Below are positions 1-46,639 of a stretch of DNA of 46,639 bases, piece by piece. Under the pieces are notes generated by a model. The model did no database searches. It saw only the letters and a program-made list of their open reading frames with translations, and had not been told where the DNA came from. Position numbers and translations under genes: made by a program. How positions within the stretch are numbered: position 1 is the first letter of the stretch; the number at the start of each line of letters is the position of its first letter. This stretch comes from Methanoregula sp. (GTDB taxonomy: Archaea > Halobacteriota > Methanomicrobia > Methanomicrobiales > Methanospirillaceae), in assembly GCF_003170075.1 (NCBI RefSeq), contig NZ_PMZU01000074.1:1-46639 (forward strand). The letters are read 5' to 3'.

Positions 1-162
1 ACAAAGTATTTTGGTGTTTTATTAGGGGATAATTATTTTCTTAATTTTTCTCAATCACAATAGAATTTTGTACAGTGCTTGTAGAAATGTCCGAAACACC
101 CGCGTGAGATGGCTCTCTCATTTTCCATACCTCCCCCCACCATGCTACACATTAGCACACAC

Positions 163-172
163 AATTATATAC
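163..172 (+). promoter_or_regulatory. Candidate TATA box of the aro leader
   Basis: An AT-rich box (AATTATATAC) stands in C-rich flanks. Its centre lies about 26 nt before the A of an ATG at 194, the usual archaeal distance from TATA box to transcription start. If it is used, the transcript would start at or next to that ATG and carry a leader of about 250 nt before the first aro gene. Inferred from spacing only. Confidence 0.45.
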
Positions 173-193
173 CCCCAGCTCCAACCAATAACC

Positions 194-256
194 ATGCAGG
201 AAGAGTGCAACAGCGCCCGTGAGGGTTTTTTCCCTCGTGAATGTCTTTATCTCTGA
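194..256 (+). CDS. Putative leader peptide of the aro operon (20 aa)
   Basis: A 20-codon reading frame starts at an ATG that coincides with the predicted transcription start, so it would be leaderless. Its product has two adjacent Phe residues and a Tyr near the end (EGFFPRECLYL before the stop), which fits an operon that makes Phe and Tyr. The Phe codons lie inside a GAGGG / six T / CCCTC inverted repeat (221-236). The frame extends upstream of the ATG, so its openness is not strong evidence by itself. It may be chance; no homolog is known to me. Confidence 0.3.
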   Translation: MQEECNSAREGFFPRECLYL

Positions 257-304
257 AAGCGCAGCACCCGTCCGCAGCATCAGTAATGTCATTTCTGAAA
301 AAGT

Positions 305-345
305 AAACGCGAGGAGCATTGGCTATCGCGTTTTTGGCTATTTTA
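305..345 (+). promoter_or_regulatory. Terminator-like hairpin in the aro leader
   Basis: AAACGCG (305-311) pairs perfectly with CGCGTTT (327-333), with three further pairs inside the loop. A T-rich run follows. This is the form of an intrinsic terminator, yet it sits about 100 nt before the first aro gene rather than after a gene. Its 5' arm overlaps GCGAGG (309-314), which could instead pair with CCTCGT (233-238) in the upstream leader. Two mutually exclusive folds are therefore possible. The regulatory role is inferred. Confidence 0.35.
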
Positions 346-447
346 GCTTCTTTAGCTATTTCGGTTTCAGGTATTATCCCTGGTACCGGTAATTCCCTTC
401 ACAACTGATCTCAATTGTTTCAGGCCTTGAAGGGGGAGTTGTTGATT

Positions 448-1239
448 ATGAGAGGTAAAGAAATTCGTCTGGAAAGAATCATGAACCGGAATACGAAAAA
501 GACCGTAATCGTACCGATGGATCACGGGGTCTCGAACGGGCCGATTGCCGGCCTGATCGACATGGGCCAGACCGTGAACCTGGTCGCGGACGGCGGGGCC
601 AATGCCGTGATCGGCCACGTGGGCCTCGCCCTCTATGGCCACCGTCAGGGAGGGCGGGACATCGGGCTCATCCTGCACCTGTCGGCCTCCACCTCACTTG
701 GCCCGGACCCGAACGAGAAGGTGCTCGTGAACTCGGTGACAAACGCCCTCAAGATGGGCGCCGACGCGGTCTCGATGCATGTCAATATCGGGGCCGAGTC
801 CGAGGCCCGGATGCTCTCCGATCTCGGGCACGTGGCGGTCGAGTGCATGGAGTGGGGGATGCCGCTCCTTGCGATGATGTACCCGCGGGGGAAGAACATA
901 AAAAAGGAGAACGATGTCGACCAGGTGAAACTCGCCGCCCGGGTGGCAGCCGAGCTTGGCGCCGATATCGTGAAAACCGTGTACACCGGCGACCCGGAGT
1001 CCTTCCGCGAAGTGACCCGGGGCTGCCCGGTGCCGGTCGTGGTCGCCGGAGGTTCAAAGACGGATGACCGCACAACATTGGAATTAATTGAAGGCGCGAT
1101 GGCAGGCGGGGCGGCCGGTATCTCGATCGGCCGGAACGCCTTCCAGCACCGGACGCCGGACAAGTTCGTCCGGGCAGCGGCATGTATCGTACACCAGAAC
1201 AAAAGTGCCGAGGACGCACTCAAAGTCCTCGAAGGGTAG
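448..1239 (+). CDS. ADH synthase (class I aldolase family), paralog 1
   Basis: A 263-residue aldolase-fold protein that closely resembles Methanocaldococcus MJ0400, which makes 2-amino-3,7-dideoxy-D-threo-hept-6-ulosonate, the first step of the archaeal aromatic route. Expected catalytic residues are present: Asp25 in PMDHG, Tyr145 in MYPRGK and the Schiff-base Lys176 in DIVKT. The stretch LHKG, found in MJ0400 and in the next gene, reads GHVG here (Val58). The ATG at 448 is chosen because a GGGGGAG ribosome site lies just before it and the family start matches; an upstream in-frame start adds 11 unconserved residues. It is the first gene of the aro operon. It could have drifted toward fructose-bisphosphate aldolase activity. 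Confidence 0.85.
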
Positions 1240-1252
1240 TAAGGTGGCAATC

Positions 1253-2035
1253 ATGATTGGAAAAGAGATCAGGATCGAACGGATCATCGACAGGAACACC
1301 GGCCGCGCCGTGATCATCCCGATGGACCACGGGTTTTCCATGGGACAGATCGACGGCCTGCTGGACATGACAAAAGTCATCACTGACGTAAGCGAAGGCG
1401 GGGCAAACGCGATCGTGCTCCACAAAGGCATGGTCAAACGGGGACACCGGCGGCACGGCCGGGACATCGGGCTTTTCGTGCACCTCTCGGGCAGCACCTC
1501 GCTCAACCCGGACCCGAACGACAAGGTACAGGTCTGCTCCGTGGAAGAAGCCATCGCGCTCGGGGCCGATGCAGTCTCCATCCACATCAACCTCGGGGCC
1601 CCGAACGAGTCGAAGATGCTCGAGACCGGGGCAAAGATTGTCCGGGACTGCAACCGCTGGGGGATGCCGCTCCTTGTGATGATCTACCCGAGGGGAAAAG
1701 GCATCGACCCGGCCTCGCCGCAGACCATCGGGCAGTGTGTCCGGGTCGCAGAAGAACTCGGCGCCGACATGATCAAGACCAGCTACCCGGGCAATCCCGA
1801 AGCATTTGCTCGGATCACGAAAGCCTGCTCGGTGCCGGTATTTGTCGCTGGCGGCGAAAAGATCAGCGATCTTGAGTCGCTCGAAATGATCAGGGACGCG
1901 GTCGGAGCCGGAGGGGCAGGCGTCTGCATGGGAAGGAACGCCTTCCAGCGCACTGACACCCCGGCGTTTGTCCGGGCCGTCTGCCGTGTTGTGCACCAGA
2001 ACGTCGACCCGAAAAAGGCGCTGGAGCAGCCGTAA
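1253..2035 (+). CDS. ADH synthase (class I aldolase family), paralog 2
   Basis: A second 260-residue member of the same family, 13 nt after paralog 1 and aligned with it almost without gaps through the first 150 residues. Asp25 (PMDHG), Tyr145 (IYPRGK) and Lys175 (DMIKT) are all kept, and it retains Lys58 in LHKG, which paralog 1 has lost. The ATG at 1253 follows AAGGTGG. The open frame runs 55 codons further upstream, but that part overlaps paralog 1. Next to DHQ synthase II it may be the true ADH synthase, with paralog 1 doing a related aldol or transaldol reaction, or the reverse. Motifs alone cannot decide. Confidence 0.85.
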   Translation: MIGKEIRIERIIDRNTGRAVIIPMDHGFSMGQIDGLLDMTKVITDVSEGGANAIVLHKGMVKRGHRRHGRDIGLFVHLSGSTSLNPDPNDKVQVCSVEEAIALGADAVSIHINLGAPNESKMLETGAKIVRDCNRWGMPLLVMIYPRGKGIDPASPQTIGQCVRVAEELGADMIKTSYPGNPEAFARITKACSVPVFVAGGEKISDLESLEMIRDAVGAGGAGVCMGRNAFQRTDTPAFVRAVCRVVHQNVDPKKALEQP

Positions 2036-2036
2036 C

Positions 2037-3029
2037 ATGAAGCAGTTCTGGGTGGACGCCCGCCCGTGGAACAAGGAATGCGTGACGACAGCGATCGAGA
2101 GCGGCGCGGATGCCATTGTCGCCGACCGGGCAGAGGACGTAAAACGGCTCGGCCGGATCACGACCGTTGCACCGGATGGCGACCTTAAGCCCGGAACCGA
2201 TGTCATTGAATGCAGCATCACGGACAAGGCAAGCGAGAACGACGCGGCAATGAAAGGAAAGAACCGGATCGTCATCGTCACCACAAGTGACTGGACGGTC
2301 ATCCCGCTCGAGAACCTTGTCGCCCAGTCCGACCGGATCATCGCGACCGTGAAGGACGTGCACGAGGCAGAACTCGCGCTTCACGTCCTTGAAAAGGGCG
2401 TCTGGGGGATTCTCTTAAAGACCTCCGACCCGTCCGTGGTAAAAGCGGTCGCAGCGCTCATCAAAAACCAGGCCGGCACCGTCAGCCTCGTCCCGTTTAC
2501 CGTGACAAAGATCCAGCCGGTGGGCATGGGCGACCGGGTCTGCGTGGACACCTGCTCGATGCTGGTGGACGGCGACGGCATGCTGATGGGTAATACCTCA
2601 TCTGCCATGCTCCTTGTCCACGCCGAGACGCTGGAGAACCCGTACGTCGCGCCCCGCCCGTTCCGGGTGAACGCCGGCGCGGTGCACGCGTATATCCTGC
2701 TTCCTGACGGGAAGACCGCGTACCTTTCTGATCTCTCCATCGGAGGACAGGTACTCGTCTCTGACAGCCACGGTGCAGCCCGTTCCGCGATCGTGGGCAG
2801 GACCAAGATCGAGCGCAGGCCCCTGCTGCTCGTCGAGGCGAAGGCAGAAGCCGGTGGCGCAAAGGCGAGCCTCATCCTCCAGAACGCGGAGACGATCCGG
2901 CTGGTCACGCCAAACGGGAATGCCATCTCGGTCGTGAACCTCTCGGCCGGCGACCGGATCCTCGGCTGTACGCTTGAAGGCGGCAGGCACTTTGGCATGC
3001 CGGTCAAAGAGACGATTTGCGAGAAGTGA
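2037..3029 (+). CDS. 3-dehydroquinate synthase II
   Basis: A 330-residue protein of the archaeal DHQ synthase II family (MJ1249 type). It oxidatively deaminates and cyclises the ADH synthase product to 3-dehydroquinate, replacing bacterial AroB. The conserved opening (KQFWVDARPW), the central KIQPVGMGDRVCVDT stretch and the C-terminal EGGRHFGMPV are all visible, and the length is normal. The ATG at 2037 lies one base after the stop of the upstream paralog. An earlier in-frame start would overlap that gene by about 70 nt. Confidence 0.93.
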   Translation: MKQFWVDARPWNKECVTTAIESGADAIVADRAEDVKRLGRITTVAPDGDLKPGTDVIECSITDKASENDAAMKGKNRIVIVTTSDWTVIPLENLVAQSDRIIATVKDVHEAELALHVLEKGVWGILLKTSDPSVVKAVAALIKNQAGTVSLVPFTVTKIQPVGMGDRVCVDTCSMLVDGDGMLMGNTSSAMLLVHAETLENPYVAPRPFRVNAGAVHAYILLPDGKTAYLSDLSIGGQVLVSDSHGAARSAIVGRTKIERRPLLLVEAKAEAGGAKASLILQNAETIRLVTPNGNAISVVNLSAGDRILGCTLEGGRHFGMPVKETICEK

Positions 3030-3031
3030 GC

Positions 3032-3856
3032 ATGAAGGCAGGCATCATCGGCGGGACCGGAAAGATGGGGCAGCTTTTTGCCCCGGTCTTTGAGCGGGCC
3101 GGTTACGAAGTACTCGTCTCGGGCAGATCAACAGCACTCACGAATGAAAAACTTGCAGATACCTGCGACCTCGTGATCGTCTCGGTCCCTATCCGGGACA
3201 CGGTCAGGGTCATCGGCGGGATCGCGCCGCTCATGAGGGAGGACCAGCTGCTCTGCGATTTTACCTCGCTCAAAGTCGGACCGGTTGCCGCCATGCTCCG
3301 GTCAAAGGCGGAAGTAATCGGGCTCCACCCGATGTTCGGGCCGACGGTCTCGTCAATCTCGGGCCAGACCATCGTTGTGTGCCCGGCCCGCACGACCGAT
3401 GCGGCGCTCAGCAACTTAACCGCAGTCTTTACCCGCGAAGGTGCCGTCTGTACGATAACAACACCGGAGGAGCACGACCGGATGATGGCCGTCGTGCAGG
3501 GGCTCACCCACTTTGTCACGATCTGCATGGCCGACTCCATCCGCAGGATGGGCATCGATATACAAAAAACCGAGGAGTTCATGAGCCCGGTCTACCAGAT
3601 CGAACTCGGGCTTGTCGGCAGGCTGCTTTCGCAGGACCCCGCACTCTACGCCGACATTCTCCAGCAGAACCCCTTCGTGCCCGAAGTGATTGCCGCGTGC
3701 CGGTCGGCCGCGGGCGAACTCTCGGAGATCGTTACGCGAGGCGACCCGGAGGCTTTCAGGGATTTCTTTTCCCGGGACACCCGGCACCTTGGCGCCTATT
3801 GCGAACGGGGGCAGGACCTCACCGACGCCCTGATCGAGTGCATGGTGAAGAAATGA
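3032..3856 (+). CDS. tyrA: Prephenate dehydrogenase
   Basis: A 274-residue enzyme that oxidatively decarboxylates prephenate to 4-hydroxyphenylpyruvate for tyrosine. The N-terminal Rossmann motif GIIGGTGKMG (4-13) binds the nicotinamide cofactor, and HPMFGP begins at His99, a hallmark of the family. An all-helical dimerisation region follows. There is no chorismate mutase domain at either end, unlike many TyrA fusions. The ATG at 3032 lies two bases after the upstream stop, and its own stop overlaps the next start by ATGA. Confidence 0.9.
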   Translation: MKAGIIGGTGKMGQLFAPVFERAGYEVLVSGRSTALTNEKLADTCDLVIVSVPIRDTVRVIGGIAPLMREDQLLCDFTSLKVGPVAAMLRSKAEVIGLHPMFGPTVSSISGQTIVVCPARTTDAALSNLTAVFTREGAVCTITTPEEHDRMMAVVQGLTHFVTICMADSIRRMGIDIQKTEEFMSPVYQIELGLVGRLLSQDPALYADILQQNPFVPEVIAACRSAAGELSEIVTRGDPEAFRDFFSRDTRHLGAYCERGQDLTDALIECMVKK

Positions 3857-4641
3857 CGGTCATCACGCTCGGCCCCGAAGGGACTTTCTCCCACGAGATT
3901 GCGATAAAACTCGGGTGCGACCCGGTCGTCCTCGAACCAACCATCCACAGCATCTTCGCAGGAGTGGTGGCGGGCACTGGCGACGGCATTGTCCCGATCG
4001 AGAACTCCGAGGCTGGGGGAGTGGGAGAAACCCTCGATGGTCTTATGGTGTACCCCCTCTCGATCACTGCGGAGATGTACATGCCGATCCATCACCACCT
4101 CGCCTCCCTCGTCCCGCTTGACAAAATCCGGGTGATCTATGTCCACCCACAGACCCACGAACAGTGCAGCGGGTACATCGAACACTGGAAGGTCCCGGTG
4201 ATCCATACGAGCAGTAACGCATCAAGTGCCATCGAAGCAAAAAAGACCCCGAACGCCGGGGCGATCATCTCGTCATCGGCAGCCGTGATCTACCGCATGC
4301 CCATCGTTGCAGAACATGTCGAGAACAACCCGGAGAACACGACCCGGTTTGTGCGGATCAGTAAAAACTCCGGTCCCGATTGCCGGCCCGGCAAGTGCAG
4401 CATCCTCATCGACCCGGACACCGACCGGGCCGGGCTCCTCTACGATCTCCTTGGGGTCTTTGCCCGGCGGGGGATCAACCTCACCCGGATCGAGTCGCGA
4501 CCGTCAAAGCGGGGCATGGGAAAATACGTATTCTTCCTTGATTATGCCATAAACGGGTGCACAGATGAGGCACTCCGCGAACTTGAAGCGATAACCACGG
4601 TCCGGAAACTGGGGTGCTACCCGAGAATTGAGGTACCATAA
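3853..4641 (+). CDS. pheA: Prephenate dehydratase with ACT domain
   Basis: A 262-residue protein converting prephenate to phenylpyruvate. The catalytic domain opens with TLGPEGTFSH and carries the NTTRF motif. A C-terminal ACT domain, with RIESRPSK, should bind phenylalanine for feedback control. No chorismate mutase domain precedes it, unlike E. coli PheA. The ATG at 3853 overlaps the tyrA stop (ATGA) and fits the family start; the frame is open upstream only because of high GC. The stop overlaps the next start by one base. Confidence 0.93.
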   Translation: MTVITLGPEGTFSHEIAIKLGCDPVVLEPTIHSIFAGVVAGTGDGIVPIENSEAGGVGETLDGLMVYPLSITAEMYMPIHHHLASLVPLDKIRVIYVHPQTHEQCSGYIEHWKVPVIHTSSNASSAIEAKKTPNAGAIISSSAAVIYRMPIVAEHVENNPENTTRFVRISKNSGPDCRPGKCSILIDPDTDRAGLLYDLLGVFARRGINLTRIESRPSKRGMGKYVFFLDYAINGCTDEALRELEAITTVRKLGCYPRIEVP

Positions 4642-5906
4642 TGATCGTCACCCTTCCCCAGCGGCACGGTATTGATCTTACCGTGGCCGCCCCGCCGTCC
4701 AAGAGTTTCACGCACCGGGCCCTCATCGCAGCAGCGCTTGCCCGGGGCACGAGTACGATCATCCACCCGCTTATTGCCGACGACACGAAGCTCACGATGG
4801 CCGCGCTCCGCCGGCTCGGCGTTCACCTTGAGGCAGGGGCCCATAGCGTGACCATCGAAGGTTGCGACGGTGCGTTCTCCTGCCCGCCGGGCACAGTGCT
4901 CGATCTTGACAACTCCGGTACATCCCTGCGCCTGCTCACCTCGGCGGCATTGCTTTCCGATCACCCGGTCACCCTTACCGGTAGTACACGGATGCAGGAA
5001 CGGCCGGTCGGGCCGCTTGCCGATGCGCTTGTCGCCCTCGGTGGGCGGATCTCGTTTGAACAGAAAACGGATTTTCCCCCCATAACAGTCCGCGGCAGGC
5101 TGGAAGGCGGGAATGCCACGATCGACGGCTCGGCCAGCAGCCAGTTCGCCTCGTCGATCCTGATGGCCGCACCCTATGCACAGCACGAGGTCACGCTTTC
5201 GATCACGGGGACACCCGCATCACAGTCCTACCTCGACATTACAGCCGGCGTCATGACCGATTTCGGCGCCGTGATCCGGCGCGAAGGGTATACTCAGTTC
5301 CAGATCAGCAACCAGAACCGGTACACCGGCCACACGTACGTCATCGAAGGTGACTATTCATCGGCCTCGTACTTCTTTGCGCTCGCAGCGATCTGCGGCG
5401 GCAGGGTAGCGGTTACGGGCCTCAACCCGGACTCCGTGCAGGGCGACCGGCTCTTTCTCGATGCACTCCAGGAGATGGGCTGCCAGGTCACGTACGCCCA
5501 CGACGGTGTCACGATCGAACACGAGGGTTCCCTTGCCGGGATCACCATAGACATGTCCTCGGCACCCGACACAGTCCAGACGCTCTGCATGGTGGCGGCG
5601 GTGGCAAAGACCCCGACCGTAATCACCGGCATCGGCCACCTGAAGTACAAGGAGAGCGATAGGCTCGCAGTCACCGTGGAACGCCTGCGGCAGCTCGGCG
5701 GGATTGCAAATACTGACGACGACCGGATCATCATCCAGCCGGCCACCCTCCATGGCGGCACCATCGACCCGGCAAACGACCACCGGACCGCGATGAGTTT
5801 TGCCGTCCTCGGTCTTGGGATCGGTGGCGTCTCGATCACCGGCGCTGAGTGCGTGAACAAGTCTTTCCCCGGTTTCTGGGATGCAATCAAGGATGTGATG
5901 GGATGA
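4641..5906 (+). CDS. aroA: EPSP synthase (3-phosphoshikimate 1-carboxyvinyltransferase)
   Basis: A 421-residue enzyme joining phosphoenolpyruvate to shikimate-3-phosphate. Visible signatures are PPSKSFTHR near the N-terminus, DNSGTSLRLL, GSTRMQERPVGPL and the C-terminal KESDRLAVT with DHRTAMSFAVLG. Length is normal for the two-lobed fold. The ATG at 4641 shares a base with the pheA stop codon, so translation is probably coupled. The stop overlaps the start of the aroK-aroE fusion by ATGA. Confidence 0.95.
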   Translation: MIVTLPQRHGIDLTVAAPPSKSFTHRALIAAALARGTSTIIHPLIADDTKLTMAALRRLGVHLEAGAHSVTIEGCDGAFSCPPGTVLDLDNSGTSLRLLTSAALLSDHPVTLTGSTRMQERPVGPLADALVALGGRISFEQKTDFPPITVRGRLEGGNATIDGSASSQFASSILMAAPYAQHEVTLSITGTPASQSYLDITAGVMTDFGAVIRREGYTQFQISNQNRYTGHTYVIEGDYSSASYFFALAAICGGRVAVTGLNPDSVQGDRLFLDALQEMGCQVTYAHDGVTIEHEGSLAGITIDMSSAPDTVQTLCMVAAVAKTPTVITGIGHLKYKESDRLAVTVERLRQLGGIANTDDDRIIIQPATLHGGTIDPANDHRTAMSFAVLGLGIGGVSITGAECVNKSFPGFWDAIKDVMG

Positions 5907-7291
5907 GACGGATTGTGCTTTTCGGTTATCGCGGGACCGGCAAGACGGCGATTGGTACCATCCTTGCCCGCGGTTTAAACGTGCCGTTTCTTGACACCGA
6001 CACTCTCATCGAACAGGAAAGCGGCCGCACGATCCCCGATATCTTCCGTGATGACGGAGAGGAGCGGTTCCGGGCGCTGGAACGCGACGTGATCGCCACG
6101 CTGCCTGCCCGCGACATTGTCATCGGCACCGGGGGCGGTGTCGTGATGGACCCCGTCAACATGGAGCACCTTCGGGCTGCAAGCGTGTGCGTGCTGCTGA
6201 CTTCAGACCTCGCAACAATCGGCAGACGGCTTGCCCGGGCCCCCCGCCCGCCGCTCACGAACCTTCCCCAAAACGAAGAGATTGCGCAGGTGATTACCAG
6301 TCGGCGACGGCAATACGCCGCATCGGCGGACTTCTGCGTGGACACGAGCCGTACATCGACAAAAGAAGCGGCGGACCGGATCCTTTCCCTTCTCGAAAAG
6401 GGTGTCGTCCCTGCCCCGGAGCGGGCAGCCGCGTTCCGGTGGTTTGCGGCCGGCCCCCTCCCGGCACCTGAACATGCACGGCTCGAAGCCCTGCTTACCG
6501 GCCCGGACCGGGACGTGCAGACACGGTTCCTCGGTGTCGCCGGCTTCCCCTGCAGCCACAGCAAAAGCCCCCTGCTCTTCAACCGGCTCTTCAAACGGTA
6601 CGATCTCAACTACCATTATACCCGATTCGAGGACCCGTCGATCAGGACCATCATGCAGGTTGCCCACGATATCGATGCAAAAGGACTCTCGGTGACAATC
6701 CCCTTCAAAAAGGACGTGATGGCCTGTCTCGATGAGATCGATGAGGCGGCACAGCAGATCGGTGCGGTCAACACGGTGGTCTTTTCCTGCGGGATCGCCA
6801 GAGGCTACAACACGGACTGGCTTGGCATACAAAAACCGCTTGCCGGCCATAAAGGCGACCGTGCGGTGCTGCTCGGCGCGGGAGGAGTCGCGGCGGCGGC
6901 TGCCTACGCGCTTACAGATCTCGACATGGAGGTCACGATCTTAAACAGGACGCCACAGAAAGCGCAGGAGCTTGCGGAGCATTCAGGCTGCCGCTGGAAA
7001 TCATGGGATGCTTTTTCCGGGATCAACCCGGACCTGGTCGTAAACGCGACGTCGATTGGTATGCAGCCGGACACAGGAAACCCGCTGCGGGACGATCAGC
7101 TAAAAAAGGAGATGACCGTATTTGATCTTGTGTACACACCTCCGGTCACCCCCCTGATCGCGGCCGCACGAAAAGCCGGCTGCACAACCATCACCGGTAC
7201 CGAGGTCTTTATCCACCAGGCACGGGAGCAGTTCCGGCTCTTCTTTGGGATCGATGTGCCCGATACGGCGATTAGGGAGATACTGGCATGA
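5903..7291 (+). CDS. Shikimate kinase / shikimate dehydrogenase fusion
   Basis: A 462-residue bifunctional protein. Residues 1 to about 165 form a bacterial-type shikimate kinase: P-loop GYRGTGKT, DTDTLIE for substrate binding, GTGGGVV, and a lid with RPPL. Residues from about 205 to 462 form shikimate dehydrogenase: GFPCSHSKSP, TIPFKK with the catalytic Lys, NTDW with the catalytic Asp, the GAGGVAAAAAYAL dinucleotide site and VNATSIGM. Many archaea use an unrelated GHMP-family shikimate kinase, so the AroK part looks like a bacterial acquisition. The ATG at 5903 overlaps the aroA stop. Kinase and dehydrogenase catalyse steps on either side of shikimate, so channelling is possible. Confidence 0.92.
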   Translation: MRRIVLFGYRGTGKTAIGTILARGLNVPFLDTDTLIEQESGRTIPDIFRDDGEERFRALERDVIATLPARDIVIGTGGGVVMDPVNMEHLRAASVCVLLTSDLATIGRRLARAPRPPLTNLPQNEEIAQVITSRRRQYAASADFCVDTSRTSTKEAADRILSLLEKGVVPAPERAAAFRWFAAGPLPAPEHARLEALLTGPDRDVQTRFLGVAGFPCSHSKSPLLFNRLFKRYDLNYHYTRFEDPSIRTIMQVAHDIDAKGLSVTIPFKKDVMACLDEIDEAAQQIGAVNTVVFSCGIARGYNTDWLGIQKPLAGHKGDRAVLLGAGGVAAAAAYALTDLDMEVTILNRTPQKAQELAEHSGCRWKSWDAFSGINPDLVVNATSIGMQPDTGNPLRDDQLKKEMTVFDLVYTPPVTPLIAAARKAGCTTITGTEVFIHQAREQFRLFFGIDVPDTAIREILA

Positions 7292-8274
7292 ACACCTTTG
7301 GCAGAAATTTTGCAGTCACCACGTTTGGCGAGAGCCATGGCCCGGCTGTCGGCGCTGTTATTGACGGATGCCCGGCGCGGCTCGAACTTTGTGCAACAGA
7401 TATCCAGCCTCTGCTCGACCGGCGCCGGCCGGGTACGTCCCCGTTGACATCAGCACGGAGCGAGACCGACACGGTTGAGATCCTATCCGGAGTATTCGAA
7501 GGAAAGACAACCGGCGCGCCCGTCGCGCTCCTGGTGAGAAATCGGGACATACAGTCCAAAGATTACGAGACGATCAGGGAGAAATTCCGGCCCGGCCACG
7601 CGGATTTTACGTACCAGGAAAAGTACGGCATCCGTGACCACCGGGGCGGCGGCCGGAGCTCAGGCAGGGAGACGGTCGGCCGGGTCGCAGCCGGGGCCGT
7701 GGCGATGAAGTACCTTGCGATAAAAGAAGTCGCCGTCACCGGGAAAATCCTCGAAGTGCACGGCAAAACCGCCCCGCATGAGATCGGGCAGGAGATCCTC
7801 GCAGCAAAAAAGGCGGGAGACTCCGTGGGTGGCATTGTGGAGATCACGGCAACCGGCTGCCCGGCAGGGCTTGGCGACCCGGTCTTCGGCAAGCTTGATG
7901 CGGCGATCGCCGGCGCCATGATGGGGATCGGTGCGGTCAAAGGCGTGGAGATCGGCGATGGGTTTGCCGTTGCCGGAAAGTTCGGGAGCGAGAACAACGA
8001 CCCGATGACAGCGACCGGATTCTCAAGCAACCACGCGGGCGGCATCCTCGGCGGGATCTCGTCCGGGCAGGACATCGTCGTGCGCATCGCGATAAAACCG
8101 ACGCCGTCCATCGCAAAAGTCCAGCAGACCCGGGATATTCACGGGAATGTCGTGGCAATCACGGTCGGGGGCCGGCACGATCCCTGTATCGTGCCCCGGA
8201 TCCTCCCGGTGGCAGAAGCGATGCTCGCGCTCGTGCTCATCGACGCGGTGCTGGAGCAGGAAAAATATCGGTAA
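7288..8274 (+). CDS. aroC: Chorismate synthase
   Basis: A 328-residue FMN-dependent enzyme forming chorismate from EPSP. The signature GESHGPAVG is near the N-terminus, with RPGTSPLTSARSE, the RDHRGGGRSSGRET stretch and the C-terminal GRHDPCIVPR. The protein is somewhat shorter than the bacterial form of about 360 residues. The ATG at 7288 overlaps the stop of the fusion gene. It is the last gene of the plus-strand aro operon, ending 30 nt from the convergent DHQ dehydratase gene. Confidence 0.95.
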   Translation: MNTFGRNFAVTTFGESHGPAVGAVIDGCPARLELCATDIQPLLDRRRPGTSPLTSARSETDTVEILSGVFEGKTTGAPVALLVRNRDIQSKDYETIREKFRPGHADFTYQEKYGIRDHRGGGRSSGRETVGRVAAGAVAMKYLAIKEVAVTGKILEVHGKTAPHEIGQEILAAKKAGDSVGGIVEITATGCPAGLGDPVFGKLDAAIAGAMMGIGAVKGVEIGDGFAVAGKFGSENNDPMTATGFSSNHAGGILGGISSGQDIVVRIAIKPTPSIAKVQQTRDIHGNVVAITVGGRHDPCIVPRILPVAEAMLALVLIDAVLEQEKYR

Positions 8275-8304
8275 ATCCATTTTTCCACCCGACGGGTCCC
8301 GGCG

Positions 8305-8928
8305 TCAGGTCAGAAGTTTTGCCAGTGTCACGAACTCTTCGACCGAGTACTGCCCGACTGCGGTCGGCACACCGGTGTGGCAGTACACAAACTCCGAGCC
8401 AAAGAGCGGGAGGATCGCCCGGGCGTACCGGAACTGTGCTCCCATGACACCGGTGCAGATCGGTTTTTTTGCCGCACGGGTAAATGCGATGAGATCGATA
8501 AGGTCATCTTCGTTGTTGGGGATGACGACTATTTTCGGGATGTCGCCATACGATCGGAGTTCCTGTTCCAGCATAAAAAGAACATGGAGCGGCATCATCT
8601 GCGCCGCATGGTGCGAGGCAATGATCGTTTTTCCCGCCGCTTTTACCGGTGCTGCCTGCTTTGCAAACTTCTGCTCGACATCCACGTAGTCCACGAGCGG
8701 GATGACCGGCGCGATCTTTTTTGCCCATTCCTCCGGGCTCCCGAAGTACCGGCCGCCTTCCTGTGCGGAGCGGAACGTGGCGATGATCGGGAGGGGACTC
8801 GTCATTCTGCACTGTTGCACTACCTCCACCGGATTACCATCCATCAGGTCGAAGCGGAGCTCGATGATATCTGCACCCTGTGCGAGAGCGGCCTGTGCGG
8901 GATCTGTCAGGGAAGCAACGATCTGCAT
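8305..8928 (-). CDS. aroD: 3-dehydroquinate dehydratase, type I
   Basis: A 207-residue TIM-barrel enzyme that dehydrates dehydroquinate through a Schiff base. The start MQIVASLTDP and ADIIELRFDLMD match archaeal type I enzymes; a mid-protein IASHHA carries the catalytic His, and KPICTGVMGAQFRYARAI sits near the C-terminus. The ATG at 8928 fits the family best. A GTG at 8955 behind GGTGGG and a longer in-frame start at 8982 are alternatives. It completes the pathway but lies convergent to the operon with its own promoter. Confidence 0.88.
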   Translation of the reverse strand: MQIVASLTDPAQAALAQGADIIELRFDLMDGNPVEVVQQCRMTSPLPIIATFRSAQEGGRYFGSPEEWAKKIAPVIPLVDYVDVEQKFAKQAAPVKAAGKTIIASHHAAQMMPLHVLFMLEQELRSYGDIPKIVVIPNNEDDLIDLIAFTRAAKKPICTGVMGAQFRYARAILPLFGSEFVYCHTGVPTAVGQYSVEEFVTLAKLLT

Positions 8929-8992
8929 GTACGTGACGGTTGGCCGCGAGGCCACAAAAAGATACGCCCACCCGGGAATCATTTGACCGGGA

Positions 8993-9010
8993 TTTCTTTT
9001 TAAGGATACC
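8993..9010. promoter_or_regulatory. Candidate shared promoter between aroD and the membrane gene
   Basis: TTTCTTTTTAAGGAT reads as an AT-rich box in both directions. On the minus strand it lies about 25-30 nt before the probable start region of aroD. On the plus strand it lies about 45 nt before the membrane protein gene. No other AT-rich box is seen between the two divergent genes. Position-based inference. Confidence 0.35.
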
Positions 9011-9046
9011 GGTTTATCCCCTTCCGGGTAGAAGATATCCCCGGAT

Positions 9047-9583
9047 ATGGAACATGCGGCAGTTCTGGCAGCGCTCCGGCTCGTCTGCGGGGCGCTCGGA
9101 TGGTGTGTCCTTCTTGCACTTGTCCTGCCGATTGTTTCTGCATACCTGCTTGGCCTGTCCTTTGTCTCCGCCTTTGCTCTGATTACGAGTGCATTTCTGA
9201 TCGAGTACGGAGCGGTACCGATCGGGATCGGCCTTGGCCTCCCTTCCCTTTATGTCCTCTGTGCGGCTATCAGCATCGAGGCCGGGATCTTCCTTGGGAT
9301 CTATGGCATTATTGATACCTTTGGGCAGACCTCAAAACGGGTTGCCGGGTTCCTGGAAAAGACAAAAACAATCGCGGGCCGCTCCAGGATATTCAGCCGG
9401 TACGGCATCCTCGGCCTTTTCCCCTGCGAGATCCTCATAGGTGTGTATGTATGTGCGCCGGTTTCCCGGCTGTTCGGCTGGCAGAAGAGCCGGTCGTTCG
9501 CGATTACCATGGCCGGCTACTGCGTCGCTGCCACAATGACGACCCTTGCCACCCTCGGCCTGATCCGATTTTTAGTTCCCTGA
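9047..9583 (+). CDS. Small multi-pass membrane protein, Sm_multidrug_ex-like
   Basis: A 178-residue, very hydrophobic protein with about five predicted membrane segments. The central part (EYGAVPIGIGLGLP) and the C-terminal RYGILGLFPCEI and GYCVAATMTTL resemble the COG2426 / PF06695 'small multi-drug export' family, a DedA-related group of unproven function. A charged loop (KRVAGFLEKTKT) separates the two halves. The ATG at 9047 lacks a clear ribosome site. It ends 13 nt before the U32 gene and may be cotranscribed with it. The family call is moderate and the substrate is unknown. Confidence 0.7.
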   Translation: MEHAAVLAALRLVCGALGWCVLLALVLPIVSAYLLGLSFVSAFALITSAFLIEYGAVPIGIGLGLPSLYVLCAAISIEAGIFLGIYGIIDTFGQTSKRVAGFLEKTKTIAGRSRIFSRYGILGLFPCEILIGVYVCAPVSRLFGWQKSRSFAITMAGYCVAATMTTLATLGLIRFLVP

Positions 9584-9596
9584 AAACGGAGTGATT

Positions 9597-12263
9597 ATGT
9601 CCAGAAATGCAATGTCCCCGCAGCAAAGAAAAATTCCCGAACTGCTCGCACCCGCCGGGTCAATGGGTGCTTTCCGGGCCGCTGTCGCCGCCGGGGCCGA
9701 TGCGGTCTACCTGAGTGGGAAACAGTTTGGCGCACGGAAGTTCGCGCAGAACTTTTCCGATGAGGAGATCAGAAAGGCCATCGCGTACGCCCATGCCCGG
9801 GGAGTGAGGGTATACGTAACGGTAAACATCCTCATCCACGACCGGGAAATCCCCGGGGTCGCGAAGTATCTTGTCCAGTTATACGCGATGGGTGCCGATG
9901 CGGTGCTTGTGCAGGACCCTGCCGTGGCTGTGCTTGCACGGGAGATCGTGCCCGGTCTTGTGCTCCACGCTTCGACCCAGCTCACGATTCATAACGCAGA
10001 CGGGGTGCGGTGGGCACACGGACTGGGATTCTCCCGGGTGGTGCTTGCACGGGAACTCCCCTTGTCCGAGATTGTGCAGATCGCAAGGGAAACAGAGGAT
10101 ACGGGCGTCGGCCTTGAAGTCTTTGCACATGGGGCTCTCTGCTACAGTTACTCGGGCCAGTGCCTGCTGTCGTCAGTGATAGGCGGCCGGAGCGGGAACC
10201 GGGGCATGTGCGCCCAGCCGTGCCGGAAGAAATATTCGCTGGTGACCGCCGATATTGACAAATTCGGTCGGCCGACCGGCGCAAACGAGGTGCCGTTACA
10301 GGAACAGTATCTCCTCTCGCCAAAAGATCTCTGTACATACCGCGAGATTCCCCGGCTCGTGAACTCTCCTGTCACATCGTTAAAAATCGAGGGCCGGATG
10401 AAGTCCCCGGAGTATGTGGCCATTGTTGTTTCCACGTACCGGCGTGCACTCGATGCGGCAGCCGCAGGCACCTTTGTCCCGGACAAAGCCGTGGAACGCG
10501 ACCTGGTGCTTGCGTTCAACCGGGAATTCACCCGGGGCTACCTTTTCGGCGACAGGAACGAGAAACTCATGGGCAGGGACCGGCCGGATAACCGGGGACT
10601 GCGCATCGGGACGGTTGCCCGTTATGATCATTCCAGAAGGACCGTAACCATATCTCCGAACCAGCCTATCACCCTGCATCCCGGGGACGGGCTTCTCTTT
10701 TCCCTCCCGAATCATCCGGCAGCAGCATGGGGATATGCCCTCAACAGCGAACCCGATGTGCAAAAGGAGGGGATCGTGCTTGCCGTCCCCCGCCCGGTGC
10801 TGGAAGGCGCCCAGGTCTTTCTTACCTCGTCCCAGGACCTTGCCGCCCGCGCCCGGCAGATCACTGCACAGGCTCCGGCAGACCTGCGTCATCCGGTGCC
10901 GGTCGACATGGTCGCATCGGTCGCTGCTGACGGGCACCTGACCCTCGCGGGCACGATCCATCCCCGGGGGAAAGAACCGGTTGCCGTGGAAAATACTTCC
11001 GATCTCCATCTCGTTCCTGCCCGTTCCCACCCGCTCTTAAAGGAACAGCTTGCCGCACAGCTGGCAAAAACCGGGGGAACGCCATTTGTTATCGCGGATC
11101 TGGCGCTTCTCTATGACGGCACCCTGTTTACCCCGGTCAGCGGGATTAACCGGGTGAGACGGGAATTTTTCGCCCGCGCCGAAGAGATCCTTGTCACCGC
11201 ATCCCGACCCGGACCTGAAGATGTGAAGGCCGCAGAACTGCGTCTCGGCCGGTTCATTGCGAAATATCCGGCATCCTCATCTCACTCAACACCCATCCCA
11301 CAAAAAATTCCTGACCGGCGCATAAGTATCTGCCTGTTCGCGGACAGTTATGAATCCGTGGACGCCGGCATCCGTGCCGGGGCAGAAATAATCTGTTTTG
11401 AACCCTGCGGGTTCCCGTACCCAAAAGGAAAAGATGCCGATGCGGAAAAGGCCCGGGTTGAGGTCGTGATCCGCTCCGCACTCGAAACCTGCCGGGCACA
11501 CAATTCCCGCCTCATCTGGAAACTGCCCCGGATCACCCGACAGGCAGAAATTGATGCGATCCGTTCTCTCCTGCCCCGGTTGCATGCGGCAGGCCTTGGT
11601 GGGTGCATGGTTGAAAACCCGGGAATCGCCTTCGCTGTGGCAGCGGCTGCACCGGGTCTTACCCTCGCAGGCTCATGTGCGCTCAACGTTTTTAATGCAG
11701 AGACCGTCCGGGTTTTTACCCGGCTGCCTTTTGGGATGCTCCTGCTCTCCCCGGAGTTATCCGGAAGTGAGATTGCCGAACTCGTTCGTGCCGTACGTCT
11801 GAAGGGGGACGGGCCGAAACTCGCCGTGTTCGTGCAGGGGAATATTGAGACGATGGTAACCGAGGATTGCCTGCGTGCGGTGATAAACAAGTGCCGGCGC
11901 ACGTCAGGTTCCTGCAAAAATACCCGCTGGCTTGGGATCCGGGACGAAACCGGACATCTGTTCCCGGTACGGATTGACGATGCCTGCCGGAGTCATATTT
12001 TCAACGCGGCCGAGACCTGCCTTGTCGATGCGGTACCGGAACTGGTGCAGAGCGGGGTCGATGCGATCGCGATCGATGCCCGGGGGCGGCCAGCAGCGTA
12101 TGCAGGTGAGATGGTCCGGATCTACCGCGACGCGATCACGCTTGCCGCACAAAAACCCGATGTGCATGTCCGTGATTTTGCAGCACTCAAGGATCGGGTA
12201 AAAGCGATCTCGCTGGGGGGCATTACCGCCGGCCACTACACGAGGGGATTAAAAGAGGAATAG
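9597..12263 (+). CDS. U32 family peptidase-like protein, long form
   Basis: An 888-residue protein. The N-terminal TIM-like domain begins ELLAPAGS and carries the U32 signature EVFAHGALCYSYSGQC followed by GMCAQPCRKKY. These four cysteines match the cluster that binds iron-sulfur in studied U32 relatives. A middle domain of DUF3656 type follows. The last third looks like a second, weaker U32-type barrel, with AVFVQGN and its own Cys pattern. Bacterial relatives (RlhA, TrhP) act in RNA hydroxylation rather than proteolysis; the archaeal role is unknown. The ATG at 9597 has GGAG five bases before it; a GTG at 9591 is also possible. Confidence 0.85.
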   Translation: MSRNAMSPQQRKIPELLAPAGSMGAFRAAVAAGADAVYLSGKQFGARKFAQNFSDEEIRKAIAYAHARGVRVYVTVNILIHDREIPGVAKYLVQLYAMGADAVLVQDPAVAVLAREIVPGLVLHASTQLTIHNADGVRWAHGLGFSRVVLARELPLSEIVQIARETEDTGVGLEVFAHGALCYSYSGQCLLSSVIGGRSGNRGMCAQPCRKKYSLVTADIDKFGRPTGANEVPLQEQYLLSPKDLCTYREIPRLVNSPVTSLKIEGRMKSPEYVAIVVSTYRRALDAAAAGTFVPDKAVERDLVLAFNREFTRGYLFGDRNEKLMGRDRPDNRGLRIGTVARYDHSRRTVTISPNQPITLHPGDGLLFSLPNHPAAAWGYALNSEPDVQKEGIVLAVPRPVLEGAQVFLTSSQDLAARARQITAQAPADLRHPVPVDMVASVAADGHLTLAGTIHPRGKEPVAVENTSDLHLVPARSHPLLKEQLAAQLAKTGGTPFVIADLALLYDGTLFTPVSGINRVRREFFARAEEILVTASRPGPEDVKAAELRLGRFIAKYPASSSHSTPIPQKIPDRRISICLFADSYESVDAGIRAGAEIICFEPCGFPYPKGKDADAEKARVEVVIRSALETCRAHNSRLIWKLPRITRQAEIDAIRSLLPRLHAAGLGGCMVENPGIAFAVAAAAPGLTLAGSCALNVFNAETVRVFTRLPFGMLLLSPELSGSEIAELVRAVRLKGDGPKLAVFVQGNIETMVTEDCLRAVINKCRRTSGSCKNTRWLGIRDETGHLFPVRIDDACRSHIFNAAETCLVDAVPELVQSGVDAIAIDARGRPAAYAGEMVRIYRDAITLAAQKPDVHVRDFAALKDRVKAISLGGITAGHYTRGLKEE

Positions 12264-12282
12264 TGGAATCCGCCCGCGGGGC

Positions 12283-12339
12283 CCTCGTACGGGAGCGAAA
12301 GGTTGAATGGAACCGGGGTGTAACACCTCAAGCACGAGG
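12283..12339 (+). promoter_or_regulatory. Structured leader of tpiA (predicted three-way junction)
   Basis: Three stems can form between the U32 stop and the tpiA start. CCTCGT (12283-12288) pairs with ACGAGG (12334-12339), enclosing GGTT/AACC (12301-12304 with 12311-12314) and GGGGTG/CACCTC (12315-12320 with 12324-12329). The closing stem ties up GAGG, which is also the best ribosome binding site for the ATG at 12351. The layout resembles a translation-controlling RNA switch or thermosensor. No known riboswitch class is recognised. Confidence 0.4.
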
Positions 12340-12350
12340 AATGATGTAAG

Positions 12351-13019
12351 ATGCCGTCACCCCTGATCCTGGTAAATCTCAAGACGTACAAAGAGGGCAC
12401 GGGCAACCGCGCCCACCAGATTGCCACCGCTGCACAACTGGTCGCACGTGAGAGCGGTGTGACGATCGGTATCGCGCCCGGGTACATCGATCTCCACCCG
12501 CTCTGCCACCATTTCGCAATTCCTGTCTACGCCCAGCATGTGGACGGATATGAACCCGGCGCCCACACCGGCCATATCACGGCCGATGCGCTCAAGGCGG
12601 CAGGAGCGGCCGGGTCGCTTATCAACCACTCTGAACGGCGCCTGACCCTTGCGGAGATCGAATCATCGGTCCGGGCACTTCAGACTCACAAGCTCACAGC
12701 GGTTATATGTTCGAATAACGAGGTCACGAGCGCCGGTGCCGCGGCGCTTGGCCCGGAATACGTGGCCATCGAACCACCGGAGCTGATCGGGAGCGGTGTC
12801 TCGGTCTCAAAGGCAAACCCCGAGATCATAAAACGGTCTGTCGCAGCGGTCCATGCGGTGAACCCGAAGGTCAGGGTCCTCACCGGCGCAGGTATCCAGA
12901 GCGGTGAGTGCGTGAAGATTGCCATGGATCTCGGGACTGACGGGGTGCTCCTTGCTTCAAGCGTGGTAAAAGCCACAGATCCGGCCACAGTACTCCGGGA
13001 TCTCATCTCAAAACTCTAA
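12351..13019 (+). CDS. tpiA: Triosephosphate isomerase, archaeal type
   Basis: A 222-residue enzyme interconverting dihydroxyacetone phosphate and glyceraldehyde 3-phosphate. It has the compact archaeal length, about 25 residues shorter than bacterial forms. Key parts are VNLKTY with the substrate Lys, NHSERR with the catalytic His, and AIEPPELIG with the catalytic Glu; GAGIQSG and [11 protein letters not shown] form the phosphate loops. It opens with an ATG at 12351 behind GAGGAATGAT, part of which lies in a predicted stem. It serves gluconeogenesis, as does the FBP cluster further on. Confidence 0.95.
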
Positions 13020-13046
13020 AAAGGGAAATATTTTTGGGTGCCTGTT

Positions 13047-13154
13047 TTACTTAAGGAAGAGGTACCAGAAACCTACGACGACCACGAACAGTACAACCCC
13101 TATTCCGATAACCGTTGCACTGCTGATATCTGTGGGCTCTGTTTCTTCTGCCAT
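13047..13154 (-). CDS. Small single-span membrane protein, 35 aa
   Basis: A 35-codon gene. The product starts with an acidic, polar stretch (MAEETEPTDISSA), continues as one hydrophobic helix (IGIGVVLFVVVVGFW) and ends YLFLK. It resembles many archaeal tail-anchored or bitopic small proteins, but I do not recognise the family. A TATA box (13211-13220) lies about 55-65 nt upstream, giving a predicted leader of about 35 nt. It is convergent with tpiA, with a 27-nt gap. The promoter, start, topology and stop all fit, so I consider it real. Confidence 0.55.
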   Translation of the reverse strand: MAEETEPTDISSATVIGIGVVLFVVVVGFWYLFLK

Positions 13155-13210
13155 ATGACAAAACCCCTGGTGTGGCATCAACCACAACAAGAATTTCTCT
13201 TTTATAATAC

Positions 13211-13220
13211 TTTATATATG
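13211..13220 (-). promoter_or_regulatory. TATA box of the 35-aa membrane protein gene
   Basis: On the minus strand this reads CATATATAAA, one of the best archaeal TATA matches in the window. The expected start of transcription is near 13188, about 35 nt before the ATG at 13154. Confidence 0.5.
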
Positions 13221-13243
13221 CTTTGATCAGTTTGGCAGAATAT

Positions 13244-13277
13244 CCCCTGAAAAACGCAGAACGGTGCAAAACAGGGG
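13244..13277 (-). terminator. Inverted repeat downstream of the HTH-CBS gene
   Basis: CCCCTG (13244-13249) pairs with CAGGGG (13272-13277) around a 22-nt loop, about 47 nt past the stop of the HTH-CBS gene. A T-run lies inside the loop on the minus strand rather than after the stem, so this is a weak terminator call. It separates the regulator from the promoter of the small membrane gene. Confidence 0.3.
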
Positions 13278-13323
13278 CGGTTCCCGTGCCTCACACTCCC
13301 GCGTGGGATCCGGTATCGCACAA

Positions 13324-13878
13324 TCAGACGATAAGCGTGATCAGGTCGTGCTTGGTGATCACACCCTTAACGACCCGCCCCTCGACAACAAGCACCGCGT
13401 GATTCTGCTGGAGGATGTTAACCACCGTCTCGACATCCATATCCGGGGGAACCGTGGGAAAGCCGGGCTCCATGAAGTCTTTTACCATGAACAGGTGCGT
13501 GTGATGGAGGCGCTGTTGCTCGATCGCTTTTACGATCACTGATTCGGAGATACATCCGACCGGCGCACCCCGCTCGATCACCGGCAGCTGGGAGATGTTG
13601 TTCTTTTCGAAGATGTCCACGGCCTGCGAGATACTCGCCTGTGGCAGGACGGAGAGCACCGGCGTGTGCATGATTTGGCCGGCAGTTATTTTCTTTGGTT
13701 CGGCATTATTGAGCACCACGATGATCTTGTTTAAGGTGCTGACCCTGGGGTCGACGCTGCCTGCCTCGATCCGCGCCACCATGGACTGGCTGATCCCTGC
13801 CCTCTTTGCGATCTCGGTCTGCCTGAGCCCCAGCGATTCGCGGCGGGAACGGAGCTCTTCAGGACTCGGTATGTGCAT
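13324..13878 (-). CDS. HTH (XRE-type) regulator with a CBS pair
   Basis: A 184-residue protein. Residues about 8-60 form a Cro/XRE helix-turn-helix (LGLRQTEIAKRAGISQSMVA). Residues about 65-120 and 130-184 form two CBS motifs that usually bind adenine nucleotides or similar ligands. This HTH-CBS architecture is common in methanogens and suggests a regulator that senses energy or ligand state. The ATG at 13878 is preferred to a TTG two codons earlier. A perfect 14-bp palindrome (13896-13909) lies just upstream and suggests autoregulation. The target genes and ligand are unknown. Confidence 0.85.
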   Translation of the reverse strand: MHIPSPEELRSRRESLGLRQTEIAKRAGISQSMVARIEAGSVDPRVSTLNKIIVVLNNAEPKKITAGQIMHTPVLSVLPQASISQAVDIFEKNNISQLPVIERGAPVGCISESVIVKAIEQQRLHHTHLFMVKDFMEPGFPTVPPDMDVETVVNILQQNHAVLVVEGRVVKGVITKHDLITLIV

Positions 13879-13895
13879 ATGCAATTACTGATAGT

Positions 13896-13909
13896 GATAT
13901 TGCAATATC
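13896..13909. promoter_or_regulatory. Perfect palindrome at the HTH-CBS promoter
   Basis: GATATTGCAATATC is fully self-complementary and lies 17 nt upstream of the HTH-CBS start codon, just downstream of a possible TATA-like box (CCTAAAG on the minus strand). A dimeric HTH protein bound here would block its own transcription. The palindrome is directly visible; the role is inferred. Confidence 0.5.
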
Positions 13910-13984
13910 AACTTTAGGATTGTGGTAAAAATGACCCGGGAATTTCATGGGCAACATTTTTTTTGTCAGGAAAGGTGGCCTGCA

Positions 13985-14340
13985 CTGTCGTAGATGAGAA
14001 CCAGTTTTATGTAATACGAGCACGATGCGGGTGTGGGGGGCGTTGTCTACCCAATCTGAGGAGTTGAGGGTGTGGGAGGGGGACTTAATGCCTCCATATC
14101 ACCATAAAGAGGGTGTCGCCGCCCCCGAAGAGCGCCCCGGTGGCGGTTCGATTACCTGTCTGCATCCAAAAAGAGAGTTTCGGCTGTTTTCTAAACCCGT
14201 AGGCCAGCGCGAAAACCCGACTGGTGTTTTCTCGCGTAATCCCTCATTCACGGGAGGTTCCCCTGCGGCTGGGGCGACAGCCCCAAAGGGGGTTCTCTTC
14301 CTGAATAACTGGTTTCATGCCTGGCTCAGCATCTAAACAT
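13985..14340. other. Gene-free structured stretch
   Basis: No convincing gene is seen. Several strong inverted repeats occur close together. CGCGAAAAC (14208-14216) pairs with GTTTT and CGCG (14226-14236) around a two-base bulge. GGCTG and CAGCC form a small hairpin near 14271-14286, flanked by CCCC and GGGG. The 104-residue plus-strand frame here has no recognisable domain and odd composition. It could be a noncoding RNA or the remains of a mobile element. Confidence 0.3.
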
Positions 14341-14400
14341 TTCAAAAAAAGACTGGCTGATTTGAGGATTCCGGAAAATGCCCAGCCCGTTGGGGTATCC

Positions 14401-14680
14401 CTAGCTCCCTCCACTATACACAAGGGAGGTTACTAACCCCTCGTTTAGATCCACAAAACATGAATTTCGCAGGGTGTCCTCTGCCTGAAGTCTCAGTTTT
14501 TCGGCCAGTGTCAGATAAGGAGAGTAGTCCCCTGCCTCATCATGAGGAGGAGCTACCCCCATGATTCCTGAACGAGGAAGCAGTGGGTTCACGCTCATGA
14601 CCGCCCGGACCGTGCGCGGCATGACCCTGCAAATCCACCCCGTTCCCAACCCCGTGACACCAATTATGAACCGTAGTCAT
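14401..14680 (-). pseudogene. Possible tail of a degraded TnpB-type (IS200/IS605) gene
   Basis: Two overlapping minus-strand frames contain low-complexity, Gly/Pro/Ser-rich sequence of the sort found at the C-terminal tail of IS605-type TnpB proteins. A hairpin, CTCCCT/AGGGAG (14405-14410 with 14423-14428), lies at the downstream edge, where such elements carry an end hairpin and guide-RNA scaffold. No RuvC motif or zinc ribbon is left, so this rests on resemblance alone. It may simply be noncoding DNA. Confidence 0.18.
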
Positions 14681-14884
14681 TCCAAGGTATGGTCACGTGC
14701 AAAATTCTTTTAAAGCCCTGCACCTATAGAGGAAGATAGAATAATCCACACTCCGTGCTGGATTAGTGTTGAACATGACCGTCAGTGTCAGCAACGACGA
14801 TGATGATGAAGTGGCTAAACGGTTGGCGTTTTCCCGCTCTTTTGTAATGACACGCTGCAATCGCTATGCGGGTGCAGCGCGTGA

Positions 14885-14893
14885 GTATATAGA
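14885..14893 (+). promoter_or_regulatory. Candidate TATA box of the amidoligase operon
   Basis: AGTATATAG stands out in GC-rich surroundings. Transcription would begin near 14915, which gives about 100 nt of leader to an ATG at 15014 and about 315 nt to the preferred ATG at 15230. No better box is seen before the operon. Confidence 0.4.
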
Positions 14894-15229
14894 TCATGCT
14901 TTTGCCCTGTTCATTCATTCTGCCCGGCATTACTGTTCCACGGGCAGGTCTGTACCGGGAATCCCCGGCCCCCGGGGTACCTCTGCGAGGGTGGAAAGCG
15001 AGCTGATCTTCGGATGAACGATCGGGAGGGTTACACCCCGCAGCCCGACGACGAGCTGCAGACAGAGAGTCCCATCGCGTCCGGTCCCGCAAACCCCTTC
15101 GCCCGGCCGGGTATGAGCCGGCGGGCGTCAGCACGGGCGGCGATGCTTGCCCAGACGCCCGCAAGAGCCGGGACAGGGGGTGGCAACCACACAACCCATG
15201 CCCATCTCGTCCCTAAAAAGGAACCGGTG

Positions 15230-15853
15230 ATGACCCGGGATTCGCTTGCCATTGTCACGCGGGACCATGCAACCCATGTCATCGCGGAGGACTACTCGTA
15301 TAAGACCGAGGCCTACTACACCATCCTTGAGCGTGAACTGGCCGGGGAGGATATCCACCCGTCCAGCCGCAACGTCCTCGACGCATTTGTGGTGCCCATC
15401 TGCCTTGAGCGGGCAAAACTCGCCGGCATCCCGGTCATGGAATGGGGCATCTCGCAGGCCTACGTCCCGCTCCCGGCGATCCTCTATGGGCTCAACTACT
15501 TTGCGACTGCGTCCGACTTCTTTGTCGTGCAGGACAACGAGCAGGCAAAGGACGTCGTCAAGCATATCACCAACAAGGGCAAGTACCCGTTCTGCTACCA
15601 GAAACTCGACGATGACGCAACCATTCATACCTGCACGGCGGTCTTTGGCCGGATCACGGGGAGCTGCTCGGCAATCGGGGGATACGCGGAGAAGATCTAC
15701 GAACTCTTTTCCATACCGCTCGTGAGCATGGTCTTTGTAAAAACCGGAACCGGGGTCGTGCTCTCGTCGCTTGCTCCCACGCGCTACACCCACCTTACCG
15801 AAAAGGAGCGGGCGCTCCTTGCCGCATACCGGGACGAGCAGGAGTTTTTATGA
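15230..15853 (+). CDS. RLAN-like protein (RimK-associated N-terminal domain), stand-alone
   Basis: A 207-residue protein. The part from IAEDYSYKTEAYYTILE through HPSSRNVLDAF resembles the RLAN domain (PF14401), normally fused to the N-terminus of RimK-like ATP-grasp ligases. Here it is a separate gene overlapping the ATP-grasp gene by ATGA. It has four Cys but no obvious catalytic motif. The ATG at 15230 is chosen because AAGGAA precedes it by 7 nt and the conserved-looking region begins there. An in-frame ATG at 15014 would add 72 Pro/Ala/Arg-rich residues and lacks a good ribosome site, though the TATA box suits it. The family call is from memory of the motif pattern. Confidence 0.6.
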   Translation: MTRDSLAIVTRDHATHVIAEDYSYKTEAYYTILERELAGEDIHPSSRNVLDAFVVPICLERAKLAGIPVMEWGISQAYVPLPAILYGLNYFATASDFFVVQDNEQAKDVVKHITNKGKYPFCYQKLDDDATIHTCTAVFGRITGSCSAIGGYAEKIYELFSIPLVSMVFVKTGTGVVLSSLAPTRYTHLTEKERALLAAYRDEQEFL

Positions 15854-16722
15854 GCAGGCTTGGCATTTTTGTCGACAGGAAAACCCTCTCCAACGCCGAG
15901 CAGCTCAGTGCCCTGATCCACTGCCGGGACGTGGCCGAAGGCCGGGGACACAATGTGGAGTTTCTCTTCCCGGTCGACATCAACAAGATCCCGAAAATGG
16001 ACGCGCTCTTCATCCGTGCCCGGACCGACCCGATGAATATCACGTACGTCGCCGCCCGTATGGCCGACTTTCACGGTATCCCGGTCATCGACGACTCGGA
16101 TTCCATCCAGATCTGTGGCGACAAGATCAACATGTATTCCCACCTCCAGAAAAAGAACGTCGCGCTCCCAAAAACCGTCTTTCTCTCAAAAAACGACCTG
16201 TCGGTCGAACGGGTCTCGCAGCTCTTCGACAGAATGGGGACCCCGCTGATTCTCAAGGAGCCTTCGACCTCGTTCTCGCTCCGGGTCGAAAAGGTCATGG
16301 ACATCGCCGGTTTCTTCCGGGTCGCCCGGCGGTTCATCAAGATGTCGGACTGGATCGTCGTCCAGCAGTTCGTGGAGAGCACGTACGACTGGCGGGTTGG
16401 AGTCCTTGGCAGAAAACTCCTGTACGTCTGCAAGTACACCATCCCCTCGGTAACGTTTAAGATCCAGGCATCCGTGAACGGCCATATCGTGTACTGCGGC
16501 GTGGAGAGCATGCCCGAAAGTGCAGTACCGCCCCATGTCATCCAGCTCGGGATCGATGCGGCAGACGCGATCGGAAACGGGCTGTACGGCGTAGATATCA
16601 AGAACAACAACGGCGATGCCTGCGTGATCGAGGTAAATGACAACCCGTCGCTTGAGAGCGGCGAGGATGCCTACTACCCCCATGTGTACGAACGGATCGT
16701 CGACCACCTTTTTGCAGCGTGA
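15850..16722 (+). CDS. RimK-like ATP-grasp ligase
   Basis: A 290-residue ligase. A preATP-grasp region (1 to about 90) is followed by the ATP-grasp fold: Lys92, Lys136 in LILKEPSTSFS for ATP, WIVVQQFVE with a following YDWRVGVLG, and the metal and phosphate motif YGVDIKNNN to EVNDNPSL (Asp249, Glu261, Asn263). Relatives such as RimK, MptN and CofF add glutamate or other amino acids to a carboxylate. Neither the cofactor F420 nor the methanopterin tail role can be ruled out, but the neighbours (RLAN, GCS2) point to another product. It is translationally coupled to the RLAN gene. Confidence 0.85.
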   Translation: MSRLGIFVDRKTLSNAEQLSALIHCRDVAEGRGHNVEFLFPVDINKIPKMDALFIRARTDPMNITYVAARMADFHGIPVIDDSDSIQICGDKINMYSHLQKKNVALPKTVFLSKNDLSVERVSQLFDRMGTPLILKEPSTSFSLRVEKVMDIAGFFRVARRFIKMSDWIVVQQFVESTYDWRVGVLGRKLLYVCKYTIPSVTFKIQASVNGHIVYCGVESMPESAVPPHVIQLGIDAADAIGNGLYGVDIKNNNGDACVIEVNDNPSLESGEDAYYPHVYERIVDHLFAA

Positions 16723-16728
16723 TCATAT

Positions 16729-17223
16729 TTGACGGAAAACTGGCCGCTTCGTGCCGAAGCTATCTGTATGAAATGCGGGGGGCGCTGCTGCGATGACGCA
16801 CATCCCCCCATATCCATGAACTGCCAACAGAGACTGATCACAGCGGGGGTATCCCTGACTGCATTTGAGACCCGTGGCTACCGGCGGCTCCGGACAAATC
16901 CTGATCATACCTGCATTCTCATGAATGACAGCATGTGCATGATTCACGCGATAAAACCCGAAACCTGCCGGGCAGGGCCGTTTACCTTCGATGTGGACGG
17001 TGACACAATCCGGATCTTCCTAAAGCACGCGTCTATCTGCCCTATCGTAACGCTCTTAAAAGAGGTGCCCGAAGCGTACGGGCAGCAGTACGACCTGGCC
17101 ATAGAGAATATCACAAATCTCGTCGCACACCTCACGGATGCGGAGATTGACGCAATCAACCGGATCGACGAACCCGACACGGATCTGGTTGTGGCAATTC
17201 CCCGGGGACACCGGTTCGTATGA
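16729..17223 (+). CDS. YkgJ-type Cys-cluster protein
   Basis: A 164-residue protein of the zinc/iron-chelating YkgJ family. The N-terminal signature C13-x2-C16-x3-C20-C21 (ICMKCGGRCCD) and later cysteines in CILMNDSMC and PETCRAGPF are typical. The family is uncharacterised but often sits next to modification or methylation enzymes. The start is a TTG at 16729 behind GTGATCA, which matches the ribosome's anti-Shine-Dalgarno region; the next ATG would cut into the Cys motif. The stop overlaps the GCS2 start by ATGA, so it belongs to the same operon. Confidence 0.8.
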   Translation: MTENWPLRAEAICMKCGGRCCDDAHPPISMNCQQRLITAGVSLTAFETRGYRRLRTNPDHTCILMNDSMCMIHAIKPETCRAGPFTFDVDGDTIRIFLKHASICPIVTLLKEVPEAYGQQYDLAIENITNLVAHLTDAEIDAINRIDEPDTDLVVAIPRGHRFV

Positions 17224-18332
17224 CGATTGGAACAGAACACGAATACTCGGTGAACGATGCACATTTTACTGCGCTTCCCGTCTCCGACCAGATCATCAAA
17301 TCGATCTGCGGGAGTTTTTCAGGCGAGATCCTCTTTGGCGAGGTCAAACTGGGAAAGGAACTCCAGAAAACCGTGCTCGAATTTGTCCCGCGTGTCCCTG
17401 CATCCGGCCCTGCGGCGCTGGAATCGATGCTCATGCAGGGGATCCGGAAATTCTACCATATCTTTCCCACTCAGTACCACCTGCTCGGCCTTGGGATGCA
17501 CCCCACCCTGACGCTCGACCGGACTGCTGTCTGGGATCATGACGAGGGGGAGTACTACGAGGCCTACGACCGTCTCTTTAACATCCGGCAGCACGGGTGG
17601 CTCAACATCCAGGCGCTCCAGATCAACCTCTCGTATGCGGGAGAAAAAGACCTGCTCATGCAGTACAACCGGATCCGCACCCTCCTCCCGTATCTTATCG
17701 CGCTTACGGCATCTTCCCCTATGGTGGAGGGCCGTCTGACCGGGACAATGGATAACCGGCTTATCTATTACCGGGAGAACCAGAAGGAGATCCCGGCAAT
17801 CTGCAACGGCATCATCCCGGCGCGGCTCCGGTCGGTGGCGGAGTACCAGATGGCGCAGGAACGGATTTTTTCAGAGCTCCGGGCCCGTCATGCTGGGATC
17901 CTCTGCGAGGAATGGCTCAATTCGAGCGGGCTTATCATCCGGTTCTCCCGGGGCTGCCTTGAGATCAAGGCACCGGACGAACAGGAGTGCATCCGCTCCG
18001 ATATGGCAGTCGCTGCGCTGGTGACCTCACTCCTGCGCTGCCCGACGCTCCCGGTCGAGAGCGACCAGGATGCGCTGCTCGCACTCACGGAAACAGCGAT
18101 TCAGGACGGCACGGCCGGGCTCCGTCCGGAACTTGAAGCGCTGTACCGCTGTGCATGGCAGAGGGCAAGCGCTGAAGAGCGGCAATATCTCCCCGTTATT
18201 GAGAGCAGGATCACGAAAGGCAGCCTTGCCGAACAGATGGCGGAGCGGTACCGTAAGGAAAAAACAATCGAGCCGATCCTTGCCGACATGGCGCACTGCC
18301 TCCGGGTGAATAAGCCATACGGCATAGGGTGA
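17220..18332 (+). CDS. GCS2-type carboxylate-amine ligase
   Basis: A 370-residue member of the glutamate-cysteine ligase family 2 (YbdK/GCS2), part of the glutamine synthetase-like fold. Characteristic parts are IGTEHEYSV (3-11), GLGMHP (90-95), LQINLSY (133-139) and SSPMVEGRLTG (165-175), with YYREN. Such enzymes join an amino acid to a carboxyl group using ATP. No glutathione pathway is expected in this organism, so gamma-glutamylcysteine is possible but not the obvious product. It is the fourth gene of the RLAN/RimK/YkgJ unit and is followed by a terminator. Confidence 0.82.
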   Translation: MTIGTEHEYSVNDAHFTALPVSDQIIKSICGSFSGEILFGEVKLGKELQKTVLEFVPRVPASGPAALESMLMQGIRKFYHIFPTQYHLLGLGMHPTLTLDRTAVWDHDEGEYYEAYDRLFNIRQHGWLNIQALQINLSYAGEKDLLMQYNRIRTLLPYLIALTASSPMVEGRLTGTMDNRLIYYRENQKEIPAICNGIIPARLRSVAEYQMAQERIFSELRARHAGILCEEWLNSSGLIIRFSRGCLEIKAPDEQECIRSDMAVAALVTSLLRCPTLPVESDQDALLALTETAIQDGTAGLRPELEALYRCAWQRASAEERQYLPVIESRITKGSLAEQMAERYRKEKTIEPILADMAHCLRVNKPYGIG

Positions 18333-18338
18333 GATTTT

Positions 18339-18372
18339 ATCCGGGAACAGGGCCGGATTTTTTCTTTTTTGG
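18339..18372 (+). terminator. Hairpin and T-tract ending the amidoligase operon
   Basis: ATCCGG (18339-18344) pairs with CCGGAT (18353-18358) around an 8-nt loop and is followed at once by TTTTTCTTTTTT. This is one of the clearest terminator-like structures in the window, and it starts 7 nt after the GCS2 stop. Confidence 0.6.
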
Positions 18373-18600
18373 ATTTTGGAGAATGGAGCCGGCATTTTTC
18401 CGAAAACATTTATTTTTCCTAGATTGCGGTGTTTGTTCCGGGAAAGGTGCGGACATTACCGCTTGTCAGAAAACCTCTTATTTACACCGGTTTTCCCCCA
18501 TACGACTCTTCACGAGTACCTTCAATCCGGGCTCAATTTAAGCCCCGATCGCCCTTCCTGAATCCTAAAAGAAGCCCGCATAGGGCTCCGTTTAAAAATA

Positions 18601-18642
18601 CCCTCAAATTGGGTTTATTTTGGAAAACGGACAAATTAAAAC
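18601..18642 (+). repeat. Diverged direct repeat, copy 1
   Basis: This 42-nt block matches 18756-18797 at 33 of 42 positions without gaps. The shared core reads TATTTTGNAAAACNGACAAA. It ends in an AT-rich box that could act as a TATA element (AAATTAAAAC). There is no gene around it. Confidence 0.55.
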
Positions 18643-18755
18643 GGATTCGATAGTGCGGTTCTTTTGGCTGATCTCATGTGGAATTGCCACTTGGACGATT
18701 CGGAAAACAGGGGCCGCCAGAACGCGAATATGGGGCTGCAAAGGGCATTATATGG

Positions 18756-18797
18756 GGCTCAATTTGGGCGTATTTTGCAAAACAGACAAATATAAAC
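18756..18797 (+). repeat. Diverged direct repeat, copy 2
   Basis: This is the second copy of the 42-nt block, 155 nt downstream of the first. Its end (AAATATAAAC) is a better TATA-like box than in copy 1. The short motif TATGGGGCT also occurs twice just before it (18731 and 18751 regions). Duplicated promoters or a decayed element are both possible. Confidence 0.55.
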
Positions 18798-18880
18798 ACT
18801 CAAACTATCGGGGTAGGAAATCTGACCGTTTTACGGGCGTTTTTTGGCCCCCTTCAGGATAGAAAAATGTTTTTCATTGT

Positions 18881-18934
18881 ATGAACGTCACTGATCCGCC
18901 GCGGGGGCGTCCCTCCGGGGGCGGCGACGTTCAT
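18881..18934 (+). promoter_or_regulatory. Strong hairpin upstream of the ADP-forming synthetase gene
   Basis: ATGAACGTC (18881-18889) pairs perfectly with GACGTTCAT (18926-18934), and CCGCC (18896-18900) with GGCGG (18920-18924) inside it. The GTATGAA that overlaps the outer arm could instead pair with TTCATAC near 18967-18973, so two folds compete. It lies about 150 nt before the start codon. It may be a regulatory leader or part of a noncoding RNA. Confidence 0.4.
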
Positions 18935-19081
18935 CGTTCCTTGTGAGGGAAGAAGCAACAATATCTTCATACATTCATAATGATTTTCATTGAAAATTCC
19001 ACAAAACCGATACTGACTGCTCCCTGCACAATCCTCATTAACCCCTCACCGGCAATATCACTACAGGAGCAACCTATCCCC

Positions 19082-21172
19082 ATGTCACGCACCCTCCTTT
19101 CCGAAGCGGACGGCTATGAACTGCTGAAACAATACGGTATCCCGGTGCCCCGTTCAACGGTCGTTCATACCGCTGAAGAGGCAGGACGGGCAGCAGACGG
19201 GATTGGGTTCCCGGTGGTGGCAAAGATCGTCTCACCGCAGGTCGTCCACAAGAGCGATGCGGGCGGCGTTATCACCGGCATCACGTCTGCCGCTGCTGCA
19301 GAAAAGGCGTTTACCGCCATCACACAGAATGTCCGGGTGGCGTATCCCGAGGCAGAGATCGAAGGAATTATCATTGAAGCGGAGCAGAAACCCGGCCTCG
19401 AACTGATCATCGGGGGAAAGACCGACCCGGCGTTCGGGAAGGTGATAACGATCGGCATGGGCGGCACGCTCGTCGAACTGCTCCGTGACGTTGCGATCCG
19501 GATCCTGCCGGTCAGCGATGACGAGATCCGCACCATGATCCACAGTCTTAAGGGATACCCACTGATCGCCGGCTTCCGGCACGCCGCTCCCCGCGATGAG
19601 GCAGCGCTCGTCACCATCGCCGGGGCGCTGGTTCACATGTTCCTTGAGCATCCGGAGATCCGGGAGTTCGATATCAACCCCGTTATCCTGTACGGCGAGG
19701 GCGGTTGTGCGGTTGACGCACGGATCTACACCGACGATGCGGTTGAACCGGCGCATGATGCAGAGGCAGCGGGTGCGGCGCTGCCGGACATCCTGCTTAA
19801 TATCCGGTCGGTCGCAATCGTCGGTGCATCGCAGGATCCAGGCAAAGTCGGGTACGCGATCTGCCGGAACATGCTCAGCTTTTCCGGCGCCCTTTACCCG
19901 GTCAACCCGAAAAGCCCGGAGATCCTCAGGAAGACTGCGTATCCATCCCTTGCCGCAATACCGGGGCCGGTGGATGCAGCGGTGATCGCGATCCCGGCAC
20001 CGGGCGTCCCGGCAATCGTCGAGGAAGCAGGAAAAAAGAAGATACCGCTTGTAATTATCGTCTCTTCAGGGTTCCGTGAGACCGGGCCGGCCGGAAAAGC
20101 GCTCGAAGATCAGGTGCTTGCCACCGCACAAAAGTACGGGTGCCGGATCATGGGCCCCAACTGCCTTGGGTTTATGCTCCCGGCACAGGGCATTAATACT
20201 ACCTTTGACTCGGTCTCCCCCCGGCCCGGCTCCATTGCGTTTATCTCCCAGAGCGGGGCTATCATCACCACAATCGTGGACTGGAGCCTGCCCGAAGAGA
20301 TCGGGTTTTCCGCTGTTATCTCGGTGGGCAACCAGCTGGATCTCACGTTCGAGGATTTTATCACGTGGGCCGCCGCCGATCCCGCGACAAATGCGATCAT
20401 CCTGTATGTTGAGGAGATCCGTAACGGCCGGCGCTTCATGGAGACCGTCAGCCGGATCACCCCGGAAAAACCCGTGATCGTGCTAAAATCCGGCTCGTCT
20501 GCAATCGGGCAGAAGGCCGCCTCATCGCACACGGGTTCCCTTGCCGGCAGTGAAATGGTCTACCAAGCCGCGTTCCGGCAGGCCGGGATGATCCCGGTCC
20601 GGTCGATCCGGGAGGCGTTCCAGGCAGCCGAACTCCTCGCGTCCGAAGGGTACCCCAAAGGTACCCGTGCAGTCGTGATCTCAAACGCCGGCGGATTTGC
20701 GGTGCTCTCCTCGGATTATGCCGAGCGGTTCGGGATCCAACTGGTGGAGTTCCCGGAGGCGCTCACCCGGGAACTGGACGCAGTACTCCCCACAAACTGG
20801 AGCCGGGCCAACCCGATCGACATGGTGGGGGATTCCCATCCCGACCGGTTTGCAAAGACCTTCGACGTGATGATCCGGCACCAGGACCTCTGGGACCTTG
20901 CCTTCGTCATTACAGTCCCGACCGCAATCTCCGATCCGCTCCGGGTTGCAAATGAGATCGTCCGGTTCTCGACGCATACTCACAAGATGATCGTAGGCTG
21001 CATGATTGGCGGTGATTCCATGAAGACGCCACAGCGGATCCTGCGGGAGGCACACATTCCGAACTTCCCGGACCTTGAGGACGCGTTCCGTGCGGTTGGG
21101 AACATCTGCCAATACACGTGCCATAAAAATGACGGATCATGCGGGTGCCAGCAGACACCCCGTATACCGTAA
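19082..21172 (+). CDS. ADP-forming acyl-CoA (acetyl-CoA) synthetase, fused beta-alpha
   Basis: A 696-residue enzyme that conserves the energy of an acyl-CoA thioester as ATP, or runs in reverse. The order is ATP-grasp (beta) domain first, residues 1 to about 225, then a CoA-binding Rossmann domain (SVAIVGASQDPGKVG) and two succinyl-CoA-ligase-like domains. The phosphohistidine motif SHTGSLAGS has His483. Cysteines cluster at the very C-terminus (CQYTCHKNDGSCGC), which is unusual. The ATG at 19082 has GGAG 12 nt before it; the frame extends 34 codons upstream with unlikely sequence. Acetate, aryl or branched-chain acids could be substrates. Confidence 0.9.
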   Translation: MSRTLLSEADGYELLKQYGIPVPRSTVVHTAEEAGRAADGIGFPVVAKIVSPQVVHKSDAGGVITGITSAAAAEKAFTAITQNVRVAYPEAEIEGIIIEAEQKPGLELIIGGKTDPAFGKVITIGMGGTLVELLRDVAIRILPVSDDEIRTMIHSLKGYPLIAGFRHAAPRDEAALVTIAGALVHMFLEHPEIREFDINPVILYGEGGCAVDARIYTDDAVEPAHDAEAAGAALPDILLNIRSVAIVGASQDPGKVGYAICRNMLSFSGALYPVNPKSPEILRKTAYPSLAAIPGPVDAAVIAIPAPGVPAIVEEAGKKKIPLVIIVSSGFRETGPAGKALEDQVLATAQKYGCRIMGPNCLGFMLPAQGINTTFDSVSPRPGSIAFISQSGAIITTIVDWSLPEEIGFSAVISVGNQLDLTFEDFITWAAADPATNAIILYVEEIRNGRRFMETVSRITPEKPVIVLKSGSSAIGQKAASSHTGSLAGSEMVYQAAFRQAGMIPVRSIREAFQAAELLASEGYPKGTRAVVISNAGGFAVLSSDYAERFGIQLVEFPEALTRELDAVLPTNWSRANPIDMVGDSHPDRFAKTFDVMIRHQDLWDLAFVITVPTAISDPLRVANEIVRFSTHTHKMIVGCMIGGDSMKTPQRILREAHIPNFPDLEDAFRAVGNICQYTCHKNDGSCGCQQTPRIP

Positions 21173-21239
21173 GGGAGTGGCAGAAACTATCAGATAGATC
21201 ACCGTACTTCTGCCATCATACCATCATAAATACCGGTCA

Positions 21240-21734
21240 ATGAAACCTTCAGCTATGAATTCCAGACTTATCATCTGCTCCGCACTCCTGCTCTCGCTGC
21301 TGCTCGCAGTAGCAGGCTGCACGGATCCGGCAAATCTTATGCCCCTTCCGACCACCCCCACGACATCTGCAACCCCTCTCCCCACCATCCTGCCGACACT
21401 ATCCGTTACTCCGGGACCGACAGAAATCCTGCCTGCTATCTGGGAAGTTGATGTCCAGGTCGCGAGCAACGGACAGGCCATCAACCCGCAGATTATCATG
21501 ACCTTCCGTGGCGGTAAGGGTCTGAACTTCATTCCCGAGCTCGATCTCGAAGTCATCCGGTCTGACGGGGTTGTCGAGACCGGTACGATGCTCCAGCCTC
21601 TCTATGTGGGTAAGACCGTCACGTTACGGGGAACAACACAGAACTATGACCGTGCCATCGTCTGGGCGATCACACCGCAGGGTGATCGGGTCAAAATCGT
21701 CGACCAGTATGTGCCGTTCCGGTCGTATAACTAA
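21240..21734 (+). CDS. Secreted lipoprotein, unknown function
   Basis: A 164-residue protein with a signal peptide ending in a lipobox (LLAVAGC), so the mature form should be lipid-anchored outside the membrane. A Thr/Pro-rich linker (TTPTTSATPLPT) follows, then a beta-rich domain of about 100 residues. The pattern is common for Methanomicrobiales surface proteins. I do not recognise the domain. The ATG at 21240 is used; one at 21255 would also leave a full signal peptide. It is convergent with the diadenylate cyclase gene. Confidence 0.75.
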   Translation: MKPSAMNSRLIICSALLLSLLLAVAGCTDPANLMPLPTTPTTSATPLPTILPTLSVTPGPTEILPAIWEVDVQVASNGQAINPQIIMTFRGGKGLNFIPELDLEVIRSDGVVETGTMLQPLYVGKTVTLRGTTQNYDRAIVWAITPQGDRVKIVDQYVPFRSYN

Positions 21735-21851
21735 AAGAGTCTGAAACACTATCTGAAATACGCGCCACCTCAAGGAAAATCCCGGGGGCTCCCCTTTTTT
21801 ACACCGGTTCACCGGCACGATACCCGTTGGGACATAAAAAAAAGAGCGGGA

Positions 21852-23531
21852 TCACAGCGTGATCTTCTTTAAGATCTGCCCGTTCTTGAAGATCGTGATC
21901 CCCCCGCCACTCTGGGAAACAACGATCCCGACGGCTTTTGTTACGCTGGTAATCGCAGCAACTGAGTTATGCCGGGTGCCCATGCCTTTTGGGAGCGTCA
22001 CCTTGCTTGAGTCCACTGTGATGTACCGTCCCGAAGCCTCGATAAAACCGTCGCCCGAAATCACGAATGCCCCGTCGAGCTGGGCGAACTCCTTGATATT
22101 TTCCTTGAGGTCGGGATTCGTGACCATTCGCATCTCGGGCTGGTGACCCTCGAATGCATTAAGCATGATCTGCCGGGATTTGGCAAGCACGTTTTTGGTA
22201 TCGCCGATCAGGAATGTCGTACCGACCGCCTTTCCTTCCCGGCCTTCGATCGAGATCTCGGTTGAGATATGGAAGACTGCATCAAAGACCTCGTCCCGCA
22301 CATCGGTATCGGACACCACCTGGTCCTTCCATGTATCGGTGCTGATCCGCACCTCGCCGGTCCGTTTCCTGTCGGTGATATCGTGACCGATACAGAGGAT
22401 TTCAACAATGTGGCCCTGCGGGTCGCGGATCGCCTTGTTGATCCATGCGATCCAGACGATGTCCCCGTTCCGGCGGGTGTTCTCGCTTACGTTGATGGCA
22501 TACCCCTCGGCGTTAAAACCCAGGTCGTTTGCCATCATTGAGAGATCGTGGCCGCCCCGGTTCTTCTCCGGCACGATCGTCCCGACAACATTCTTTCCGA
22601 CAAGGTCGCTCACTGAAAAATCGAAGAATGCCGCTGCGTAGGTATTGGTGTAGGTGATGACACCCTGCATGTCCATCCGTATGATGATGCTCTGGGCGTT
22701 CTGCATCATCTCCCGGTATTTCGCTTCGCTTTCCTTTAAGGCATCCCGCATCTTTTTCCTTTCAGATATATCGGTCACGACTAAGGTGCCGCCTTTTTTT
22801 GCGTCAAGCGGGTCGATCAGGCGGGCCTGGAGGGTACAGGCAACGACACCGCCACCAGCCCGCACGAGCTCGCATTCCGCACAACCATTTCCGAGTGCGT
22901 CCCGGTGGATCTGGAGATCCCGGCAGACCTGCCCGAACTCCTCCTCGCTCTTAAAGAGCGCCCGGACCGGTTTTCCCACAATATCGGACTCAGACATGCC
23001 TAAAAGTGCGGAAAGCGGGTGGTTTACCCATTCGACCGTGGCGTTCCGCATCTGGAAGATCCCAAGCGGCGTTGCCGAGAGGATCGCGATCAGCTGCTCG
23101 TTCTGGAGTTTGATCTCGCGCTCCGACTTCTTGCGCAGCGCTGTCTGCTTGATCAGCGTGACAAGATCTGCTGCCGGGGAACGCAGATCGGCAGTACGGG
23201 GGATGACGATCTCGGTGCCGTTATTAACCTCCTCAAAGGCAACCCGGTTCTCGCTCATACGGTTGAAGAGGATGACCGGTGTGGGGTTTCCCATGGAGCG
23301 AAGGTAGAGCAGAAACCCGATGCCGTCCATGTCAGAGACAAACTCGATCCCGTTGACTGCCGACACTTTCTCGTAGCAGACAATGACATCAAATCTCCGG
23401 CTCTTGAGTTTCTCGATTGCCAGTTTTGCGGACTGGACCACGTCCAGCTGAACTTCCCCGGTCTTCTCGAGGAACGGGCGGAACTGCACGAGAAAGTCGG
23501 TATTGTCATCGACAAACAGGACGGATATCAT
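21852..23531 (-). CDS. Pseudo-receiver / PAS / PAS / diadenylate cyclase protein
   Basis: A 559-residue signalling protein. Residues 1-128 form a response-regulator receiver (VLFVDDN) whose phospho-acceptor Asp is replaced: DVIVCY has Tyr53 there, and the usual KP Lys is Arg. Two PAS domains follow (about 143-258 and 268-390, each ending in a DISERKK or DITDRKR motif). Residues about 411-559 match the archaeal DisA_N (DacZ-type) cyclase: LDGAFVI (DGA 486-488) and GTRHNS (518-523). The catalytic RHR is RHN here. It probably makes c-di-AMP in response to a PAS-sensed signal rather than by phosphorylation. The ATG at 23531 follows GGGAG. Confidence 0.85.
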   Translation of the reverse strand: MISVLFVDDNTDFLVQFRPFLEKTGEVQLDVVQSAKLAIEKLKSRRFDVIVCYEKVSAVNGIEFVSDMDGIGFLLYLRSMGNPTPVILFNRMSENRVAFEEVNNGTEIVIPRTADLRSPAADLVTLIKQTALRKKSEREIKLQNEQLIAILSATPLGIFQMRNATVEWVNHPLSALLGMSESDIVGKPVRALFKSEEEFGQVCRDLQIHRDALGNGCAECELVRAGGGVVACTLQARLIDPLDAKKGGTLVVTDISERKKMRDALKESEAKYREMMQNAQSIIIRMDMQGVITYTNTYAAAFFDFSVSDLVGKNVVGTIVPEKNRGGHDLSMMANDLGFNAEGYAINVSENTRRNGDIVWIAWINKAIRDPQGHIVEILCIGHDITDRKRTGEVRISTDTWKDQVVSDTDVRDEVFDAVFHISTEISIEGREGKAVGTTFLIGDTKNVLAKSRQIMLNAFEGHQPEMRMVTNPDLKENIKEFAQLDGAFVISGDGFIEASGRYITVDSSKVTLPKGMGTRHNSVAAITSVTKAVGIVVSQSGGGITIFKNGQILKKITL

Positions 23532-23618
23532 CTGGAACTCCCGGGGCGTGGGCTCCCGCCTCCGGTGTATACCTATAATCTGGATATTTTGCAATAAATA
23601 GTTGACTGGACGCAGGGG

Positions 23619-23641
23619 AAATTGCAGATTTCGCGCAATTT
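23619..23641. promoter_or_regulatory. Inverted repeat upstream of the diadenylate cyclase gene
   Basis: AAATTGC (23619-23625) and GCAATTT (23635-23641) form a 7-bp dyad with a 9-nt spacer, about 90-110 nt upstream of the ATG. An AT-rich TATA-like box (TATTTATTG on the minus strand) lies between the dyad and the gene. A regulator may bind here. No factor is known. Confidence 0.35.
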
Positions 23642-23709
23642 ATGGCCGGAATACACATGTTTCTACCGTGAGGGTCATGCACCGGCACGATGTCATTCTG
23701 CCACTCCCT

Positions 23710-24234
23710 TCAGGTGCAGTCGCAGTCATGGTCTTCCGCATCACCGTCGCCCCGGGTGTCTTTTTCGTTGTCACAGAATTTCCCCCACGTAAACCAGCCC
23801 CCGGTAATAAGGATGAGCGGGACACCGAGGGGAAGGGAAAATCCATGGTCGCCGTGAAGGGCAGGGCCGTACTGGACCAGCATCGCAGCCAGAAAGAGGA
23901 TGCCCCCGGTAACCGTGAGCAGGCCGGCGGGTTTTACCAGCCGTGCGTCGTTCTGTACGGCGGCATAAGCGAGGAGGAGCAGGGCAGCAACAAGGAGAAT
24001 CGCCCCAAGAAACCAGATGAGGATTGAATAAGCACTTGTCCCTTTCAGGATCCCTTCAAGCACATAGGAGAGATCTCTCTGGAGGGTAATCAGGCTGTTC
24101 CCGAGGTAACTCTGCTGGTACCGGAAGAGGGCCCACTGGACACCGGTGGCAAGATTGTCCCCGATACCATAGATATTGAGCGGGACAAAAAAGAGCAGGC
24201 ACTCGCAGATGAGCGGCAGTCGAAGACGAGTCAT
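23710..24234 (-). CDS. Four-span membrane protein, unknown function
   Basis: A 174-residue protein with about four hydrophobic segments: one at the N-terminus (LICECLLFFVPLNIYG), two in the middle (ILIWFLGAILLVAALLLL and GGILFLAAML) and one near PLGVPLILITGGWF. The C-terminus is acidic and ends DHDCDCT. I do not recognise the family. The ATG at 24234 opens directly into the first span; earlier in-frame codons read as poor protein. It lies 59 nt downstream of the Cys-cluster regulator, probably in the same unit, so that regulator may control or sense it. Confidence 0.55.
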   Translation of the reverse strand: MTRLRLPLICECLLFFVPLNIYGIGDNLATGVQWALFRYQQSYLGNSLITLQRDLSYVLEGILKGTSAYSILIWFLGAILLVAALLLLAYAAVQNDARLVKPAGLLTVTGGILFLAAMLVQYGPALHGDHGFSLPLGVPLILITGGWFTWGKFCDNEKDTRGDGDAEDHDCDCT

Positions 24235-24293
24235 GAGTGGTAAAAAACGTTTTAGGAAATGTATCAAAAATGCCGATGATAACCGGGAACCGA

Positions 24294-24638
24294 TCACTTG
24301 TTGCCGGTCCCGACAATTGCAAGCTGGTACATCCAGTCCATCAGGGGATGGCAGTCCTGCACGATACATTCCAGATCGCAGGCAATGCACGGGATCAGTT
24401 CGTCCCCGGCAAGCAGGTTTTCAGGGTGTACCGGCTGGCGTCTTGCCCGAAGAAGATAGGTCTTGATCCCGTCTTTTTTGAATTCACTCCGATCGATAAG
24501 TCCGCTATCTTCCAGTTTCTTTACGATCCTTGAACATTTCCGGCTGTCCACACCCAGTTCCTTCCAGAGTTCGCACTGGAGGACACCCTCCGGTCTTGAC
24601 TGGATCAGGGTAAATGCTTCGTCTTCAGGTTCAGGCAT
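24294..24638 (-). CDS. Winged-helix regulator with a C-terminal Cys cluster
   Basis: A 114-residue protein. Residues 5-65 form a winged helix (GVLQCELWKELGVDSRKCSRIV and LEDSGLIDR), of MarR or TFIIIC B-block type. The C-terminal part holds C84-x2-C87-x3-C91-x4-C96 (CIACDLECIVQDC), a likely metal or iron-sulfur site. This suggests redox or metal sensing. The ATG at 24638 lies about 26 nt after an AT-rich box (TCTAAAATG), so a leaderless transcript is plausible. The gene lies between the Sm-like gene and the membrane protein gene. Confidence 0.75.
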   Translation of the reverse strand: MPEPEDEAFTLIQSRPEGVLQCELWKELGVDSRKCSRIVKKLEDSGLIDRSEFKKDGIKTYLLRARRQPVHPENLLAGDELIPCIACDLECIVQDCHPLMDWMYQLAIVGTGNK

Positions 24639-24664
24639 CGCAAGTCAAGCCCCCGTTTCGCATT

Positions 24665-24901
24665 TTAGAGAACCGGGGCAATGGTAAGGATATTATTGCC
24701 CCGGATGACGACTGTGCCCAAGCTGCGCCCGCGCACGTTGTTGACATACTCGATCGTCTCGTCCATGTGGATATTCAGATACTCGTCCACCGCGACAAGC
24801 CGGCCCTGCAGTTTGCGCCCCTCGTCTTTGATCTCAACAGTAATCTTGGAATCTACGAGTGAGAACACTTTCTTTATGGGCAAAACAATTCCGTTAACCA
24901 T
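24665..24901 (-). CDS. Archaeal Sm-like (Lsm) RNA-binding protein
   Basis: A 78-residue protein with both Sm motifs: Sm1 (LQGRLVAVDEYLNIHMDE) and Sm2 (VIRGNNILTI). These proteins form hexa- or heptameric rings that bind U-rich RNA and take part in tRNA and small-RNA metabolism. The spacer between motifs is normal. It is the first gene of the minus-strand trio with the Cys-cluster regulator and membrane protein; whether they share a function is unknown. Confidence 0.9.
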   Translation of the reverse strand: MVNGIVLPIKKVFSLVDSKITVEIKDEGRKLQGRLVAVDEYLNIHMDETIEYVNNVRGRSLGTVVIRGNNILTIAPVL

Positions 24902-25033
24902 CTGTCCTGATTAGGGTCGTAAGATAATTAAAGTTTGCTAGAACAGGTGGTGATACGGGAGAAAATGACACCCTGAAAGAGGGGGGCTTGCCGGGATCCC
25001 CTCTCCCATTTTATCAGAGCACCCGGGGCATCT

Positions 25034-25041
25034 AAAAAAAA
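25034..25041 (-). terminator. U-tract terminator after the FBP aldolase/phosphatase gene
   Basis: Eight Ts on the minus strand directly follow the stop codon of the aldolase/phosphatase gene. Archaeal RNA polymerase commonly stops at such U-rich runs without a hairpin. It ends the three-gene FBP cluster. Confidence 0.5.
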
Positions 25042-26139
25042 TCAGTCTCCTATAGATTCCCAGCGCGTTGCCAGTTTCTTTTCAACAGCCGGAAGCGTGG
25101 TGTACTCCATCTCTTCGAGTGAGAGCCGGTGAGGTTCGAAGGGACCCTGTGCACGGATCGTGTCCGCGAGCTCATTGCACCGCGCCCTGACCCGGTCAAA
25201 CCCGGGGTCATCGAACATGTCGGCCGGACCGATCAGGTTCCCATTGTTTATCTGGAAACCGAAGCAGATGACCCGGGGCGGGCCGTCAAACCGGGTGCAG
25301 TTGGCATCGCAGAGGCCGACCGGCATGAACGGGCCGTGGTGCGATCCGCGCATCCAGCCAGCGACGAGCACGGGGATGGTAAACGGCTCGATCACCTCGC
25401 CCATCGAGGGAAAGCCGCTCTGGGCCCGGACAATCATGACCGGGTCGTCCTTTCCCACGTACCGACCGGCCAGCATATTGAGGCGCTGGGTGCTTGTCGA
25501 TGCAGCGATGGTCCCGTCCTTTTTAAACACGTGCTTGATCACGTACCGTGACGGGGCGCCTATGTAGGCGAGCAGGCTGTAACTCTCTTCGGGGCAGGTG
25601 AATTTGATCCTGCGCTTTTTGATGAGATCGTGGACCTCAAAAACAAAACCCTCGTGCAGGGACGGGTCGATGACAAGGCCGGCGGTGTTGAACGGGTCGG
25701 CAAAGATCTTGTACAGGTAGAAGTTCCACGCGCCGGGTTCGGTCTTGTCGGCCATAAAGACCATGACCGGATCGGAACCACGCTCCTCGAATTCCATCTC
25801 GGCAACGCCCGGGCCCATGCCCTTGACATTCCCCGAGAACGCATCGGCGAGCATGTCCTGGCCTGCACCATAGAGCTTGAGGCTTTTTGCGATCTTCGTG
25901 CATTCCATGAAGACTTCCCACGCAAGCTTGTGGACCTTCTCGTTGTCGACCCCGTGGGTGTGGGTCATGATCAGTTCGAGGTCGTCACCGCAGTGGGTGA
26001 CAAAGGAGTCGGTTAAGAGTTTGCCCTTCTCGGCCCTGAGCATCTGTGCCGCTTTTTCAAGCAGCTTGGGGTGGGTGCGGGAGTGGCCGGGAAAACTCCC
26101 TACATCCGCTTTAATGACAGAGATCGTGGTCTTTGGCAT
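25042..26139 (-). CDS. Fructose-1,6-bisphosphate aldolase/phosphatase
   Basis: A 365-residue bifunctional gluconeogenic enzyme typical of archaea. It condenses triose phosphates to fructose bisphosphate and removes a phosphate, giving fructose 6-phosphate. The family signature is near the N-terminus: SVIKADVGSFPGHSRTHP, with metal-binding Asp and His, and CGDDLELIMTHTHG. Further conserved parts are YGAGQDML, KTEPGAWN and the C-terminal GFQINNG. Length is normal. It is third in the cluster after class I FBPase and a class II-type aldolase, 75 nt from the latter, which makes it enzymatically redundant with both. Confidence 0.95.
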   Translation of the reverse strand: MPKTTISVIKADVGSFPGHSRTHPKLLEKAAQMLRAEKGKLLTDSFVTHCGDDLELIMTHTHGVDNEKVHKLAWEVFMECTKIAKSLKLYGAGQDMLADAFSGNVKGMGPGVAEMEFEERGSDPVMVFMADKTEPGAWNFYLYKIFADPFNTAGLVIDPSLHEGFVFEVHDLIKKRRIKFTCPEESYSLLAYIGAPSRYVIKHVFKKDGTIAASTSTQRLNMLAGRYVGKDDPVMIVRAQSGFPSMGEVIEPFTIPVLVAGWMRGSHHGPFMPVGLCDANCTRFDGPPRVICFGFQINNGNLIGPADMFDDPGFDRVRARCNELADTIRAQGPFEPHRLSLEEMEYTTLPAVEKKLATRWESIGD

Positions 26140-26214
26140 AAGCGTTCACAGTATGAGATAGCCCCTACACACTAAAAGATTGTGGAAAAAATGAGATGTT
26201 GGGATATGGGGGGG

Positions 26215-27354
26215 TCAGTGTAAAACTTTCCTGATGACTGACGCCGTGTCGTACGACCCGAACGCCCTGAAAAAGACCAGGCTTTCCGCGTAGGCCATTG
26301 CCTGCATGGCCTTGTTGGTCTCTTCATCGACAGAATAAATTTCTTTATAGAATTCCTTTATGGCGTTCTTGCAGTTGCCGTCAATGATCTGGCGATCTTT
26401 TTTGCCGGGATTTGTGGGCCGGTATTTCTCCAGTGTCCAGTCCATGATATCCTTGTAGAGGACAGGTTCATAGATCTTCAGGGTGCCAAACGCCACGTCC
26501 TGCCAGAAGGTCCCGACATTGCCCTTGATGATGTCGCCTTTGGGGAAGTGCAGGTTGATGAGATCCCGGGGGGTGCCGGTGATGCCGTGCTGGGCGATGC
26601 CGACATGCAGGTTGTTGTCCCGGAGGGCTTTTGCAATTGCCTTTGTCTGGGGGATATCGATGGAGAGCTGTTCGATGACGTTCCCGTTCGCGTCGTATGT
26701 GTGGCCGTGCGAGCTGCCGTTTGCGATGGCAAGCACGTGAGGGTGGACATCGTTTTCGCTGAGGGCTTTGATGAACTCGACGGCCTCCTCCGGCCGGGTC
26801 AGGACAAGACCTTCCGTGTCTTTTCTCCCGATCTCCCCAACTTCCACTTCAAGACCGAATTCCTTCCCGTACATTTTCTGCCGGATATAGCGGGCAAGGT
26901 CCGAGGTGACCCGGATATTCTCCTCCAGCTCTTCCCGGACATTTTTCCCTTCGAAGTTAAAGATGTGCGACGCATCGATGGCAAAAGAGGTGTACCCGGC
27001 TTTTACCTGCGCATCGATCAGCTGCTTTGTCCCCTCGACTTCAGCGGCATCGCCTTTCTTGATTGTGATGTGATCCGCGTGGAGCGCCCAGACGTCACAA
27101 CCGGTCGCCTTTGCCGCTGCATTCATCTTTTCCGAGAATACCTGTGGCGTCATCCCGGTGTATCCCCCTTTGAGATCGGATTCGGACCGGGCAAGTTCCA
27201 TGAAAACCGCAGAATCGGAATCTTTTGCTGCCTTGAAAATTCCCTCGGCGACGGTTGCGATCCGGGTATTTGCCGCCATGATAATGGCTTTCTTACCGGA
27301 AATTCCGTTGAAAATGGTCGAACCGGGGATTGGACCAAAGGTTTGTGCGTTCAT
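26215..27354 (-). CDS. Class II fructose-bisphosphate aldolase-like protein
   Basis: A 379-residue protein of the zinc-dependent class II aldolase family. Zinc ligands are visible in ALHADHI and AQHGITG, and the phosphate loop in NVGTFWQD. The expected substrate is fructose 1,6-bisphosphate or a related ketose bisphosphate such as sedoheptulose or tagatose bisphosphate. The ATG at 27354 is preferred because GTGAGGA sits just before it; a GTG four codons upstream would overlap that site. It lies 22 nt after the FBPase stop. The type is more usual in bacteria, so transfer is possible. Confidence 0.82.
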   Translation of the reverse strand: MNAQTFGPIPGSTIFNGISGKKAIIMAANTRIATVAEGIFKAAKDSDSAVFMELARSESDLKGGYTGMTPQVFSEKMNAAAKATGCDVWALHADHITIKKGDAAEVEGTKQLIDAQVKAGYTSFAIDASHIFNFEGKNVREELEENIRVTSDLARYIRQKMYGKEFGLEVEVGEIGRKDTEGLVLTRPEEAVEFIKALSENDVHPHVLAIANGSSHGHTYDANGNVIEQLSIDIPQTKAIAKALRDNNLHVGIAQHGITGTPRDLINLHFPKGDIIKGNVGTFWQDVAFGTLKIYEPVLYKDIMDWTLEKYRPTNPGKKDRQIIDGNCKNAIKEFYKEIYSVDEETNKAMQAMAYAESLVFFRAFGSYDTASVIRKVLH

Positions 27355-27376
27355 GCTGATCCTCACTTGAGTATAC

Positions 27377-28279
27377 TTATCCTTCCCTCATATATTTTTC
27401 AATCTGGCCAATCTCTTTTTTGCCACCGATGTAGATGGGCGTTACCTGATCGATCGCTTCCGGTGTAATCTCCCGGTAATCGGTTCTCCCGTTGCTGACT
27501 GCCCCGCCTGCTTCGCAGACAATCATACCCATGGGGTTTGCCTCATACAGGATCCGCAGTTTTCCCTTTTCCTTTCCCTTGTATCCCGGATAGGTGAACA
27601 CCCCACCCTTGTGGAGGATCTGGTGGACGTCTGCGACAAAACAGCCGCTGAACCTGAGCTTGTAGCCGGCGTTTTCAAGATCGTTGATCCACCGGGCGTG
27701 AGCCGGGAGCCAGTCCCTGCGCAGCGCCCCGGGCGCGTAAATCTTCCCGTCCGGGATCCGGATATCTTTCCCGCGCAGCACAAATTCGCCGGACTCATCT
27801 CTCACAAATTCATGGACGCCGTGTCCGGTGGTAATGGTCAGGAGAGTGAGGGGCCCGTACAGCATATACAGGGCGGCGATCATGGCCGAGCCTTTTGTAA
27901 GGACATGGCCGGGATAAATGCCGATGATGGAGCCAACGCAGAGGTTCACATCAAGGAGCGAGGAGCCGTCAAGGGGATCGATAACGACGCCGAAATTATT
28001 CTTTGCGTTGTTGACCTCAATGATCGTATCCTGCTCTTCGGTTGCGATGTACCGGACAAGGCGGGATTTCTTGAGACTTTGGACAAACACGTCATCGGCA
28101 TACTTGTCAAGGGGCTTCTGGTCTTCGCCAAACATGTTCCGGGTACCGCAGGCCGAGATATTCATGCAGGTCGTAAGGAAGCCTTTTTTTACCGGATCTG
28201 CCTGTTCGCTTAAAAACAGGATGAGTTCAGCGAGGGTTTTTTCCGTTCCGGATTGTGTAAGGAAATCTTTGAGAATCAT
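27377..28279 (-). CDS. fbp: Fructose-1,6-bisphosphatase, class I
   Basis: A 300-residue phosphatase. The metal site signature VIDPLDGSS is clear, with Glu residues in TEEQD, and substrate-binding [11 protein letters not shown] and the C-terminal [12 protein letters not shown]. Class I FBPase is widespread in bacteria and eukaryotes and patchy in archaea. The ATG at 28279 follows GGTGG with a 4-nt gap; the GTG three codons earlier lies inside that site. It is first in the cluster and has a leader hairpin (28324-28343). Confidence 0.92.
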
Positions 28280-28323
28280 AACTACCACCGGATCCCGCCA
28301 CTATGGGCGTTTCTCCCCGAATT

Positions 28324-28343
28324 ACCCGGACCGGTGTCCGGGT
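28324..28343 (-). promoter_or_regulatory. Perfect hairpin in the leader of the FBP cluster
   Basis: ACCCGGAC and GTCCGGGT pair over 8 bp with a four-base loop. The hairpin lies 45 nt upstream of the fbp ATG and just downstream of a TATA-like AT run (28372-28388), hence probably near the 5' end of the message. It may be a regulatory or stabilising structure, or an operator. Confidence 0.4.
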
Positions 28344-28468
28344 CTGTGGGTAGTCGTTTGACCCGGAGGTTTATCAGGATTATTATTAGTTTGATCCGTG
28401 GATTTCCTGTGCAAACCCCAACAAAATTATTCCTGACCCAAGGAAGAGTGCAAAACGTGTTAAAAAAG

Positions 28469-28930
28469 TTAACTGGTCTTTTCCGGCTCTGAGGTTATGC
28501 CGGTATCCACCGTTTCCGGCAGGGCTTTAAACGTTACCTCAAGCACGCCATGTCTGAGGGCATGCTTCATGGTTACCGGGTCAACGGGCGGCAGGGCTGC
28601 GGTGGTATGATAGGAGCGCAGGCTGCTGCTGCTCTCGATGACCAGTGTCTCGCCGTCGAGATTAAGGTTCAGGTTCTCCTCACTTACCCCCGGGAGGCTT
28701 GTGACCACGCAAACCTCGTCGCCGATCCGGTACACCTCGGGTGCCGGTTCATCGGCCCCGTCGGTCGGCGCTGATCCGGACGTCCCGGGCGCTACCGGCA
28801 CGCCATCGATGACGATGCGGTAACCGATTATATGCGGCTGGATTGAGGGAGAATTCTCCCCCATTTCAGCAATCAGCCGGTCCATCATTCCGTTTATCGC
28901 ATTGAAAAGATCCTTGTTGTCGATGCTCAT
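28469..28930 (-). CDS. Hsp20/alpha-crystallin-like small heat-shock protein
   Basis: A 153-residue protein. Its C-terminal half resembles the alpha-crystallin domain: YRIGDEVCVVTSLPGVSEENLNLNLDGETLVIES, then HALRHGVLEVTF. The N-terminal part is short and includes an acidic linker. The IxI tail motif is not evident. Hsp20 proteins hold unfolded proteins for ATP-dependent chaperones. It lies 87 nt downstream of clpB on the same strand and probably belongs to the same heat-shock unit. Confidence 0.75.
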   Translation of the reverse strand: MSIDNKDLFNAINGMMDRLIAEMGENSPSIQPHIIGYRIVIDGVPVAPGTSGSAPTDGADEPAPEVYRIGDEVCVVTSLPGVSEENLNLNLDGETLVIESSSSLRSYHTTAALPPVDPVTMKHALRHGVLEVTFKALPETVDTGITSEPEKTS

Positions 28931-29017
28931 TACAGGTTCTTCCGTTAGTTTTCTTCTTTGATATGCTTGTCCAGTGCTTCTGTTTTTTTTTACTGCTTCG
29001 GCTTGCAGGTTTTAAGA

Positions 29018-31609
29018 TCAGGTGTTCCTGAATATCAGTTTTCCTTCTTTCTCATCAACCACGATCTCCTTATCTTTATGTACTGTTCCTTCGAGGATCA
29101 TTTTCGATAATTCATTCAGCAGGTTTTTCTGGATCACACGTTTGATCGGCCGTGCACCGAATTGCGGGTCAAAGCCCTGGGTAGCGATGAACTGGATGGC
29201 TTTCTTTGTTGCCCTGAGCCTGATATCGCTCTTCCCAAGCATTTTCTGGACGTTTCCCAGCTGGAGCTCGACAACCGTCTGGATCTCATCCTTTGTAAGC
29301 GGTTTGAACATGATGACTTCATCGATCCGGTTGAGGAATTCGGGACGGATGGTCTTTTTGAGCAGATCGAACACCTCTTGTCGGGTACGTTCGAATACCT
29401 CGTCCCGGTTTTTGTCAGTGACATTTTCCATGTTTTCCTGAATGAGGTGCGACCCGATGTTCGATGTCATGATGATGATGGTATTCTTGAAATCCACCGT
29501 GCGGCCCTTGTTGTCGGTCAGGCGTCCGTCGTCAAGGACCTGCAGCAGGATGTTGAACACATCCGGGTGGGCTTTTTCGATCTCATCCAGCAGTACCACG
29601 GAATAGGGCTTTCTCCGGACCGCTTCGGTCAGCTGCCCGCTCTCTTCGTACCCCACATAGCCCGGCGGTGCGCCGATCAGCCGTGACACGGTATGCCGTT
29701 CCTGGTATTCCGACATATCGATCCGCACCATGCTGTTCTCGTTGTTGAACAGGAATTCTGCGAGCGCCTTTGCCAGTTCTGTCTTCCCGACACCGGTCGT
29801 CCCGAGGAAGATGAAAGAACCGATTGGACGTTTTGGGTCCTGCAACCCGGCACGATTCCGGCGGATTGCATCGGACACTGCCCCAATGGCTTCATCCTGG
29901 CCTACGACACGCTTGTGGAGTTCGGCCTCGAGGTTCAGCAGTTTTTGTTTTTCACTCTGCAGCATCCTGCTCACGGGGATCCCGGTCCAGCGTGAGACCA
30001 CTTCGGCAATTTCCTCTGCATCTACCTCTTCGTTCACCAGCGCGGAATCCTTTTGCAGCCCGGTCAGTTTTTCCTTCAGATCCTCCATGACCTTTTCGTT
30101 CTCCGGGATACGACCGTAGCGGATCTCTGCCACCTTGCCGAGATCGCCGTTGCGTTCGGCAACTTCGGCCTTATATTTCAGGTTCTCGCTCTCATCCTTA
30201 CGCGCCTGTATCTGGTCTGCAAGTTCTTTTTCCGATTGCCACTTCGCCTCCAGCCGGTTTCGTTCCTCGGTCAGGTTCCCGATCTCTTCATTTAATACCT
30301 TCAGCTTTTCTTTATCCTTCTCACGTTTGATGGCTTCCCGTTCAATTTCCAGCTGGCGGATCCTGCGCTCAATCGTTTCCAGTTCTTCCGGTTTCGAGTT
30401 TCTCTCGAGGCGGAGTTTTGCAGCAGCCTCATCGATCAGGTCGATCGCTTTGTCGGGAAGGAACCGGTCGGAGATATAGCGTTGCGAAAGTTCAACGGCG
30501 GCAATGATCGCCTCATCCTTGATTCGTACATGGTGATGGGTTTCGTATTTCCCTTTAATCCCACGAAGGATTGAGATAGCATCCAGTGTATCCGGCTCAT
30601 TCACCATCACCGGCTGGAAACGCCGCTCGAGCGCTTTGTCCTTTTCGAAATATTTCTGGTATTCTTTTAAGGTCGTTGCGCCAATGACATGCAGTTCTCC
30701 CCGTGAAAGCGCGGGTTTCAGGATATTGGCGGCGTCCATTGCGCCCTCGCCACCTCCGGCCCCGACCAGGGTATGAATCTCGTCAATGAAAAGGAGGATC
30801 TCCCCTTCAGCGGATATCACTTCCTTGATCACGCTTTTCAACCGTTCTTCAAATTCTCCCTTGAACTTGGCCCCGGCGATCAGGGCTCCCATGTCGAGGG
30901 CATAAATCTGCTTGGTTTTCAGGTTCTCCGGTACATCCCCGTCAATGATCCGGTGGGCAAGACCTTCGGCAATGGCTGTTTTTCCCACACCCGGTTCCCC
31001 GATGAGGATCGGGTTGTTCTTCGTTCTCCGTGAAAGGATCTGCAGCACCCTGCGGATCTCTTCGTCACGACCGATGACCGGATCGAGTTTCCCGTTCCGG
31101 GCAAGATCGTTAAGGTTGCGGGCATATTTTTCCAGGGCATTATAGGTTGCTTCAGCATCCTGGCTCTGCACGGGTGAACCCTTCCGCAGCTGGATGATGG
31201 CTTCACGCAGGGCCTTTTCCGTAACCCCGTTCTCCTTCAGGAGCCGCGACGTGCTGTCATTCACGGAATAAATTGCAAGGAGAATCTGTTCAAGAGAGAC
31301 AAATTCATCCTTGAACTCCTGGGAAAGGGCAGTGGCTTTCTGCATGGCCTTTAGGGCATCTCTGGAGTAAACCTGCTCTCCGCCACTGACTGTGGGATAT
31401 GCGTCAATGATGCGGTCGAGCGCCGGGATGAAGACATCGAGGTTCACCTGCAGCTTTTTGAGGAGATACGGGATGACGTTCTTATCAACCATCAACATCC
31501 CTTTCATGATATGGGAAGTCTCAACAGCCGGGTTCTCTTTTGCCGTTGCTATTTCCTCGGCTTTCTGGATGGCTTCCTGTGATTTGATGGTGAAATTATT
31601 GAAGTTCAT
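29018..31609 (-). CDS. clpB: ClpB disaggregase
   Basis: An 863-residue Hsp100 chaperone that rescues aggregated proteins. It has the N-terminal Clp repeats, a first AAA+ domain with Walker A GEPGVGKT (204-211), a full coiled-coil middle domain (rich in Glu, Lys and Arg, about 400-530) and a second AAA+ domain with GTTGVGKT near residue 605. There is no ClpP-binding loop. The gene is rare and patchy in archaea; its AT-richer codons, unlike most neighbours, point to bacterial origin. The ATG at 31609 overlaps the stop of a small upstream frame by ATGA. Confidence 0.95.
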
Positions 31610-31686
31610 GATAACCGGCGCTCCTTACAGGTGGTTCCTGATTCAGCATTCCGTACAGTCAGTTTTACGCCGTTGGAATCTGTCAT
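31606..31686 (-). CDS. Putative 26-codon minicistron coupled to clpB
   Basis: A short frame (MTDSNGVKLT to KERRLS) begins behind a perfect AGGAGG at 31696-31701. An in-frame ATG two codons earlier (31692) is also possible. Its stop codon overlaps the clpB start by ATGA. The clpB ATG itself has only a weak site (AAGGAG at a distance), so ribosomes may reach clpB by re-initiation. I do not recognise the peptide. A coupling device or leader peptide seems more likely than an enzyme. Confidence 0.5.
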   Translation of the reverse strand: MTDSNGVKLTVRNAESGTTCKERRLS

Positions 31687-31721
31687 AATCATAATCCTCC
31701 TTTCGGATGGTTTACCAATGG

Positions 31722-31745
31722 TTAGTATAAAATAGTATATAAAGT
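31722..31745 (-). promoter_or_regulatory. Promoter region of the clpB unit with direct repeat
   Basis: The stretch holds two TATA-like boxes. The unit TAGTATA occurs twice, separated by AAA (plus strand). The spacing to the minicistron start is about 30-55 nt. A heat-shock repressor could bind such repeats. No site for a known archaeal regulator is claimed. Confidence 0.4.
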
Positions 31746-31797
31746 TATTTCATCCTGTCACGATTGGCGGCAGATAGACTGCCCGGCACATTCCCGT

Positions 31798-34221
31798 TCA
31801 GGCTGCCGGGTTCTTCCGGACAAATATCTCAAGCGCCTGCCTGAGCTCATCGGTGCGTTCCTGGATCGCGTCGAAGGATTTTCTCTGCCAGTAGACGAGG
31901 TCCCTGAGCTCGTCGGCCTGCCGGACAATCTCATCGCCGAGTGCATGTTTTCCTTTCAGGTACTCGATCTGGTTGACGAGGTTGACGGCCTGGTACAGGA
32001 GGTCGCGCTTCCCTTTCGCGTAGAGAAGATCCCAAGACTTCTGCTCGAACCGCTCGAAGTCAGTGCCGTCGAGCGTGCCTTTGATATTCTCAAGCGCGGT
32101 GTCGAAATGCTGTCGCGTAATTTTAATGACATATTCCGGCGTTTTCTCATCTTCTCTGGAGATAGCGTCCCGGGTCAGTTCGTCAATCACGAGCGCCTTT
32201 ACCTCGCGCACCAGCGCCTCCAGATCGGCCCCGACAAAGAACCGGGTCTTTGCGGCCAGTTCATCGATGTTTACATCAGGATCGAGAACCTCTTCCAGAT
32301 CCTTGAGGTACGTTGCAAGGATCGCTTTTCGTGCCGCTTCATCGGGTGGGGGAATGTACAGGTGTTTTTCAAGCCGGCCCGGGCGCAGGAGGGCAGGATC
32401 GAGCAAGTCAGGACGGTTGGTCGCGCCGATGATAAACACCTCTTTTAATTCCTCGACACCATCGAGTTCGGTCAGGAACTGACTTAAGACACTCTCCGTG
32501 ACATGCGTGGAATCGTTGACCGTACCCCTTTTAGGGAACAGCGCGTCTATCTCGTCAAAGAAGATGATGCAGGGCGCGGACTGTCGCGCCTTTCGGAACG
32601 CTTCCCGCACATGCTTTTCAGAATCGCCCACCCCTTTTGAGAGCAGTTCGGGCCCTTTTACCGAGATAAAGTTGAGCTGGCGCTTGCTCGCGATGCCTTT
32701 TGCAAGCAGGGTTTTTCCAGTCCCCGGCGGGCCGAAAAGCAGGATGCCTTTTGGCGGTTTGTAGTTTAATTTTTCGAAGATTTGGGGATAATGCAACCGG
32801 CCTTCGATTATTTTGATGAGGGTGCCCTTGATCTCGTCAAGACCTGCGATATTTTCCCACGAGACATCAGGAACTTCGATGAGGACTTCCCGCAAAGCAC
32901 TGGGCTGGACAATTTTTCGTGCGGCGTCAAAGTCACTTTTCGTGAGCTTGAGCTGGTCGATGACCTCGTTTGGGATCTCCTTGTCGATATCGATAAGGGG
33001 GATAATCTTCCGGATCGCGTTCATCGCCGCTTCTTTCACGAGAAGCGCAATATCCGCGCCAACGAACCCGAAAGTTGTTTCGGCAAAGGCAGCGATATCG
33101 ACATCCTTTGCAAGGGGGACACCCCGGGTATGCACCTGGAAGATCTCGAGCCGGCCCTTCTTGTCCGGGATACCGATCTCGATCTCCCGGTCGAACCGCC
33201 CGCCCCGACGCAGCGCCGGATCGATGGAATTCGGGAGGTTTGTCGCAGCAATCACGATGACCTGCCCCCGCCCGGCAAGACCGTCCATCAGCGCGAGCAG
33301 CTGCGCAACGATGCGGCGTTCTACCTCGCCCTGCACATCCTCACGTTTCGGGGCGATCGCATCGATCTCGTCGATGAAGATAATGGATGGTGCATTCTCC
33401 TCCGCATCGTGGAACTTGTCGCGCAGGGCCTTCTCGCTGTCCCCGTAGAACTTGCTCATGATCTCGGGACCGGAAAGAGAAATGAAGTGGGCATCGACCT
33501 CGTTTGCGACCGCTTTTGCGATCAGGGTCTTACCGGTGCCCGGGGGACCGTAGAACAGGACACCCTTGGGGGGTTTGATCCCCAGTTTTTCAAAGATCTC
33601 CGGGTGGCGCAGCGGGAGCTCGATCATTTCCCGGACGAGCTGGAGCTCGCGTTCGAGCCCACCGATATCCTCGTACTGGATATTGGAAATCTCCCGTTTG
33701 CCCTCTTCGGGATTGAAGGGTTCCTCTTTGAGTTCGATCTCCGTATCATCGGAGACGATAGCAATGGCCCTCGGGGAAACCCTTACGATGACAAACGTGA
33801 CAGAGTTGCCGATGATATCGATGCGCAACATCTGCCCTTCTACGACCGACCGACCGCGCAGGACCCTCGATAGGTACTGCTCCCCCCCTACAAGGCGGGT
33901 CTGCTGGGCCGACTGGATCACCACCTTTGTGGCGTACACAGCTTCCGATTTGCGGATTTTCACCTTTTCATCAATACCAGCATTCGCATTCGCCCGGATA
34001 CTCCCATCTATGCGCAGGATGGCAAAACCGATATCCTCGGCAAAACCCGGCCAGACAATCGCAGCCGCATTCCGCTTTCCCATAATTTCTATAACATCGC
34101 CGGACACAAGCCCGAGTTTCTTCATTACATCAACGCTGAGCCGTGCAATCCCGCGGCTTGCGTCGTTGTGCGCCGCCTCTTTGACCGTTACCTCGAAGAA
34201 ATCCGTATCTGTATCTGACAT
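31798..34221 (-). CDS. CDC48/VAT-type AAA+ ATPase
   Basis: An 807-residue double AAA+ unfoldase. The N-domain (1 to about 180, [20 protein letters not shown] at its start) binds substrates or adaptors. The first AAA domain has Walker A GPPGTGKT (225-232), and the second has the same motif near residue 500, both with DEID Walker B. A helical tail of about 75 residues ends the protein, without the HbYX proteasome-docking end. The ATG at 34221 is close behind an AT-rich box (TTAAAAATAT), so the message may have little leader. It lies next to clpB and hsp20, forming a protein quality-control group. Confidence 0.95.
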
Positions 34222-34265
34222 CGGAGACCCGTGATATTTTTAATCCTTTGATTTGCTGTGGCGAC

Positions 34266-34315
34266 CTATAAAAACACCAGTCAGGGCAGCGGAGTGCCAT
34301 GATACCTGCGTGCCC
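34266..34315 (+). promoter_or_regulatory. thiC upstream region: TATA box and bulged hairpin
   Basis: CTATAAAAA (34266-34274) is a good TATA match. Just downstream, GGGCAGCGG (34284-34292) pairs with CTGCGTGCCC (34306-34315) with one bulged base. Thiamine genes are often controlled by a TPP riboswitch, but the conserved TPP-aptamer core is not present. The structure is visible; its role is inferred. Confidence 0.35.
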
Positions 34316-34356
34316 CTTTCACCACAACCACGGCTTATTTTCCTAAAATCAATTTT

Positions 34357-34375
34357 ACTTGTTCACATAACAAGT
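34357..34375. promoter_or_regulatory. Palindrome upstream of thiC, candidate operator
   Basis: ACTTGTT (34357-34363) and AACAAGT (34369-34375) form a perfect 7-bp dyad around CACAT. A TATA-like box (CCTAAAAT, about 34341-34349) lies just upstream, so the dyad would overlap the transcription start. Thiamine genes in euryarchaea are known to be controlled by the repressor ThiR. Whether this is its site cannot be told here. Confidence 0.4.
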
Positions 34376-34438
34376 CAGATTTCGCCAGGAAATGCAAAAC
34401 CGAGCCTTTATTTTGTCCTTTCGTGCTACCGGTAATGT

Positions 34439-35716
34439 ATGAGTATTATTGCTGATGCCAAGCGCGGCATCGTGACGGATGAGATGAAGCAGGTCGTAGC
34501 GCAGGAAGGAGTCACCGAAGACTTTGTCCGGCGCAGCGTTGCCGAAGGCCATATCGTGATCCCGGTCTCTCCTTACCGCAAAGTGAAGATCTGCGGTATC
34601 GGCGAGGGCCTCCGCACCAAGGTGAATGCCTCAATTGGGACCTCAACAGATATTGTCAATATTCCCGAGGAGATTGAGAAAGCAAAACAGGCCGAACTGG
34701 CCGGTGCCGACACCCTCATGGAACTCTCGACAGGCGGGGATTTTGCCGAGATCCGAAAACAGATTATTGCCAATACCACCCTCTCCGTAGGGAGCGTCCC
34801 GCTGTACCAGGCATTCATCGAGGCGGTCAAGAAGAACGGCGCCGTTGTCGACATGAAAGAGGACGACCTCTTCCGGATCACGGCCGAGCAGGCAAAACTC
34901 GGCACGAACTTCATGGCGATCCACACCGGCATCAACTGGGAGACGGTAAAGAGACTCCGCAACCAGGGCCGACACGCAGGGCTTGTCTCCCGGGGCGGGG
35001 CATTTATGACCGCGTGGATGCTCCACAACGAAAAGGAGAACCCGCTCTATTCAGAGTTTGACTACCTGCTCGAGATCATGAAGGAACACGAAGTTACGCT
35101 CTCGATGGGAAACGGCATGCGGGCAGGAGCCATCCACGATGCGACCGACCGGGCGGGCATCCAGGAACTGCTCATCAATGCGGAACTCGCGGACAAGGCG
35201 CACGCGCAGGACGTGCAGGTGATCGTTGAAGGTCCGGGCCATGTGCCGATCGACGAGATCGCAACAAACGTCCAGCTCATGAAGCGGGTTACGAACAACA
35301 AACCGTTCTACATGCTCGGGCCGATCGTGACCGATATCGCGCCGGGCTATGACGACCGGGTCGCCGCCATCGGTGCGGCAATCTCGTCCTCGCTGGGCGC
35401 CGATTTCATCTGCTACGTGACCCCCGCCGAGCACCTTGCTCTCCCGAACCCTCAGGAAGTGTACGAGGGTGTCATGAGCTCGCGGATCGCCGCCCATGTC
35501 GGAGATATGGTAAAACTCAAGAAGACAAGGGCAGCAGATCTCGAGATGGGTCATGCCCGCCGGGATCTCGACTGGGAACGCCAGTTCGCTGTCGCCATGA
35601 ACCCGGCCCGGGCAAAGCAGATCCGGGCGGAACGAATGCCGGCCGATACCGATGGCTGCACGATGTGCGGGGACTTCTGCGCCATCAAGATTGTAAACCG
35701 GTATTTCAAATTTTAA
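34439..35716 (+). CDS. thiC: Phosphomethylpyrimidine synthase
   Basis: A 425-residue radical-SAM enzyme that turns aminoimidazole ribotide into the pyrimidine part of thiamine. Family stretches are AGADTLMELSTGGD, EGPGHVP and the C-terminal CTMCGDFC (C-x2-C-x4-C), which binds the 4Fe-4S cluster in this non-canonical subgroup. Length is normal for archaea. The ATG at 34439 sits behind a weak GGTAATG. It diverges from cdc48. Thiamine phosphate is used by several 2-oxoacid enzymes. Confidence 0.95.
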   Translation: MSIIADAKRGIVTDEMKQVVAQEGVTEDFVRRSVAEGHIVIPVSPYRKVKICGIGEGLRTKVNASIGTSTDIVNIPEEIEKAKQAELAGADTLMELSTGGDFAEIRKQIIANTTLSVGSVPLYQAFIEAVKKNGAVVDMKEDDLFRITAEQAKLGTNFMAIHTGINWETVKRLRNQGRHAGLVSRGGAFMTAWMLHNEKENPLYSEFDYLLEIMKEHEVTLSMGNGMRAGAIHDATDRAGIQELLINAELADKAHAQDVQVIVEGPGHVPIDEIATNVQLMKRVTNNKPFYMLGPIVTDIAPGYDDRVAAIGAAISSSLGADFICYVTPAEHLALPNPQEVYEGVMSSRIAAHVGDMVKLKKTRAADLEMGHARRDLDWERQFAVAMNPARAKQIRAERMPADTDGCTMCGDFCAIKIVNRYFKF

Positions 35717-35723
35717 TAACGAT

Positions 35724-35735
35724 CTTTCTTTTTTT
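35724..35735 (+). terminator. T-tract after thiC
   Basis: CTTTCTTTTTTT, eight nt after the thiC stop, is a likely U-rich archaeal terminator. No stem precedes it. Confidence 0.45.
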
Positions 35736-35825
35736 CCTGCCACAGGATTTTTCCCTGATGCAAACGGGCAGCATTATGCGTTCCGGTCACCAATAATAAC
35801 AGGAATACGCGGCTTCGAGGGAACT

Positions 35826-35909
35826 ATGAGCAGAACAAAAAAGGAAACCATTCGTGGCATGGCAGCAGCGCCGCCACCCAGTACACTAAATAATCCCGTC
35901 TCAAAATGA
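35826..35909 (+). CDS. Putative 27-aa minicistron before the radical-SAM activase gene
   Basis: A 27-codon frame (MSRTKKETIR to NNPVSK) starts five nt after GAGG. Its stop overlaps the start of the radical-SAM gene by ATGA, and that gene lacks a clear ribosome site of its own. This is the second case in the window of a short frame coupled to a larger gene. The peptide is basic at the start and rich in Ala and Pro. I do not recognise it. Confidence 0.45.
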   Translation: MSRTKKETIRGMAAAPPPSTLNNPVSK

Positions 35910-36649
35910 TCCTTAACGGTGATGCTATCCAGCTGAATTACGGTGGTTTTGTTCCGCTCTCAACAGTCGACTGGCGGGGCCGGTCGGTCTGCACTGTCTT
36001 TTTCCGGGGCTGCCCGGTCCGCTGCACCTACTGCCAGAACGCCGCGATCCTTAACGGACAGGATTTTCGTGAGATCGATGAGGTTATCGCGCTTATCAAC
36101 GGCTCGAAACTTGCGATTAGCGGCGTGGTCTTCTCCGGAGGAGAGCCTACCATGCAGAAGGACGCGCTTGTCGCGCTCGCCCGCGCGGTACGAAACCTTG
36201 GGCTAGCAACCGGTGTCCAGACAAACGGCGTCTTTCCTGACACACTTGAGACACTCATCAGGGACCGGTTGCTCGACCGCGTAGCGCTCGATATCAAGGC
36301 CCGCTGGGCGCGGTATAATAACCTTCTCGGGGGAAATTATGTAAAGAACGTGCAGCGCTCCCTTGCCCTCTGTACCGAAGCGCACAAGAACGGGGCGCTG
36401 CCCGAATTCCAGGTCGTCGTCACACTCTTCCGTGGCTACGATGACGAGGTTGCCATCATCGCATCCGAAATCGGCGATGTCGATCTCATCCTCCAGCAGG
36501 GTGTGACCGAAAGCGTTCCCCCGCTCTCGGAAAAAGAACTAAAAAACGTTGCGGACGGACTCCCGCGCAGGGTCCTGATCCGTACGCGCGAAGGAGGTGA
36601 AATTGTCTATGAAAGTGATCGGAGTCGTCGGGCTTCCCGCAAGCGGTAA
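35906..36649 (+). CDS. Radical-SAM activating enzyme (NrdG/PflA-like)
   Basis: A 247-residue radical-SAM protein. The cluster motif C36-x3-C40-x2-C43 (GCPVRCTYCQN) and the SAM-binding GGEP are clear. It resembles the activases of anaerobic ribonucleotide reductase (NrdG, longer archaeal form), which create the glycyl radical. No reductase gene is in this window, so the partner is inferred. The ATG at 35906 is coupled to a 27-aa frame. Its 3' end overlaps the kinase gene by 41 nt. Confidence 0.82.
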   Translation: MILNGDAIQLNYGGFVPLSTVDWRGRSVCTVFFRGCPVRCTYCQNAAILNGQDFREIDEVIALINGSKLAISGVVFSGGEPTMQKDALVALARAVRNLGLATGVQTNGVFPDTLETLIRDRLLDRVALDIKARWARYNNLLGGNYVKNVQRSLALCTEAHKNGALPEFQVVVTLFRGYDDEVAIIASEIGDVDLILQQGVTESVPPLSEKELKNVADGLPRRVLIRTREGGEIVYESDRSRRASRKR

Positions 36650-37157
36650 AGGTGAGTTCTCAAAGATAGCGGAGAGGCTTGGGATCCCGGTCGTCGTCAT
36701 GGGCGATGTGATTAGGAAAGCGGTAAAAAAAGCCGGCCTCCCTCCCACCGATGCAAACCTCGGGGCGACGGCAAACCGTCTCCGTGCCGAAAGGGGCATG
36801 GATGCGATTGCCAATCTCTGCGTTGACGCAATAAAAGAGCAGTCCGCCCCGCTTGTCCTTGTTGATGGTATCCGGGGCGACGCTGAAGTTCAGGTCTTCC
36901 GAAAAAATTTCCCTGATTTTCATCTTATTGCCATTGAAACATCGTTTTTAAAACGGCTGGAGCGTCTCTGCGAACGAAAGCGCAGCGATGATGTGGGATC
37001 CGCAGAGGGCTTGAGGACCCGGGACGAGCGCGAACTGGGCTGGGGTCTTGCAAACGCACTGAAACTGGCAGATATCACGATCAACAACGATGGCAGCCTC
37101 GACGAATTTACCGCACGCGTTACGGAGCTGATCAGAAGCATGGAGCGTAATGCATGA
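36609..37157 (+). CDS. Archaeal nucleotide kinase-like P-loop protein (UPF0200 type)
   Basis: A 182-residue P-loop protein resembling adenylate and dephospho-CoA kinases, family UPF0200. The Walker A is GLPASGKG (8-15), then VVMGDVIRKAV, LVDGIRGDAEV and a lid with CERKRSDD. The substrate is not known. The ATG at 36609 has a near-perfect AGGAGGTGA seven nt before it, inside the radical-SAM gene, so the 41-nt overlap is genuine. It overlaps the next gene by ATGA. Confidence 0.82.
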   Translation: MKVIGVVGLPASGKGEFSKIAERLGIPVVVMGDVIRKAVKKAGLPPTDANLGATANRLRAERGMDAIANLCVDAIKEQSAPLVLVDGIRGDAEVQVFRKNFPDFHLIAIETSFLKRLERLCERKRSDDVGSAEGLRTRDERELGWGLANALKLADITINNDGSLDEFTARVTELIRSMERNA

Positions 37158-37927
37158 ACCTCCGCCCGTATTTCTCATCATCGGCAAAAGTCTGGGACGA
37201 CATCCAGTGGGTGTACGGCATTGAAGAGGCCGGTTATGCTGGCTGGGAGATCGTCGCGGATGGAAACTACAGGCTGGAAAAACCGGAAAATCTTGAAAAG
37301 ATCAAAGAGGTGATCGCAAGTACCCAGCTTGGGATTACGGTGCATGCACCCTACGGCGATCTCAACCTTGCAACCCTCAACGATCCGATCTGGCGCGAGT
37401 CCATCCGGCAGATCGAGGTCTGCATCAAGACTGCAGGAGATCTCACCGACCGGGTCACCATCCATCCCGGTTACCTCTCCCCCGCAGGAAAACTCCTGCC
37501 CCAGAAAGTCTGGGAACTCCAGAAAGAAGCCCTGCGCCGGATCGGGAAGTGTGCAACAGAGCACGGGGTACTTGCCTGCCTCGAGAATATGATAAGCCAG
37601 AAAGAATTTCTCTGCCGGGACGCCGGGGAACTCATGGGGATGGCAGAGGGTATTGAAGGCATCGGTCTCACGTTCGATTTCGGGCACGCAAACACGTTGG
37701 GGAAAGTGCCTGAGTTTCTTTCCAATATCGGGCATGCGAACCACGTCCATATCCATGATAATCACGGGGTCTCCGACGAACACCTCCCGCTCGGTGACGG
37801 CACCATCGACTGGAAGACCGTGGGGAAAACCATTGCCACCCGGTACAGCGGCGTGATTGTTGTCGAAGGGCGTTCGGTTGAGGAAGCAAAAAAGAGCCTT
37901 GCCGTTTTTTCGAAGGTGTTTGTATGA
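37154..37927 (+). CDS. TIM-barrel sugar isomerase / AP endonuclease-2 family protein
   Basis: A 257-residue protein of the xylose isomerase-like TIM barrel family. Metal-binding residues are in VHAPYGDLN, IHPGY, CLENM, TFDFGHAN and VHIHDNHG; the last resembles endonuclease IV. It could be a sugar-phosphate isomerase/epimerase or a DNA repair enzyme. Motif resemblance favours the former, with no substrate named. It overlaps both neighbours by ATGA, so it belongs to the activase, kinase, barrel, RNase Z chain. Confidence 0.75.
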   Translation: MNLRPYFSSSAKVWDDIQWVYGIEEAGYAGWEIVADGNYRLEKPENLEKIKEVIASTQLGITVHAPYGDLNLATLNDPIWRESIRQIEVCIKTAGDLTDRVTIHPGYLSPAGKLLPQKVWELQKEALRRIGKCATEHGVLACLENMISQKEFLCRDAGELMGMAEGIEGIGLTFDFGHANTLGKVPEFLSNIGHANHVHIHDNHGVSDEHLPLGDGTIDWKTVGKTIATRYSGVIVVEGRSVEEAKKSLAVFSKVFV

Positions 37928-38862
37928 GCGGTGAGACTCTTCAGGTCTATTTCCTCGGGACTGCCGGGGCTCTCCCGACTCCGGTGCGCAACCCCTCCTG
38001 CATCATGATACGGCGCGGTAACGACACACTCCTCTTTGACTGCGGGGAAGGGGCGCAGCAGCAGATGATGCGGGCCCGGTGCGGATTTACGGTCGATGCC
38101 ATCTTTGTGACGCACTGGCACGCAGATCACTTCCTTGGTATCTTCGGACTTGTCCAAACCTTGTCGTTCAACGGTCGCACCGAGCCGCTGACTATCTACG
38201 GCCCGAACTGGGTACATGAGTTTGTCGAGACCCTCAAAAAGATCAGCCGGTTCAACCTGAAATTTACCCTTGATTCGGTCGAACTTTCGGACGGATCGTG
38301 GGTACGCTTTAACGGCTACACAGTGACCGGTTTTGCCGTCAGCCACGGCATGCCGGCACTCGGGTACGTGTTCGAAGAAGACCCGCGGCCGGGCCGGTTC
38401 GACCGGGACCGTGCAATTGAACTCGGCGTGCCGCCCGGGCCGCTTTTTGGTCGGCTCCAGCGCGGGGAGACGATCCGGGTGACAAAAGACGGTTCTGAAC
38501 GGGAGGTTGTGCCTTCTGATGTGATGGGAGCTCCGCGCCCGGGGCGGAAGATTGTCTATACCGGTGACACACGCCCCGTGATCCCGGCACTTCTGGGATA
38601 CGGAAAGGAAGCGGATCTCCTCATCCACGATGCAACGTACGATGAGAGCGAGGCAAAACGCGCCGCTGAATTCTACCATGCGACCGCTGCGCAGGCCGGG
38701 CAGGCAGCAGCAGCAATCAACGCACGGACACTTGCCCTTACCCATATCAGTTCCCGGTATACTGATACTGCGAACCACGCAAATGAGGCCAAGGCTGTGT
38801 TTGCCGGGACGGTTCTTGTTCCCGAAGATCGGTTTATGCTGGAAGTCACTTGGCGGGACTGA
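37924..38862 (+). CDS. rnz: Ribonuclease Z (tRNA 3' endonuclease)
   Basis: A 312-residue metallo-beta-lactamase-fold enzyme that trims the 3' end of tRNA precursors. The zinc motif HWHADH (64-69) and later VSHG, TGDTRP and the final LTHISSRY are conserved, and the long insertion (flexible arm) is present. Length is that of the short RNase Z form. The ATG at 37924 overlaps the upstream gene by ATGA. An inverted repeat follows the gene. Confidence 0.95.
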   Translation: MSGETLQVYFLGTAGALPTPVRNPSCIMIRRGNDTLLFDCGEGAQQQMMRARCGFTVDAIFVTHWHADHFLGIFGLVQTLSFNGRTEPLTIYGPNWVHEFVETLKKISRFNLKFTLDSVELSDGSWVRFNGYTVTGFAVSHGMPALGYVFEEDPRPGRFDRDRAIELGVPPGPLFGRLQRGETIRVTKDGSEREVVPSDVMGAPRPGRKIVYTGDTRPVIPALLGYGKEADLLIHDATYDESEAKRAAEFYHATAAQAGQAAAAINARTLALTHISSRYTDTANHANEAKAVFAGTVLVPEDRFMLEVTWRD

Positions 38863-38901
38863 TGTCCCCGGACTCCCCGTTTTATACCATTTTTCCATAC
38901 A

Positions 38902-38938
38902 GTTTCCTTCCCGCAAAAACAGGTGCGGGAATGGGAAC
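38902..38938. promoter_or_regulatory. Long inverted repeat between rnz and the DHH gene
   Basis: GTTTCC plus TTCCCGC (38902-38914) pairs with GCGGGAA, a bulged T and GGGAAC (38925-38938), including one wobble pair, around a 10-nt loop. No T-tract follows on the plus strand, so it may be an operator or RNA structure and not a terminator. It lies 40 nt past rnz and 130 nt before the DHH gene. A TATA box (CATATAAAAA, about 39011-39020) sits between. Confidence 0.4.
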
Positions 38939-39070
38939 TAACATAATCTTCAGGTAACCATTCATGGTACACGCAGCACTGCCGCGTGCGTACAACGTTG
39001 AACGATACAACATATAAAAAATAAGCCGCTTACCTATATCGTCCGTTTCGCTTGCGTGTGGAGAGAGAAA

Positions 39071-40912
39071 ATGCAGACAGATACTGATATTATCGTTTAC
39101 CGGCTGGCCGCGGGCTGCGACCTGTCCGATGTCGAAGAAGGAAAAATCTATCTTGGGAAAGTCCAGGGTTTTGCAACATTCGGGATGTTTGTCCAGCTCA
39201 ACGACCGGATCAAGGGACTTGTGCACAAGACAAGCATGAAAGCCGATCACAAGGAAAAAGACAGCGTCCTCGTACGGGTCCGACAGATCCGCCCCAACGG
39301 AAATATCGATCTTGAAGAACTGCTGATCCCGGTCTACCAGGTCCAGCAGGTCGAACGCACGTCAACGACTGTCAGGATCGCAGATCTTGCTACAAAACAG
39401 GGAAAGACCGTGGCCATTGAGGGCGAGGTCGCCCAGATCAAACAGACAAGCGGGCCCACGATCTTTACCATTGTGGATGAGTCAGGTACCCAGAACGTTG
39501 CAGCATTCATTGAAGCCGGTGTCCGGGCCTATCCTGAGGTCGAGCTCAACATGATCGTGAAAGTTATCGGCGAGGTCATGATGCGCAACAATCAGCTCCA
39601 GATAGAAGCCGATGCGGTTGCCGCACTCGCCGGTGATGAAGAGACGACCGTCCGGGTGCGGATTGATACAGCGCTCGATGCACGCGCCGAACCGGAGACC
39701 ATTAAGCCGCTTGTGAAAAGCGACGTGCTCGACAGCCTGATGCCCGAGATGCGGAAGGTTGCAAAGATCATCAGAAAAGCGGTCTTTACTGCGCAGCCGA
39801 TCATCCTTCGGCACCACGCGGATGCTGACGGCATCTGTTCGGCGGTCGCCATAGAACAGGCGGTTGTCGCGCTTATCAAGGAGTCGGGCGGGGACTTTGA
39901 CGCCGACTACTACCTCTTCAAGAGGGCCCCGTCAAAGGCTCCATTCTACGAGATTGAGGATATCACAAGGGATCTTGACTTCGCGCTCAAAGACCACGCA
40001 CGGTTCGGCCAGAAGATGCCTCTTGTGATCCTTACCGACAACGGTTCGACAGAGGAGGACGAAGCGTCCTACAAGATCGCAAGCGTCTACGATATCCCGT
40101 TTGTCGTTATCGACCACCACCACCCGGATGCGACCATCGACAAGTACCTTGTCGGGCACGTCAACCCGTACCATGTTGGCGGGGACTTTGGGGTAACGGC
40201 CGGGATGCTCGGGACCGAAGTCGCTCGGTTGATCAACCCCAAGGTTGAGCCCATCATCAAACACCTCCCGGCGATTGCCGGTGTCGGTGACCGGAGCGAG
40301 GCGCCCGAGCGGGCCCTGTATCTCGCGCTCGTAAGCGACCAGTACTCCGAGCAGACCTGCAAGGACATCGCGCTTGCGCTTGATTACGAGCAGTTCTGGC
40401 TCCGGTTCAATGACGGTCGGGAGATCGTCAAAGACATACTTAACCTGGTCGGGAACAAGGAACGCCATACAAAACTGGTCAACCTCCTTGTCGAAGGGGC
40501 AAATAAGATGATCGAGGACCAGTTGAGTGCCTGCATGCCGCATGTCGTCTCGAGGATCCTGCCAAACGCTGCGCACCTCTTCCTGATCGATGTGGAGATC
40601 CACGCCCACAAGTTCACCTTCCCGCCACCCGGTAAGACTTCTGGTGAGGTTCACGATCTGCTCTGTAAACAGAACGAAGGAGAGTCGGTCGTCACGATCG
40701 GTTTTGGCCCGGACTTTGCCGTGCTGCGCTCCAAGGGCGTGCATATGAACATCCCCCGTATGGTCCGTGACCTGCATAACGAGATCCCCGGCGGCGGAAT
40801 CTCGGGCGGCGGACATCTGGTGGTCGGCAGCATCAAGTTCGTGGAGGGCATGCGCGAAGTGGTGCTCGAGGCTCTTATCAGGAAGATCGGCGACGCACCG
40901 GTACAGCAGTGA
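39071..40912 (+). CDS. DHH-family protein with S1 and OB-fold domains (RecJ-like)
   Basis: A 613-residue nucleic-acid enzyme candidate. Residues about 20-85 form an S1 domain (GKIYLGKVQGFATFGMFVQL), residues about 110-190 an OB-fold (VAIEGEVAQI), then a DHH domain with RHHADADG (about 246) and DHHHPD (about 345), and a DHHA1 end with PGGGISGGGH. Archaeal RecJ-like proteins in this group include GINS-associated nuclease and 3' exonucleases acting on mismatched or RNA ends. The first motif is a variant (HHADAD). The ATG at 39071 follows GGAGAGAG. The substrate is unproven. Confidence 0.85.
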   Translation: MQTDTDIIVYRLAAGCDLSDVEEGKIYLGKVQGFATFGMFVQLNDRIKGLVHKTSMKADHKEKDSVLVRVRQIRPNGNIDLEELLIPVYQVQQVERTSTTVRIADLATKQGKTVAIEGEVAQIKQTSGPTIFTIVDESGTQNVAAFIEAGVRAYPEVELNMIVKVIGEVMMRNNQLQIEADAVAALAGDEETTVRVRIDTALDARAEPETIKPLVKSDVLDSLMPEMRKVAKIIRKAVFTAQPIILRHHADADGICSAVAIEQAVVALIKESGGDFDADYYLFKRAPSKAPFYEIEDITRDLDFALKDHARFGQKMPLVILTDNGSTEEDEASYKIASVYDIPFVVIDHHHPDATIDKYLVGHVNPYHVGGDFGVTAGMLGTEVARLINPKVEPIIKHLPAIAGVGDRSEAPERALYLALVSDQYSEQTCKDIALALDYEQFWLRFNDGREIVKDILNLVGNKERHTKLVNLLVEGANKMIEDQLSACMPHVVSRILPNAAHLFLIDVEIHAHKFTFPPPGKTSGEVHDLLCKQNEGESVVTIGFGPDFAVLRSKGVHMNIPRMVRDLHNEIPGGGISGGGHLVVGSIKFVEGMREVVLEALIRKIGDAPVQQ

Positions 40913-41083
40913 GGATTTGTTCCCTTTTTCCGGTTAAACTTAATTAAATCCCCGGAATCACGGAATTTACAAATATCTTATCCGGATAAAATTCCGCCCC
41001 AGATTTAGCCGAATAATATAGTTTCTGGTCAGATCTGTGGCAAAGTTGTAAAAAAAAAGGATAAGTTTTACCAGTATCGTCCG

Positions 41084-41096
41084 CTATATATATATA
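41084..41096 (+). promoter_or_regulatory. TATA box of the small HTH-like gene
   Basis: CTATATATATATA is the longest TATA run in the window. It is about 40-50 nt upstream of the ATG at 41136, so transcription should start near 41115-41120. Confidence 0.55.
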
Positions 41097-41135
41097 GAAG
41101 TTGATCTATATGATTTGCTAATGCTGAGGCGAAAC

Positions 41136-41387
41136 ATGTCTACAGGTAAGAAGATACGAGAGAAGTATAACGAAACCCAGCACAAAATTGTTTCCTATCT
41201 CACCTCAGGGATAACCAAAGGTAAACACTACTTCAAGTCCAAATACATTGCAAAGGACCTCGGTTTATCCCCCAAGGAAGTGGGAACCAATATGGCGATC
41301 CTTGCCGATATGTGCAAGGAGTTATCTATCATCCGGTGGAGTTATTCGAACAGCACGACGTGGATGGTCACGCCCCGTGCCATGTAA
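41136..41387 (+). CDS. DUF7123-like small winged-helix protein
   Basis: An 83-residue protein. The stretch YFKSKYIAKDLGLSPKEVGT, then NMAILADMCKELSI and ending STTWMVT, closely matches the archaeal DUF7123 family, which also occurs in haloarchaea. It is a winged helix and probably a DNA-binding regulator, but the role is unknown. The ATG at 41136 has GAGG about eight nt before it. Earlier in-frame starts (TTG at 41115, ATG at 41121) would lie before or at the predicted transcription start. A strong TATA box suggests high expression. Confidence 0.75.
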   Translation: MSTGKKIREKYNETQHKIVSYLTSGITKGKHYFKSKYIAKDLGLSPKEVGTNMAILADMCKELSIIRWSYSNSTTWMVTPRAM

Positions 41388-41417
41388 ATTTTTTAATCAT
41401 CACCTCCTTCTTTTATT

Positions 41418-41606
41418 ATGCCAACATTAGAGTTTGAATCATCCATTGAATTTGTCGCGGATATCAATGAGCAGAAGGACTGTCTGATGTCACAGGACCC
41501 GACACAGGATACACCCGGTGTCCTCTGGTTCAACATCGACATCCCCAAAGGGCATCTGTTCAAAGCCGGTGACCGCGTCCGGGTAATTGTGGAAAAGATC
41601 GACTGA
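41418..41606 (+). CDS. Small conserved-looking protein, 62 aa
   Basis: A 62-residue acidic protein with no membrane segment. It has a predicted beta-rich end (GHLFKAGDRVRVIVEKI) resembling small OB or SH3-like folds. I do not recognise the family. It lies 30 nt downstream of the DUF7123 gene and may share its promoter. The leader contains the sequence CACCTCCTT, the same sense as the end of 16S rRNA, not a ribosome binding site. Confidence 0.55.
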   Translation: MPTLEFESSIEFVADINEQKDCLMSQDPTQDTPGVLWFNIDIPKGHLFKAGDRVRVIVEKID

Positions 41607-41674
41607 AAATCCTGATGAAAGCGTACGCCCACTATTAATTATCCAATTACATTCACGGGATTGTATCTTAAGGG

Positions 41675-42331
41675 TCAGGTACTGGTACGGTCTTTTTCAT
41701 AGAACCGCAGCGGTGTTTCCAGGCTGATCCGGAACGAATCGACAGAATCGGTGCTGATGATCATATACATCCCCTTGCCCGGGGTCCGGACAACCTTATA
41801 CATGGTACCGGGATACTGGATCTCGGCACCCTGCAGGAAATTCCCTTTTGCATCGCAGAGCACCATGCGGAACATCGTATACTGAGGCTGCCGGTCTGCA
41901 GTGACACTGATATTTAATACCCAGACTTCGTAGGGCACCGAAAAGATCTGGGTGAGGCCGCCCCGCGATTCCTCGATATAAGCAAAGGGAATAATGGGAG
42001 ACGTCTCACGCAGGGGAATATCAGACGCCCCAAAAGTCTCCATGTGTGCGGGCAGGTGAACGACCGGGTACGTGAACGGGTTGCTCGTATAAAAGATCCG
42101 ATACGGTGAATCCGGTGACCGGGGAGTCATGTTCACTTCAGGAATAGGCGTGGGTGACGATGTCACAACCGTGACCTGATAGGAAGGTACTTCGGTTGCA
42201 TGTACGGCGGGGGTGCTCCCGGAAAACGGCAGTGACGGAACTTTTGAAAGTGCACCGGTATGTGCGATCACGGCAATCACCAGAATTACCACAAACCCAC
42301 CAATAAGTGTGTAGAGATCCCCTTTGTCCAC
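41675..42331 (-). CDS. Membrane-anchored extracellular protein, unknown
   Basis: A 218-residue protein with one N-terminal membrane span (IGGFVVILVIAVIAHTGA), a Ser/Pro/Thr-rich linker (TVVTSSPTPIPEV) and a C-terminal domain of about 150 residues without a recognised motif. The topology suggests a surface protein of Methanomicrobiales type. The start is a GTG at 42331 that lies about 25 nt after a TATA-like box (TTTTATACG), which fits a leaderless transcript. No family assigned. Confidence 0.65.
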   Translation of the reverse strand: MDKGDLYTLIGGFVVILVIAVIAHTGALSKVPSLPFSGSTPAVHATEVPSYQVTVVTSSPTPIPEVNMTPRSPDSPYRIFYTSNPFTYPVVHLPAHMETFGASDIPLRETSPIIPFAYIEESRGGLTQIFSVPYEVWVLNISVTADRQPQYTMFRMVLCDAKGNFLQGAEIQYPGTMYKVVRTPGKGMYMIISTDSVDSFRISLETPLRFYEKDRTST

Positions 42332-42648
42332 ACATAATTCTGGCGTGTTGCGTATAAAAACCGTGATGTTTTATGCTGGCGGGCCGTACGATCACGGAGA
42401 TAATTTCTGAATATTCGGCATATGGCTCAGAAAGGAGACTAACCTCTTTGATCGCTATCCAAAGGGGACTTTTTTTAAAGAGACAAAAAAATTCCCGCTT
42501 GAACATACATGGATTCCCATACTGGTATACCTGTCCCTGCCGAAAGATGATCCGGATTCTCAAAAGACATACCAGAAATTCAGGATCAAAACGGAACTTG
42601 CATCTACAAAGCTATAACTTTTTATGGATATAGCCTGACAACAGAAGT
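42332..42648. other. Intergenic region between the surface protein and lipoprotein genes
   Basis: Divergent promoters occupy the edges: a TATA-like TTTTATACG on the minus side, and TTTTTATGGATATAG (about 42617-42631) on the plus side. In the middle there is a seven-T run (42468-42474) and an 86-residue frame without a recognisable domain. I see no RNA gene. Confidence 0.4.
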
Positions 42649-43005
42649 ATGACTGGACGTTCGTGCCTGCTTTTTGGTTTTTTACTGGTCCTGCTCCTTG
42701 CGGCAGCCGGCTGTACAACCCTCTCGGTCGGGAACGTATCGTACGGGGCCGGCAACCTGACCGTAAAAATCACGAACAACCGCGACCCGGTCGATACCGG
42801 AATCCAGGTGCGGATCTATAAACTGAACGAGTTCGAGCAGCACGAACTGCTGACCACCGGGACGACGGTCACGCTGACCGGTACTGATAACACGGTCACG
42901 ATCCCGCTCCGTCTCGACCCGGGCAGGTACAAGATCTACGTGTACCTGACCACGAACGGCCAGCGCGAGACTGCCGTCATCCGGGATATTACAGTTAAAC
43001 TATGA
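42649..43005 (+). CDS. Small lipoprotein, unknown function
   Basis: A 118-residue protein with a signal peptide and lipobox (LLLAAAGC), then a beta-rich domain (YGAGNLTVKITNN, GRYKIYVYL) that reads like a short immunoglobulin-like fold. Lipid anchoring at the cell surface is expected. The ATG at 42649 is close to the predicted transcription start. Its stop overlaps the adenine deaminase start (ATGA), an odd pairing of a surface protein with a cytoplasmic purine enzyme. Confidence 0.75.
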   Translation: MTGRSCLLFGFLLVLLLAAAGCTTLSVGNVSYGAGNLTVKITNNRDPVDTGIQVRIYKLNEFEQHELLTTGTTVTLTGTDNTVTIPLRLDPGRYKIYVYLTTNGQRETAVIRDITVKL

Positions 43006-44690
43006 CCCCGCCATATGCAGACCTGATCCCGGCAGCACGTGGCACGGAGCCGGCGGACGTGGTGTTCCGTAACGCAGAGCTTTTCGATGCCTTTTCCTGT
43101 ACCTGGGAGCATAACGATATTGCGATAAAATCCGGTATCATTGTGGGGATCGGCCGCTCGTACCGGGGCATCCGCGAGCGGGATCTCAACGGAGCATACG
43201 TTGTCCCGGGCCTGATCGACGCTCACGTCCATATCGAGAGCTCGCTGCTTGTCCCACAGGAATATGCCCGGCTTGTCGCTTCCCACGGGACGACAACCGT
43301 GATCGCCGACCCCCACGAGATCGCAAATGTTGCCGGGAAACGGGGGATCGAATACATGCTGACCGACCGTACCGGTGCCCCGGTGGATATCCGATACATG
43401 CTGCCGTCCTGCGTGCCGGCAACCCTTCTGGATATTGGCGGTGCCTCGCTTGATGCTGAAGCACTTGCCACATTTACCGGGCGCGAGGGTATCCTTGGTT
43501 TGGGCGAGATGATGAACGTTCCGGGGGTGCTCGCGAGAGACCCGGCAATCCAGCAAAAACTTGTGCTCTCGGGTATCCGCGACGGCCATGCACCCCTTCT
43601 TGCCGGCATGGACTTAAACGCCTATATTCTTGCCGGGCTCCAGAGCGACCACGAATGCACGACACTGGTAGAGGCAGAAGAGAAACTCCGGCGCGGGATG
43701 TATATTTTTGTCCGTGAAGGGTCGACCGAAAAAAACATCGCGGCGCTCGTCCCCATGGTCACACAAAAGAACGTGTCCCGGTGCAGCTTTGCAACCGATG
43801 ACTGCCATGCCGATCTTCTCGCGCAGGAAGGGCACATCGACCGATGCATCCGGACTGCCGTTGGCTGCGGGCTGGACCCTGAGCTTGCAATCCGGATGGC
43901 GACGCTTTCAGCTGCAGAACGGTTCGGGCTTTTGGATCGGGGGGCACTCGTACCGGGCCGGCGGGCAGATCTCTGTATTGTTGACGACCCCGTTTCGTTT
44001 ATCGTAAAAGAAACACTCCACTTTGGAAAACCGGCAGCGGCATATCCCGTCCCAGCTGATATTGTTTCCCTGCCTGCCACGGTCCGGTGTACCACGCCAA
44101 CATGGGAACAGATACACCTTGATGGGCGCGGGCCGGCGCGGGTTATTGGGCTTGTATCCAACCAGATCATCACTGAATCGTTGCGCTTCGATCTGGATAC
44201 GGCCGCACTCCCCGACCGTGAACGGGATCTTCTCAAAGTCGTGGTCTGCAACCGGTACGGCAGGCCGGGGATCGGTACCGGGATTGTGCACGGATTCGGC
44301 TTTAAGGTGGGTGCGATTGCCGCAAGCGTTTCCCACGATGCGCACAACATCATCGCCACCGGCACGGAAGATGAGGAGATCCTTGCCGCCATCGATGCGG
44401 TGATCCGGGCGCAGGGTGGGATGGCAGCAGTAAACGGAACTGAGGTAACCGTACTCCCGCTGGACTGTGCCGGCCTCATGTCGACGCTACCCGCCAGCGA
44501 GGTCGTTACGAGGCTGAATGCCCTGCGGGAGGCAACCGGAAAAATGGGGGGCATCGCAGAGCCGTTCATGTACCTCTCGTTTCTGGCGCTCACGGTGATC
44601 CCGGCGCTGCGGATCACGGACCGCGGGCTCTTTGATGCGGTCGCGTTCCGGGACATACCGGTGTTTGGCGACGGAACCCCGTCTGCCTGA
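43002..44690 (+). CDS. ade: Adenine deaminase
   Basis: A 562-residue amidohydrolase that turns adenine into hypoxanthine for purine salvage. The metal site starts at LIDAHVHIESS (His75, His77), with TTTVIADPHEIANV, GEMMNVPG and FATDDCHADL typical of the Ade family. The C-terminal domain is full length. The ATG at 43002 overlaps the lipoprotein stop. No other purine gene is near. Confidence 0.93.
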   Translation: MTPPYADLIPAARGTEPADVVFRNAELFDAFSCTWEHNDIAIKSGIIVGIGRSYRGIRERDLNGAYVVPGLIDAHVHIESSLLVPQEYARLVASHGTTTVIADPHEIANVAGKRGIEYMLTDRTGAPVDIRYMLPSCVPATLLDIGGASLDAEALATFTGREGILGLGEMMNVPGVLARDPAIQQKLVLSGIRDGHAPLLAGMDLNAYILAGLQSDHECTTLVEAEEKLRRGMYIFVREGSTEKNIAALVPMVTQKNVSRCSFATDDCHADLLAQEGHIDRCIRTAVGCGLDPELAIRMATLSAAERFGLLDRGALVPGRRADLCIVDDPVSFIVKETLHFGKPAAAYPVPADIVSLPATVRCTTPTWEQIHLDGRGPARVIGLVSNQIITESLRFDLDTAALPDRERDLLKVVVCNRYGRPGIGTGIVHGFGFKVGAIAASVSHDAHNIIATGTEDEEILAAIDAVIRAQGGMAAVNGTEVTVLPLDCAGLMSTLPASEVVTRLNALREATGKMGGIAEPFMYLSFLALTVIPALRITDRGLFDAVAFRDIPVFGDGTPSA

Positions 44691-44818
44691 CGCGGGGGGA
44701 TAATGATAGTATCCCACAGGATATCACAAAATAATGCACGGAAAGGTGCTCACTTACGCTCTTTTGATCGATCTGCCTCCTTTACGGTACCGCTTGGGCT
44801 CCACTGGAAACACCGGAT

Positions 44819-44828
44819 TTACATATAA
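44819..44828 (+). promoter_or_regulatory. Promoter of a candidate small RNA
   Basis: TTACATATAA is a good archaeal TATA box. Transcription should begin near 44850. Nothing that looks like a gene with clear coding features begins right behind it. See the RNA candidate that follows. Confidence 0.45.
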
Positions 44829-44849
44829 GGAGCCACTTGCGGGAAACTC

Positions 44850-44928
44850 TCGCACTCACACCCCAAGAAGGAAGAGAGGGAGGTATACTCCTACCATGAT
44901 CGTGGGGGTACCTCCTTCCCAATTTTTT
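44850..44928 (+). ncRNA. Candidate small noncoding RNA
   Basis: It runs from the predicted start after the TATA box to a hairpin with a T-tract. GGGAGGTA (44878-44885) pairs with TACCTCC (44909-44915), and TTTTTT follows at 44923-44928. Because GGAGGT also resembles a ribosome site for an ATG at 44896 (26 codons, ending 44976), the hairpin might instead mask the start of a tiny gene. The two readings exclude each other. The product would be about 80 nt. Confidence 0.35.
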
Positions 44929-45000
44929 CTGAACATGGTAGCTGCCATCAGAAATCCACAGGAAACGGTGGCCTGATGGGTGGGACCGAGGGGCTACCCT

Positions 45001-45483
45001 TCACTTCCTCACCACATACCCCCGCTCCGTGAGCACCCGGATCACCAACTCGTCCCACCGGGCGTCATCCGGTTCATTCACCGGGTCGATACACTCCTCA
45101 AAAATCCGGGAAACCAGCGGGTCTTCCCAGCAGAGATACCGCGAGAACATGATCCTGCCCACCCGCCGGCCGGACCGGTTGAGGATAAGCATCCGCCAGC
45201 AACCGTAGTCCCGGCAGATTTCAGGGCGGGTGAAGTGCACCGTGCAGAACGCCTTCTCCGAGCCCGGCTGGTGCCGGAAGAACGAGCAGGCCTCGGGGAG
45301 TATCTCAAAGATGCTCTTGTCATCAAAAATGGCCTTCTTGTCAGTATCCACGGTCACGACATCAGACTCGTTCGTGTACCGGTTGAAGACCACGAACTCG
45401 TAGTTCCCGTGATCTTCGGTGATACTGTGCACCAGCCCCAGGTGGCTGCAGCATTCCCCGCACTGCTCGCAATAAAAGACCAT
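45001..45483 (-). CDS. YkgJ-type Cys-cluster protein
   Basis: A 160-residue protein of the same zinc/iron-chelating family as the gene at 16729. The motif C5-x2-C8-x2-C11-C12 (CEQCGECC) opens the protein, with CTVHFTRPEICRDYGC in the middle. There is an insert of about 45 residues before the second Cys group. The function is unknown. It is a lone gene, not in the amidoligase operon. The ATG at 45483 has no strong ribosome site. Confidence 0.82.
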   Translation of the reverse strand: MVFYCEQCGECCSHLGLVHSITEDHGNYEFVVFNRYTNESDVVTVDTDKKAIFDDKSIFEILPEACSFFRHQPGSEKAFCTVHFTRPEICRDYGCWRMLILNRSGRRVGRIMFSRYLCWEDPLVSRIFEECIDPVNEPDDARWDELVIRVLTERGYVVRK

Positions 45484-45659
45484 GCGATTTTTTAGCTCCT
45501 GATTATAGTCCGGAGTAAGCCGTCTGCCTTTTTAAGAGCACCGGTACCACGTGTGCCTGTCGGCGCAAAGGAGATCAGAAGACGGGAGAAAATGAGGCTG
45601 AAAAAAAGGATATTTCACCAAGGATTTATACCGGTATGGTGCCAAACTGATCCTGTTTC

Positions 45660-46586
45660 ATGGATATTTTTTCCATAATCCTGATCATTGCCGGGCTCTG
45701 CCTGTTCGAGACCATCGCGAGCATTGACAATGCCATTATCAATGCCGAGGTCCTCTCGACGATGTCGCAGAAGGCGCGGCGCTGGTTCCTCGTCTGGGGA
45801 CTGTTGTTTGCCGTCTTTGTGATCCGGGGTGCGCTGCCGTGGCTGATCGTCTGGATGTCCACCCCGTCTCTGGGCCCCGTCGGAGCGTTCACCGCGACGT
45901 TCTCAAGCGATCCTGCCGTGGTAGCCGCAATCGGACAGTCTGCCCCCATCCTGTTGATCGCCGGCGGTATCTTCTTAATCTTCCTCTTCTTCCACTGGCT
46001 CTTTTTAGAGGAGAAGGCGTTTGGTCTCCGCGGCGAGCGTTATATCGCCACAAAAGGCGTCTGGTTCTTTGCCATCGTTTCCATCCTCCTTGCTGCCATC
46101 GTCTGGCTGGCGCTTGGGAAAAACCCGATGATGGCCTTCGGGGCAGTGATCGGGTCAACCGCATTTTTCATCGTCCACGGTTTCCGGCAGAATGCCGAGG
46201 AACAGGAGCGGAAGATGGTCTCGGGCAACATCACGGATGTCAGCAAGATTTTCTACCTCGAGATCATCGACGCGACGTTCTCCATCGACGGGGTGCTGGG
46301 CGCCTTTGCTTTTACGATGGCAGTCCCGCTCATCATCATCGGCAATGGTATCGGGGCGTTCATCGTCCGGGAAATCACGATCAGGAACGTGGACTCGATC
46401 AAGAAGTACCGGTACCTGAAAAACGGTGCGATGTACTCGATCTTCTGTCTGGGTATTATCATGATCCTCGACAGTTTCGGCTTTGAGATCCCCAGTTTCG
46501 TATCGCCCATTATCACGTTCGGGGTCGTCGGGTACTTCCTGTATATGTCCATCAGGGCCGGGCCGAAGGAAGAAACCGCGTGCTGA
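45660..46586 (+). CDS. DUF475 / TerC-like integral membrane protein
   Basis: A 308-residue protein with about eight hydrophobic spans. The first half carries ETIASIDNAIINAEVL and the second the related EIIDATFSIDGVLGAF, two acidic repeats like the metal-site repeats of the TerC/Alx family. The likely role is metal ion (such as manganese) efflux or homeostasis; this is inferred from the family. The ATG at 45660 lies some 30 nt behind a TATA-like box (TTTATACC), so the transcript has little leader. Confidence 0.85.
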   Translation: MDIFSIILIIAGLCLFETIASIDNAIINAEVLSTMSQKARRWFLVWGLLFAVFVIRGALPWLIVWMSTPSLGPVGAFTATFSSDPAVVAAIGQSAPILLIAGGIFLIFLFFHWLFLEEKAFGLRGERYIATKGVWFFAIVSILLAAIVWLALGKNPMMAFGAVIGSTAFFIVHGFRQNAEEQERKMVSGNITDVSKIFYLEIIDATFSIDGVLGAFAFTMAVPLIIIGNGIGAFIVREITIRNVDSIKKYRYLKNGAMYSIFCLGIIMILDSFGFEIPSFVSPIITFGVVGYFLYMSIRAGPKEETAC

Positions 46587-46600
46587 TACCAAAAACAACC

Positions 46601-46609
46601 TTTTTTTTT
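46601..46609 (+). terminator. T-tract after the DUF475 gene
   Basis: A run of nine Ts follows the stop by 14 nt and is a typical U-rich archaeal termination signal. The window ends 30 nt later. Confidence 0.5.
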
Positions 46610-46639
46610 AAAACCAAATTTAAAAGCCACTAAAATTTT

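Follow-up and report, generated by a model that had tools for sequence, protein, structure and literature searches.

An archaeal amidoligase operon pairs a RimK-type ligase with RLAN, an apparently degenerate ATP-grasp relative

In Methanoregula sp., of the order Methanomicrobiales, an RLAN protein is encoded as a separate gene directly before a RimK-type ligase, in a set that also encodes a YkgJ-type protein and a GCS2 ligase. RLAN has so far been treated as an uncharacterised domain that lies beside RimK ligases in many bacteria. We analysed 46,639 nucleotides of contig NZ_PMZU01000074.1 (the window, meaning the whole stretch of DNA under study) together with related genomes. A search of one literature collection on RLAN/PF14401 and on the gene set returned no paper; Iyer et al. 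reportedly discussed a predicted class of RLAN-RimK/GCS2 amidoligase neighbourhoods in 2009. The operon looks like a union of a live peptide-bond-forming enzyme, its apparently dead sister RLAN, and a second ligase. Its genes and its end are laid out as follows:

15014 (or 15230)..15853, + strand: RLAN gene, 279 aa with its tail; conserved domain from about 15230
15850..16722, + strand: RimK-type ATP-grasp ligase gene, 290 aa; PF08443/PF02655 above cut-off
16729..17223, + strand: YkgJ/CxxCxxCC gene, TTG start; PF03692 match
17220..18332, + strand: GCS2 carboxylate-amine ligase gene, 370 aa; PF04107 match
18339..18366, + strand: terminator-like hairpin (18339–18358) and T-run to about 18366, after the last stop

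The initial annotation had described four ORFs overlapping by ATGA or lying within 6 nt of each other, and had named their products; both the layout and the domain names were borne out. RLAN and RimK meet at an ATGA, RimK and YkgJ are 6 nt apart, and YkgJ and GCS2 again share an ATGA, junctions that recur in relatives; the 4-nt RLAN-RimK overlap is found in most Methanoregula- and Methanolinea-type genomes. All four proteins score above their Pfam cut-offs, including RLAN, which does find its own profile (PF14401, 31.7 bits; cut-off 25), although over its second half only (model positions 79–148); intermediate archaeal RLAN members reach 49 and 82 bits. The RLAN ORF and domain had been correctly recognised, but the start is probably at 15014 rather than 15230, because the ATG there shares nucleotides with the stop codon of a small ORF upstream, as it does in nearly all such loci, and because the N-terminal extension (~41–79 codons) has a third-position excess (125/99/173). 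The hairpin and T-tract reported at the operon end are present and statistically weak: a scan found 4 such sites in the region against 4.0 in shuffles (fold z -1.5). Because this is no excess over shuffles, the terminator is called from its position. The neighbouring acetate-CoA ligase (18980–21172) and HTH-CBS genes were considered as operon parts and rejected; they are conserved only in close relatives and are thus attributed to synteny.

No solved relatives of RLAN were found by sequence search. The AF2 model of RLAN, built from 36 sequences, had a pLDDT of 91.1 and a pTM of 0.87, and a Foldseek comparison of this model with the PDB listed 50 matches, all of them ATP-grasp proteins at a probability of 1.00. 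The best match among those listed was 5k2m (LysX/ArgX, E 1.5e-9), followed by ArgX 3vpb and RimK 7qys, and the TM-scores by query were 0.49–0.64. With larger alignments, hhalign scored RLAN against RimK at 34.8 (P 3e-4, 100 columns), compared with 15.1 for GCS2, 13.2 for YkgJ, 13.0 for a reversed profile and 23.9 for the best of 60 column shuffles. Since the hhalign probability was only 39%, sequence alone would not settle the kinship. A smaller RLAN-RimK profile comparison was colinear across 157 columns. In the model of a fused bacterial RLAN-RimK protein (pLDDT 86.9), the helices and strands at 54–64, 68–70, 73–80 and 82–91 recur at 254–264, 268–270, 273–280 and 282–291, giving the RLAN and RimK halves (54–91 and 254–291) a common helix-strand-helix-helix spacing. 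A middle stretch is kept in archaeal RLAN and absent from bacterial RLAN.

The predicted RLAN model thus has the ATP-grasp fold, while the ATP-binding lysine is missing and the metal ligands are probably missing too. The ATP-binding lysine K136 of RimK (LILKEP) aligns with Y86 of RLAN, and by the order of elements the metal-binding EVNDNP segment of RimK would correspond to LSSLAP; it is for these replacements that we term RLAN degenerate. Judged from the predicted fold and the alignments, RLAN looks like a dead, shortened ATP-grasp sister of RimK, and the pair may have arisen by tandem duplication. The likeness of RLAN to ATP-grasp proteins had gone unmentioned in the initial annotation.

RimK itself is predicted from its motifs to be an active ligase, as is GCS2. 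It matches ATP-grasp_3 at 30.7 bits (cut-off 23.2) and RimK at 29.5 bits (cut-off 21), and K136, R182, D249, E261 and N263 are invariant in 24 relatives. It shares the RimK-type ATP-grasp fold and catalytic residues with LysX/ArgX, the S6 ligase RimK, MptN and CofF, but scores far under every curated NCBIfam cut-off: rimK_fam 71.5 of 143.4 bits, LysX 57.1 of 275.6, MptN 57.6 of 350 and CofF 21.4 of 300. We know of no RLAN partner for any of these enzymes. Because the operon proteins match named NCBIfam enzymes only below threshold, none of them is an equivalog of RimK, LysX, MptN, CofF or glutamate-cysteine ligase. A role as the ligase that adds the tail of a methanogen cofactor (F420 or methanopterin type) might be suspected from the kinship with MptN and CofF and from the fact that no other strong RimK-family match was found in the genome; the low MptN and CofF scores led us to reject that identity, and since 116 of the 150 genomes of the order lack the operon, whose core many bacteria have, we regard such a role as extremely improbable.

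The GCS2 protein, the only one in the genome, matches PF04107 at 123.1 bits (cut-off 21). The family signature, GxExE and Ex[RK]x2D (PMC2588565), is intact as GTEHE at 4–8 (G4-x-E6-x-E8) and E248-x-K250-x2-D253, together with R180 and R241. These motifs are shared with glutamate-cysteine ligase 2 and YbdK, and among relatives of solved structure, plant glutamate-cysteine ligases come nearest (E 1e-7). A glutathione-like thiol pathway, in which GCS2 would act as glutamate-cysteine ligase, RimK would add the third residue and YkgJ would serve as a metal or redox protein, draws on this kinship and on the order of glutathione synthesis, glutamate-cysteine ligase followed by an ATP-grasp enzyme. 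However, GCS2 reaches no curated glutamate-cysteine ligase cut-off, its best score being 42.6 bits for the YbdK subfamily against a cut-off of 176, and no cysteine-specific evidence was found. We therefore judge this pathway distinctly unlikely, and the Cys-containing product suggested at first for the operon has no direct support.

YkgJ matches PF03692 at 36.7 bits (cut-off 23) and has eight Cys residues (13, 16, 20, 21, 62, 70, 80 and 104) that are invariant in the alignment; a sequence search for solved relatives found none. FliB has a Cys cluster that, according to its authors, resembles PF03692 and that carries [4Fe-4S] (PMC8598068), and by this analogy YkgJ is likely to be an Fe-S protein.

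The expectation that the four genes travel together was examined by searching 150 genomes of the order with a profile for each protein. The same 34 genomes carry both RLAN and RimK; GCS2 is present in 32 and YkgJ in 27. In nearly all carriers the genes are adjacent in constant order, so that the linkage extends to homologs in other genomes, nearly always within one operon. The exceptions are informative. YkgJ is absent from one genome (G011) and from two loci (L140 and L153) that keep GCS2 and RimK; another genome, G023, retains no more than a remnant (a fragment of 33 bits in L146); and the g23 genomes have no YkgJ and a GCS2 that has lost the GxExE motif. In G002, RLAN-RimK is followed directly by a CitMHS-type permease, with YkgJ absent and no GCS2 anywhere. 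Because of these exceptions, RLAN-RimK is the core and GCS2 with YkgJ a dispensable module. The dispensability of YkgJ and GCS2, like the ORF upstream of RLAN described below, had been missed in the initial annotation.

Beyond the order, an RLAN profile search of the phylum, Halobacteriota, was positive in 39 of 295 genomes. The full operon is present in a family whose loci match named Methanothrix loci (f22); a second family (f9) has RLAN-RimK-GCS2-YkgJ, or split halves close by, and a third (f14) has RLAN-RimK alone, GCS2 being absent in the four genomes checked. The latter two families look like Archaeoglobi and Methanocella. With GCS2 and YkgJ missing in G002 and GCS2 missing in f14, RLAN-RimK must do something alone. 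A scan of named genomes found this RimK in Methanoregula, Methanolinea, Methanothrix, Methanomassiliicoccales, Bathyarchaeota, Methanoperedens and many bacteria, and in Bathyarchaeota a divergent GCS2-YkgJ pair adjoins RLAN-RimK. The gene set thus recurs in Methanothrix, in Archaeoglobi-like genomes and in Bathyarchaeota.

On the RimK tree, a single change parts the split from the fused form. Most bacteria encode RLAN-RimK as one fused protein, and the split clade consists of archaea and a few bacteria; the separate RLAN gene was thus correctly contrasted with the usual fusion, but it is the rule in a whole clade and not an oddity of one genome. YkgJ is confined to the split clade, with GCS2 in all but one row. 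In Legionella, Bacteroidota, Planctomycetota and others, RLAN and a RimK-type ligase likewise adjoin GCS2, which is of the same subfamily (~170–230 bits with the archaeal profile). These bacterial systems differ in their fused RLAN-RimK and in often having a separate C39-like peptidase and an N-formylglutamate amidohydrolase in place of YkgJ; no members of these two clusters were found in the archaeal neighbourhoods.

A survey of partners in 90 rows (loci) of the RimK tree found GCS2 beside RLAN-RimK in 51, a GNAT acetyltransferase in 21 and both together in none. A DUF3335 C39-like peptidase often forms one fused protein with GNAT, and at least five switches between GCS2 and GNAT are seen on the tree. 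Systems with GNAT, in bacteria and archaea, share the RLAN-RimK core, but the acetyltransferase replaces GCS2 and YkgJ is absent. Because a sign test on independent pairs was not significant once relatedness was allowed for, the exclusivity is a strong pattern and not a proven rule. That the two never occur together suggests that GCS2 and GNAT perform the same job, as interchangeable steps capping an amino group (N-capping).

The same neighbourhoods bear on a role in tagging, in which RLAN-RimK would add amino acids to a protein or peptide, GCS2 would add or start the tag and peptidases would remove it. RimK adds amino acids to ribosomal protein S6, and the closest structures of both RimK and RLAN are RimK, LysX and ArgX, enzymes whose substrates are protein carboxylates; the C39-like and N-formylglutamate amidohydrolase partners in bacteria would also suit removal of a tag. 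However, the archaeal operons have no peptidase and no conserved target protein, and GNAT as the alternative partner suits small-molecule capping better. C39-like peptidases beside the bacterial members fit peptide and protein substrates equally. On balance, we consider tagging unlikely.

From the computed domains, motifs, linkage, fold match, hairpin and ORF coupling, we infer a scheme of complex formation, step order, capping, product class and leader function, in which GCS2 would make a small gamma-glutamyl-capped peptide that RLAN-RimK then extends. We favour this scheme tentatively, at somewhat less than an even chance. RLAN would be a pseudoenzyme subunit that pairs with RimK where a second RimK subunit would otherwise sit, and it may help to bind or position the substrate; the pair would add an amino acid to a free carboxylate after the GCS2 step, so that the order of steps would be that of glutathione with different machinery for the second. 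In the GNAT systems, the same position would be capped with acetyl instead. YkgJ, probably an Fe-S protein, would serve as a metal accessory that accompanies GCS2 in archaea, and expression of the operon would run through an acidic leader ORF that is translationally coupled to RLAN and probably regulatory. Against this scheme stand the g23 GCS2 proteins without GxExE, the losses of YkgJ and GCS2 beside a retained RLAN-RimK, the lack of significance of the GCS2/GNAT exclusivity, and the C39-like peptidases of the bacterial members, which would suit protein substrates just as well. The broader proposal of the initial annotation, synthesis or attachment of a short peptide-like tag or of a metabolite, remains plausible.

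Read from the upstream sequence, the operon appears to begin further upstream than first annotated, with three additional elements:

14700..14715, + strand: putative TATA/BRE-like promoter sequence (caaaattcttttaaag), read directly
14742..14765, + strand: 5' UTR hairpin TAATCCA-n10-TGGATTA, directly before the small ORF
14775..15017, + strand: acidic small ORF (MTVSVSNDDDDEVAKRLAFS..., 80 aa), candidate leader peptide, its stop coupled to the RLAN ATG

A/T-rich boxes like caaaattcttttaaag lie at the same place in relatives. The stem recurs in this position in 24 loci, with a mean score of 9.0 where shuffles reach no more than 6.3; its inner pairs 7–9 are standard in 13, 12 and 11 of 14 different sequences of Methanoregula type, in which several kinds of pair occur, and the arms covary (ATCCGGC/GCCGGAT, ATCCACA/TGTGGAT, AGCCGCA/TGCGGCT) around a loop of variable length. 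A protein-binding palindrome is disfavoured because the spacing of the arms varies (~10–15 nt between half-sites) while the inner positions covary. An Rfam search gave no match, and the motif GGATTAGTGTTNNNNATG before the ATG of the small ORF occurs once in the genome.

About 24 loci have the small ORF, with a common acidic N-terminal core of DDDD type (MTVSVSNDDDDE in the window at 14775, MPEPESENDDDPHDRV in the Methanolinea type) and a variable tail. In nearly all of them the stop overlaps the upstream ATG of RLAN (ATGA or similar; ATG at -4 or -1), and in one locus (L081) the ORF and RLAN form a single reading frame, either a true fusion or the result of a sequencing slip. No third-position excess was found in the small ORF (core 30/22/32, tail 113/125/131), whereas that of RLAN is strong; the tail is therefore an open frame free to change, and conservation of the ORF is confined to its acidic start. 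A conserved protein was rejected for want of any codon-position signal. Other conserved small-ORF clusters were mostly shadow frames of known genes, and only the leader ORF survived.

Could the small ORF instead be a ribosomally made substrate or carrier of the ligases, RiPP-like or LysW-like? It is the first gene of the operon, its acidic N-terminus is conserved before a variable tail, and it is fused to RLAN in L081. LysW-type carriers, small proteins with an EDWGE C-terminus, come to mind because LysX/ArgX are the nearest structures. However, the tail of the small ORF varies in length and has no conserved residues, and so does not offer the conserved modifiable core of a graspetide/RiPP precursor; the codon-position signal is lacking, and the ORF was not found in Methanothrix, Bathyarchaeota or other members; we regard a substrate role as very unlikely. 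Since only the acidic start is kept, a regulatory leader peptide, translationally coupled to RLAN, is the probable function. Its acidic run and ATGA coupling make the small ORF a candidate for a leader of the IRD type (intrinsic ribosome destabilization), for which an acidic run in the first 30 residues of a translated upstream ORF is the hallmark. In the short upstream ORFs MgtL and mgtQ, acidic residues among the first 30 codons make ribosomes pause or drop off (PMC11282234, PMC8092293). The likeness lies in these residues; the ORF described here differs in being archaeal, longer and ATGA-coupled to the next gene, and is known from its sequence. More speculatively, and at well under an even chance, the dead/live ATP-grasp pair may be joined to an acidic leader (DDDD/EPESENDDDP-type, with covarying hairpin and ATGA) by which translation conditions are sensed, either through ribosome destabilization or through Asp/Glu supply. 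To our knowledge, such an acidic leader would be without precedent in archaea.

If RLAN is a degenerate ATP-grasp protein, this would explain its pairing with RimK. The idea is directly testable, and the separate archaeal RLAN and RimK genes are convenient for reconstitution. A coupled acidic leader, if true, would offer a rare handle on archaeal translational control. The alternation of GCS2 and GNAT provides a hypothesis on the chemistry behind a family of peptide products across archaea and bacteria.

Two genes flank the operon in the window:

13324-13884, minus strand, upstream of the operon: HTH plus CBS-domain regulator
18980-21172, downstream of the operon: ADP-forming acyl-CoA synthetase

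The synthetase gene is kept in close relatives only. The HTH-CBS gene is syntenic among Methanoregula-type genomes and could act as a regulator.

Among the other loci with RLAN-RimK relatives, the GCS2 homologs of L082, L083 and L086 lack both the GxExE and the central motif, and YkgJ has also been lost from these genomes. All four operon genes are present in L090 (genome G113), each with frameshifts, which are most likely assembly errors.

In Bathyarchaeota RLAN-RimK loci (L160-L164, L167, L168), a deoxyhypusine synthase gene lies directly 3' of RimK, often accompanied by a second, convergent copy. A gene of 660-760 aa with a thioredoxin-like/YyaL appearance is found immediately upstream of the operon, in the same direction, in L118 (6747-8750), with counterparts in other Methanothrix-type loci (L119-L121, L147-L150). 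At the Methanoperedens-type loci L171, L172 and L174, RLAN-RimK is accompanied by GNAT and DUF2111 genes on the opposite strand.

At four loci, RLAN-RimK or GCS2 is adjoined by a CitMHS/ArsB-type anion permease gene:

L083, 4304-5560: CitMHS/ArsB-type anion permease
L087, 7336-8586: CitMHS/ArsB-type anion permease
L128, 10636-11853: CitMHS/ArsB-type anion permease
L131, 11141-12339: CitMHS/ArsB-type anion permease

This adjacency was seen in two distant families, f3, which belongs to the window's own order, and f9, which lies outside it. The CitMHS/ArsB-type permease is a possible transporter for the product of the operon.

Follow-up and report, generated by a model that had tools for sequence, protein, structure and literature searches.

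The stretch of DNA analysed here (the window) comprises 46,639 nucleotides of contig NZ_PMZU01000074.1 from Methanoregula sp. (assembly GCF_003170075.1) and carries on its minus strand a gene for a predicted diadenylate cyclase (DAC) preceded by a sensory arm. The enclosing open reading frame spans 21852..23594 (minus strand); translation from the ATG at 23531, whose methionine is also the start used by most orthologues in our comparison, gives a protein of 559 amino acids (MISVLFVDDN...ILKKITL). The features of the locus, with the evidence for each, are:

21852..23531, minus strand: coding sequence, 559 aa, in the order pseudo-receiver, PAS, PAS, DAC (ORF calling and Pfam)
23184..23531, minus strand: aspartate-less receiver (pseudo-receiver), residues 1-116 (Pfam Response_reg and AlphaFold model)
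23373..23375, minus strand: Tyr53 codon (TAC) at the phospho-Asp position (alignment to kinase paralogues)
23334..23360, minus strand: 9-residue insert, approximately residues 58-66, in the β3-α3 loop, with an NGIEF repeat that makes its edges ambiguous (alignment)
23196..23198, minus strand: Arg112 at the conserved Lys position (alignment)
23073..23183, minus strand: long helix, residues 117-153, from the receiver to PAS1, a probable signalling helix (DSSP on the model)
22761..23099, minus strand: PAS1, residues 145-257 (Pfam PAS stretch and structural match to 3mqo)
22371..22721, minus strand: PAS2, residues 271-387 (PF00989, E 3.3e-17; matches to the PAS domains of FixL and RpfR)
21861..22331, minus strand: DAC (diadenylate cyclase) domain, residues 401-557 (PF02457 and structural matches to DisA and CdaA)
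22068..22076, minus strand: DGA motif, residues 486-488 (sequence)
21966..21980, minus strand: GTRHN motif, residues 518-522 (sequence)
24294..24638, minus strand: small winged-helix protein (B-block_TFIIIC/MarR-like), upstream of the cyclase gene (context)

The original prediction of a receiver and two PAS domains fused to a diadenylate cyclase was borne out by both Pfam searches and structure models. Response_reg (PF00072) matched the N-terminal part with an E-value of 2.2e-7 (31.5 bits against a cut-off of 30.2), PAS (PF00989) was found twice (62.9 bits against 22.6), and DAC (PF02457) matched residues 428-553 of a 560-residue translation with an E-value of 2.5e-19 (69.5 bits against 27), all three scores lying above their cut-offs. 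The DGA and GTRH motifs are present at the C-terminal end, where the third residue of the RHR motif is Asn, as first claimed. Since a full-length match (at least 871 bits) was found in 67 of 108 genomes of the family, one of the 67 with an in-frame TAG, a chance joining of the domains can be excluded.

A full-length AlphaFold model based on 42 sequences (mean pLDDT 83.6, pTM 0.62) shows the receiver, the two PAS domains and the DAC domain in this order, with a 37-residue helix between the receiver and PAS1 and another helix between PAS1 and PAS2; with this pTM and with weak pLDDT at residues 324-343, the model does not fix the arrangement of the domains. In structural alignments, the DAC part matched DisA (9y9y_D) with Z 13.7 and an rmsd of 2.6 Å over 130 residues and CdaA (8c4n_B) with Z 13.6 and an rmsd of 2.6 Å over 128 residues, the DisA and CdaA rows overall giving Z of 12.3-13.7, while PAS1 (residues 145-257) matched 3mqo with Z 14.4 (rmsd 2.4 over 112). 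Residues 1-140 modelled alone (pLDDT 87.7) matched solved receivers at Z 12.2-13.9 and rmsd 2.1-3.7 Å, and all of the best 50 matches listed for this N-terminal model were receiver-containing proteins. A BFVD search with the receiver returned a general receiver match and nothing further.

The genome of the window (1.92 Mb, 96.8% complete) contains one DAC domain, that of the receiver-PAS-PAS-DAC (REC-PAS-PAS-DAC) fusion. Exactly one DAC was found in 25 of 33 genomes of the genus, and in all 25 it belongs to this fusion, which is intact and full-length in 22, carries an in-frame TAG in G121, is a contig-end fragment in G131 and is broken in G196. The fusion genes of G196 (L030) and G121 (L048) are interrupted by a stop or frameshift, with no other DAC in either genome, and an assembly error is likely. 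The other eight genomes of the genus comprise seven with two or three DACs and one (G194) with none, its fusion being cut off before the DAC domain. Named relatives come from Methanoregula, Methanolinea and other Methanoregulaceae or Methanomicrobiales assemblies. A DAC was present in 196 of the 199 genomes of the class survey, and 42 of 392 archaeal genomes surveyed had no DAC at all; since some archaeal genomes do without a DAC, sole-copy status is no proof of need. DacZ_A was found in 2 of 108 family genomes (1 of 59 good genomes) with a profile that matches just one of 14 control genomes and fails to detect Haloferax and M. jannaschii. The view that most known archaeal cyclases have other sensory domains or none, expressed in the original prediction, holds for archaea at large but not for the family of the window, where fused DACs are the rule and DacZ_A is nearly absent.

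In a quick tree of DAC domains, fused DACs were split from DacZ-type and short DACs with an SH-aLRT of 97, and in a careful tree the same split received 99/97; tree building used 72 of 198 DAC matches, less than 85% identical to each other, domains shorter than 140 aa having been removed before the 198. A single origin of the REC-PAS-PAS-DAC proteins (clade A) is weakly supported, with 80 SH-aLRT in the quick tree and 57/43 in the careful one, where 56% of 200 bootstrap trees agreed. The fused side of the tree carries receiver-PAS-PAS, other N-terminus-PAS-PAS, TPR, PKD, MIT and AAA arms, and this distribution suggests that one DAC clade has received different arms by exchange. Among other fused DACs from the archaeal family of the window, TPR accompanies the DAC in L002, L006, L007, L010 and L026, and PKD in L046 and L051; several of these TPR/PKD proteins begin with a signal-peptide-like or Thr/Pro-rich stretch.

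The sole DAC of genome G007, which we take to be Methanoregula boonei 6A8, has the REC-PAS-PAS-DAC architecture, and its full-length alignment with the window protein shows 86% identity (L036). Braun et al. 2019, who credit the archaeal classes DacV to DacZ to Corrigan and Gruendling 2013, assign M. boonei A7I8S2 to DacX, Methanospirillum hungatei to DacW and Methanosphaerula palustris to DacV (PMC6741144). By the single-DAC argument and the presumed identity of G007, the window protein probably belongs to the DacX class, for which that listing gives a class name and accessions; it would thus be a new member of a class already on record. In the literature searched, we found neither a functional study or description of this class beyond the listing nor an enzyme assay, ligand, structure or mutant.

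DacZ/CdaZ of Haloferax volcanii and Methanocaldococcus jannaschii resembles the window protein in its DAC fold, in the DG[A/V/M/I] and RH core and in being a soluble archaeal enzyme, as is predicted here. It differs in its DacZ_A/PK_C-type N-domain, which the window protein lacks, and in its motif, the DacZ-type sequences compared having GGRH[R/L/V] or GARHM where the group of the window has GTRH[N/S/A/V]; with NF041371, whose cut-off is 430 bits, the window protein reaches 110.7 bits, and it lies outside the DacZ group in the tree. With bacterial DisA, CdaA and CdaS it shares the DAC fold, DGA and Arg-His, but it has Asn for the third Arg of RHR. The helix-hairpin-helix or transmembrane parts of these bacterial enzymes are unrelated to its sensory arm.

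Residues 1-392 of the window protein are homologous to the arm of five REC-PAS-PAS-PAS histidine kinases found in genomes of the genus (L179-L183; best E-value 1.4e-55). Unlike the window protein, these kinases keep the Asp, Thr and Lys of the receiver, are devoid of the 9-residue insert and have an HATPase rather than a DAC as output (HATPase_c in five of five). Alignment to these receiver-intact paralogues confirmed the two substitutions noted in the original prediction, i.e., Tyr53 for the phospho-Asp (ISDYQMP versus VCYEKVS) and Arg112 for the Lys, and revealed Asn90 in place of the switch Thr, the acidic pair DD being retained. The Lys-to-Arg change was ruled out as a family mark, since 18 of 42 A1 rows have K in column 112 and 12 have R.

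The loss of the phosphorylation site extends over the family. Asp occupies the site in five of five related REC-PAS-PAS histidine kinases versus none of 82 distinct receiver-bearing DAC proteins, in which the column reads Y 63, C 5, H 4, F 2, R 2, L 2, G 2, E 1 and P 1. Identical rows, proteins with fewer than 380 aa before the DAC and L007, L010, L026, L046, L051 and L176, which have no receiver, were dropped from these counts, and the receiver alignment is uncertain in divergent rows outside clade A. As judged from the alignment, loss of the Asp is ancestral among receiver-bearing DACs, and the earlier claim that output is not controlled by phosphorylation is well supported for the family as a whole. 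In one divergent relative (L166:2198-3898, plus strand), Glu is aligned at the phospho-Asp position and could mimic the phosphorylated state.

Clade-A proteins carry, after the Tyr and between β3 and α3, a 9-residue insert that repeats NGIEF and that the first reading of the sequence had missed. In the receiver model, helix α3 begins at residue 70, at the second NGIEF copy, and a strand takes the place of α4. According to a 2025 review, the β3-α3 loop is often different in pseudo-receivers, and those that bind ligands often use such regions (PMC12632262).

Nei-Gojobori dN/dS values between the window protein and L036 were 0.195 for REC, 0.143 for PAS1, 0.053 for PAS2 and 0.040 for DAC; the corresponding values against L099 were 0.133, 0.097, 0.056 and 0.041, and in the comparison with L037 the dS of REC and PAS2 had reached saturation. 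By these estimates, purifying selection still acts on the receiver, which is not decaying; PAS1 and REC, evolving faster than DAC, may be scaffold. Sequence and model together identify the domain as a pseudo-receiver, a receiver fold without the Asp that is kept under selection.

Of 30 clade-A loci longer than 8 kb, 23 contain a homologue of the upstream winged-helix gene; the length filter excluded L037 and L038 from the count. Further upstream (25042..28288, minus strand) lie in a row genes for FBPase_3, a class II fructose-bisphosphate aldolase and a second FBPase, an arrangement conserved in Methanoregula-type loci. Chromosomal linkage was dropped as a functional clue, the FBPase/aldolase/FBPase and winged-helix genes being conserved mainly in Methanoregula-type genomes.

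To our knowledge, the signals that control c-di-AMP synthesis are poorly known, above all in archaea. Here, the sole cyclase of many genomes carries two PAS domains and a pseudo-receiver on the same chain, so that the search for the input can concentrate on a single protein, and the interest of the cyclase lies in this built-in sensor arm and in an archaeal pseudo-receiver ready for testing. According to the 2025 review, Asp is missing from 10-15% of archaeal receivers, and its authors state that they are aware of no published functional study of any archaeal pseudo-receiver (PMC12632262). The main text of a census of archaeal two-component systems contains none of the terms DisA, c-di-AMP, cyclase and diadenylate (PMC5847659).

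One can expect the window protein to be a cytosolic, sensor-type diadenylate cyclase, the sole DAC found in its genome. The C-terminal DAC domain would convert two ATP into c-di-AMP once two DAC domains face each other, and the N-terminal arm would keep the protein dimeric or oligomeric through its long helices. A ligand or the redox state of a PAS domain, most likely PAS2, would then switch the DAC domains from a non-productive to a productive arrangement or back, and the receiver, having lost phosphotransfer, would now serve as a phosphorylation-independent module for dimerisation, docking or ligand binding. DAC activity is described as requiring head-to-head dimers, which the partner protein GlmM blocks in controlling CdaA (PMC8573169), and dimerisation, partners or ligands are named as common modes of pseudo-receiver action (PMC12632262). 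PAS-dependent repositioning of the DAC domains is the simplest model, because such arms dimerise and relay signals in kinases. We infer cyclase activity, gating through the oligomer, ligand sensing by the PAS domains and a role of the pseudo-receiver, and we consider it reasonably probable that the reading as a whole is correct, in which the PAS arm gates an active cyclase by way of the DAC-DAC arrangement and the pseudo-receiver works independently of phosphorylation. Control of output by PAS-sensed signals and protein contacts, as first proposed, is plausible.

As for what PAS2 might bind, a heme-type domain with a FixL-like His was unsupported, though DosP and FixL top the Foldseek list: no fixed cofactor-binding residue was found in PAS2 in the alignment, position 328 being His in 22 of 42 A1 rows. 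The same observation is what one would expect if the cyclase were constitutive and its output set by gene expression alone, with the REC-PAS-PAS arm serving as a passive oligomerisation scaffold without a ligand. The weaker constraint on REC and PAS1 than on DAC fits such a scaffold, and the winged-helix gene upstream in most of the longer clade-A loci fits control by expression. However, PAS2 is constrained nearly as strongly as DAC, the arm is homologous to the input arms of histidine kinases, and the TPR, PKD and MIT arms of related DACs suggest that input modules have been exchanged. We regard the passive arm as unlikely, although it is the foremost of the alternatives.

Next comes the possibility that the DAC is active and receives its main signal from a partner protein that docks on the pseudo-receiver, the PAS domains being dimerisation relays only. 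There are precedents in the control of CdaA by bound GlmM (PMC8573169) and in the FrzS pseudo-receiver, which is reported to work by protein contact (PMC12632262). Yet outside Methanoregula-type genomes no partner gene in the neighbourhood is conserved beside the cyclase gene, and we hold this explanation, too, to be rather improbable.

A further thought, compatible with a role for the PAS pair, is speculative. The pseudo-receiver of ShkA is reported to bind c-di-GMP, and that of CikA quinones (PMC7010744, PMC12632262). PleD and ShkA resemble the window protein in combining a second-messenger enzyme or kinase with receiver-like domains and control by dimerisation or a ligand (PMC12632262, PMC7010744), but their messenger is c-di-GMP, their catalytic fold is another one, and PleD keeps one phosphorylated receiver. 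By analogy with ShkA, the pseudo-receiver, its β3-α3 loop reshaped by the conserved 9-residue insert, might be a small-molecule allosteric site acting together with the PAS domains, perhaps one for feedback by the product c-di-AMP; we give this little credence. If it were true, one protein would sense, integrate and limit the whole cellular supply of c-di-AMP; a single cue could act on a second messenger and on a phosphorelay alike, since histidine kinases of the genus bear a homologous REC-PAS-PAS arm; and for the first time the function of an archaeal pseudo-receiver would be known.

Returning to the cyclase domain, which the favoured reading takes to be active, one may ask whether RHN abolishes catalysis and leaves a pseudo-enzyme that regulates by binding ATP or c-di-AMP. 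Replacement of RHR by AAA is reported to have abolished both ATP binding and activity of M. tuberculosis DacA (PMC3328451). That change alters all three residues, however, and the third varies across archaea, so that RHN gives no ground for calling the enzyme dead: in 154 distinct archaeal DAC domains, the third residue was N in 46, S in 31, A in 22, R in 16, M in 16, V in 12, L in 9 and T in 1, the motif not being found in 1. It is thus other than Arg in 137 of the 153 domains with the motif, including about half of the DacZ-type ones. RHN was set aside as a sign of inactivity, Arg occurring in only 16 of the 154 sampled domains, and the concern of the original prediction that it might inactivate the enzyme was not upheld by this comparison of homologues. 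On the sequences compared, archaeal DACs are not defined by the third residue, which is therefore unsuited for calling them inactive. Because this residue varies freely, the dN/dS of the DAC domain is about 0.04 and the genome has no other DAC, cyclase inactivity appears unlikely; DGA and Arg-His are also kept, and the pseudo-enzyme can be considered very improbable.

Persistence of two-component control through phosphorylation of the receiver at another residue (for instance Asp8 or Asp9 of the acidic pair, or a Ser or Tyr targeted by other kinases) is the least credible explanation, since, although Asp9 is invariant in 42 of 42 A1 rows, 18 of the 42 have His at the first acidic position, the Asp, Thr and Lys positions are all changed in the window protein, the β3-α3 loop is remodelled by the insert, and α4 is modelled as a strand.

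Several genes outside the cyclase locus deserve mention. TrkA_C (RCK_C) gave four matches in the genome of the window, including the antiporter L207, and these proteins are candidate targets of c-di-AMP. On contig C11 of the same genome, a 521-aa TrkA_N-DHH-DHHA1 fusion (L210:961-2526, minus strand) is a candidate c-di-AMP phosphodiesterase that also carries a nucleotide-binding domain. The window itself encodes, at 39056..40912 on the plus strand, a RecJ-like protein of 618 aa with S1, OB-fold and DHH parts.

Among the fused DACs of Methanoperedens, L175 (4722-5471, plus strand) has an N-terminal MIT-like domain (PF04212, E-value 2.6e-6, below the cut-off), and the N-terminus of L178 (4707-5456, plus strand) resembles it by eye. 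A 597-aa protein of Candidatus Methanoperedens (L176:932-2725, plus strand) joins a Vps4-type AAA ATPase (PF00004, E-value 6.2e-38; Vps4_C, E-value 1.2e-4) to a C-terminal DAC, and its N-terminus, by eye, is also MIT-like; a cyclase joined to an ESCRT-type ATPase would be striking.
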